From: Bolinopsis microptera
Taxonomy: Eukaryota > Ctenophora > Tentaculata > Lobata > Bolinopsidae
Direction of reading: 5' to 3'
Assembly: GCF_026151205.1 (NCBI RefSeq)
Contig: NC_087072.1
Span: forward strand, 1,385,375 to 1,445,374
DNA: 60,000 nt
The notes under the pieces are model-generated. The model did no database searches and was not told the DNA's origin. It saw nothing but the letters and a program-made list of their open reading frames with translations. The translations under genes and the position numbers were made by a program. This document shows, piece by piece, positions 1 to 60,000 of this stretch. Positions within the stretch are counted from its first letter, which is position 1; each line of letters starts with the position of its first letter.

Positions 1-27
1 TCCCCCACTTTTAGCGTCCCAACTAAC

Positions 28-2051
<2,024 letters not shown>

Positions 2052-2586
2052 ACCTTGATGATAAAACAAAATAAATAAATTCAATGAAACAATAAGTTTT
2101 ATTTTACATTCCTTTATCAATCATAAATAAAATAAGAGCTTAAACCACGAATTAGTTAACTAGAAGTAAACTTGAGGAAATATTCTTTGGTGATTGTATA
2201 TATAATTATTTTTAAAAATTTATTTGGTTGTTAGTATTTTTATTATGGCAAGTGGTTGAATTTAGGGGAATTTAGTGAGACAAGGTCAGTTTCTCTATTG
2301 TCTTAGAAAAATTTCTCCATTACAGTAGGCAATGCTGAGTGACAGGAATGAGGGACCAAAACGCTTGGGGCTAACAATGGCCCAATTGTTGACCTAAAAT
2401 TAAACGAAAGAAGACTACTACTTTACATGCGACACACCAGACTTTGATTAAAATAACATCCCAAAAAGTTAATCAGTCCTGCATAAGAGTAGTGGCATAG
2501 CGTTGCATTTTGGCGCCGCTGCGTGAAAGATAATGATTAAGAAGCTGTCATATCTGCAGATGAAACCCTATATTAAGATCTGGATA

Positions 2587-2905
2587 GGGGTCGTTCACAT
2601 ATTACATAATCAATATTTTGGCAATTTTTACCCCCCCCCCCCCCTCTGTAATCAACCGTAATCAAGACCGAACCCCCCCCCTATATTACGTAATCAAGGT
2701 TTGACCCCATCCCCCCCCCCCACATTTATTTATTAAAAGCTATCAGAACAGATTAATGAATGAAATAATCGCAAAGCACTTACGAAACGAAAATTGGTTT
2801 AAAAAACGAAAATTTTGATTAAATAATTAACGAAAATTGTCCAATTGGTATTTCGAAAATCGGTAAAAAATTAAAATTTTGATTACGTAATCAACGACCA
2901 AACGT
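2587..2905. mobile_element. PIF/Harbinger-like MITE, partial copy with poly-C tracts
   Basis: It begins with GGGGTCGTTCACATATTAC, the same terminus as the complete element at 19710-20223, followed by the same series of long C runs and ends near a GATTACGTAATCAACGACC motif. The outer right inverted terminus is missing, so the copy is truncated or diverged. Confidence 0.65.
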
Positions 2906-5182
2906 TACAACCGTCATCTCTAGCAATAGACTTCGGAGGTCTAGACGATAATGACTCAAGTAAAGAACGAATACCCAATAAATTGCTGCAGTGGAAACCA
3001 GCACAAGGAAATGATCCAGAGGTAGACCTCGAAAGTCTTGGCTCGAGCCTAGACTGTGTCAAAGAGGACTAAAAGACCACTACTGAATCCAGCCCCAACA
3101 TAAAAGACATGATCTTTTCAGCATGGGATAGGAAAGAGTGGCGGACTTCATATCCGCCAGACCGATTCAGCGAATACCGGCCACTTGAATGATGGACAAG
3201 ACCGTTGGAAGTACAAGTAACAAGTGAGTACAATAACTGTATTTTAAGAACACTTTTAACCATACGTGCTAGTTTGTGATGTGATATTTTGCATATTAAT
3301 AAAACAAAAGTTAATAAAACAAAAGTTAAATTTATTACCAATTATTCAATCAATACATATCATAAATTCTAATATTGGAAACACAATGCAGAATGGATGT
3401 CTTAAACTATAATTTTGTTGTCACTAATAATCTATTTACTTTCAAAGTTGAAATTTAGTTAAGTATGAAATGCCACCACATCATAGTTAGGGTAAAATAT
3501 AATTCTTAAAAATTTTAAAATTGAGAAGATTGCTCTATGACTTAAAATTTAAAATTTAGCAAAAGATATCTAATTTTTAAATAGTTGGTTACAGTTTATG
3601 ACAGTACTGGCATGATCAATTTTATTGTGGCTGGTAAAAGGACCCAGTTGCCTGTAAGGGCTTTACCGAACCCCTGGGGACCACAATGTGATAGGATCAG
3701 GCCAGATGTTTCTATGTAGAGCAATTTATTTATTTCGGAGCTATGGTTACGTGGTATAGCTGGTGGTCATGTTTAAAGGTCAGTTTATCTTTGTGTGCTA
3801 ATTATCCATCCAGATGCTTAGTGATGTGAGTAAATCATGCCCTTCTACAATATATAACGTTTAACTATAAATTTGTTTTTACCACATAGCAGAAACTGTG
3901 GCACTAAGGTCAAGAATTAAAAATTTGTACTCTCATTGATAGTTAAAGCGTTTTTTTCCCCAGCACTACTACACAACAAAAACCTGTCGGCCCACCGAGG
4001 AAACACAGTCGCAGAACAAGGAACCCAATTGTGCTCCTCTATTCTGCGATCGTGTGTATTTACTATAAACTAGCTAAATGCAGTTAGTAAAATTTTCTGG
4101 AATCATTAAAGTCGTTTGATTAGTTTATGTGTCAAAGTAATGTCCATGATAATCATATATTTGGATCCCCGGTGGGAAAACACTCGTCCCAAAGGCTAAG
4201 GCAAACCTTTCAATGTTTCACCATACGAAGTAAGGAGATTTGAACACATACTCAGCCTACAACTCCACCCATGGGACGAGACGTCGTGAGCCCCAAAATA
4301 TATAGCATATACCCAGTCAGCAAACACTATACACAACATACATACGATAACAAACAATGTATAATGCCATTACTTCATTTAAAAGAAAATATATCTGCTA
4401 TCTAATTAAAAAAAATTGAAGAATAAACCTGAAGAGAGGAGAAGGAGAGAGGGGTTTGGAAGAGGTAGAGTAGGAAAACAACAGGATCCTGTGCCGCAGG
4501 ATTTTAAAATTTGTTGTATGATGATTCGTTTTGTGTCGTCTCTTAGATTAATATAGGTCTGATACCCTTGTGTAAACACATATTAGTTTTTGTGAGTTTC
4601 AAACCAAATCCATATTATTTGAGGCAGTAGATATAAGAAATCACAAACAAGCGCTTTAACACAACTTGTTGACTACTTAGTGCTTGATCTTCACAGTCGG
4701 GTATAGATAGGTAAAAAACAAAATATGCGCGGCACACTATTTAAAAATGCGCGGCACGAATATTATAAAATTTGAGCTCTATTTTAAAGAAAAATTTTAT
4801 TTTAATATAATTTGATTGCCGAGGTAAATTTTTCACAGCTGTAGTAGTTTAATAGTGCTTTAGTACAATATTGCAATTGCGACTTTATTTTGCTTTATAC
4901 TTTATTTTATTTTAGCACTTGCCGCGGCGCGGAAAAAATAATATTTGCCTCGGGCAATGCAATAAAATTATTGATAATATTTCAAATGCAAAAAAAGTAA
5001 AGTGGTGGGCGCTATTTCGAAAAAATTTAAACGAGTAATATTCGTCAAAATAAAAATAATATAATTTGACTTAAAAGTTAGCCAGGAAAGTAGCATTAGT
5101 TTGTATCACGTGGTGACCCCCACGGTCGTGGTGAACCCCACGGTCGCTTCACGTGGTGACACCCACGGTCGCTTCACTAGTT

Positions 5183-5247
5183 TATCGTCTTCGACGATAC
5201 AGGGGGAGCCGCGCACTTCGTGCGCGGCGGGTCATACAACGTATGAC
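5183..5247. other. Cluster of three adjacent short hairpins
   Basis: Three perfect stems follow each other: 5183-5199 (7-bp stem TATCGTC, loop TTC), 5208-5228 (9-bp stem GCCGCGCAC, loop TTC, then one unpaired-in-loop-free return arm to 5228) and 5231-5247 (7-bp stem GTCATAC, loop AAC). Loops are all three bases. A direct CACGTGGTGAC/CCCACGGTCG repeat lies just upstream. The function is unknown; it could be the end of a mobile element. Confidence 0.5.
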
Positions 5248-6872
5248 AAGCATTAGTAACATTTACAAATGTATCATTTATAGTTTATAAGACTGTATAT
5301 ACTATATAGTCAACCATGATTTAAAATTTGAAGTACATAGTAGTACACATATCGTTCCCAAGTTTTGTAATATAAGCACAGTTTCAATTTATGCGATTAA
5401 GTTAAACCCATATTCCTATTGACCTATTTGTAGACATTCGTTTCGTGAAAGTTTTGTTTTCTCTCATCAACGTTGGTGACGAAAGTTTTGCTTTTTTTGC
5501 TAAGGGTGACAGCTTTTTTCACCGTGCCCTCAGACTTCTGCTAGCTACTATACTCTCAAGGACTTTTTAAATATATGCCATAAACATCAGTAAAAATAAA
5601 TGTCAACGCAATGCAATGGGAGTCTTGAAGCTGTCGCTACCTGGGCGGAGCAAACCCCCTTCAGTTATTTGCCTCAGCATTTGGCTAACAACGTCAACTT
5701 CGAGACGCAAGACTGTGAACACGGCCAAGGAGAAGCTGAAACATCAGAATGAGGATATACGGCAAACATCTTCTTACGATGGTTGAGATCATCAATAAAT
5801 AGTAGCCTAATCACATCTTCAGATTTGTGAAACAGTCTTCAAGACTGGCAAAGGCCAACCTATTTGGATAACCCTATAGGAACCTCCCCCAGCACTGGAA
5901 ATCTAGCCTAAATTATACACCCAGGATAGAAGTGGGCTAGGAACAAGCTTGCAGCTTCCGATGACAATGTATTCAACCTGGTGTCATGCTTGAATTGGTT
6001 TTGGACCTCTTCATGCTTTTAATTTATTTATTATTGTTATTTGGTATTATGAGCTGATATATGTACATAAACATACGGTATCTAAAAATTAAGCGTATAG
6101 CGAGGATATTTAACAATTTTAAAGCAATAATGTATTGCGAGCAGCTGTAACTTAAATATCGCATAAAAATCATTTAACTCAAAACTAAAATTTTATTGGA
6201 ATATAGGGAAAACTAAAATAAAATGAATGTCAGACCCGTCGCCACTCTCAGCAGTCAATCAGGGCTCATAAAAGCTTAACAGCGCCTGGGTCCGTTCACC
6301 AACTGTGCTAATGTGAGTGGCGGTGTGGTAAGACCCATTTTTAACAGCGTGAATATTTATCAATGCAATGAAACGAAAAGTTTTATTTATTCGGATATAT
6401 ATTTATTGATTATGTATTGAATTGGTGATAAATAATAAAATAGTCTTTTCTCAAAAAAAACAAAAAAAAACTGTCTTTTCTCAACATTACATTGGTGGCT
6501 TCATAGTGCGTGATGCAGTTCGCTTCATGATTTATTTGAAATAGACATTGAAACCTACATTTTATCATTATCTTATTATTAGTCAAGTGTTTTGTGTGTG
6601 TGTGTGTTTTGCACCTCATTGAGTTACTAGAATGTGTGTTCTTCTAGGAATTTACTGACTTATAAACTATTACTTAACCAACATTTTGGTACTGGAACTG
6701 ATGGGCTATGGATAAAGTCAAATGAAATTATTTGTCGATTTTCTACAATCTGTTTTCATAATGCAACTGGCGTCAATCTTGTTGCATTGGTTCATTATAG
6801 AATATACATGGTAGCTTCTTGTATAATGTATATATTATATCTTACTTCTACACAACTCAACATGCTTTCAGA

Positions 6873-9800
6873 ATGGCTCCAATCTCTTTTAGCAAATGCA
6901 ATAATGCAGCCTATAAAAATGTAAGCCAAGAGGAGGTTGCACAATATCTCCAGTCTTTAAAAGAAAAAGATGTCATGCAGTTGCACCAACAATTGGAAAA
7001 GTACATCAAATCTGAGTTTCACAAGTCTGAACAATGTGTCTGTGAATCAAATGACATTGGGAATTTATTTGCAGACTGTATCAAAGATTCTGTGCTTGTG
7101 GGCAAATGGACTGGTCTTCATATAGCTGTATCTGATAATAATTCTCGGTACAAGAAACAAGCAATAGATTCATTTGTGACATCTTTTCCTGAGTTATTGT
7201 TCACCCCAAACAATAAAGGACAAACACCTTTGATGTTGGCAGCCAACATGAATACAAACATAATCATTTACCTCTTAGACAATTATATCAAAACATCAGA
7301 TGATAAGAGCAGGGCTAAGCTACCTAATAGCACTGGAGATTCTGTATTGACATTCTCATTCAATCTGAAAGAGCCGAGAAAAATAGCTGATGCTGAAGAT
7401 GCTTCAATTTACATAATCAGAAACTTATATGATGACAAAATTGACATCATGACATTCAAAAAGGCAGTTTTATCCAAGAATTTTCCAAACGAAGTTATTG
7501 TAAATATTTCACTCTATCTTACCGAAAATATTACTCTCAAACAGTTGAGTGATATTCTAGGGAAGCTCATTTTAAAGACAGACATGGACGTTTCTCAGTT
7601 CAGCAAGATTTTGAGCAAAGTAGAGAGTCTTTCTCCTTATAGTTTTAGTTGTTGCGAGGCAATGTACACTAAAGCTTTTAACATTCTTAAAGATCTTTCA
7701 AAATCTGTGAAAAAAGGAGATGATCAGACAGCTACTCTTTTTACAACGTTTTATACAAACTTTTTGAAATACTCACCGAGCTGTGTCTCTCCGGATGATC
7801 AGAAAAACATTGCTCATTTTGCTTGTCAGGAGGACAATATCTTCTTGTTGGAAGTATTAGCAAAAAAGTTCCGAGAGGACTTCTTGAAAATGATGAAGCA
7901 GTATGATTCAGACAACAAGCGGCCTGCTTACTATTGCCGTAAACCTATTCAAATTATGAATAAACTGAATTGGTTGAAAGAGGACCCAGAAATATGGGCT
8001 GTACTCTGCAAGGATAACAGATATAACATTGTCCATCAAATTTTTAAAAGATCAGTCAATGCTAAAGATGTTGATCAGTTGTTCGAATTGGACAGCAACT
8101 TACTGACAATGCTTCTACAAAATTGCGACAAGTAAGTTTGCAACAATTCAGATTAGCTTTTCAATTTATGGAAATCATTTCCTATTTTAGTTTTGTACAC
8201 AATCTTGCAATAGTAGACAATTTAAGTTTTTTGAGAGAGCAACTCTCTTATATTTGTTCCTTAATTATAATTCCATTATAAATTTCAGCAACAGTGACAG
8301 TGCCCTTCACATTATGCTGAGAATGCGATGTAAATCATCACTGTTACAGCTAATGGTGGGAAAATTCACTGAGCTGAACATTTCTGTTGATGTGAGAAAC
8401 AACAAGGGAATGACACCTTTATTTGTGTTGTGCAGCTTTTTAAATGTATACGATGACTTAGATATACCTATGAAGTTGGTGGGAATTCTCTTGGAAGCTG
8501 GTGCAAACAATAAAATAATAATTGGTTCTGAGGTGCTTTCTCAACTCTCAGGTTGTTAACTGTTTAAATTTAATCTTCTATTATCCGAATTTTTGTCTAC
8601 TGCTATGTTTTTATCTCCGTATTAAATAATATTCTGATATTCATCATCATGATTTCGATTGTTTTCAGCTCAAGGAAGGCTGATAACAGCAGAATGGCTA
8701 ACACGAATGTCTATACAATCTGCTGAAGATCCAGAGTCCCTAATAGAATACCTGGAAACATTTCTACCCAAGATAACACGATCTCCTCATTTTGAAGATG
8801 AAATATTTGAGCCAGATGATGAACTATTCGAGAAATTAAGATCTCATGTTGTGATCAGATACTCACACCAGCCCTTCAAAATAATAAACCTGATCGGACC
8901 TTACAACTGCACTCAGTACCCCGGTCAGAGCATCGTCTGTGTGTACGGAAATACAGACACCTTGTTCTACTCTTGTGCGGGCATTCAACCAAGTAACTCT
9001 GTAACTTACGTTCACAAAACAGTAAGTGATTACCAGACCAGTTTCAGTGTGATAGCTAGTAACGAGGAGGAAGTGCTCTCTTACATACAGCTACAGAAGG
9101 ATAAACTGCAGACCTTGTCGAAGAAGCAGATAAACCTACTCACACTACTTAAAACTAAAATGGGCCTTTCTTACCTGCACCTGCCAACTGATTTGCTATC
9201 TCCTGATTCACCCCAACAGGATATTTCGTTCCTGCTTGCTGATGACTCTCTCGCTCACGAGCTGGGGTATGATTTAGGTGCACTTAATCAAGATCTGGAT
9301 ATCTTGAGTAAACTTGGTTTGATAAGGCTTGTGAGAGATGAGGAGGGGGTCCATAACTATGTGATAAACATACCATTTGCTCTGTCACAATGTCATGATG
9401 GGCAAGTCCGGACTCTGCTGTATCGGTGTGGAATACCAACAAATATTCTAGTTGGGGACGCAACGAAGGAAACCAAGTCTGAAGTATGTTAAATGTTGCT
9501 TTATCCGCACGCGTGTTCGCAATGAGTTTCCCCCTTAATTTAAATACCCAATTAAAGTTCCTACCCAATTCTAATAACTGACTGTTTGAATGCTCACTTC
9601 TTATCACTTACAGGATTGTTTACTCAACATAACGACAACTGGAGCAGGAGGCTCGTGTGGATATCTGTTAAAACCCTTAGCAGACACCCTAACATACCTC
9701 CTCTCAGGGTCACTTGCTAAGAAGAAGGTCAGAACAACTGTGTTTACTTTGTAGTACATACTCTCACTCTTAATTAATTGTTGTTTGTTTTATTACACAC

Positions 9801-12800
9801 ATGGTCAGTACGGAAAGATACGTTGTGTCGAGTGGGTGTTAAGTTTGCCAGGAATATTAACATGGTTTAGGTATGGTATAATACGTCCTTTTAGCGATCA
9901 GATCTACAATTTACCAAGTAGTAACCTAGTAACCAGGTAGTAACCTGGTAACCAAGTAGTAACCTAGTAACCAGGTGGTAACCTAGTAACCAAGTAGTAA
10001 CCTGGTAACCAAGTAGTTACCTAGTAACCAAGTAGTAACCTAGTAACCAGGTAGTAACCAGGTAGTAACCTAGTAACCAGGTGGTAACCTAGTAACCTAG
10101 TAGTAACCTGGTAACCAAGTAGTAACCTAGTAACCAAGTAGTTACCTAGTAACCAAGTAGTAACCTAGTAACCAGGTAGTAACCTGGTGTAGGCATGGAA
10201 TAATACTTCCTTTTAGTGATCAGATCTACAATTTACCTGTAACTTTATAATAACAACTCTAGGATTCCGACTGTTATCATATCCGACTCACTGGGAAGAT
10301 ATTTATTGAACTGAGTGTTAGCAATAAGGATATAGTGGTGTCTACCAATTCTCCATCCCTCCGACCCATGGTTCGCTACGCAATACAAATAGCAACTCAT
10401 CATCTTAACCACGGGTACATCTTGATCTTTCTTAAATTCTGACAGACTTTTATCTAATAAGCACAACATTAGAACAAACTTTAAATCAAAATGAGCTATT
10501 ATAGATTATACCCTTAAATCCAGCAATGCTATATTAACCTAGTATCCTCACTTTGACCACGTCACTGCTCAGGAACTTAGGTGCTGTAAAGAACGAGAAT
10601 AACTTAGAGCTGAAGCTGCCTGGTAATGGAGAAGGAGGTGACGTCATCAAAACCACTGGTGACGTCACAGCTACTGGTGACGTCATCAAAACCTCCACTC
10701 CTCTTCTGCCCGGGACTGAGGAGGAGCGTGATGAGGTGCAGACTGAAAAGAAACTCAACTCCTACCTGGTAAAGGTGGTGGGGGTATGGCACCTCAAGAA
10801 ACTGTTTCAAATGATGAAAGAAAATGGAAGTATAAAGATACCTGTTGATGAAGCTAGGTAGGGATAAGATTGTTAAGAGCTGACCTTTAAATCTTAACAA
10901 ACTTTCAGTTCCTAAAATTTAAATATGACCGTGAAACTGACTTGCAACCAGATCTAAAATATTACATTGCAAAGTTTATCAAACAGGGCAGTTTCTGAGT
11001 TTCTGTGAGGCAATTATTTACTGTACAGAGGAGAAAAGCGCTTGATCAGGTGACATGGTACCATCTTCGCAAATAAGTGATCCTACCTGTTCCGTGTTCG
11101 GTTCATATCCAACCTGTTCGATTCGAGCTCATTGCTCACTAATATTTGTCTAATACATCACTTAGTTTGTTAAAATGAACAGCCAGCAAGCAGTGTGTTG
11201 ACCCGCTGTATGAGGTTTAATCTTACAGGAAAACATAATTACTGTTCCTCAAATAGGAGCAGTAATTTGGAGCGTGTTAATTGACTGTGTTAATTGACTG
11301 CAACCTGCTGATATGTACTAGCAAAGTTACCAAGTAGTAACCTAATAACCAGCTGTAGTAACCTAGTAACCAGGACATGTTGTAAATTTTAATTGTACAA
11401 CCTCTGATTCATCGGAGATCATGAAAAAATCAAGTAAAACTGCTAACCTTAGTTTTTTATACATTCTGTTACTTTCAGGGCTCCTCTTAAGTCTGATATT
11501 GAGACTGTGAAGTTTATGAGGTTGTTCAGTGAACTGGTATCTGAGCACGGTAATACGAACTTGATCAACTTTTACAACACTCTCAAAACGGTAATTATAC
11601 CTTTCTACACAGCTACACTACTAGTCACATTCTTTCTCGACAAAAATCTTTGAACTTCATTGATTCACTGCCACAAATATATACATTATACATTATACAT
11701 TGTACATATTTTCTCGCAGGATCCAAGGAATGATCCGTTCTGTAAAGCTCTCCTCGCTGTATTAGGTTTGTGAGTACATTCTCAACCAGATCAATTATAT
11801 AATTATATGATTATGTAATATGTTAATTACGTGTACACTGTGCAAGTCTGCCTACTCGTTATACTATTATACCATGTTGACTGAGAATAAGACAACAGTA
11901 GTGCAAGTTAGCTGAGTTAGCTGCAGCATTGAGCAATGTCAAGAGAATGTGTACTGCCTATGTAGCAATTCAGCTACATAGCAACTCAGCTATATAGCAA
12001 CTCAGCTACATAGCAACTCAGTTACATAGCAACTCAGCTTCATAGCAACTCAGCTTCATAGCAACTCAGCTACATAGCATATCAGCAACATAGCAACTCA
12101 GCTACATAGCAACTCATCCTCATAGCAACTCAGCTTCATAGCAACTCAGCTACATAGCAACTCAGCTACATAGCAACTCAGCTACATAGCAACTCAGTTA
12201 CATAGCAACTCAGCTTCATAGCAACTCAGCTTCATAGCAACTCAGCTACATAGCATATCAGCTACATAGCAACTCGGCTACATAGCAACTCAGCTACATA
12301 GCTACATGGCTACATAGCAACACAGCTACATAGCAACTCAGCTACATAGCAACTCAGCTACATAGCAACTCAGCTACATAGCAACTCGGCTACATAGCAA
12401 CACTGCCATTCTCCATGAAAGTCAGGATCAAATTATTACTATGTAACAAGTTACGGAGTATAATACCTAACCACGATTGTTTGCAGAATTGGAGGAGGAT
12501 CACATGAAGACAAGGTTGGACAGTTGCCAGGAGAATAGCTGGTGGGTTGTAACGGCTATCATTGCAGCCGTTATCCTTATTGTTACTGGTAAGTGGTGTC
12601 CTGAACGTTGTTCCTGTTTTTAAGTTGCGTCTATTGGAAGTGTACAAGATTTTAAAATCTCAGATCAATATCGTGTGGCTTGAGACTTTAAAGTATCGGT
12701 TCTACGCAGAGCAAGATTCGATTACCACAAGGAAACTGAGTGGTAACACCTAACACCTAACACTTTCAGTTGTAACATCAGTGCTGTACGATGTTGATGG

Positions 12801-13036
12801 TGGGTTTGGAGGTATTGCCGGAGTACCACTAGTGTTCATAGCTTCCTACTTTCTCAAAAGGATTCTTGTAAGGGACGAGCAGGTATACTAAGTTTTCTTA
12901 CTATTACCATAGTATCTTAAATATCTCACTTGCGCCAAACACTAAAATTAACTTCTTTTACAATCTTCAGACTGGAAAATTCAAACCCTGGAAAGATCAA
13001 GAAATTCTTGAACAGTGCAAAGGCTGCATGGCTTGA
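6873..13036 (+). CDS. Ankyrin-repeat-type protein with two C-terminal transmembrane segments, 1118 aa
   Basis: Eleven exons join in phase: 6873-8131, 8289-8551, 8669-9483, 9614-9727, 10263-10414, 10543-10857, 11479-11590, 11720-11765, 12487-12588, 12770-12882, 12971-13036 (TGA). The N-terminal half has ankyrin-like signatures (TGLHIAVSDNN, NKGQTPLMLAAN near 120-150; NSDSALHIML and NNKGMTPLFVL in exon 2). Exon 3 is a long unrecognised region whose end, LDILSKLGLIRLVRDEEG, could fold as a winged helix. Residues about 1036-1058 (WWVVTAIIAAVILIVTVVTS) and 1067-1085 are hydrophobic and look like two membrane passes, followed by a short basic tail. The start ATG lies one base after a TTTCAG 3' splice site; an upstream in-frame ATG at 6819 would lie in the intron. 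The splice choices 10414 (GTACAT) and 8551 (GTTGTT) are the least certain. No family assignment is made beyond ankyrin repeats. Confidence 0.8.
9917..10192. repeat. Minisatellite, about 19-bp unit, in an intron of the ankyrin-type gene
   Basis: Imperfect tandem copies of TAACCTAGTAACCAAGTAG, with AGG/AAG variants, fill most of the intron between 9727 and 10263. A short stray group of the same motif recurs at 11325-11376 in a later intron. Confidence 0.9.
11950..12405. repeat. Minisatellite, 16-bp unit, in an intron of the ankyrin-type gene
   Basis: About 28 copies of ACATAGCAACTCAGCT with TTCATAGC and CTATAT variants between 11950 and 12405. The array occupies the intron just before the exon that encodes the first membrane segment. 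Confidence 0.92.
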
Positions 13037-13364
13037 TACACAAGAACTGTAGATAACATAAGTTTTTGATATTATTCTCAAATGGTCATATGTTTGTCGA
13101 TCTTTATTTACCTTAGTAACATCTTTAGCCATTACCCGATTGTTAATAGTATGAAATACAATCAATGTTACAGAATGATACGTGTTTTTAACCATAAAAA
13201 CGATTTTCTTTTATTAATCTCATGACTGTATTCAAATCCGGTGTTGTTTATTATTTCTCGGATTTATTTTTGTAATTATGATTATAATTATAGTTGAACT
13301 TTTGAGTCCTATCTTTTTAATATCCTTTAGCTAATCCTTTAGGCTAATTTTGCTTTCTTTTGTG

Positions 13365-13370
13365 AATAAA
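13365..13370 (+). terminator. Polyadenylation signal AATAAA
   Basis: AATAAA stands 329 bases after the stop codon of the ankyrin-type gene, in an AT-rich 3' region followed by GTGTT and TTTTT-rich sequence. It is a plausible cleavage signal; no transcript evidence. Confidence 0.5.
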
Positions 13371-15340
13371 ATATTTTGTGTTAAAGTTTATCAAGTTTTT
13401 ATTCATCCAATTTATATTATAAATTTAATCGTCTGTCGTCGGTTCACTAGTCAATTGTCATGTTGACGAATTTAATCTTTTCTTATACTGAGGAGAATGT
13501 TAAATTGTTTATTCAGCAGGCTGAGTGGGGCTTTGTTTCAGTTCACTGTTCAGTACTCGATCGTCTGAGAGTAACCGAGAACAAGCACACTTGTCGGTAT
13601 TTTGTACTTGTTAATGTTCAGTTTTACTTCTTAGATACGTGTCTTTACTTAGTACTTTAGTATATTATACCCTAGTCCGTTTGAGGCAATTTAAACATGA
13701 CAGTTTGTACAACTAGCCGCTAATAAACCCCTATTTAAAACGCCGTCTAGTCTAATTCAGGCTGTCCACTTTCTTAAGTATTGTCCAATTACGTTAATTG
13801 TGGTAGTGGTACTTCCCACAAGTCAAATGCCTTAGTTCCTGCAGTATAATCTGTACAAAAACTTAAATTGTCGTGTATTGTAGTGAGTATGAACTCCGTA
13901 TTTTTGTTTATCAGTACAGGATGTCTGGGAAAGAAACATGATTGAATATAAAATGTCAAATTGAAAAGTAAGGGGCTTAACGGGAAGGAGGTGCTGGGAA
14001 AATAATGGTGGAAAATAAATAATATTATATGGGCTCAATTCTGTACATCGATTTTCCTTCGCGTTTTTTGCATTTCAAGTCCAGCACTCCAGCCGTCGTC
14101 AAAATGTCGTTTAGTAACTTACAGCAGAAGCCTTGTCTTTAAGTTAGACGCTCGAAATACTAAACCATGATATTCCGTTAGTAAGTTAGTCGACAGAATG
14201 CAACTAAACCCCCCTGTGACTCAACGTACTACCTGCAACCCGAAGATTGCATGTCATAAATGTAGACCATCGTTTATACAGTCAGCGCAATGTTGCATGA
14301 ACACTTTAGGTCTGAACAACTGATAGTGATAGCAAGTATAAAGAGGCTGTAACCATCTGAACAATACTTCAATGCTATTTAAGGATCTTTTTCTTAAATA
14401 TAAAGATAACTTAGAGTAAGATTATTCAAGAAACTATTACCAACTTTTAAATTACGCTAAATCAGTAAAAAAAGGTTGAATTTGAGTCGTCCTACTCGCC
14501 CGCCCCGAGTACTTTTTTACAAATACAACCTCCTTATATGGGCATCACGTGTAGTATACACTCCTTATTTGAAAATACAAGCGAGCTACATATTATACGC
14601 TTAACACTCCACTCTAACCGATAATGGCTCTACATTACAGCATTTATACAAATTATTGTTGGATATTATAATGTAAGGATGATACAAATTTAAACTTGGT
14701 AGTAGACGTCTATGAACCACATCCAGTTTATCTAACACTAATTTATATCACACGAGTAATATACTTGTTTATGCTTGATGAACTCTTATTCCTACTTTAC
14801 TTAACAGTTACTCTAGGCTAGAATGGTTTTTATTTTTCGTTATTCAGTCGGACATGCTCACTGATAAAATAAAGATTGCCTCGAGTCCTTATATGGGCAT
14901 CACGTGTAGTATACACTCCTTATATGGGCATCACGAGTACGCGGTGTAATTATAACGACGCGACAAGCTAATCGTACTAATAGTACGCCCTTGCTACACA
15001 ATTACACAATATATAAGGCGTGACTCCGAAATTACAATGTTTTATGCCTTTTACTGCCGTCATACTCAAAGTCTCGACTCTCCCATCCCGAATGAAGCCC
15101 CGATTCGTTAACAAAATTGGCCAATTGGGTGAATTTTTGGGATTCGGAATTGCCAGAGCATGGTACTGATAGGGATTTTAAACACTTGGTGCTATGAAAC
15201 TATAAATCCTAATCGAACTCTTAAAACAAAGATATCAAAACTCTCACATATACTAATCAAAAAGACAATTTTCAATGTTCGTGTATCTGTGTAACTTTTG
15301 CCAAATCAGCTACATCTTCTCTTTATTTAAGCTTTCAGCT
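13371..15340. other. Intergenic, no gene seen
   Basis: There is no supported coding sequence. The motif TCCTTATATGGGCATCACGT occurs at about 14531 and 14887 and again in shortened form at 14923, each close to GTGTAGTATACAC. These are dispersed direct repeats of unknown origin containing CACGTG or near variants. Confidence 0.45.
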
Positions 15341-15344
15341 ATTT

Positions 15345-15545
15345 AAGGAGGCATCATGTAGCCGGTGGGCCCGACATGATACGACACATCTCGACACGTC
15401 GGGGTTTTGTCGGGGTTTTGTCGGGGTTTGTCGGGGTTTGTCGGGGTGTGTCGGGGTGTGTCGGGGTTTGTCGGGGTTTGTCAGGGTTTGTCAGGGTTTG
15501 TCGGGGCTTGTCAGGGTTTGTCAGGGTTTATCGGGATTCGTTAAT
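15345..15545 (+). repeat. G-rich 10-bp tandem array (TCGGGGTTTG)n, copy 1
   Basis: About 15 units of TCGGGGTTTG with GGGGTTTTG, GGGGTGTG and CAGGG variants from 15396 on. The left flank GGCATCATGTAGCC (15350-15363) recurs inverted at the right flank of copy 2 (18674-18687). The regular GGGG runs could form G-quadruplexes on the plus strand. The 61-residue reading frame through it is a by-product of the repeat. Confidence 0.88.
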
Positions 15546-15605
15546 AATGGATGAAAAGTGATTGGAAGTTGCCTAAAGAAGATTGATCAATGGCAGTATA
15601 ATGGC

Positions 15606-15720
15606 GCAGGAGGGTCAACCTGAAAAAAACAGTGCTTGACCCTCCTGCCCCACACATGGATCAGGAGGCTCATTTCAGAAAAAGAGTGCTTGACCCTCCT
15701 GCCCCGCACATGGATTACAG
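15606..15720. repeat. Local duplication and inverted repeat around CTTGACCCTCCTGCCC
   Basis: The segment with GTGCTTGACCCTCCTGCCCC and CACATGGAT occurs twice (about 15631-15661 and 15687-15717). The first AGGAGGGTCAACCTG at 15608 is the inverted complement of both, giving a possible hairpin. No coding function is seen. Confidence 0.6.
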
Positions 15721-16215
15721 GTGTCATTTGAAGCCACAAGACCATGTGCACGTATCACTACATCGCGCAATAAGTACGCGCGTGATTACATAAAATCTGA
15801 CCGCGCGCGCGCCCTACGCCAAGTAGACGAAAAAGCGTGGACGAAGAGCAAGAGTTGGTACAATGTGGCACACGAGTCACGTCAGGCAGTAGTTGATAAA
15901 GTTTTTAAAGTTGTTTTTAAAATATTGAATTATTTAGTACATTGAATTATGTAGTAGTGTCAAATTACCTGGGAACTGTTTGATACTTTGATGCTGAAAT
16001 ATTGTTATTTTATTTCTAAAAACATCAAGTTCTTGTTTTGGGAACTAAGATTTCTCTCGAATTGATCTTTTTTGGACATTGATTCATTGTACTTTAGACG
16101 GTGCTTAGTGAATGTTCACTTCGGGAGATTCGATCGTTTTATGTCCAGTGCGTTGTTAGCTTTTAAACTCCTCTAATTATATAAATTATTTTTCTACTAA
16201 CAAAATAATTCAGAC

Positions 16216-16626
16216 ATGATAGCAGCGCTAGAATCAAAGGAATCTGCATCAGGGTCAGAGCATGTTGTGTCTGTCGTGTCTAACAGTATTGACTTCAGTG
16301 ACGCTCACACAGGCAATACCTTCAAATCACTAGATGAGCAGCCTGATCAGAAGGTTTACAGAATTAAGACTGAAGACAGCCTGGCCTCTCCCTTCCGTAT
16401 AAGCAAGGCTCATTTAGGAGAGTTTTGCACTAAAATCAGAAAAATCTACAAGCTAAAGGAGAGTGATGAGTTCACTGTAGAGTTCAACTTAAAAGATGAA
16501 CAAGGTCTGCCTGTCCCCACGGAAATACATGATTGTGGGAATGAATCTGATGTCACCCTGTACAAAGTGTCGCGATGTCAAATGTCAACCTGCTGCGCCG
16601 TGTTGTTAAAATGTTTTCATTTTTAA
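16216..16626 (+). CDS. Unrecognised 136-aa reading frame, probably an upstream exon of the zf-RanBP2 gene
   Basis: ATG at 16216 lies two bases after a TAATTCAG 3' splice site, as at other gene starts in the window. Codon use and composition look coding up to about residue 120 (the YKLKESDEFTVEFNLKDEQG stretch is strand-like and could be a beta-grasp-type or PB1-like fold, which is a guess). The last residues MSTCCAVLLKCFHF look like intron read-through. A donor after CGAT at about 16575 (phase 1) would join in frame to the exon at 16707 and fuse this to the zinc-finger protein; GTCAAA is a weak donor, so two separate genes remain possible. Confidence 0.5.
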   Translation: MIAALESKESASGSEHVVSVVSNSIDFSDAHTGNTFKSLDEQPDQKVYRIKTEDSLASPFRISKAHLGEFCTKIRKIYKLKESDEFTVEFNLKDEQGLPVPTEIHDCGNESDVTLYKVSRCQMSTCCAVLLKCFHF

Positions 16627-16708
16627 AGCTTTTACTCATATGTTAGTATAGATTATTGAAGTTAAGTAATTTGAATACTAACTAGCCTAACACAACCTTG
16701 TCCCAGCA

Positions 16709-17281
16709 ATGCCCAAATATCGTGAAAGATGCACACATTGGGAGTGTGGACGTTGCCGCTTTGAGAACAAAGGCCACCTCAGAAGCACATGTTCAAGTTG
16801 TGGTGCCCCAAAGTCTGAGGGGACCTCAATCCAAGTATATGGAGACGAGTGGAGGTGCAAGTCTTGTGCCTATCCCAACTTCTCCTACAGGAAGAATTGT
16901 AATAAGTGTGGGAGAAAGGAAGAGACAGAAGAAGAGAAGAAGGCGAGAGAGGATGAATGGGATAGGAGGGTGAAAGAGGCTGAGAAGAAAGCAGTAAAGA
17001 CCAGGATAGAAGATGCTGAGCAGCTCATAGTCTATGACGATGAGAGGGCTCTTGAGCTTGGGTGGCCTGTGGACTGGAGAGAAAGCGGTCATTATAGTGA
17101 CGAAATGCAGATGCTGATCATGGACGAGACAGCGGAGGATAGGGAGAAGCAGAGGGAGAGGCGTAGGAAGAAGAAGGAGCTTGAGGGAGACGCTATTCAG
17201 AAGGAGATTGAAGGTGAAACTGAAAAAGAGATGGATAAGGAGGGCGATGATAAGTCGCAAGGAGAGAATGAAAAACATTGA
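16709..17281 (+). CDS. Protein with two RanBP2-type zinc fingers and a charged helical tail, 190 aa
   Basis: Two zf-RanBP2 modules are complete: W11-x-C13-x2-C16-x3-N20-x7-C28-x2-C31 and W48-x-C50-x2-C53-x3-N57-x6-C64-x2-C67. Such fingers bind single-stranded RNA (ZRANB2 type) or ubiquitin (NPL4/TAB2 type); the key residues alone do not decide here. Residues 70-190 are rich in E, K and R and probably helical or disordered. The ATG is two bases after CTTGTCCCAG, so either this is the start or the exon continues from 16216. The gene is followed by AT microsatellites. Overlapping frames at 16698 and on the minus strand are shadows. Confidence 0.72.
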   Translation: MPKYRERCTHWECGRCRFENKGHLRSTCSSCGAPKSEGTSIQVYGDEWRCKSCAYPNFSYRKNCNKCGRKEETEEEKKAREDEWDRRVKEAEKKAVKTRIEDAEQLIVYDDERALELGWPVDWRESGHYSDEMQMLIMDETAEDREKQRERRRKKKELEGDAIQKEIEGETEKEMDKEGDDKSQGENEKH

Positions 17282-17324
17282 GTACGTAATGAGCGGATCT
17301 ATGTTAATATACTGGCCAGTACAT

Positions 17325-17432
17325 TACCAATTATCATATTATATATTTTATTATTATAAATATTATATATTTTTATTATCATATTATATATTTTATTATA
17401 TATATATTTTATTATATATATATTATATATAT

Positions 17433-17463
<31 letters not shown>

Positions 17464-17470
17464 TATTTTG
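17325..17470. repeat. AT-rich microsatellite (TATATTTTATTA and ATTT units)
   Basis: Low-complexity sequence made of TATATATTTTATTAT units passes into about ten ATTT units at 17425-17466. It lies directly 3' of the zinc-finger gene and is probably in its 3' untranslated region or just beyond. Confidence 0.85.
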
Positions 17471-19709
17471 ATATCATTATAATTGTGATGCTATATAATA
17501 GATATTACATTGTTTTTTTTATTTTAACAATAACAAAAGGCTACACGTTAAATCTTCTTACATTGGGTTGTAGTTTTTAGAGTTCGACACATGTAGAAAA
17601 TTATCAATGATAATTAAGAATATTTGTTTAAATTTTACAAATTGCATGTTATTTTGGCCTTTGGGATACGTGTACTTCTAAGTTGTATAATGCCTTGTAA
17701 AGTACATTTTAAAAGTTACTTAGTATTAGTAATACTTTTGAAACTTTCAACAACTTTTATACGTATGTATGTATGTTTTTAAAAATACATGATACAAATT
17801 TTATTGTTTTTATTCAGCATCGCTTGTTTCATTGAATTGGATTTAGGCAAGTATTGGTAAGGAAGTGAACCGATGCGGCGTAGCAAAGCCTGACGCAACA
17901 CTCCTTTCTTTTCATCCTGTGGCTCTTACTGTCTCCCACTCTTGCTCTTTTGGTCTCTTGCGCTGCGCTCTTGCTTTCTCACACTCTTGCAGTCCCGTCC
18001 GGTATCGTACTCTTCTCTCGTGCTCATAGCTTTATAGTGCGTATTAGATTATTATTATACTGAGTGCACAGTTTTAACAAGAATTGCGCCCGTTGTTTCG
18101 TTTTGGCAGACGCTAGATTTCCATTCACTATAACTATAAATATAAGCTCTAATCAGCTCACTTCATAATAATAATATACACAGAGTACATTATACTACGC
18201 ATGCCATGTACAAATTGGGCTTATTACCTAATACTGTACATAACATAGCATACATTAAAATACACTCGCGCCGCGCATTCATTGACATGCTAGCTATATA
18301 TATACATTAAATATCCGCAAGCAATACTCGCGCGCTGCACTGCGCGCTAGTTGTCATGGTAACTAACGGAAGGAAGGAAGGACTGACGACATATTTATAC
18401 CCACTTAAATTACCTCGTTATGAGAGCTCCAGAGTATTATTTTCGTCAATTTGATACCGAAATTATTGGGCAAACTGACATAATCCGACATACCCTGACA
18501 TATCTCGACACGTCGGGATATGTCGGGGTCTGTCGGGGTTTGTCGGAATATGTCGGGGTTTGTCGGGGTCTGTCGGGGTTTGTCAGGGTTTGTCAGGATA
18601 TGTCGGGGTTTGTCGGGGTTTGTCGGGGTTTGTCGGGGTGTGTCGGGGTTTGTCGGGGTTTGTCGAGCCTGGAGGCTACATGATGCCTTTAAGGATTAAT
18701 TTATAAATATATAATCTTGGTAGGGAAGAAAGATCATCAGACAACCCATTTAAATAAGAAACTGTACAAATGTTGCAAGATTTGTCATCTTGCTCTGCAC
18801 ACATAGTCCCTAAATGATATTCCTGTCACTCCCTCCCCTGAACTGTCGGTAGAAGCATTTGTGCTAGGATCGGTTCTGAGAAGTAGAGAAACATGTTACA
18901 GGATATTGCGAGTGAGTGTCTCTCTCTCTCTCTCTCTTGCGAGTGAGTGACATGAGTGTATGGAATGTACGAACATTTAAAAAATGACATGCTAATTAGG
19001 CATTAGTAAGTAGCAACCGATATATTTGATGATGCGGTAATTCGTGTCTCTACTCTCTGGCTGATGCGAAGAAATTACAATGAGAAATCGTATAGGCTAT
19101 AACATTATAAAATTTTAGTGCATAGAATGAATATAGACGCTTTCTTGTACGTTTATACTAGAATATTACCACTAAGAACCGAATACCACAATAAATATTT
19201 TGTTAAATGATTTCAACAGTCAATGATTGGAGTGTAAGCATCAACAGTCAACTGCTGTAAACGTATGAGTTAAAACTTTGCAAGATGAAGACCTTTCTAA
19301 CTGAAAAAATTTCCAATTTTAAACTTTGCTGAATCCTGGAAATGCGTGATATAAACGTTGGTTGACGTAAGGACAGTTCTTAACTTCGAGAATCGACTTG
19401 ATTTTAGACATTTTTGACGCTCATCATCAATTCAGAGAAATTTAAAATGTTGAACAGACAATTCTTCCTTGTGTAAAATGTTACACTATAAAGTGAGTCG
19501 TTCTTAGGCATTCCTTAAAAAGTTCAGCTGTGTGCGTACAAAGGAGCTACAATTAAAACGACCGAATCTAGTGTGCACAGTGCATCAGCATACACAAGCA
19601 TACATTTAAAATAGTAATTATATATTACATATATATAAACTATCTTTATCTGGAAATTTGAAAGAAAATTTATCAGTCAGATCTTGAGAAAATCAAAAAT
19701 ATGTTCTAA
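17471..19709. other. Intergenic, no gene seen
   Basis: No supported coding sequence. Contains the second G-rich array (annotated separately), a GC-rich stretch with repeated CGCGC near 18265-18350, and a short (TC)n run at 18918-18937 between two GCGAGTGAGTG copies. Confidence 0.45.
18486..18690 (+). repeat. G-rich 10-bp tandem array (TGTCGGGGTT)n, copy 2
   Basis: About 17 units of TGTCGGGGTT with GATATG and GTCTG variants. It shares the lead-in CATCTCGACACGTCGGG with copy 1 (here CATATCTCGACACGTCGGG), so the two are homologous and in the same orientation about 3.1 kb apart. Its right flank GGCTACATGATGCC is the inverse of copy 1's left flank. Confidence 0.88.
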
Positions 19710-20223
19710 GGGGTCGTTCACATATTACGTAATCAATATTTTAGCAATTTTTACCCCCCTCCCCCCTTCCGTAATCAACCGTAATCAAGACCAAACCCCC
19801 CCCCCCCCCCTCTGACAGCAATATTACGTAATCATGGCCTGACCCCCCCCCCCCCCTTTGACTTTTTTCCTAGAAAACGCTTTTCTCTACGTTTCATGCT
19901 ACCCTGATCATGCTATCATGATGAGCCGAAATCATTGTTATGATATCCGGCCAAGCACCTTCTAAACTACTTACTATTATAGCCGGATATTCGATCAATT
20001 TCTAAATTTTATCACTATCTATATCAGACTCAGAGTGAAATTGAGTGGAATTTGAATTAAAAGATTGGCAAATTGTTATTATTCTAGAGGGTAAAAAAGA
20101 AAATTTTGATTACGTAATCAACGACCGAAACCCCCCCCCCCCCCCCCCCCCCCTCGTAATCAACCGTAAGCATTTGGAAACCCCCCTCCCCCTCGGCTGA
20201 TTACGTAATATGTGAACGACCCC
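19710..20223. mobile_element. Complete PIF/Harbinger-like MITE, 514 bp, TAA target duplication
   Basis: The ends are perfect inverted repeats of about 26 bp starting GGGGTCGTTCACATATTACG, directly flanked by TAA on both sides (19707-19709 and 20224-20226). A 3-bp TWA duplication is characteristic of PIF/Harbinger elements. The interior has no reading frame and is dominated by C runs of 6 to 21 bases and repeated GTAATCAACCGTAATCA motifs. It is a non-autonomous element; no transposase is visible in the window. Confidence 0.85.
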
Positions 20224-20831
20224 TAAGTTATTCACTAAAACACTCGATTGTCGAACTTTTTATTTGGAACAGATTTGTCGAAAGTCCTTCTGCGAGATCC
20301 ATGCTTATTTACATTACCAAGTCGGAAGACGTCAAAATATTTACATGTGTAAAGCGTGGTATCGACATTGTATTTTCGCGCGGCACTACGCCGCGCCGCA
20401 ATGCGCGTATGAGTGGAACGCGACGACTAGCGTGCTATTCAATAATATAATACATGATGGTTGACATGACTGGATACATGATAGTCGCCTTTTATGTTTC
20501 ATTTCATCTTCGACCGTGATTACTGATTCGTGCAACCACTTGTAGTCAATCTACATGGTTGCAATTAAGGTGGAGTAATTATATTTACAGATCGCAACTA
20601 CCATTACAGTGCAGGTAAGGTACTATAATACTTACAGTATGCAGTATTAGTAATAGTACTGCCGACTGCGTCCGTCAATAACATTCTCTTAATTTTCAGC
20701 TAAAGTAACAAGTAAGACTGATATAATTGGTCGTTCAGAGGGTATTCTTAATCAATACGCTTATAATTTTACGTTTATTAGTCATTACGCATTGCCATTA
20801 GACATTAGTGATCATTATGCATTATGCATTA

Positions 20832-21306
20832 GGGGTCGTTCACATATTTATTGATATTACGTTATCAATATTCTAGCAATTTTTACCCCTCTCCCCCCCC
20901 CCCCTCCGTAATCAACCGTAATCAAAACCCAACCCCCCTCCTGACATCATTATTATGTAATCTTCCCTAGAAAACACTTTTTTCTACGTTTCATGCTACC
21001 CTGGTCATGATATCATGATGAGCCGAAATCAGATATTCGATCAATTTCTAAATTGTATCACTATCAGTATCATAATAGTGAAATTTAATGGAATTTGAAT
21101 TAAAATATTGTTCTTAAAATATTGTTCTTGATTAAAACATTATTCTAATTAATTTTGTTAAAACATATGCATGTTTTAAAACAATTTGGTCGCTGATTAC
21201 GTATCAAAATTTTCTTTTTTACCCTTAATTTAAGGGTAAAAAAGAAAATTTTGATACGTAATCAGCGACCAAATTGTTTTAAAACATGCATATGTTTTAA
21301 CAAAAT
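20832..21306. mobile_element. Rearranged PIF/Harbinger-like MITE ending in a large palindrome
   Basis: GGGGTCGTTCACATATT at 20832, preceded by TTA, begins a copy of the same family, with a short insertion (TATTGA) in its terminus. The interior resembles the complete copy (CCCTGGTCATG, GATGAGCCGAAATCA) but the usual right end is absent. Instead the segment runs into a palindrome at 21152-21306 whose arms contain the family's GATTACGTA and GGTAAAAAAGAAAATTTT motifs. Confidence 0.7.
21152..21306. repeat. Perfect palindrome, two 77-bp arms around one base
   Basis: By direct reading, 21152-21228 is the exact reverse complement of 21230-21306, with a single T at 21229 between. The arms begin ATTTTGTTAAAACATATGC and end TTTTTTACCCTTAA. 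It could extrude as a cruciform or be transcribed as a long hairpin. Confidence 0.93.
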
Positions 21307-22679
21307 GAATATGTTTTTATCAAAATGCCTTGATGTCTACCGCCTTGGTATTATACAGTCGCGTGATTTTTTCAATTTTCTTATCTTGTGAAGTATGTCA
21401 CTCACGTAATGCTGGTTTCGGTTTTGGGAAAAGTCCTCTAAATTCTAAAACCTAGTAAACATAATTAGCAAGCCTACAATATTCGTTAAGATAAATTAAA
21501 CTCGTGTACTGTTTATGCTGTCTTACCTGGGGACCCCAGGCTATTATGTTCATGAACATCCGCCGAATAGAGATTCGGCGGAATGACAGGCTGCAGAGCG
21601 CCGCCCAGTAAATGCTGTCCGGTACAACAAATTTGTTTAACGATATGTAGTCAACTGTAGTCAACCAGATAGTACACCGTGGTGTGGTGCAGCAGTATTA
21701 ACTTATTAATTATTGAGAACTAAGTAAAGTAATGTAAACAAGGTGACTCACAGAGTATTCAGTTATTAAGCTTCCACGACAAAATTATTTTGGAGTTCAG
21801 TACTTGATTATCAGGATCAAGTACTTGAGTTATGTCAAACTTAAGGACTGGATCTGGAGGAGTAATTTTATGGCCTACGAAATAATTTCCACCGGTATTT
21901 TGTCGAGCTGAACATCCTAACTCCTTTGAACATCCTTGATTTGCTTGAATCTCAAAAATGGCGAGCTGGAGGACAGTCTTATTACAGGCTCTAATCGGAC
22001 GTATCAGAACACACTGATAGTGATAGATAAGATTGAAGTCTCTCGGCACAAATCGTTCAGGGCTGCTTTAGTGACGGAAACTTAGAAACTTTCGAATTTA
22101 GTTTGACTTCTTTGTTTGCTTGCCAAAGACTTATTAGATATCCACTGATTCAGATACATCTCTATCAAATGACGAAGACTCAACATGCCAAAGACTCTAC
22201 AATTTGGTGCAAAAGGAAGGTTTTGGAAGATTTGTGAAAGGCAATTTTAGATTAAATTTTATGATTTTGAGGATTTAAATTAATGCACAGGTTTAGGGTT
22301 GTGTATTGTAATTTGAAGCTTGACTCATATTTAAGTATTTAAATTTTGAACTTTTGATGCGTGGGAGCATTAGAATTTAAATTTTGAAAAGGGCGATTAT
22401 TTTATTGTTTTAAAATATTCGAAAAAACTTTTGGGTAGAGATGTTGTAATATGGTATTTTGAAATATCTTTACATTAGGATATCTTAGTTTTTCAATAAC
22501 GTTTGAGGGACGTAGAATTTAGGTATATGATTTGATTTTGATTTTCGGGTGTAGAATATCCAATGCTCTCATTTGTTCTTATTCGAGAATTTGGATGGCA
22601 GCTCTACTGGCATGAATGAGCCGTCCGCTCTTTTGAGTTTGCACATAGGACTTACAGCCAGGTCTGTGATTGGTCCTCG
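21307..22679. other. Intergenic, with dispersed repeats
   Basis: No gene seen. 21528-21625 matches 33330-33425 in inverted orientation; this copy holds a hairpin with stem CCGCCGAAT. 21839-22015 matches two rearranged blocks at 31131-31345 in the same orientation. The short minus-strand frame 21759-22049 coincides with this dispersed repeat and is not taken as a gene. Confidence 0.5.
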
Positions 22680-22900
22680 CGGCCACAGGGTGACTGCTAG
22701 TTGATTTCCCATTGGCGAGACTGCGTGTCACGTGGGGCGAGCATCAGTATCACGCAGTATGGCGTTGCAGTTTTTGAAAGTATATATTATGACGAACGAG
22801 AGGGACGAGCTCACTTCTTTTTCGTTTTTCGTCTTTTTAATCTTAAGGGATCCTTTTGGCTATAGTTTGCTGAGCACTACACTGAGCGATAGACAAGTAG
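22660..22900 (+). promoter_or_regulatory. Probable promoter of the DSL-repeat membrane protein gene
   Basis: This is the locally most GC-rich stretch and lies 70-310 bases before the start codon. It has two ATTGG (inverted CCAAT) motifs at about 22670 and 22710, a CACGTG E-box at 22729, and TATATATTAT near 22783, followed by a pyrimidine-rich stretch. The grouping and position are suggestive; no initiation site can be fixed from sequence. Confidence 0.4.
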
Positions 22901-22970
22901 TGTGTCTATAATTATATTTGCGTCAAAAGGTTATCGCAACAAAGACATTTTTACTTTTTTTTCGTGACAT

Positions 22971-25900
22971 ATGTTTTTGAAAGTGCCCATAATCACAGCC
23001 CTTCTTATACTTATCATATTGGTTGGTACAAATTAAATTCACAGTTTACTTTACCATTTTACATTCAAATCGATCGTTTTATTGCACTGTGTGGCGTGTG
23101 CAATTAGATTTAACCAAGCTTAAAATTGCTGATATCTTGGCTGTCAGAGAGAACTTGTCTCCATATACATCAATCATTTTAAATATGATGAAATGCCTAC
23201 AATTACTCATGAAATATTTCTGTTAACAAAACAGGATTCAACTCTCCTAACCCAAGGTGGCTTGGCACGGTGACACAGAGGCTCTGAACATCATTGGAAC
23301 AGGAGAGAACATCATCCCCTCAATACATGTGCGGGATCTCGGTAATATTGTTACCTCGGTTGCAGATGCTAAACCCAAAACTCGTTATATTGTAAGTCGC
23401 ACTCATTTGCAAGTCGCGCTCATTTGCACGGTTCTACTTATAAGCTTATAATTATATCACTAGCTCATGATATACATGGAACATTTACAGACCATATCCA
23501 CTGTACAGGCATTGTTCAGGACAAATGTGCGGAGGCAGCTGCGGTAGATGTGACTCTGAAAATGTACCACAATGATACCACAATCTGCTCGGCAGGAATA
23601 TCGGGAGTTGGGTGTGATTTTAAGTTCATTATGGTTTTCGAAGGAGTCTCATCAAGACTGTAAGCTACTTGCATCTATTTAAAAGAAGATTAATTCCACA
23701 AAAATGTTAAACCATCTTTTAGCCGGAAACATTGTAGGACTGTTTAGTTTTAAAATGATTGAAACTTTATTTTTGTAATCAGCTTGTATAATGTATATGT
23801 AGGAAGCATTCTAGTCATTATTAGGTTAAAACACGTCATCACTCCGTTCATAGTACATACAAAACGGTTGTAACGACGGATTTTTCGGCTGACGCTGGCA
23901 ACAACATAAACTTCAAAACAGGAAACGACGCCTTAAAGTCTGGAGTTTTTAATCCAATAACGATAAATCTTAATTCTGTGGTGAGTCAAAACGTCAGCAA
24001 AACAGTATGTGTCAGTTTGAAATGGAATTCAAGTGCGTCATAATATTTAATGATTTATGAACTCTAAAGGAAATTGAATGACGACTTAGTAGGATTGGTT
24101 AACTAAAACTTTAAAAGCACAGACGTCACGATAAACGGTACAACTTGATCCTTTACATTTACAGGAGGATATAAAAATGAAAGTCAATGTGGTTGATAAT
24201 GATTATTTATTCGATGATACAATTTCTGACTTCACGATGAACCTTGACATAAAAGGCAAATCAAGCAATGTTGAACACTTTGTAAAACACTCAACTCCTG
24301 AGGGATCGGGGCTATTCAAAATATCATACAAGGTAAAATTATAAGAAAGAAAAAATTTTGCTATATATTATAGTGGAATTTTTAAATGGATTCATAGAAA
24401 ATTTATACCGGCAAAGAAGTTTATAGCGCAGACATGACAAGCGCCCTATTTTCAGGTTTATTGTGATGGTAACCATGGTGGCATTGGTTGTTGTGGGTGC
24501 ATAAATAACTACTACAACACTAACTGTACTAAGTTCTGTCAACCTATCAACAATTTTACTTGTGATAGTTACGGTGAGAGCACGTTTTAAAATACCACAT
24601 TTTCAATTCTCTCCTTTTCAATTTAGTGACTCATTCTAAAAACCCGGAACAATGTTCGCGTTGAATCCCGCTATATCCAGGTGACCACATTTGTAAACCG
24701 AACTACTACAACTCGAGTTGCAATGTCCACTGTGTTCCTACATCTCACTACAACTGCTCTCAAAACGGGACCAGGGTCTGTTTGGGAAGATGGACCGGAG
24801 ATAAATGTGGTGTTCAAACTCCCTGCCCGTCAGGTTGGCTTTAATAGACATACATTTGAAATGAAATGAAATGAAATAAAGCATTTTTATCCCGCTTATA
24901 TCAACAATCCAAATAAAAATAAAGATTGCCGATGTCAAAGCGGCTGGCCTATGAATATACCCCAAACTAAGATATTCAGTTAATGAGTATGATATAAAAA
25001 AATCCAAAACTAAATTACTTATTGACATTAAAAGTTAGCATAGCAACGGTAAAAAAACAACTTAAGGATGTATATCATTAAACATTATTATAAATCGTTC
25101 ACTCCACTATCTTGTCCTTACAACAAATTTTACCACTTCTGATATAATAATGTTTATCTGTGTCTTCTTTGGCAATCTGTTTCATCTCTAAGACCAACTG
25201 CTGATGGATAGTTCGTTCCTCAGGTGATCGGTCCGGAGAAATGAAAACAGTTTTATGACGTGAAATCAGTCTCAGTTCTTTGGCTTTCACTAATATCTGA
25301 TGGACTGTACTTGAATTTTCAAAAGAAACTTTAACTGGTCTAATCTTTTCAGCTGACTTCTTCCCAACCCGGACAGCTTCGAAGTGTGGCTTTTCTTCAA
25401 TCTGCTGAAACATCTCGCCAACTTCATGATTCAGATTCTCTTCACTAGTCTCCTCGAAACCAAATATTAACACATTCTTAGTTCGATCCTCTTCTGATAT
25501 AACATTCTGTACAACCTTTTTCAAGCTCTCTTCTGTGAGTACAGGTGCGGCTTTCGAAACAGCTTGACTGAATGTGATTATCCCAGCTTGAACAGTGTCC
25601 TGGACGGTGGTCTTGACGGTGGAGTGCACGGATTCCAATTGCTTCGATTTGCTTTCCAGAAGTTCATCCTGCAGCTTGATAACAGTACTTTGCGATCGGA
25701 TAAGATCGCTCTTCAACTCCTCCATATCTTTCTTGATTTCCAGAAACGTCTCTACATGATCACTGGTAGTCCGATACGCATTATACAAATGTTTGACTAA
25801 AACTGCCTTCACTGGCTTTTTGAACGTTTCAGCTGAAAACTCATTTTCATGGTCACAGCTCATAGCTTCCGAGAGTTCAGTGACCCAAGAGTTATAGACC

Positions 25901-27911
25901 TGATGGTTATCGGTAATGTAGGAAGAGTAATTTGACAATCTTTGAAGAATATCCATTTCATCATCATCCATCGTGTACTTGTACTTGTATAAAGTAAAAA
26001 CACAGTACCCGCACAATGGCAGTTATAATGTAGCGATAAAATAGAGATAAGAGAGCTAGATTATCAACACGTAACAAAAACTAAAAAATAGACAAACATT
26101 TAATAGACATACATTTAATAGACATACATTTAATAGACATACATTTAATAGACATACATTTCTTTCATCAATCTAATTATCCTTTGCTAGTGGCTAGTTC
26201 GAGTTTAAGCCTTGTTTTCATACGCAAAAGCATTGATCATTGATGACTATTTGTCAGAGATATGACTGATTTGCATCTCATCAACATATTTGCGGCTAAA
26301 GGAATTTTTCATTGTGATAAAATTTATTAAAATCCGACTTCTGAATACAAAATTTCAGGGCAGTTTGGTGTGAACTGTTCCGTAAATTGCACGGCAGTTC
26401 CCAATCAATACACTTGCAACTCAACAACCGGAGAGAAAGTTTGTGAAACTCACTGGATAGGTTCAGAATGTGATACCTGTTCACAAAACTATTACGGTGC
26501 TAACTGTGACACATTCTGTCAAGCCAGCTCAGCTTGGGACTGTAGTGATACTGGGGAGAAGGAATGTTTGGGACACTTTACAGGGCAGAACTGTTCTCTT
26601 TGTGAGACAGGGTGGTATGGGAGTGGATGTGATCTTTATTGTGATCTCAACAGTACATTGTGGACCTGTGATGACCATGGAAGTCACATCTGCAACGGAA
26701 AGAGAACTGGTACGCTTTCCAATAATCGTTGATTTCAATTTCTTCTTCACTTTTTCATACAGCAATGACGTGCTAGCTTCATTGTTTAGAGAGAATTATA
26801 TTTAAAATCATGATCCAACGGTAGACTTTAGTTAACTGCACGACCTCCATTCCCCTGTCCCCAGGAACAAACTGTACGGATTGTAAGGAAGGTTGGTTTG
26901 AAGAAGATTGTTCAGTAGAGTGTACAGACACAGAGAGATACAAATGTACAGATCAGGGCGACAAAACTTGTACTTCTAACTGGAACGGTCTTAACTGTGA
27001 TAGGTAAAAACAACATCACCTTTTTCTGAAGATTCCTGAATACAAGGTCTCGTTCAGACATTTTAAATTTATCTTAGCTTTAATTCGACCATCTGACTGA
27101 ATCTTAAAATACATTTCCACCGCAGATGTAAGGAAATGTATTCTGGACCGAACTGCACGTGCAAAAGAGAGCCAGGAAGAGCGGAGTGTGACAAGGAAGG
27201 AATGTTGCACTGTGTGGGACACTGGACTGGTCAGCTCTGTGATATCTGCATTCCCGGATACTCTGGACCTCTGTGCTTGATACAGAATGAGGCCCCAGAT
27301 TCTTTGCCAAGTTCGTACCTTATTTCTGTTACTTCAACTTTGTTTTAATACATAACGCGTGCACATGGTGGATATCGATATATTCTGATATTTCCTAATT
27401 TTAACTTGGTTATTCAGTTATTTTTTCTAATATTAGTATGGTAATTATGATAATTTTCTAATCTTAGCTGGGTTATCTCTGGCAGCGCAACAAGATCGTT
27501 TATTTGGCGCGTACACTTACAGTGCGTTGTGATGGGACCATTATTGAGAATGACATGGAATTAAACTATACCGAAATAATCTACTATTCAATTCAAGTTC
27601 AACAGATAAAACCATCAGACGGTTAAAAAGTCACATTATCTTAATTTATGAAATTATGTGGATAACATAACTCACATAGAAATTGATCAGGGTTCAGCAA
27701 ATCGCTGCTCATATTCTGCATAATGACGGGGCTGGTATTTAGTCTTGGAGCCGGAGCTGTTCTATATGGAGTGTGCAGAAGATCATCTCTGAAGATCAAC
27801 CCGGCGTTAACACTGGAGCCCGAACCCGTAGTGTACAAGAATCCTCATTTTGTTGAAACACCCTCAGTCCCTCACTCACAAAAGAAACTTGTTTGGGGAC
27901 TGGTTTATTAG
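22971..27911 (+). CDS. DSL/EGF-repeat type I membrane protein, Notch-ligand-like, 560 aa
   Basis: Ten exons join in phase: 22971-23025, 23491-23659, 23854-23980, 24165-24332, 24456-24573, 24681-24833, 26359-26709, 26865-27003, 27126-27314, 27698-27911 (TAG). Residues 1-18 (MFLKVPIITALLILIILV) are a signal peptide. Residues about 20-170 resemble the C2/MNNL region of Delta/Jagged (CDFKFIMVFEGVS; VVDNDYLFDDTISDF). From about 176 to 480 follow at least five cysteine-rich modules of DSL pattern, e.g. NYYGANCDTFC ... CLGHFTGQNC. Residues 491-515 (KSLLIFCIMTGLVFSLGAGA onward) form one membrane segment, with a tail of about 45 residues. Canonical Notch ligands have one DSL then EGF repeats; here DSL-like modules are iterated, so binding to Notch is inference. 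The most tentative borders are 23659/23854 and 27314. Confidence 0.82.
23257..23391 (+). pseudogene. Orphan exon resembling adenylate kinase 7 (N-terminal reductase-like domain)
   Basis: An in-frame 135-base block, bounded by CCTAACCCAAG and GTAAGTCG splice-like sites, encodes 45 residues including NIIGTGENIIPSIHVRDLGN and KPKTRYI. This matches what is known of the epimerase-like N-terminal part of AK7, a ciliary adenylate kinase. It sits inside intron 1 of the DSL gene, whose phase-1 exons cannot accept this phase-0 exon without a stop. No neighbouring AK7 exons are visible, so it is probably a transposed or duplicated gene fragment. Confidence 0.62.
24841..26161 (-). mobile_element. ORF1-only LINE-derived retroposon (HAL1-like), with target duplication
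   Basis: A segment of about 1.24 kb is flanked by TTAATAGACATACATTT at 24841-24857 and at 26100 onward, where the target copy has expanded to four tandem units. The minus-strand 3' end is a short (CATTT)n tail preceded by TAAAAATGCTTTATT, as in many LINEs. Between lie a short 5' leader, one intact ORF1-type gene and about 240 bp of 3' sequence, with no endonuclease or reverse transcriptase. The insertion begins eight bases after a splice donor of the DSL gene. Confidence 0.75.
25099..25971 (-). CDS. LINE ORF1-type RNA-binding protein, 290 aa
   Basis: Start chosen at MDDDEMDILQRLS, 15 residues inside the longest frame, because the upstream residues are unlike ORF1 starts. Residues about 60-130 form a predicted coiled coil (EIKKDMEELKSDLIRSQSTV and following heptads). 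Residues about 165-285 resemble the RRM plus C-terminal domain of L1-like ORF1 proteins: KNVLIFGFEE, RPVKVSFENSSTVHQILVKA, FISPDRSPEERTIHQQLVLE, then YYIRSGKI. Such proteins form trimers that coat element RNA and act as nucleic-acid chaperones. The frame has no internal stop, which suggests a recent insertion. Confidence 0.75.
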   Translation of the reverse strand: MDDDEMDILQRLSNYSSYITDNHQVYNSWVTELSEAMSCDHENEFSAETFKKPVKAVLVKHLYNAYRTTSDHVETFLEIKKDMEELKSDLIRSQSTVIKLQDELLESKSKQLESVHSTVKTTVQDTVQAGIITFSQAVSKAAPVLTEESLKKVVQNVISEEDRTKNVLIFGFEETSEENLNHEVGEMFQQIEEKPHFEAVRVGKKSAEKIRPVKVSFENSSTVHQILVKAKELRLISRHKTVFISPDRSPEERTIHQQLVLEMKQIAKEDTDKHYYIRSGKICCKDKIVE

Positions 27912-27964
27912 CCAGTCAATGTTTACGAATATAATAACTTTATTACATAATCATAAATGTATAA

Positions 27965-27970
27965 AATAAA
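27965..27970 (+). terminator. Polyadenylation signal AATAAA of the DSL gene
   Basis: AATAAA stands 54 bases after the DSL gene stop codon in an AT-rich region; an overlapping AAATAAATAG follows. The position fits a short 3' untranslated region. Confidence 0.5.
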
Positions 27971-28084
27971 TAGATCAAATCTTAAACAGAATATTGAACA
28001 GAAGTTTAAGTGCGACTAAACTAACTAACTAAGATCCGTATTGAATTTATTGAGGACATGTAATGACTGATGTGATTTTAGATT

Positions 28085-28160
28085 TTAATTAAGTATTGTT
28101 CACATATTCTACATACTACCTAACACACATAGTTCACATATTCTACATACTAGGTAACAG
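28085..28160. repeat. 32-bp minisatellite (CACATAGTTCACATATTCTACATACTA), left part
   Basis: Two copies of the unit that forms the larger array at 30160-30460. The two parts are separated by the pogo-like element and 190 bp of other sequence. Confidence 0.85.
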
Positions 28161-28497
28161 TTAACACATACCTTAATTCCCAAAAATTTGGGCGACAAAA
28201 AATTTGAGCGGGCCTCTCGCCCAAATTTTTTGCAGACCAAATTAATTGCATAAATCTTTTCCGTCTGCTAAATTTTTTGCTAACCAAACTTTTGGCATTT
28301 GGCCTGTGGCCCTGAAATCTATAGAAAGATGGCTTTTTCTTCATATCCAAGTGAAATAATATTTGAAATTTTAGTTTTCTAATCTGTCATTCATGGCTTG
28401 ACCAAGTAAAAAGGCTTATATTTTAAATGAATAGAAATAACTGGAATAGCTAACAGCTACTAATAAAAAATGGCTAGAGGTACGGATAGCTAGAGAT

Positions 28498-29020
28498 TTA
28501 AACAAGATCTGCAAATGGATTATCATCAACCGTAAAGTCTGATCTACAAGCATCAGTTATACCCGACTTCTCAAAGCCTTTCCCTATGTCATCTGGCCTC
28601 CCTTTTAAATATACAAAAAGGTTCGTTGATCCAACGAGCGTGTACTTCACGGATCACTGTCAAGCGGGTATCAATTTTCACATTGTCTGACGAAACTCCT
28701 CCATTGAGCTGACACACTATGTTTTTCGCGTACCAATCTTCGTACTTATTGCGCATGAATTTCTTAGCCAGTCCATTGATAGATATGTCCAGGGGCTGTA
28801 GATGATGGGTCATATTAGCTGGAACTTTCTGTAGGATGCAGTTGTTGGCTGTCATCAGATCTTTTAGTGTCTGTGTGTGTTGGGCCCGAAACACATCTGA
28901 TATCAGTAGCGCTTTCTGCTCAGGGTTGTTGATGGAGGCTCGAACTGATTCTATGTGGGGAAGGAGGATTTTCTCAAAGAACTGGACACTGGTCAAACCT
29001 TTCGACCATCTGGTGAGGCG
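28498..29020 (-). pseudogene. Broken pogo/Tigger-like DDE transposase fragment
   Basis: The frame at 28996-28589 contains the DDE_1 features ALLISDVFRAQHTQTLKDLM (second catalytic acid) and VPANMTHHLQPLDISINGLA with a third acid in QPLD. A frameshift near 28605-28620 moves the C-terminus into another frame (GRPDDIGKGFEKSGITDACR to a stop at 28498). Upstream the frame is closed by a stop near 29022, so the DNA-binding N-terminus and first catalytic acid are missing. The element cannot move by itself. Confidence 0.8.
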
Positions 29021-29216
29021 TCATAATGATAATTGTATGTGAAAGGGGTATGATAAGATATGCTGAGTCGTAAATTTTTCTTATGAGTGGGAATAGAAAT
29101 GGTAAAAATTAAAGAATGATTAAAACAACTTCACAATCACTTGCAAGAAACAATTTATCAAAACAATCGTACTTTCAGCATAAATAAGTCCTCAACTCAG
29201 TAAAACTGAAACTGGT

Positions 29217-29528
29217 CTAGAAAACTAGGGCCACAGCAGGGAAGAGGGCGAGGAGGGCAAGCTGCATCGAAACTGCTCCGTCTTTTGCTGCATCGTCACC
29301 TTCGGCTGCATCGTCACCTCCGGCTGCATCGTCTCCTCCGGCTGCATCGTCACCTTCAGCTGCACCGTCACCTTCAGCTGCACCGTCTCCTTCAGCTGCA
29401 CCGTCACCTTCAGCTGCACCGTCACCTTCAGCTGCACCGTCACCTTCAGCTGCACCGTCACCTCCTGCTTCGTTGCAGTTGACAAAAGTCAGCATCCCGA
29501 AGAGTGCGAGTAGAATAAACAGTTTCAT
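29217..29528 (-). CDS. Small secreted, probably GPI-anchored acidic repeat protein (103 aa) inside the pogo-like element
   Basis: Residues 1-18 (MKLFILLALFGMLTFVNC) are a clear signal peptide. Residues about 22-82 are six-residue repeats GDGAAE changing to GDDAAG/GDDAAE, encoded by an 18-bp tandem repeat. The last 18 residues (MQLALLALFPAVALVF) are hydrophobic and follow a small-residue region, as in GPI-attachment signals. Ends and repeats agree in one frame, while the other open frames lack such logic. The upstream region TTTGTTATATAGTAGTG may hold a TATA element. Its place between transposon termini suggests capture of a host gene; expression is unknown. Confidence 0.6.
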   Translation of the reverse strand: MKLFILLALFGMLTFVNCNEAGGDGAAEGDGAAEGDGAAEGDGAAEGDGAAEGDGAAEGDDAAGGDDAAGGDDAAEGDDAAKDGAVSMQLALLALFPAVALVF

Positions 29529-29547
29529 GTCGAGGTAGAGAACTTAG

Positions 29548-30062
29548 CTCAAATTATTTGTTATATAGTAGTGTTGAAAGTATTAAAACTGAAAAACTGA
29601 GTGTAAGTAGACTAAACTATCTGATTGAGAGACTAAATATCACTATTGTATATTTATCATTTTGTACTGTGCCATCATCACTGTATTTTTTTAGTAGTTA
29701 CTGGGCGGATCGTAAATTTCATAATGTGAAACAACTCAGACTACCACCTACAGGCTTAAAATTGAAAGCAAAATGACTGGAATAATAAGGAATAATAATT
29801 AACTAAGGCAAATATCTAACTGAAATTTAAGCGGAAAATCGTTCATTTTTCGAAGAATTTGTGCCCAAATTTTCGGTCGCCCAAATGAGTTCAAATTTTC
29901 TGCCCAAATTTTTCGGGCTCAAATAAATTGTGCTCAATATAATGGCACACAAATTTTTGGGAACTAAGGTATATCAAATAACGGAGTAGTTCGCTGTTTA
30001 TTAGTCTCATGATTGAAAGTATTTAACACTTTCAACACTACTATATAACAAATAATTTGAGC
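29548..30062. repeat. 36-bp inverted repeat pair spanning the right transposon end
   Basis: GCTCAAATTATTTGTTATAT and the following 16 bases (29548-29583) recur inverted at 30027-30062. The left copy is the leader of the secreted-protein gene inside the element; the right copy lies outside the right terminus (29969). Confidence 0.8.
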
Positions 30063-30159
30063 CTGAAGATGGCGTTGACGCCGAACATTTGCCCTTACTC
30101 CTAACTTCCTTGTTTCATTTGTCCTTGTCTCTGCAAACCGGATAATATCCAACTATCAG

Positions 30160-30460
30160 TGACACATATAGTTCACATATTCTACATACAAGGTAACACA
30201 CATAGTTCACATATTCTACATATTAGGTAACACACATAGTTCACATATTCTACATACTAGCTAACACAAATAGTTCACATATTGTACATACTAGTAGGTA
30301 ACACACATAGTTCACATATTCTACATACTAGGTAACACACATAGTTCACATATTCTACATACTAGGTAACACACATAGTTCACATATTCTACATACAAGG
30401 TAACACACATGGTTCACATATTCTACATACTAGGTAACACACATAGTTCACAAATGAGAC
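30160..30460. repeat. 32-bp minisatellite
   Basis: About nine copies of ACACATAGTTCACATATTCT plus ACATACTAGGTA, with small indels. It continues the motif seen left of the transposon at 28085-28160. Confidence 0.9.
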
Positions 30461-30462
30461 TA

Positions 30463-31344
30463 TTTTCGGGATCTGAGCAATTCTGTTAGATCAGGAATAA
30501 TTCAGCAATTTGACATGTAACAGCTCAGGTTATTGCATTGTTTCATAGGTCCAGAAAAATGCAGTTTCATGGTTTGTTGTAAAGAATTCATGAATAACAA
30601 TGGAATAGAATATGTTGTGACCACATCTCATTGTCAAAAGATTTTTATTTCCCGCAGTCTGACGAACGAATTGCTGAAAAACTTGATTTAATATTTATTA
30701 GATGGCATTTAAAATGATCCTATTGTCTATAATCCCTTTCAATAATAACTCATTATCAAATATAAAATGGCTCTTGTTGTCACGTACAAAATTTAGTACA
30801 GTTTCTTGTTAATGCAGCAGTTTCAATATTAGTCATAAAACTAAAAACAGCCAACTTCCCACAGTTCAATTTACGTCCAGTTTCTACTACCGAACCAATG
30901 TGTTTATAATGTGTTTATAACGATTTTAAACGATTTTAAATAATCCCCCTCCATGTATATAACGTGTTTTGCCTTCTGACCCATCAATAACTTGTTTCTG
31001 TAAATCTCTACCTGTACCAACCAAACTTGCAGTCTTGTCCAAAGTCGTCCCAAAGGACCGATTGTTAAATGAGACAATGTTATTGCTATTATCTCTATTG
31101 AGTATTGTTATATATTTAACCAAATGTGATTTTGTCGAGCTGAACATTAAACAACATTTGCTTCAATCTCAAAAATGACGAGCTGGAGGCGGGAGGACAG
31201 TCTTACAGGATCTAATTCGATGTATCAGAGCTACGCAGCTATAAGTGAGTTATAATGTCAAATGTATGGATAAGACTGGATCTGGAGAGGTAATTTTATG
31301 GCCTACGAAATAATTTCCACCAGTATTTTGTCGAGCTGAACATT
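30463..31344. other. Non-coding stretch with rearranged dispersed repeat
   Basis: No gene is seen in 30463-31130. At 31131-31235 and 31263-31345 lie the two halves of the repeat present at 21839-22015, here in swapped order; both contain or abut TTTTGTCGAGCTGAACATTA. Confidence 0.5.
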
Positions 31345-32319
31345 AAACATTTACTTTTTGTATTGTTTATCAATGATATTCCTCTTGGCCTTTCGGATAA
31401 TACTGATATTGTTTTGTATGCCGATGATACAAAAATCTGGCGTAAAATACATTCATCTTCTGATAATACCAATTTACAAATGGATATAGACTATCTCTCT
31501 GACTGGGCACTTAGAAACAAAATGCGATTCCATCCAGCAAAATGTAAAGTGCTTATTGTTTCAGGAAAGCCATCTTTATCTCCTCCATTCGCATATAATC
31601 TTGATGGCTCTCCTCTTGTGTATGTAGAGTTAGAAAAAGATCTTGGAGTCGATGTTACTCCTAAGCTAAGTTGGAATAGTCAGTGCGACAGAATTTATAC
31701 TAAGGCCTGCCAACAACTTGGTATGGTCAGAAGAGATGGCCATATTGTCATTGATCTGAAACGTCGCCGGGCGCTTTACCTCTCCCTCGTTCGTAGCCAA
31801 TTCGAAAATTGTTCCATAATCTGGCGCCCTTGTAATAAATCACTTAGTGATAAATTAGAAAGTCTCCAAAAGAGAGCTATTAAATGGATTCTGTCTGAAG
31901 AGGGCCGCAGTTATCCACCTGAGCAATATGTCAAAAAGTGCAAGCTTGTCGACATTCTCCCTTTGTCTCAAAAGTTTGACTTGAATGATCTTATTTTTTT
32001 CCACAAAGTTCTGAACAATTTAATTCCTGTATCGCTGCCTCACTATCTCTCTTTATATCAGGGCACTTCTCGACTAAGACGTTGCCACCTCGACAGTCTG
32101 TCTATTGTGTCATAAATTTTACCTAAGTTAAGTCAGAATTCACACACCTTAATATGTACCTCAAATAGCCCACTGGCAAAATCATTTTTCTACAGAACTC
32201 ATATACTGTGGAATGGACTCCCTTTACAGGTAAGACAGATTGTGTCTACTAGTCTTTTCAAAGCTGAGGTCACTAAGCATCTATGGAAATGTTTATTGGA
32301 TAGTGAAACAACAGCCTAG
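31345..32319 (+). pseudogene. 5'-truncated LINE reverse transcriptase (C-terminal part) with one nonsense codon
   Basis: The frame opens at a truncation point within the palm (LLFVLFINDIPLGL), followed by VLYADDTKIW with the catalytic YADD at about 31420. Thumb and C-terminal segments follow (LDGSPLVYVELEKDLGVDV; SLVRSQFENCSIIWRP; ESLQKRAIKWIL). A TAA at 32113 interrupts it, but the same frame continues through FFYRTHILWNGLPLQVRQIV and KAEVTKHLW to TAG at 32319, as in full-length elements of the Jockey/CR1-type LINE group. Truncation at the 5' end is the usual outcome of target-primed insertion. Confidence 0.85.
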
Positions 32320-34427
32320 CCTAGTCTCTTTGCTCCCCATATTATTAATATTTTTGTTTTATTAATTTTTTATCCTCCTTCCTATACTTTCAACATCATA
32401 TCACACTTCACCCGCACACCTTCTCACACATTAATGACCATATCAGACCTGTATCTAATGTATCTGGAATTTGACGTATTGAAATACCAATTTTGACTAT
32501 ATATCCACAGTTATTCACCATGGATTTGTTTGTTATTAAATAGTTTTTCATAAATTTTTTCCATCGCCTTAAAAAGGCAATAGATGGTTAGAAGTGGTAG
32601 GAATTGAGGACGGGTATAGTGGGTAGGTATGTTTTTCGTGTCACGTGAGTCATGAATTGTGTCACAAAGGAAAACATGCATTACCCTCCGCATAACCATT
32701 TAAATGCATCTTCTCTGCGCGCGGAGCAGTAATGGTGTCATCTCCACGGTTACCCTCCGCACACGTTTGCACGATTCGACGATTGTATTACACTTTCAAA
32801 TGCGCGGCGCCAAGCTGACTGAAGTTTTCATAACAGTTACGGTCATGGGTCAGCGTACGTATGTAATTACAATAATTTATTCTGTTGTTTTAAATGGATT
32901 TTAATATAAATAATGTTGATCATTGATGCGCTACAAGTACAACTACAAGTATAACATACTAATTTCACGTTTTGTTGTGAGTTATTGGTGCAACAACCGA
33001 CTTGGCTCCCGATAATGCTATTAGAAATTAGAAATTAGAAATTAGAAAGATCATTGCAAAATTACATGTGTCAGAACTCAGATCCCAATCAGTTAAATGA
33101 AAATTATTAATAATCCGTTATATTGTTGAACGAGCGTGCTTAATCACTTTACAGTCGATCTTCGAGATTGTTCTAAAATTGGAATTAATATATCAAATAA
33201 TAGGTTAGGGTTTCGAATAGTCGTTCAGGGCCAGCTGGAGAACGAGTTGAAAAAGTTACGTGACAGTCGAGTGCAGAGTAATTAATCATCATGATCATCC
33301 TTTGTTGAACAAATTATGATGCTGATATCTTACTGGGCCGCGCTCAGCCTGTCATTCCGCCAAATCTATATTCGGCTATATGTTAATGAACATAATAGCC
33401 TGGGGTCCTCAGGTAACTGATATCATGTTGAACATTATTGTCGAGCGATTAATTTGTTATACGAAATGGACCGTAAATATTATTATGAGTTACATTATGA
33501 TTACCTAATACGGATTTCAACCATTCCTTCACATGGCTTTTGTAAATTGTAATTTTAAATTTTAAAAGGCAATGCCTACGAGTACGGTCGATGGAAATCT
33601 AGCGTCCGCTAAACGGCGCAATTCTTGTTGGATTTAGATTAATTCGATGTAATGGGTCCAAGTTACTGCGGACATAGTTCACTATGTGTTTACCGTGTTT
33701 GGGTGCCCATCATATTTTACAGATGGGGGCGATATTTTGAACGATTCTATTTTTTATTCATCTATTGCTGTACTCTGTAAAATTTGAAAAGTATTTAATA
33801 AAAAAAACATTTTTTGAACATCCTTGATATGAGCAATTATAAAACTGGAATGATCAACATAAATCAACATGTTGATGTATCGCTATCACTCCAGTTCTGT
33901 GTATGCGGATACTAAAGTCGTAATAAGTTTGATATTTTTAGCACAATTTGATCGTACAATGTTAAAATTACCTAGTTGACGAAGTAGTGCGATATATTTT
34001 AATTCGAGGCACACAATGTTGTAACACAACATAATTTATATAATTTATAAGCAGCTTCTTGTGAAATTTCTCAATTTGTGCACTGTTAGTTTGTCCCCCG
34101 CAAGCGCCCTGCTCACTGCTGCTGTGTTTCAATTTTTATGGAACTTTAGAACGCTAATTATATCATAATCTGTCCGGCTTTTATATCGGCTTTATATAGC
34201 TTAAAGTGTGTGGAATATTCTTGCGGACACATTAGTAAAAAGTTGTATCTGGATACTATGGGGCATAGCATTTTCCCTTGGCAAAATTGAAAGAACGCTT
34301 CCATCCAATCAATGTAATCACAGAATGCTGTATTTTATAATTTATATATACCTGGTGTTCCTTGAAGTAACTGTGGAGTGACTTTCTAGGCAGTATGTCT
34401 ACTCAGACACAGCTCACATAGCTTACA
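32320..34427. other. Intergenic, no gene seen
   Basis: No supported coding sequence. Contains a short GAAATTA run near 33025 and the inverted copy (33330-33425) of the repeat at 21528-21625. Confidence 0.45.
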
Positions 34428-34685
34428 GGTACCACAGCACAGGGGGACTATAGTGCACTATAGTCCCCCTGTGCTGTGGTACCACAGCACAGGGGGAATA
34501 TAGTGCACTATATTCCCCCTGTAACAGGTACCACAGCACAGGGGGAATATAGTGCACTATATTCCCCATGTGCTGTGGTACCACAGCACAGGGGGACTAT
34601 AGTGCACTATAGTCCCCCTGTGCTGTGGTACCACAGCACAGGGGGAATATAGTGCACTATATTCCCCCTGTAACAGGTACCACAG
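34428..34685. repeat. Tandem array of five perfect or near-perfect palindromes, 49-50 bp each
   Basis: Units start at 34428, 34478, 34527, 34577 and 34627, each with GGTACC at its border, and a partial sixth at 34676. Each has two-fold symmetry about AGTGCACT, and the borders are symmetric about GGTACC, so the array is a 25-bp segment in alternating orientation. Units 1 and 4 have GGGGGACTATAG/CTATAGTCCCCC; units 2, 3 and 5 have GGGGGAATATAG/CTATATTCCCCC, so variants changed on both arms together. Units 2 and 5 end in TAACA instead of GTGCTGT. Confidence 0.95.
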
Positions 34686-35806
34686 CTCCTCCGTCAACTA
34701 ACCTACTATAATGCTTGCTTACCAGCATACGTGTTGAGTGTTGAAATATGAACAATCAACTTCGCTCAATCGACCTTCAACAACCACGAATTCCCATATT
34801 TTTAGTCATTTTACCTTTTATAAATGTAATATTCATGCCGCCGTTTGAACCTTCCCCCATTCTGCTACTCAATTTATTCCGAGCTCCCGTCACTCTTGCT
34901 GCTATAAGTTTATTTCAGTCCCTTGAAAGTAGTTACACGAGCTACCCTTTTCTATGGGTTCTGTTTGTTAGCAGTTCACAAGCTGGGAGCTACGGAAGTA
35001 TGGTGATAGGTGGTATGTGAAGGAAGCTGGTATAGTGCAGAAATAATGTAAATCGCAAATGTATTTAACATAGCTGCTAACATATTTCCGATTGTTGACA
35101 TCGTAGCAGTTCTATCGAATTTTGTAAATTAAGCCTCAGCTACTTTCAAGTAAAGCAGTGTTCAGTCTCGCATATTGACGGGCCCAGGAAACATAGGAAA
35201 GCAATTAAAAGCAATTAATATATATTAATGGAGGCGATGCAAGTGTGTGCATTTTCATTAGCTGTGTAACGCTTCTAGCCTTGTTTAGGTGATATTTAAT
35301 ATTAATGATAATCCTAGGTTGTTCAAAAGACTGAATGGAGATCGCATTGCAACCATTTTAAAGCTATGCGATAGTTTTAGATTAATCTGAAGTTCGGATA
35401 GAATCCCCACTACCGAAAACATTAACGACCGATAGTTTAAGTTCATCATTTTCACAAAAATCAGATTTCATCATTTGCCCTCTACAAAGTACAAAATAAA
35501 TCAAAGTTCATATTGAGCTTCAGAAGCAATTTTATAAACCAATAAATCGTCTATAAACAATTTGGACCACATAGCACAAGAAGCACCACGTGACATACAC
35601 AACCACCGATACTCGTTTGCCATACACAGGAAGTCACTAGGATCGTCTGATGGATTTATACAATTAGCGACACTGTCCGAAATAGCGGGCCATTACAGAC
35701 CCTGGTAAAAAAGACCCCGACCACAGGGCCTACCATGTTCGACCACAGGAGGAGGAGAAAGAGAGATAAAGACTGCGATAATGCGGAGCCAGGTTCCTAT
35801 AATTCT
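34686..35806. other. Intergenic, no convincing gene
   Basis: A 90-codon frame (34748-35020) has hydrophobic stretches but no recognisable domain or splice context. The right part is probably the 3' untranslated region of CH-domain gene A. Confidence 0.4.
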
Positions 35807-37155
35807 TTAGTTACGGAAGATCTCGTAAGAAGGCTTGCCGGGCAGCTGGAGAATGGAGTCGATCTTCTGCTGGACTATCTTCCAGGCAGAGCCAGAGGTA
35901 AGGGTCATGGTCGTTTCTTTCAGGGCTGTCTTTGCTCCTCCGAAAGCCTGAAAAGTGGGGGTACTCAATATTAAAAAGTTAAAACAGTTTTTGCTCCCCT
36001 TTCAGTTTCCGTATGTATGAAAATATTTGCAGAATACAGCAGATTTATCTATAATTATATTACTCTGTCAGCGGTAACTACTTTGAGTCTTGAGAGTTGA
36101 TAGATAGTATCTCAACACGTCAACACTGAACATGAGTACAATAATTCACGTACCGTTGCTGTGTGTTCGAACTTCTTGCCGAATTTCTCCTCGAGACCCT
36201 TGAAGGCATTGGCGATCTTTGGTGGTGCATCAATATCGGCAGCCATTCCACAGTCCTTTGCTCTCCTAGCAACTGCCAGGAGGGTGTTGACCACATTCAT
36301 TTTACCCTGTGATAACGGTACTGTTTTAACTGTACACAAGGAAGCCTTATATATCTCCTTCCGGATATGAATATCATGGAAACAAAACCTAAAAATGTAG
36401 ATGCTCATAAGTTTTAATCACAAAAGTAGCTATTAATTATGTTTATGAGTGGACAGTGGTTTTTAAAAGAATATGCAAATCGTGAAAAAGGTACCTTCAA
36501 TTTGAGAAGATCATCGGGTGAGAAGATGGAAGACTCGGGAACCCTCAAGTCTCGGGCCCACTGCAAGAATTTTCCAACATTATCTCTAGCTTCCATGGAC
36601 CTGGCACCGCAATCAGTGGCAAAGTTTTGAGGTGGCTTTTTGGGGAGTTGTCCTGGATCTTCAGCAGTGTTCATGTAATCGTCCACTGCCACTTGGATTT
36701 CCGTTGCCAATTTGCACATCAGGACTCCGTTCCTGGATTTCATTGGTTTTGAAGGAAATAAACATAAATATTGAAAGAATTTGTTAACATAGCATTCCTA
36801 ACAAGCTGTTATTTGTTGACCATAGTGTCGCTTAAACTCCCAATAGTTGCAGGTCTACAAAAGGCGTCAGGTCAGGTTGCCGCGTCAAACAACGTTGAAA
36901 GCAATATACGTTTAGTAATTCCTCCTACCTATCGGTTGCTAACAACAATTAACACTTTCGAACACAACATTTCGAATTTTAGAATTTCTGAGCTAACCTG
37001 ATACTAGTGATGAGGGTTTCTCTGTTTAGTTTTTCGTCCAAAATACCGCCCATCCAGCAACAAAGCTTGTCTACCATCACCAACATACGCTCGTCTTTGA
37101 CATCATCGAAGGACATACGACGGTCATACTTGCCTCCTACCTTTCCTCGAGGCAT
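35807..37155 (-). CDS. Single-CH-domain protein, GAS2/calponin-like, 229 aa (paralogue A)
   Basis: Four exons on the minus strand: 37155-36998, 36732-36495, 36306-36154 and 35947-35807 (TAA), all in phase. The calponin-homology fold spans about residues 27-150: VDKLCCWMGGIL, NGVLMCKLA (54-62), ARDNVGKFLQWARDLRVPES, IFSPDDLLKLK, and VVNTLLAVARRAKDCGM. The NxxxFLxW and NVVxxLLxxARRA patterns resemble type-3 CH domains of GAS2 and calponin/transgelin, which bind actin or associated regulators. The C-terminal KIVQQKIDSILQLPGKPSYE is shared with paralogue B and unrecognised; there is no GAR domain. The start MPRGKVGG lies seven bases after CACATCCCAG. It lies downstream of paralogue B in the same direction. 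Confidence 0.87.
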
Positions 37156-37162
37156 TTTGCTT

Positions 37163-38219
37163 CTGGGATGTGACAAGTTATTGGTCGTAAAATTTAAATT
37201 GTTATTCTGAACTGCAATAAAATTGGGGAAAATTTTCAGAAATGAAATATTTCGAACAAAAGCACATATTCAGTTTCATCGAAACTGATTTATTTCTAAA
37301 CTGAATAAAATGCAGAGGTTTTAGGTGAAATTTAATTCAAAATAATTCAAACTGAAATCGTATTCATTAACTGACAATAAAATAAACAACGTAAATATTA
37401 CGCAAATTATAAATCAAACACCATATAATCTCATCGCAAATTTTGTCGAATTCGAAATTTGGTACGAAAGTTCCATATCATGCTGTGTTACTTCTAAATA
37501 TACAGAATAGCTGTATTTATTGTGAAATTTCTTACCGAATTTTGATTTAAGATGTATTAAATTTCAACAAAATTTAAGAAGAGGAAATAAATATGTTTAA
37601 TACGCAAAATCACGCCGTACGGGGTTGTACGAAAAAATGCAACAGCAAGCGGGGGTATTATAATTACCATCAATTAATTTTTCATTCGAAGCTCTATAGT
37701 TTGTAAAGCACTGGATTTTTAAAATGTGGTGGGTCGTAGAAACAACAATGAAGATGTCCTCAATAAGCAAGAACACTAAAAAACACTCTCGTCCGAAGGA
37801 AAATGTCGCTAATAGACCGAACCATTCATTATGTAAAACTTTTCACGGCGCAGACTGATAAGATTACCAGAAAACTAAAAGCGGTGTCGTGAAAGTATAG
37901 GCGGAAATATAGGCGGTTCACGTGACTGGAACCGAGGTTTGCTATTAGCTGAAACTGTTCCGACTGCAAACTGACTGGATGGTATAAAAGTGCAAAACAG
38001 TTTTATAGGAAACTTTATTGCAAGTTGTCGAACCAATGGGAAGCAGCCTCGTGACCCAGCCATCCTATTAGATTAATACATTACTGGCCCCGACCAATAG
38101 CAGCACAGTTGAGCTGATGTCAGTACGGGAGAGGAAGAGCACACCGGCTGTACACTGCCGCCATAAACTAATTCTGCGTTTCCGAGCACCGGCCGCCCAA
38201 GCTGGATTTCTAAAACTGG
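37163..38219. other. Upstream region of CH-domain gene A
   Basis: No coding sequence is seen. Its right part holds the candidate promoter at 37915-38100; the left part is AT-rich and probably a 5' intron between an untranslated first exon and the acceptor at 37163. Confidence 0.4.
37915..38100 (-). promoter_or_regulatory. Probable promoter of CH-domain gene A
   Basis: On the minus strand two CCAAT-type boxes (GCTATTGGTC near 38090 and CCCATTGGTTC near 38035) are followed by CCTATAAAAC near 38008 and a CACGTGA E-box near 37920. The CCAAT-to-TATA spacing is normal. Transcription would begin near 37975, implying a 5' intron that ends at the acceptor before the ATG. Confidence 0.45.
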
Positions 38220-39030
38220 GGAGCTGGATTACTAGGCACACAAGAAGTTTTAAGCAAGAAAGACTTGAGAGCTGATTATTAGGCACAAAAGAAGTTTTAA
38301 GCAAGAAAAATGGAGAGCTGATTACTAGGCTCACAAGAAGTTTTAAGCAAGAAAAACTGAGGAGCTGGATTACTAGGCACACAAGAAGTTTTAAGCAAGA
38401 AAGACTGGAGAGCTTGATTACTAGGCTCACAAGAAGTTTTAAGCAAGAAAGACTGGAGAGCTGGATTACTAGGCACACAAGAAGTTTTAAGCAAGAAAGA
38501 CTGGAGAGCTGGATTACTAGGCACATAAGAAGTTTGAAGCAAGAAAGACTGGAGAGCTGGATTACTAGGCACACAAGAAGTTTGAAGCAAGAAAGACTGG
38601 AGAGTTGATTACTAGGCACACAAGAAGTTTGAAGCAAGAAAGACTTGAGAGCTGGATTACTAGGCACACAAGAAGTTTTAAGCAAAAAAAATGGAGAGCT
38701 GATTACTAGGTACACAAGAAGTTTGAAGCAAGAAAGACTGGAGAGCTGATTACTAGGCACATAAGAAGTTTGAAGCAAGAAAGACTGGAGAGCTGGATTA
38801 CTAGGCACACAAGAAGTTTGAAGCAAGAAAGACTGGAGAGTTGATTACTAGGCACACAAGAAGTTTGAAGCAAGAAAGACTTGAGAGCTGGATTACTAGG
38901 CACACAAGAAGTTTTAAGCAAAAAAAATGGAGAGCTGATTACTAGGTACACAAGAAGTTTGAAGCAAGAAAGACTGGAGAGCTGATTACTAGGCACACAA
39001 GAAGTTTGAAGCAAGAAAGACTGGAGAGCT
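38220..39030. repeat. 48-bp minisatellite
   Basis: About 17 copies of a unit containing GGATTACTAGGCACACAAG and AAGTTTTAAGCAAGAAAGAC, with single-base and short-deletion variants. Because the unit length is divisible by three, long frames run through it on both strands (up to 252 codons on the minus strand); these are not taken as genes. Confidence 0.95.
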
Positions 39031-40000
39031 GAGAGAGGTGGGGAGATGTGTACCTTAAAATCTGTGAAATGTGCGGATTGCTGAGTTAGACTTAGTGTGA
39101 TCTGTCATCATGGCCTTCTGCCGCTAGCTTCCGTTTCTGTGGAAACCAAATACCGCTAACACATGGTCGGATGTCTTCACTTCGTGTGAGCAGTTTAACA
39201 AATTCCAGGGCTCCTAAAATAATGTGCCACCAAATGGGAGTAGTGGTGAATTTGGGAGAACTTTTTATTTATTTTTTAGTAGTTGCTATTTCTTACTCTG
39301 CCTCTAAAAGCTGGGTTTTGTTGTCGAATTTGCTTATAATATTTGCAAATATATAACTTATGTGGCCACATATATGAAGTACAAAGGATTGGGTGACTCT
39401 AAAAATGGTCTATATAGATTGAGCAGTGTCTTCAGTCTTATCAATACCAATGTTTAACATCCAAGTCTGATTATTTATTATATTTATAAAAATGGCACTG
39501 GCAGGCGCCTCAAGTCTTACATATCATTCTAATCTGCTCATGAAGGGTAAGATGTCTAATACTTAGGTTATCAACGGCCCGGTCATGGTTTACCTTTGAA
39601 CAAATTGCTTTCAGCAAATAATAAATAGCTCGCATCTCACTGCAACCAACCTACCCGGCAACCATAAACTAAGCTGAGAAATGTTAGCTGTTTACAGTTT
39701 ATTTTTTAAAGGTGTTTCTTGTAACGTACTTTTCAACAGCCGCAAATTGACAAGGCATTCCACTCGATAAATCTAATTACTATGTACTAATTCGGGCCTT
39801 GGACAACCGTTAGAATTATTGATAGCTTTTTGTATTTTTAACGTGTATTTCAACAAACTATCGCGCACTCCGACAACATACCAACATTTAATAGGTTGTG
39901 CTCAAAGAAGTAGGCTTACTTACGGGGTACTCCACTGTCATCAATTTTCTAATAGTTCATTTACTTTATCTAATAAGGTCTGACAAGGCTAATGTCTTTT
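39031..40000. other. Intergenic, no gene seen
   Basis: Region between the minisatellite and the 3' side of CH-domain gene B. No coding or structured element was recognised. Confidence 0.4.
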
Positions 40001-40436
40001 AGCCAACTTCAGTAACATAATATATTTACCGTCCGTCTTTGCTATATTTCTGAGTAATATATTTCTGAGTAATATATTTCTGAGTAATATATTTCTGAGT
40101 AATATATTTCTGAGTAATATAAATGATAAAGGAATTAGTCGATTTTTGCACGAGACTCTTAAACTCAATGAAATAACTCCATTATATATCGGTTTAAGCC
40201 ATAATCTAAACTTTCCCGATTCAGAATTTACATACTTTAATATAAACAATCACACAAATATTAACGTTATGCTCAGAAGTCAAAAATTTGTCAGAAATAA
40301 AGACCACTCTAGCTATAGCCCCGCGATAGTAAATTGGATCTCGGAAATGTGCAGACGGAAAATTTTTACAAGAATTTCTGCCACTTCATCAATCAAGTGG
40401 GCTATAAACCGGTCCAATATAAAAGTTTCTATATGA
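40000..40436 (+). CDS. Uncertain open frame of about 145 codons with an in-frame 15-bp repeat
   Basis: The frame is open from the stop near 39990 to TGA/TAG at 40436 and contains five tandem copies of a 15-bp unit (ATATTTCTGAGTAAT, 40047-40121), read as FLSNI repeats. The following NNHTNINVMLRSQKFVRNKD and SPAIVNWISEMCRRKIF look protein-like, but no family is recognised and no start is certain. It lies opposite the 3' side of CH-domain gene B. It may be chance or a decayed element. Confidence 0.25.
40047..40121. repeat. 15-bp tandem repeat, five copies
   Basis: ATATTTCTGAGTAAT is repeated five times almost perfectly. Confidence 0.92.
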
Positions 40437-40599
40437 TGATATGTACAGAAGGCTAATGACAGTTTGTTGCATCCTATAACTATAAGAGGTTGTCGACCCT
40501 GGAGAGCTCATCTTGCTAATTTATACACTAAAAGAACACCCACGTTACTCTTCAGCGGCGCGCAAGAGTATTATTTGTTTGGAGCTACAGACTCTCATA

Positions 40600-43500
40600 T
40601 TAGACTCGGAAGATTTCGTAGGAAGGTTTGCCGGGGAGTTGGAGGATGGTGTCAATCTTCTGTTGAACGATCTTCCATGCGGAGCCGGACACCAGGGTGG
40701 TTTTCACTGTCTTCAGTTCACTCTTCTGGGTTCCGAAAGCCTGGCAAGATTTTGGTTTCAAAACTTGTTCTCATAACTCATCACTCATAGAAAAGTCAAA
40801 GTTTTTAGTATAAGCAAAATGTTGCGAAGCAATAACGAACTTGTCCCCTGTCAAAATCTTGATTAAAAGATAATTTAAGACGTACCTTGGATGTATGGTC
40901 GAACTTCTTGCCGAACTTCTCTTCTAATCCAATGAAGGCATTGGCAATCTTTGGTGGCGCATCAATATCAGCAGCCATTCCACAGTCCTTTGCTCTCCTA
41001 GCAACTGCCAGTATGGTGTTCACTACCTTCATTTTTCCCTGAAAGTTGGGAGGTTTTCAGCTAACTTTAAGGATTAACATATTTTTTTACCAGCTTTATA
41101 GGAGAGGGTTTGGAATTGCTAGAGTTTGCTGATGGTGAGGAAGGTGGAATTAAGCCCTAATTAATCCCTGCTAATCCTAAATTTTGCGTGTTGATTGTTG
41201 ATGGAAGAAAGATTTGATTAGTATAGCCGTTTACCAACGAAATAACTTGTGTGCCTAAAGTTTGTCCCAAAATAGGGGCAAGGGGAATTTGAGGGGGTTG
41301 TGTGAAGCTCTAACCATGGTCCCAAACGCTGTGCTCAGTCTAGCAAGTTGGTTTACTAGCTGGTTACTAGCTGGTTACTAGCTGGGTACTAGCTGGTTAC
41401 TAGCTGGGTACTAGCTGGTTACTAGCTGGTTACTAGCTGGTTACTAGCTGGTTACTAGCTGGTTACTAGCTGGTTACTAGCTGGTTACTAGCTGGTTACT
41501 AGCTGGTTACTAGCTGGTTACTAGCTGGTTACTATAGCTGGTTACTAGCTGGTTACTAGCTGGTTACTAGCTGGTTACTAGCTGGTTACTAGCTGGTTAC
41601 TAGCTGGTTACTATAGCTGGTTACTATAGCTGGTTACCATAGCTGGTTACTATAGCTGGTTACTTGTATTGTACAGAGGTTGGAACAGATTGAGATAGGA
41701 CCTCTGGATGGCGTGCAATGTAAAGTATGCGACTAAGCACTTAAAAGTTAGAGACAAGCCTACTAGAACTCTATGCACATGGATATTTGTATTTGTGGAT
41801 GTGTAACTTTCGTCAGTGAGCTGAAGCCATGACTGCCTGGTTCTTGGTGAGTTACACTCTAGCCAGCATACCATCCAGCAATTAAACATATGGAATGAAG
41901 AGCGGAAGACCGTGCAGGGCTGTCCCAGGTGGTGTAACTATTCAGAGTGTAATCATCTCACATATATCCGGACAACCCCTAGCAACATATATCCGGACAA
42001 CCCCTAGCAACCCCTAGCAACAAGCTTATAGACACCGCTCGGGAGATGTGTCCATGATTCAAGTTGTACCTACCACATGGCCCGCCCAAAATCCAGGTGT
42101 TAATGCAATCGGATATGTTCCTACAATTAGTGTGTCAACAACTTTTTCTAGACCGTCGAATTTTTGTGCAGGCTATAATATGCTTTGTCAGGTACCATTT
42201 GGTGGAATTATGGAAGAAGGGGAGGAGTGGTACTATTTGTCCAGTTAGTGTGATTTATTAGAATAAAATTAGAATAATTTGCTAACCTTGAGCTTGAGGA
42301 GATCGTCGGGGAGGAAGATGGAGGATTCGGGAACCCTCATTTGCCTGCACCAGTCGAGAAACTTGGTAACGTTCTGTCTAGCTTCCATCGACCTTACACC
42401 GCACGTCAGATTTACACCCTGTCAAATGAAAAGTTAGTTACCATAGTTACACTACTAGTTACCATAGTTACACTACTAGTTACCTTACACCGCACGTCAG
42501 ATTTACACCCTGTCAAATGAAAAGTTAGTTACCATAGTTACACTACTAGTTACCATAGTTACACTACTAGTTCTTACACCGCACGTCAGATTTACACCCT
42601 AACTAGTTACCTTACACCGCACGTCAGATTTACACCCTGTCAAATGAAAAGTTAGTTACCATAGTTACACTACTAGTTACCATAGTTACACTACTAGTTA
42701 CCTTACACCGCACGTCAGATTTACACCCTGTCAAATGAAAAGGACTTATTAATAATTAACGAATAATTATGAATGACAAATATTGAGACTTTGAATTCCT
42801 AGTTTTATAAGAATTATAAAACTAGGAATTCAAATTTTCAATAATCGTTTTCTTTCAGAAGCTGAATGCTATAAAGAATATTTTTCATTTTATGGCATCT
42901 TTAATCCTTTCTGAGTATTGTAAGGTTTGAACTTTGGCAAATACCATTTGGGAGGTTTCCCTCTAGAATCACTGATCCTTGGCGCATGGTATCTCAGTAT
43001 AATGGCTATTCACTGGAACTAGTGGGTCCTGGCAAGCTGCCACACGGCTATTTTAATCAATAAAATAGAGTATAAAATAAATACTATATCGGACCTTATT
43101 TGAACGGACCTTATGTGAACGGACATAATGTTGAACGGACATTAAAATAAACGCTCACATTCTAGTATCTCTGGTAGAGCAGTTGATAATGATATCGTTC
43201 ATTACCCGGTACAAGTGCAACTACGAGTTGGATAAACAACCAGTTGTAAGAGATCTAGAACTAGAAGATGTGGAGGTAGATTGATAGTAACTCCGAAGAA
43301 ATGAACGAGGGACCGTTATAGATCAAGAAAGTGCAGAAGTGCCATAATATGATATTTATGATATCTAAATTTTATAATAACTTGTTTTTCATTGATCGAA
43401 TGATATAGTTTTGTCCGATGATAGAAATTGAAATTAGCTGAAATTAAAAAGTTGTCATATCCTGGACAATAAGTTCGCAGTGGAATAATTTTTGAAACAA

Positions 43501-46500
43501 ATTCAACGGACTTTAATTGGACGGACCTTAAACGGACGGACATTATTTGAACGGACATTAAGATGAACGCTATAAGGGCCTCCAGCGTTCAATTAATGTC
43601 CGTTCATATAAGGTCCGATAAGTTAGATACGATAGGTACAGCTGGTACACATTTCTTGCTCATTCCACGACGTTGACAGCTCCTCATATATTCTAAACTC
43701 CTGTGTGCCAATTAGTAATTCTCCGTCTGTGCTGTGTCTGTGCAGTTTGAGCCGCTTATGCGGTATCCTGTGTTACACTTAATATAGCCTGGCTTCAACG
43801 TCTGGGAATTACCTGTCAGACCTTGTTCTCAGACTGTTTGGAAATTGTGAAACTTGAGTCCACTTTTTGAAAGGCAAATCCGCGAAGTAAAGTTGATAAG
43901 TAGAAGTGGAGATGTGCACTAGTACCACTCCGCACGCATTTCACGATGCGCGAAAGTACTGCGGAGGACGGCAGAGCTTTCAACAGCTCCCGACAGACTG
44001 CACATTCTAACTGTCCGAACATACTGCAGGTGCTCACTGCTCAGGAATACTATCACAGCCTTCCAGAAGGGATTGCGGAGGAGAATATGTAAGACATATT
44101 TTATGCAAATCTCTATTGAGGGGAGGGCTGAGAACAACTTATAATATTCATATCAGTGTTAGACATCCTAAAGAATTTTGAAATTTAACGGAAAAGCAGC
44201 GGGCGATATAAGCAGTATGCTGTCAAGCTGACAAAACCATAGTTTTTAACACGACTGTCTCTTGCGGCCTTTGTAGCTGACAGTCTCCAATTCCTAACAC
44301 CATAGAATAGCCTTACCGGCCCGGATACTGCCAATGTGGTATTTTCTGCAGTTCTGTGGAATGGAGAAATAAAATGCAGGTTGCAGTTCGGACAAATTGC
44401 AAAGTGGGCAGCCTTAACTTAGCGCAATTGTCTGTTAGATCATGAAGTTGTAAGCTGACATAATTTGCTTTAAATTGCGAAACTTGGCCAATTAATTTGA
44501 CAATTTAAGCTAGTAGATGTTATTATATTAATATTTGGATGTAATTTATGGCTTCAAATTTGAAGAGCCACATTCGAAGTTGCAGAATTATTATTGATTA
44601 TTCAACAGTGTCAAATTGTATAAGAATTTGACATTTGCCGAAAAACTGCAAAATATTAATGTGTTCTACTCGGCAGAAACAAAAAAGAAAAGAACAGAAA
44701 ATTCTAGGCTGAGAGTGAGAAGGGAGCTGAGTTGCCATGCTAAAAACTGGGATAGTTTGAGGTTTCTGGTTTGGATGTCGGCATGTGGACTCCCTTACTA
44801 ATTAGAGTTGTTTTACGGTATCGACTATCCGCTGTGATTCACATTGTTCAACAGCAGGGTTGTTGAATTATATTCGCACAGCCATTAAAGCTAACGTATA
44901 GAGCTAACGGACACCTCTAAGACTTATAGAAGCCATGCTATAACATAATTTATATTCATCCTTTTTGTCGGCGTCTTATGATATGAGCGGTCCTGGTTCT
45001 TGTAAACAAGAGTTAAATCTATATGTTATGTGTACTTACTAGTAGTTGCTCTGTTTTATGAACGACTAGGAAGAGACCTATTCGTGTAGCATGTGTGTGT
45101 TTCATGAAGGTACAAGGTAATCCTAAACAGAGAGGCATGGGCTGTAAGACCTGTAACTGTAACTGTAACAGTAACAGTAAAAACAATAACCCTGCATTCT
45201 CTTACATCCCCTTGTGACGAAGGCTAGCAAGAATTGCATTCATTCCATTGTAAGATTCTAAGGTTTCTCGCAGGAAGGCTTTAACTTTAAGGCCATTCTT
45301 CACTCTGAGAGTGTTATATTTACATGCAAGTTCACCAGTTACCTCATTAAGATCGCATCCACATGACTCAAAGAAAGCATATATTCTAGACTTAATTCGA
45401 GACTCTTCGATAGACCGCGGTACCGCATAAAATCAGAGCAACTGCACTCTGTACAAAATACCCGCTTTTGATAACCGTCCTATGTTATAATAATAAATAA
45501 GAATGAATTTACAAAGATAATTAAAGGGGGATGATTGCTGACCTGGGGGGAGGCGCTGGGCAAATCGTCGTTATCCTCGTTGGCAGCCTTGAAGTCATCT
45601 ACACTCGCTTGGATGCATTCACTCAGTCTGCAGAGGGGTCCTCCGTTCCTGGATAGGGGGTATATCTCAGTTATACTGCATACCTTTCTACCTACCTTAC
45701 TCGAGACACATTGTATCTTCCTACCTACCTTAGTCGAGACACATTGTATCTTCCTACCTACCTTACTCGAGACACATTGTATCTTCCTACCTACCTTACT
45801 CGAGACACATTGTATCTTCCTCCTACCTTACTCGAGACACATTGTATCTTCCTACTTACCTTACTCGAGACACATTGTATCTTCCTACTTACCTTAGTTG
45901 AGACACATTGTATTTTCTTATCTACCTTAGTTGAGACATATTGTATTTTCTTATCTACCTTAGTTGAGACATATTGTATTTTCTTATCTACCTTAGTCGA
46001 GACACATTGTATTTTCTTATCTACCTTAGTTGAGACACATTGTATCTTCCTACCTACCTTAGTTGATACACATTGTATCTTCCTACTTGCCTTACTCGAG
46101 ACAAATCGTATTTTCCTAGTAGGAAAATATAATGTGTCTCTACTGGCCTGGTAGCACTCTAGCTCGGAACCCAACCCAAGTAACCCAAGTAAGTAACTAA
46201 TGTAGGTAGGAAGATACAATGTGTCTCGACTAAGGTTGGTAGGAAGACCTTAGTTTCTAAAATGTTTGTGCCAAAATTTTAGTCTCGATCAATTTGAATA
46301 TCACAAATTTTTGAGGGAGATTTGAAACAAATTGGAATAAATTATTGAACAAATGTTCATTTGCCATTCATTTTATTCATTTGCCATTAATTTAATTTAT
46401 TTGCCATGAATTTGTATACGAAAAATTTGGGCGAGATGGTTGTTCAATTTTTTTGGAACTTTAGGTATTTTACCTATCTTATTTGGTTATCTTATATCTT

Positions 46501-46748
46501 ACCCGGTCTATTTTCCTAGCTTCATAAATTAACATACATTTTTATCACTTTCACACGATAAGTTCCCTTTTTTGATTTTTCATAACATACCTGATTTGAG
46601 GGATGAGGTTTTCTCTGTTAAGGGTCTCTCCAAGGATTCCTCCCATCCACACGCACAGCTTGTCCACCATCACCAACATACGCTCGTCCTTGACATCATC
46701 GAAAGACATACGACGGTCATATTTGCCTCCTACCTTTCCTCGAGGCAT
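40600..46748 (-). CDS. Single-CH-domain protein, GAS2/calponin-like, 229 aa (paralogue B)
   Basis: Five exons on the minus strand: 46748-46591, 45648-45543, 42418-42287, 41038-40886 and 40740-40600 (TAA), in phase. The product has the same length as paralogue A and the same order: MPRGKVGGKYDRRMSFDDVK start, LCVWMGGIL, NGGPLCRL, ARQNVTKFLDWCRQMRVPES, IFLPDDLLKLK, VVNTILAVARRAKDCGM and the KIVQQKIDTILQLPGKPSYE tail. Exon 1 and the last two exons are nearly identical to A; the middle differs most. The second exon of A is divided in B by a phase-0 intron of 3.1 kb after ...ASPQ, which is full of tandem repeats. The acceptor CACATCCCAG before the start is shared with A. B lies upstream of A, head to tail. 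Confidence 0.87.
41340..41665. repeat. 11-bp minisatellite GGTTACTAGCT in an intron of CH-domain gene B
   Basis: Nearly 30 copies of GGTTACTAGCT, with a few ATAGCT variants towards the right end, between the exons ending at 41038 and beginning at 42287. Confidence 0.95.
42421..42740. repeat. Complex tandem repeat that includes copies of an exon start
   Basis: Alternating blocks of AGTTACCATAGTTACACTACT and of a 26-base copy of the start of the adjacent exon of CH-domain gene B (true copy at 42393-42418). Exon-start copies lie at 42484-42509, 42573-42598, 42611-42636 and 42702-42727; three of the four keep both an AG before and a GT after them on the minus strand. Confidence 0.9.
43087..43620. 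mobile_element. MITE-like element, 534 bp, with 23-bp terminal inverted repeats
   Basis: Left end TATCGGACCTTATTTGAACG and right end (reverse complement) TATCGGACCTTATATGAACG match at 19 of 20. Sub-terminal GAACGGACATTA and AACGCT motifs are repeated at both sides. No coding sequence; no clear target duplication was found, so the superfamily is not assigned. It lies in the large intron of CH-domain gene B. Confidence 0.65.
45202..45432 (-). other. Unrecognised 76-codon coding-like fragment in an intron of CH-domain gene B
   Basis: Without a start codon but open to a TAA at 45202. It includes RSIEESRIKSRIYAFFESCG, KYNTLRVKNGLKVKAFLRET and SYNGMNAILASLRHKGM, which has regular helical character and balanced codon use. 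There are no convincing splice sites around it, so it may be a retrocopy or exon fragment of a host gene or transposon. Confidence 0.35.
45690..46130. repeat. 33-bp minisatellite in an intron of CH-domain gene B
   Basis: About 13 copies of a unit containing CTTAGTCGAGACACATTGTA and TCTTCCTACCTAC. A single inverted copy of the unit appears at 46204-46235. Long frames on both strands result from the 33-bp period. Confidence 0.93.
46249..46467. mobile_element. Degenerate MITE related to the pogo-like element
   Basis: It starts CCTTAGTTTCTAAAATGTTTG and ends with CAATTTTTTTGGAACTTTAGG, resembling the termini at 28171 and 29969; the sub-terminal AAATTTGGGCGAGA is also shared. No coding sequence and no intact TA duplication on the left. 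Confidence 0.5.
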
Positions 46749-46799
46749 TTTGCTTCTGGGATGTGAAAAGTTATTGTAGTAAATTTAAATTGTTATTCT

Positions 46800-46852
46800 G
46801 AAAATATAAAAAATATACGACAGTCATATTTACCACCAACAACACGAGGCAT
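46800..46852 (-). pseudogene. Relic of a third CH-domain gene first exon
   Basis: On the minus strand ATG at 46852 begins MPRVVGGKYDCRI, which matches the MPRGKVGGKYDRRM start of paralogues A and B with one residue deleted. The similarity ends after about 13 codons in AT-rich sequence. It lies just upstream of the first coding exon of B. Confidence 0.6.
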
Positions 46853-47279
46853 CCTTAGGCTGAAATGTTGCAATTTGTAGTTAAATGTTAATATGTGTCC
46901 TAAAGATGGAGAAAAATTGAAAAAAATTTATTAAGACATTAAATCGGTGACAGGCGTTCTCAAAACTAAACAGATTAAGCTTTTCATTAAACTGTCAAAT
47001 AATTTGATAAAGGAGCGGAAGTAGAAGTAGAGTGCGCGGGCAGGCGGTGTGGATGCTGGTGAAGAAGAATCGTGCAGCACTAAAGGCCTGCTAGAGCAAC
47101 TGCGAGAGAGTGTACCAAAATTCCTAAAAGTCTGATTAGACGAATTCCATTCGACACATTCAAAATACGTTAACTCAACACTTTATGTTGAAGAAGTCAT
47201 GTGTTCGGTTCAGCGAAACCCAGTTGGATGAAATTTGTGTACAGTTTGTTGTGGTGTTGAGAGATGGGTAAAAACGTGC

Positions 47280-47390
47280 CCTTCGCTCTATTGGACAGCT
47301 CCAGAAATCCCTCCCCTCTGATTGGTCGCCGGATTCCGTGACCACCGTCACGTGACCACCATCACCATGGTCACGTGGCGCATGTCAAGA
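47280..47390 (-). promoter_or_regulatory. Probable promoter of CH-domain gene B
   Basis: Two CCAAT boxes on the minus strand (GACCAATCAG near 47325 and GTCCAATAG near 47290) stand beside two CACGTG-type E-boxes (TCACGTGACC near 47349 and GTCACGTGGC near 47371). The same pair of motif types stands upstream of paralogue A. Distance to the start codon is about 530 bases, which again implies a 5' intron. Confidence 0.4.
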
Positions 47391-47501
47391 GCCGGATTAT
47401 TAGCTGTTGACAACGCTTATAGGATTTGCAGGATTTGGAGCAAGCTCCTAATATGGCATAGTCTTACATTACCGGCCAAGAATAGGTGTGCAACAGAGAG
47501 A

Positions 47502-47685
<184 letters not shown>

Positions 47686-48378
47686 GGGCTCTCCCTTCAG
47701 ACTTAAAGGGGTTCACCCCCATATCCCCCTCTGAACCCCCTACACAACTAAAGAAACACTTCTACAGAAGTATAACCGGGCTCACTGACAAGTACCTTGC
47801 TCCAGACAGGGGTTGCTAAGTCTAATCGGTTTACTTTACTGTCAACAGAACAATTTCTTGAACCGAGTTTCCTGACCCTATTCTAATTGTTAATATGCGA
47901 TATGTTTTTACGCGCTGTTCGATACGTAACACAAGTTTTTCATAAAGACAAATAAAATGCAGCTTACAAATTTTTGTGGAAATAATATAATCCTTGAAAT
48001 ATTTTGTAAGAACGCATGTTAAACGATAATTAAGATGGTAAAACGGGCAAACATTGTTATAGAGAAAATGAGAAGTGCGATTAAAACAGGCTCCGTTGTT
48101 GAAGCTGCAGCACTGCTCTCTGTCACCACCTCTCCAGGGTGGAGGGGTGTGCATGTGCAATGGTAGCTGGCCTGACCTTGTAGGACGTCCCTCCAACTAT
48201 ATATCATAGCACAAAACGAAACTGCCCTCCGCCAGATATAAAGTGTTTACAAAAGATTCTGGAACTCCACCACCGATCAGGTCGGGGGCGCGGGAGGGAG
48301 CCGTTTGAAAGTCTAAAAATCTTCTCAAGAGGAGAATTGGAGCAGCTCCTAGAAAGGTGCCCACGTGACCACTGACCA

Positions 48379-49714
48379 TCACGTGGTCAGATAGAAGGAC
48401 TTTTGTCTGAATACAGCTTGATTGTCCTTACTCTTATAGCTGGGGGTCTCGACTTGTGGAGCCTCCCTTTTAACTGCGGGCTGCATTGACAGGGACTTAG
48501 TTAGCCGCACTCTATCCTGGTACTGTTTACCAACCATACTGGACCGCACCGGGCACAGGGGTTCTAGAAAGTTCTGGACCATTACTGCCAGTTTGGCCAT
48601 TGAGGGCGGCCTTTTAACCGAGGTGTCATCCAGTGTCTCCACCGGGGGCTCGGGTTCCTCGTTCTTTATAGATTTAATCTCGGGGGAGTGAGTAGTGGGG
48701 GTGGAGATAGAGGTGCGAGACGAGGATTCTAGGCTGGGGAGACGTTCTCTTTTGACCAGCGGACATGACTTAGCCTTGCGGTGTATCGTGCAGCTCTCCT
48801 GCATTGGTATGTTGTACAGCTGCTTCACCTGACAGTATATCAACCGTTTAAAATCTGATTAAAGTTCAGACAAATAATATGCCTTATTTTCAAAACAGCA
48901 ACAAAACAACAGTTTTATTTTGGGCCATCTTGATTACCCAAATATGGGATCTTCCTCTAGCTCATGTGGGTCCCGTTTATCCATATAAAAACTGTTTTAT
49001 TCGAGGTACTTTTGGTTTTATAGACAAACCTTAGCAAGTCTCTCCATTTTTAGGTTGAGTTTCTCCTCTATCCTGCTGTAGTGTTTGATTTTAATACTCT
49101 TTTCAAGTTGAATACTTCTGATTATATTCATGTATCTGTGTCTTTGTATTTTCTTAAACATCTCATTATCCTGAAGTTAAAGACAGATTAGATCATCATT
49201 CTGTTCCTACATGTTAATTCTTCTCAAACAATCCACACTACTATCTACAGTACATAATATAAGCACTTATTTCTTTGTTAAGTACACTTATTAAATAAAT
49301 CGAATATAAGGACATCTCTCTCAAGTACATGGAATAAAATAAAGCCCAGTTCTACTGGTAAGTTCCTCAGAAATGTTGTAAAGAATCTGAGTGCTGAGAG
49401 TGTTACTGCATGTAAGAATTAGGATGCTTTAACGTTTACTTTTAGGAAGCTATTAGGAAGTTGTCCTATGGTGCAATGAAGTCTGAATCCTGACAGGTTT
49501 CTATTATAAGTATCTCAGTATGTAAGAGCAGAGCACTAGTAAGGTGCAGTAGGAAATATGCAGGGTTGTTATATCAGTAAAAGTAACTATGGTTACTAGT
49601 AGCGTAACTGTGGTTACTCACTCGTTCAAGTTTAGACCACCGGATCTGCTCGAGGGCTCGCCAATCCTTGGTGGGAGGCAGCGTGATGCCCGCTTCTCCA
49701 CTTCTCCGTACCAT
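48379..49714 (-). CDS. Unrecognised 227-aa protein, basic coiled N-terminal half and disordered C-terminal half
   Basis: Three exons on the minus strand: 49714-49622, 49170-49030 and 48828-48379 (TGA), all phase 0. The start MVRRSGEAGITLPPTKDWRA lies two bases after TATCTACAG. Exon 2 is a charged helix (NIIRSIQLEKSIKIKHYSRI, EEKLNLKMERLAK). The last exon is rich in S, T, P and E up to about residue 150, then has a more hydrophobic piece (PPSMAKLAVMVQNFLEPLCP). No domain is recognised. Good agreement of frames, phases and splice sites supports a real gene. Confidence 0.68.
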
Positions 49715-49716
49715 GT

Positions 49717-50519
49717 CTGTAGATAATGTTAGGACTGTGCCAAAGTTAAGCTCAACTCCTGATATAAATCACCAATATGAAACGATATATATAAAAGGAT
49801 AAAATAGCTGCTTGAATCACGCGGTGAAGACATATGGTCGCTACTAAAATTGTACAAAATCAAAAGTGTACTGGAATTTTAACAATGTTCCAATACTCGG
49901 TTAGGCACTCCTACACAAGTGAAATCAACAAACTTCGCGACTCAGTCAAGTTATACAAGCAGCATGATGCACTGGACTCAACTTACATATAACTTATAGA
50001 GTGTTCGTAGAATGATCTATAGCCGCCCATCATTTTATTGTTTAAAATGTCAAAGTTTAAACTAAGTGAAACCGCATTGTAATTGTGGTTATTATCGCAA
50101 ATCGATTTTTCGGCCGCTGCCATTAGTGAAAAACTTTACAGAATTATTGGTGTGTGGTAACGAAAACACAATAACAGGTCAAATTAAAAGTAATGAAAAA
50201 CACCTGTTTAACAAACATTAGTAACATGTGAACATGAAACATCGCTCTATAGCAGTGTGCTTAATTGTCAAGCATTTACACAAGCACATTAATAAGACGT
50301 ACTGATCGTCCAGCAGACGTGATTCCAGCCGAACAGAAATATTTTTTATTCGTGTTACGCTCTGCAATTGGATCATGGATGTACTTCGTTGATGGATGAT
50401 TTTCACAAGTTAGCAGCGACTCAAAAACTAAAGCTCATGAATTGCTTGTGAGAATAGTGTACTCGTTCTGAAGGTGCTATAAAGTGATCTTGTGTCGGGT
50501 GAGTTTAAGTGAGAACCGA
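49717..50519. other. Intergenic, no gene seen
   Basis: Short upstream region of the gene starting at 49714, without recognisable elements. Confidence 0.4.
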
Positions 50520-52465
50520 CAAGATAATACAAGAAAGCTAGTACCCCTCACACACACTTTTGTTTTACATGTGTCAAATGAGGTAATACAACAAAGCTAG
50601 TACCCCTCACACACACTTGTGTTTTACATGTGTCAAATGAGGTAATACAACAAAGCTAGTAAACCTCACACACACTTGTGTTTTACATGTGTCAAATGAG
50701 GTAATACAACAAAGCTAGTACCCCTCAAACACACTTGTGTTTTACATGTGTCAAATGAGGTAATACAACAAAGCTAGTACCCCTCACACAGTACACTTGT
50801 GTTTTACATGTGTCAAATGAGGTAATACAACAAAGCTAGTATCCCTCACACACACTTGTGTTTTACATGTGTCAAATGAGGTAATACAACAAAGCTAGTA
50901 CCCTTCACACACACTTGTGTTTTACATATTGTGTCAAATGAGGTAATACAACAAAGCTAGTACCCCTCACACACACTTGTGTTTTACATGTGTCAAATGA
51001 GGTAATTCAACAAAGCTAGTACCCCTCACATGCAGTACACTTGTGTTTTACATGTGTCAAATGAGGTAATACAACAAAGCTAGTACCCCTCACACACACT
51101 TGTGTTTTACATGTGTCAAATGAGGTAATACAACAAAGCTAGTACCCCTCACACACACTTGTGTTTTACATATTGTGTCAAATGAGGTAATACAACAAAG
51201 CTAGTACCCCTCACACACACTTGTGTTTTACATGTGTCAAATGAGGTAATACAACAAAGCTAGTACCCCTCGCGCATACTTGTGTTTTACATGTGTCAAA
51301 TGAGGTAATACAACAAAGCTAGTACTAAGTACCCCTCACACACACACACACACTTGTGTTTTACACGTGTGTCAAATGAGGTAATACAACAAAGCTAGTA
51401 CCCCTCGCGCATACTTGTGTTTTACATGTGTCAAATGAGGTAATACAACAAAGCTAGTACCCCTCACACACACTTGTGTTTTACATGTGTCAAATGAGGT
51501 AATTCAACAAAGCTAGTACCCCTCACATGCAGTACACTTGTGTTTTACATGTGTCAAATGAGGTAATACAACAAAGCTAGTACCCCTCACACACACTTGT
51601 GTTTTACATGTGTCAAATGAGGTAATACAACAAAGCTAGTACCCCTCACACACACTTGTGTTTTACATATTGTGTCAAATGAGGTAATACAACAAAGCTA
51701 GTACCCCTCACACACACTTGTGTTTTACATGTGTCAAATGAGGTAATACAACAAAGCTAGTACCCCTCACACACACTTGTGTTTTACATGTGTCAAATGA
51801 GGTAATACAACAAAGCTAGTACCCCTCACACACACTTGTGTTTTACATGTGTCAAATGAGGTAATACAACAAAGCTAGTACCCTTCACACACACTTGTGT
51901 TTTACATGTGTCAAATGAGGTAATACAACAAAGCTAGTACCCTTCACACACACTTGTGTTTTACATGTGTCAAATGAGGTAATACAACAAAGCTAGTACC
52001 CCTCACACACACTTGTGTTTTACATATTGTGTCAAATGAGGTAATACAACAAAGCTAGTACCCCTCACACACACTTGTGTTTTACATGTGTCAAATGAGG
52101 TAATACAACAAAGCTAGTACCCCTCACACACACTTGTGTTTTACATATTGTGTCAAATGAGGTAATGCAAAAAAGCTACTACCCCTCACACACACTTGTG
52201 TTTGACATGTGTCAAATGAGGTAATGCAAAAAAGCTACTACCCCTCACACACACTTGTGTTTTACATGTGTCAAATGAGGTAATACAACAAAGCTAGTAA
52301 ACCTCACACACACTTGTGTTTTACATGTGTCAAATGAGGTAATACAACAAAGCTAGTATATCCCTCACACACACTTGTGTTTTACATGTGTCAAATGAGG
52401 TAATACAACAAAGCTACTACCCCTCACACACACTTGTGTTTTACATGTGTCAAATGAGGTAATGG
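50520..52465. repeat. Satellite array, about 60-bp unit, about 32 copies
   Basis: The unit contains AATACAACAAAGCTAGTACC, CCTCACACACACTTGTGTTT and TACATGTGTCAAATGAGGT. Variant monomers (ACATATTGTGTC, CGCGCATACTTG, CACATGCAGTACAC) recur. The AATTCAACAAAG plus CATGCAGTACAC variant pair at 51003 recurs at 51499, showing a 496-bp segmental duplication inside the array. Confidence 0.97.
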
Positions 52466-53336
52466 TTCGGGGTGTAATCAGACCGTATTAGGTCACTGAG
52501 CATTTGCGTGATGGTGACTGAGTGTTATCTAGCTTCTTTGTCCGTATTGTGTGTGCAACAATAAACATAGGATGGCAAAGACAGAATACTGAGTAAAATG
52601 CAGGGCGGCTGTGCTTGTCGGCCAAATTGCAACTCAATTGCGTGGCATTTATATTATCTAAGCTTCTAAGCATCCAAAGTTTGGCGTATTCTAAACAAGT
52701 TAAACAATACCTTTGTTGTTTGCTTAATTCGGTTTTTCAAACAATTATTTAACAAACAAGACAATCTTCAGAAGCTCTGAAAACAACACAGCTCTTTGTC
52801 ATACAAATGTCCTACTTTTGACTAGAATCACTTTTCAAATCATCTACTCATACTGAATTAAGGAATGTTAAGATTTTAAATCTACAGTCTGATTGTCTGC
52901 GAAAAGTTAAATTCTTAAAAGAATTAAGAATCTGCCGAAAAGGATTGATAAATTGTCAAGTCATGTTTACGTGTTATAAAATATTTGTTTCTTTGTTTAA
53001 TAAACAAGATGCAGTCGTCATCTGCTCTGAATACAAAAACAACTCTTCGTAATGAAAGCTTTCTACTTTCGACTGAAATCATTCCTCACTGTCATCGACT
53101 AATGCTTGGATTTTATAACTAGATTTTCAACCTGCAATCGTCATAATCTGCAGATTGCATAAATTTTACCAGGTACGTATTATTCTTATAAATTGGGAAT
53201 ATCTATGAATCGTCAAACAATGCACGAGCTATCTTCTCGGGACCTCCAAAACATTACCTAACTTAATCTCCCAATTCATCAATTCACAGAACATTATTCA
53301 CTCAAAGTTCAAGTACCCGTTCAGGCATATCTTAAT
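52466..53336. other. Intergenic, no gene seen
   Basis: Non-repetitive AT-rich sequence without supported coding frames, between the satellite and the last exon of the gene at 53337. Confidence 0.4.
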
Positions 53337-53817
53337 TTAACTGATCAAATCTTTGTATGGGCAGTTCTCCCCCAACTGTAGAAGAGCCTCGTCCAATGTA
53401 ACGCTCCTCTCCCTCTCGCCCCTCCTCGTCCCCTCACTCGTCCCCTCCCTTGCCTCCATTATCCTGTTCATCTCCCTGTCCTCTATTATTGGGACGGTAA
53501 TTTCACTGTCCGCATCGAACATGGACGTTGACCTGGGTCTGGGAGGGTTGAGGATGTAGCCCCCGTCTGATATTGTCTCCCCGGTTTCCGAGTCGTACAC
53601 TATCTTCTCGCAATAACTGTGAGACACCTTCTTCAGTCCGTTCGCTTCTGATTCTGATGCTTTCTTCTTCACACTTCCTGATCTTTTCTTTACAGTTCCC
53701 CCGGTTGAGGTTTTACCCCGCGGGAAGGTATGTCCTGGTTTAGCCGAAGCACCATTGCTCGCTTCCGTCGTGAATGTTAGATTTGGTGTCCTCACCTTTA
53801 GGGAGCTCGTTTTGAAA
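53337..53817 (-). CDS. Last exon of an unrecognised basic, low-complexity protein (159 codons visible)
   Basis: The exon begins after CTCATTTCAG at 53818 and runs in frame to TAA at 53337. The product contains a basic stretch (TVKKRSGSVKKKASESEANG), then SYCEKIVYDSETGETISDGG and an acidic, probably helical C-terminus ending LLQLGENCPYKDLIS. A possible preceding exon at about 53955-54034 ends in CTATCGC before GTAAGT and joins in phase, but has no ATG and the 5' part of the gene was not found. The frame continuing to 53915 reads through the acceptor. Domain unknown. Confidence 0.55.
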
Positions 53818-54980
53818 CTGAAATGAGAAAGTGGCGTTATCATCGTGTTATTATCGGTTAATTGTTTCAATACAACTCTCGCGGACGAATGGAAATCTAT
53901 CCGTCGGCTGATCAAGGTTTCTAAATATAATGTCGTTCTTTCCTAGGTTTCACTTACGCGATAGATTTATTTTTTATACCTCGGCATTTTTTTGTAAATT
54001 TCCTTGAATGATTTCCTAGAAATTGCTTGCGATGATGAACAGTTTATGATGAAGCATTAGACCTTCAAATTAAAATGCTTCGGTTTAGATTTATTGACGC
54101 GGAAACTAATTTTGTCATTGTGCTTGGCGTATAGGGCAGGAATTTTCCAACTTCTGAAAGAAGCATAATGGAAACTATTTTACCTTAGGAAGGTTGTAGC
54201 GAATATTGGATAAGTACAGAATGTTCACGATGGTTATTTTTAGACGGAGACCCAAGTTATGAAGCAGTAAAGATTCTAGATTTGTTGACGGAAACTAATT
54301 TTGTGCTTGGCGTAGGACAGGATTTTGCTGCAACTTCTGGAAGAAGCATGATGGAGTCGATTCTATTTTTGGAAGGTTTTAGCAAATATTAAATATGTAT
54401 AGGATAAATATTGGATAAGTACAGAATGTTCACGATGGCTATTTTCAGTTATGATGCAGCAAAGAGCCTTAAACGCTGCATTAGTTTCGGCAACTTAAAT
54501 CATTGAGCACTTTATTTAGAAATATGTACAGAATTTAGATGCGAAAAACAGTTTTCACCTAATGTCTAAATAATTTAGGGCATGAAATTCTTTACAAATT
54601 GTATATTAACATGATTAATATGCCAAATTTGATTATCGTGCATCAATCTTGTAGTGTCTATCTTGCTTCCATCGAAAGTTTCCATCTTTGGCTTAGCTCC
54701 AGGCTCAAATTTAGTCTTCGGTCACTATGTCTAATAAAAAGCCTTTCAGTGCATATTTTGCTTCATATGTGGTATATGAATGTGGTCATTGCTAACTATT
54801 TGTCGTGTAAAACAGTTTAACTTTAAACCATGAAATAGGCGTTGTACTTGTAAAATATGGGCGAGGCAGTAAGATTTAAAATTGACACGAAGACAAGTTT
54901 TGATGCTAAAGATCTAAAGCATCAACTCCCATTGATCAATTTTAATTAACATTAGATACCAACAGAACCAGAAGAACGGC
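53818..54980. other. Probable 5' region of the gene at 53337, with a local duplication
   Basis: A segment containing GACGGAAACTAATTTTGT, GGAAGAAGCATGATGGA and TAAGTACAGAATGTTCACGA (about 54270-54440) is a diverged copy of 54095-54240. No clear exons beyond the weak candidate at 53955-54034. Confidence 0.4.
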
Positions 54981-54983
54981 CAA

Positions 54984-56000
54984 TTCATTCCTGACTAATT
55001 CACCCTTCATTCCTGACTAATTCACCCTTCATTCCTGACTAATTCACCCTTCATTCCTGACTAATTCACCCTTCAATCCTGACTAATTCACCCTTCATTC
55101 CTGACTAATTCACCCTTCATTCCTGACTAATTCACAATTCATTCCTGACTAATTCACCCTTCATTCCTGACTAATTCACCTTCCATTCCTGACTAATTCA
55201 CCCTTCATTCCTGACTAATTCACCCTTCATTCCTGACTAATTCAACCTTCATTCCTGACTAATTCACCCTTCTATTCTGACTAATTCACCTTTCATTCCT
55301 GACTAATTCACAATTCATTCCTGACTAATTCACCTTTCATTCCTGACTAATTCACCTTCATTCCTGACTAATTCACCCTTTATTCCTGACTAATTCACCC
55401 TTCATTCCTTACTAATTCACTCTTCATTCCTGACTAATTCACCTTTCATTTCTGACTAATTCACCCTTCATTCCTGACTAATTCACCTTTCATTCCTGAC
55501 TAATTCACCTTCATTCCTGACTAATTCACCCTTCATTCCTGACTAATTTACCCTTCATTCCTGACTAATTCACCCTTCATTCCTGACTAATTCAACTTTC
55601 ATTCCTGACTAATTCACCCTTCATTCCTGACTAATTCACCCTTCATTCCTGACTAATTCACTTTTCATTCCTGACTAATTCACCCTTCATTCCTGACTAA
55701 TTCACCTTTCATTCCTGACTAATTCACCTTTCATTCCTGACTAATTCACCCTTCATTCCTGACTAATTCACCCTTCATTCCTGACTAATTCACCCTTCAT
55801 CCCTGACTAATTCATCCTTCATTTCTGACTAATTCACCCTTTATTCCTGACTAATTCACCCTTCATTCCTGACTAATTCAACCTTCATTCCTGACTAATT
55901 CACCCTTCATTCCTGACTAATTCACCCTTCATTCCTGACTAATTCACCCTTCATTCCTGACTAATTCAACCTTCATTCCTGACTAATTCACACTTCTTTC
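54984..56000. repeat. 22-bp satellite array, about 46 copies
   Basis: CATTCCTGACTAATTCACCCTT is repeated with single-base and one-base-deletion variants. The TGACTAATTCA core is nearly invariant, and TGACTAA resembles an AP-1-like site by chance or by amplification. Confidence 0.97.
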
Positions 56001-56214
56001 ATCCCTTTCTAATTCATTCTTTGATAAACTAAATTTGATTATCCTGTTATTGACCATACTCAAAAAGTTAAAATCAAGTACCAAAACCACGGCATGTGAT
56101 ATATTTACGAAGGAGCAAGGTAGGAACAATCCAGCGTCATATCAAGCTGAAAGGCTTCCTACCCTTGAAAATATACAAATAAATATACCGTTGAAAACTA
56201 TGAATAGACACTGT

Positions 56215-59200
56215 TATCCCGGCCGAATTTTGTATTGTAACGCTAGGACACTAGGCCGTGTTTTGTATTGTAACGCTAGGACACTAGGCCGTGTTTTGTA
56301 ATGTAACGCTAGGACACTAGGCCGTGTTTTGTAATGTAACGCTATAGGACACTAGGCTGTGTTTTGTAATGTAACGCTAGGACACTAGGCCGTGTTTTGC
56401 ATTGTAACGCTAGGACACTAGGCCGTGTTTTGTATTGTAACGCTAGGACACTAGGCCGTGTTTTGTATTGTAACGCTAGGATACTAGGCCGTGTTTTGTA
56501 TTGTAACGCTAGGACACTATGCCGTGTTTTGTATTGTAACGCTAGGACATTAGGCCGTGTTTTGTATTGTAACGCTAGGACACTATGTCGTGTTTTGTAT
56601 TGTAACGCTAGGACACTAGGCCGTGTTTTGTATTGTAACGCTAGGACACTAGGCTGTGTTTTTTATTGTAACGCTAGGGCTCTAGGCCGTGTTTTGTAAT
56701 GTAACGCTAGGACACTAGGCCGTGTTTTGTATTGTAACGCTAGGACACTAGGCCGTGTTTTGTATTGTAACGCTAGGACACTATGTCGTGTTTTGTAATG
56801 TAACGCTATAGGACACTAGGCCGTGTTTTGTAATGTAACGCTAGGACACTATGCCGTGTTTTGTATTGTAACGCTAGGACATTAGGCCGTGTTTTGTATT
56901 GTAACGCTAGGACACTATGTCGTGTTTTGTATTGTAACGCTAGGACACTAGGCCGTGTTTTGTATTGTAACGCTAGGACACTAGGCTGTGTTTTTTATTG
57001 TAACGCTAGGGCTCTAGGCCGTGTTTTGTATTGTAACGCTAAGACACTAGGCCGTGTTTTGTATTGTAACGCTAGGACACTAGGCTGTGTTTTGTATTGT
57101 AACGCTAGGACACTAGGCCGTGTTTTGTATTGTAACGCTAGGACACTAGGCCGTGTTTTGTATTGTAACGCTAGGACACTAGGCCGTGTTTTGTATTGTA
57201 ACGCTAGGACACTAGGCCGTGTTTTGTATTGTAACGTTAGGACACTAGGCTGTGTTTTGTATTGTAACGCTAGGACACTAGGCCGTGTTTTGCATTGTAA
57301 CACTAGGACACTAGGCCGTGTTTTGTATTGTAACGCTAGGACACTAGGCCGTGTTTTGTATTGTAACGCTAGGACATTAGGCCGTGTTTTGTATTGTAAC
57401 GCTAGGACACTAGGCCGTGTTTTGTATTGTAACGCTAGGACACTAGGCCGTGTTTTGTATTGTAACGCTAGGATACTAGGCCGTGTTTTGTATTGTAACG
57501 CTAGGACACTAGGCCGTGTTTTGTATTGTAACGCTAGGATACTAGGCCGTGTTTTGTATTGTAACGCTAGGACACTAGGCCGTGTTTTGTATTGTAACGC
57601 TAGGACACTAGGCCGTGTTTTGTATTGTAACGCTAGGACATTAGGCCGTGTTTTGTATTGTAACGCTAGGACACTAGGCCGTGTTTTGTATTGTAACGCT
57701 AGGACACTAGGCCGTGTTTTGTAATGTAACGCTAGGACACTAGGCCGTGTTTTGTAATGTAACGCTATAGGACACTAGGCTGTGTTTTGTAATGTAACGC
57801 TAGGACACTAGGCCGTGTTTTGTATTGTAACGCTAGGACACTAGGCTGTGTTTTTTATTGTAACGCTAGGGCTCTAGGCCGTGTTTTGTAATGTAACGCT
57901 AGGACACTAGGCCGTGTTTTGTATTGTAACGCTAGGACACTAGGCCGTGTTTTGTATTGTAACGCTAGGACACTATGTCGTGTTTTGTAATGTAACGCTA
58001 TAGGACACTAGGCCGTGTTTTGTAATGTAACGCTAGGACACTATGCCGTGTTTTGTATTGTAACGCTAGGACATTAGGCCGTGTTTTGTATTGTAACGCT
58101 AGGACACTATGTCGTGTTTTGTATTGTAACGCTAGGACACTAGGCCGTGTTTTGTATTGTAACGCTAGGACACTAGGCTGTGTTTTTTATTGTAACGCTA
58201 GGGCTCTAGGCCGTGTTTTGTATTGTAACGCTAAGACACTAGGCCGTGTTTTGTATTGTAACGCTAGGACACTAGGCTGTGTTTTGTATTGTAACGCTAG
58301 GACACTAGGCCGTGTTTTGTATTGTAACGCTAGGACACTAGGCCGTGTTTTGTATTGTAACGCTAGGACACTAGGCCGTGTTTTGTATTGTAACGCTAGG
58401 ACACTAGGCCGTGTTTTGTATTGTAACGTTAGGACACTAGGCTGTGTTTTGTATTGTAACGCTAGGACACTAGGCCGTGTTTTGCATTGTAACACTAGGA
58501 CACTAGGCCGTGTTTTGTATTGTAACGCTAGGACACTAGGCCGTGTTTTGTATTGTAACGCTAGGACATTAGGCCGTGTTTTGTATTGTAACGCTAGGAC
58601 ACTAGGCCGTGTTTTGTATTGTAACGCTAGGACACTAGGCCGTGTTTTGTATTGTAACGCTAGGATACTAGGCCGTGTTTTGTATTGTAACGCTAGGACA
58701 CTAGGCCGTGTTTTGTATTGTAACGCTAGGATACTAGGCCGTGTTTTGTATTGTAACGCTAGGACACTAGGCCGTGTTTTGTATTGTAACGCTAGGACAC
58801 TAGGCCGTGTTTTGTATTGTAACGCTAGGACATTAGGCCGTGTTTTGTATTGTAACGCTAGGACACTAGGCCGTGTTTTGTATTGTAACGCTAGGACACT
58901 AGGCCGTGTTTTGTAATGTAACGCTAGGACACTAGGCCGTGTTTTGTAATGTAACGCTATAGGACACTAGGCTGTGTTTTGTAATGTAACGCTAGGACAC
59001 TAGGCCGTGTTTTGTATTGTAACGCTAGGACACTAGGCCGTGTTTTGTATTGTAACGCTAGGACACTATGTCGTGTTTTGTAATGTAACGCTATAGGACA
59101 CTAGGCCGTGTTTTGTAATGTAACGCTAGGACACTATGCCGTGTTTTGTATTGTAACGCTAGGACATTAGGCCGTGTTTTGTATTGTAACGCTAGGACAC

Positions 59201-60000
59201 TATGTCGTGTTTTGTATTGTAACGCTAGGACACTAGGCCGTGTTTTGTATTGTAACGCTAGGACACTAGGCTGTGTTTTTTATTGTAACGCTAGGGCACT
59301 AGGCCGTGTTTTGTATTGTAACGCTAAGACACTAGGCCGTGTTTTGTATTGTAACGCTAGGACACTAGGCTGTGTTTTGTATTGTAACGCTAGGACACTA
59401 GGCCGTGTTTTGTATTGTAACGCTAGGACACTAGGCCGTGTTTTGTATTGTAACGCTAGGACACTAGGCCGTGTTTTGTATTGTAACGCTAGGACACTAG
59501 GCCGTGTTTTGTATTGTAACGTTAGGACACTAGGCTGTGTTTTGTATTGTAACGCTAGGACACTAGGCCTTGTTTTGCATTGTAACACTAGGACACTAGG
59601 CCGTGTTTTGTATTGTAACGCTAGGACACTAGGCCGTGTTTTGTATTGTAACGCTAGGACATTAGGCCGTGTTTTGTATTGTAACGCTAGGACACTAGGC
59701 CGTGTTTTGTATTGTAACGCTAGGACACTAGGCCGTGTTTTGTATTGTAACGCTAGGATACTAGGCCGTGTTTTGTATTGTAACGCTAGGACACTAGGCC
59801 GTGTTTTGTATTGTAACGCTAGGATACTAGGCCGTGTTTTGTATTGTAACGCTAGGACACTAGGCCGTGTTTTGTATTGTAACGCTAGGACACTAGGCCG
59901 TGTTTTGTATTGTAACGTTAGGACACTAGGCTGTGTTTTGTATTGTAACGCTAGGACACTAGACCGTGTTTTGTATTTTAACACTAGGACACTAGGCCGT
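56215..60000. repeat. 33-bp satellite with 1192-bp higher-order structure, running off the window
   Basis: About 115 monomers containing GTAACGCTAGGACACTAGGC and CGTGTTTTGTATT. Diagnostic variants (CACTATGCCG at 56847, 58039 and 59132) recur at intervals of 1192 and 1093 bp. 1192 equals 36 monomers plus two 2-base insertions (CGCTATAGG); 1093 is three monomers less. Because 33 is divisible by three, long frames exist on both strands (up to 287 codons), but the monomers have the same variants irrespective of codon position and no start context, so they are not genes. Confidence 0.97.

Follow-up and report, generated by a model that had tools for sequence, protein, structure and literature searches.

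A palindromic tandem array of Bolinopsis microptera that probably descends from collapsed transposon ends

A short region of the Bolinopsis microptera genome consists of palindromes set in tandem, in which a base on one arm and its complement on the other differ together between repeat units. The question is how such an array arose and what has kept its arms alike, as the initial annotation of this DNA held that arm-to-arm conversion, hairpin-templated copying or selection for a hairpin was implied. We propose, with a probability of roughly 0.8, that the array is a collapsed copy of a MITE-like transposon which was tandemly expanded together with 13-14 bp of flank, and whose arms were copied from one another through hairpins, a history for which no function is needed.

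Layout and symmetry of the array

The array spans positions 34425-34685 of the window (the whole 60,000-nucleotide stretch analysed, C1:1385375-1445374) and comprises five 36-bp cores with flank, in units of 49/50 bp (Table 1). Start-to-start steps are 50, 49, 50 and 50 bp and the intervening spacers measure 14, 13, 14 and 14 bp, spacings that contradict the earlier description of a single 25-bp segment whose orientation strictly alternates. Comparison of the units bears out the two-fold centres, GTGCAC and GGTACC, and also the two unit types that differ by a base on one arm and its complement on the other, here called C-type (ACTATAG...CTATAGT) and A-type (AATATAG...CTATATT) cores. The 13-mer ACAGGTACCACAG is found at both array edges and at the U2/U3 junction. 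ACAG is present twice within this 13-bp flank, precedes all five cores and also follows U2 and U5.

Table 1. Features of the palindrome array, in window positions
Feature	Position	Strand	Remarks
Left edge, ACAGGTACCACAG	34425..34437	+	Final four bases, ACAG, are the left target-site duplication adjoining U1; the 13-mer recurs after U2 and U5
U1, TIR-TIR 36-mer, C-type core	34438..34473	.	Completely self-complementary; from unit comparison
P-type spacer, CTGTGGTACCACAG	34474..34487	+	Palindromic; looks like a right flank overwritten with the inverse of the left one
U2, TIR-TIR 36-mer, A-type core	34488..34523	.	Outermost right base A, not G
N-type spacer, ACAGGTACCACAG	34524..34536	+	Begins with ACAG, the right target-site duplication
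U3, A-type core	34537..34572	.	Single unpaired C-to-A on the right arm
P-type spacer between U3 and U4	34573..34586	+	
U4	34587..34622	.	Same sequence as U1
P-type spacer between U4 and U5	34623..34636	+	
U5	34637..34672	.	Same sequence as U2
Right edge, N-type, ACAGGTACCACAG	34673..34685	+	Followed by unique flank

All eight perfect palindromes of at least 18 bp in the 60-kb window lie inside the array, the longest being 72 bp, compared with a maximum of 20 bp in 20 first-order Markov sequences used as a chance control. The palindromes are real and far beyond chance, so an array of palindromes stands, but their perfection does not: the 36-bp core is perfectly self-complementary in two of the five units (U1 and U4) and the GGTACC spacer is palindromic at three of the four internal junctions. 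U2 and U5 are asymmetric at the outermost core base only, U3 carries CCCCATG opposite CAGGGGG, and the U2/U3 junction and right edge have ACAGGTACCACAG in place of CTGTGGTACCACAG. The paired changes also have to be counted anew. The 99-bp block starting at U1 is identical to that starting at U4, within an identity run of 110 bp (34428-34537 = 34577-34686), and the recurrence of the C/A change is therefore one paired difference seen twice through block identity and not a set of independent events.

The core as a probable pair of transposon ends

A DNA search of the genome (264.65 Mb, 232 contigs) with the core found two further loci, and a looser pattern gave four solitary 36-mers: L003 (C11:6230155), L004 (C13:15740349), L058 (C10:2024468) and L059 (C11:9634397), three of which (L004, L058 and L059) have unpaired changes inside the end repeats. 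Each half of the palindrome corresponds to the outer end of an element dispersed through the genome. Its 27-bp terminal inverted repeat (TIR), CACAGGRGGACTATAGTGCAAAGAAAC, matches the genome 177 times in forward and 179 times in reverse orientation with up to three mismatches, the reversed control giving none on either strand (0+0); these are the many dispersed TIR copies expected of a MITE or non-autonomous TIR transposon; the shorter 16-bp end was noisy (188+213 matches versus 111+40 in the control). The ends are arranged as inverted pairs 36-507 bp long. Repeats resembling CTGCTGCTAAC follow them in 13 of 18 copies displayed (counted by eye) and also in L063, L064 and L068, so that the family has the long TIRs and internal tandem repeats of foldback elements; the array itself has lost the internal repeats. 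We read the 36-bp core as the two TIRs of this dispersed family of DNA transposons, joined end to end, a feature that the initial annotation overlooked. On this reading the palindromy of the array is inherited from transposon ends, and its symmetry needs no special origin. Within the limited library and terms of our literature search, no title or opening of an abstract described this transposon family.

Several other matches were set aside. L005, L018, L019 and L020, short-pattern matches in which the unit is not clearly present, were dropped; the 16-bp centre pattern behind L005 was noisy against its control (5+5 vs 3+3). L020 (C11, ~548570) has GTGTGCTGTGGTGTCCTGGGC twice at its positions 1500-1600, one copy adjoining TATAGTGTAATATAGGGGGG, with a faint likeness to the right arm and flank of the array. 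L062 (C3:5791000-5794500) and L025 were left out of the family because both carry another repeat, starting CAGGGGGWCTATAGTGAARCGAC, of which the first 16 bases are alike and the remainder is not.

With element ends set at CACAGG...CCTGTG, eight of 16 elements are bordered by an exact 4-bp target-site duplication, where 1 in 256 per element is expected at random, although these end points were fixed after some of the same elements had been viewed, which favours the result somewhat. Other lengths gave three duplications at 1 bp, two at 2 bp, and none at 3 bp or at 5-10 bp in the same elements (the table of 17 rows less L029b, an alternative pairing of L029). Two of four further elements were exact, L068 (TCCC) and C2:5780558-5789033 (AGTG), with three of four bases matching in L067 and one of four in L069. 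Three of the four solitary 36-mers also have an exact 4-bp duplication. The duplication is limited to three of four bases in L027, L036, L060, L065, L066 and L067, and is lacking (0-1 of 4 bases) in L003, L031, L041 and L069. A family with CACAGGRGGACTATAGTGCAAAGAAAC-like end repeats evidently makes 4-bp target-site duplications, the fixed length expected of a MITE or non-autonomous TIR transposon. The array retains one such duplication, ACAG, and its N-type units carry it on both sides (ACAG/ACAG). An 8-bp duplication of the hAT type had been suggested by an 8-bp match at L004 with ends CAGG...CCTG, and was found in none of the 16 elements with ends set at CACAGG...CCTGTG; at L004 the wider match takes in the CA/TG of the element ends along with the 4-bp duplication. 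PMC4079192 gives 5'-CAC ... GTG-3' ends and a 3- to 4-bp target-site duplication as hallmarks of Chapaev (CMC) elements, and the present family shares both the CAC...GTG ends, as CACAGG...CCTGTG, and that range of duplication length. The family is not assigned to this superfamily, no transposase having been recognized in the bases read around the candidate full-length member described next.

One candidate full-length member, C2:5780558-5789033 (L070-L074), measures 8,476 bp with family ends and AGTG on both sides, its two ends being putatively paired from their orientation and the common AGTG. Five pieces covered 6,342 of the 8,541 bases around it, and in these the longest open frame was at most 104 amino acids. 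Pfam scans of three frames gave no match at E 0.01; one weak, irrelevant match was obtained from NCBIfam with two frames (E 0.11) and two weak matches from the PDB with one frame (E 0.33 and 1.1). Two frames bear a tentative likeness to hAT transposases, which none of these scans supports.

How an element might have shrunk to 36 bp is suggested by positions 17-20 of the end repeat, which read TGCA; this is self-complementary and hence occurs in direct orientation at both ends of an element. If the stretch between the left-end and the right-end TGCA were lost, exactly the 36-mer would remain, so a common TGCA junction at all five loci is to be expected. Another possibility, which we consider unlikely, is that the 36-bp end-to-end palindrome is itself mobile, among the smallest transposing units, and is not a dead product of collapse. 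G occupies end-repeat position 7 in all five 36-mer loci (on both arms in four, and on one arm in L004, where the other has T) and in 11 of 64 listed exact matches to the long end (hand count). Together with the exact duplications at three of four solitary copies, this would fit one lineage of jumping minimal elements whose ends were matched by palindromic copying. Against mobility, the search pattern for solitary copies was itself based on G, leaving A-type copies less room, though a pattern with that base left open likewise gave no A-type 36-mer; two of the solitary 36-mers are of a different sub-type (TAAAG), and independent collapse would by itself give the shared junction.

Paired changes between the arms

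Two differences between units bear on how the arms came to match. The first is the C/A pair. The A-type end, CAGGGGGAATATAGTG, has five exact matches in the genome, all five inside the array, and the family elsewhere carries C at this position, which marks the A/T pair as a local, derived change. The second lies at the right edge of the units, which reads GCTGT in U1, U3 and U4 and AACA (the final core base plus ACA) in U2 and U5. GCTGT is the reverse complement of the left arm, and its presence makes the right flank an exact inverse of that arm, producing a perfect 28+28 bp palindrome at 34428-34483. We take the N form, with AACA, to be ancestral, as it bears the duplication and agrees with the left edge of the array; the outgroup here is limited to that edge (34425-34437) together with the target-site duplication.

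Both the C/A pair and the change from AACA to GCTGT fit hairpin-templated copying by template switching during replication of an imperfect palindrome. The latter is the more telling, as a random 5-mer would match the complement of the left arm in about 1 in 1,000 cases; the C/A pair alone is weaker evidence because two random substitutions in a 36-mer preserve self-complementarity about 1% of the time. Of the three options originally offered, the best fit is hairpin-templated copying, itself a kind of arm-to-arm conversion, and selection is the one left unsupported. Template switching that makes or repairs the arms of inverted repeats is described in PMC8794818 and PMC8604942. The quasipalindrome changes described there resemble the present case in that, through a change of several bases, one arm becomes an exact reverse complement of the other, as with GCTGT for AACA here. 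They differ in that the change here affects a transposon-end palindrome, reaches into its flank, and is deduced from the units of one array and not from a phylogeny.

One alternative is that the paired C/A change arose by point mutation twice, independently, and that no hairpin copying took place. A rate of about 1% per pair of changes is not negligible over many arrays, and a possible parallel elsewhere in the family is a weak one: L068 (C11:19947194-19947700), a 441-bp element with TCCC on both sides, has G-to-A at position 16 in mirror-paired form, but L041, which shares its 10 left-flank bases with L068, shows this substitution on one arm only, as does L067. The separate change from AACA to GCTGT nevertheless indicates the same templated process, and we regard independent mutation as rather improbable. 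This comparison of paired and unpaired changes was not an unselected one, many elements having been picked for one exact-consensus end (L063-L066 because both ends match the consensus exactly), which hides paired changes.

The arms are not kept strictly alike. The initial annotation had named other loci with independently diverging arms as evidence against its reading, and on strict symmetry the genome-wide comparison gives such evidence: unpaired changes are carried by U3 and by all four solitary 36-mers. In L003 they are confined to the two outermost bases and the inner 32 bp is perfect.

History of the array, alternatives and parallels

We propose that, after the interior had been lost, a single element between two copies of ACAGGTACCACAG would have formed a 49-bp unit primed for slippage or unequal exchange, and that expansion followed by either route, as the identity of the units suggests. 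The U1-U2 block would have been copied in one event, the exact 110-bp repeat probably marking a late duplication. During replication the nascent strand may then have folded into a hairpin in which one arm was copied onto the other, so that the right edge of a unit changed from AACA to GCTGT and the C/A difference became symmetric. The proposed order of these events is deduced from one assembly. Counting against this explanation, the combinations of core and spacer in the array are C-P, A-N and A-P, and the expected ancestral unit, a C-type core with an N-type spacer, is absent; to derive the three from an ancestral C-N would need recombination or a repeated event. Inversion of whole units between GGTACC sites was considered and rejected, as it would alter the left flank and yet ACAG stands before five of five cores.

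That five 36-mers inserted separately at adjacent ACAG sites is suggested by the two copies of ACAG in the 13-bp flank and by its presence on either side of N-type units. We consider it highly improbable, as one and the same 13-14 bp, GTACC among them, recur as spacers, and the exact 110-bp duplication is a one-step outcome under tandem duplication. A mixed origin, with two insertions and then duplication, could also be entertained.

Selection of the hairpin, as a small RNA or regulatory structure whose use keeps the arms complementary, would account for perfect palindromes of up to 72 bp and for one paired change. It is not supported by the sequences, and we give it very little credence. A structured RNA should keep paired changes and lose unpaired ones; U3 and the four solitary copies have unpaired changes (at the two outermost bases only in L003), the edges of U2 and U5 are asymmetric, and one of the four internal spacers is not palindromic. 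No Rfam family matched anywhere in the window at the gathering threshold, and the symmetry is already accounted for by the end-to-end TIR structure. With this null result and the asymmetry tolerated, we see no sign of a function for the array. Least credible of all is an assembly artefact, as, even though palindromes are prone to errors in sequencing and assembly, an artefact would hardly invent a private C-to-A in U3 and two spacer types, and four other loci carry the 36-mer, each in flanks of its own.

Both the conversion of transposon ends into tandem repeats and arm-homogenizing template switches are known. Foldback transposon ends give rise to tandem repeats in Tetris of Drosophila virilis (PMC4079207); this is an apparently non-autonomous foldback-like element of which terminal parts have turned into repeat units, much as proposed here. 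In Tetris it is repeats of ~220 bp within the TIRs that expand, whereas in the present array the outermost 18-20 bp of both ends expanded with flank, to five units. The collapse, expansion and hairpin copying proposed here would make this a single locus in which a minisatellite has grown from transposon ends and one arm has been overwritten from the other by hairpin-guided copying, so that paired, seemingly 'compensatory' changes appear with no selection. This counsels caution before covariation is accepted as proof that an RNA or DNA hairpin is functional.

The remainder of the window contains a DDE_1 transposase remnant (28589-29020), a reverse transcriptase remnant below the Pfam cut-off (31294-32115), and animal-like genes, with DSL and laminin-EGF domains at 26331-26732. 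It is rich in minisatellites throughout (1-60000; 59 Tandem Repeats Finder rows, some of them for one array), including those at 38215-39031 (48 bp), 50525-52463 (59 bp) and 54984-56000 (22 bp). A 33-bp tandem repeat (56221-60000) reaches the window end; open frames at 56834-57724 and 58026-58916 are of equal length and look, which suggests a higher-order repeat of ~1,192 bp.
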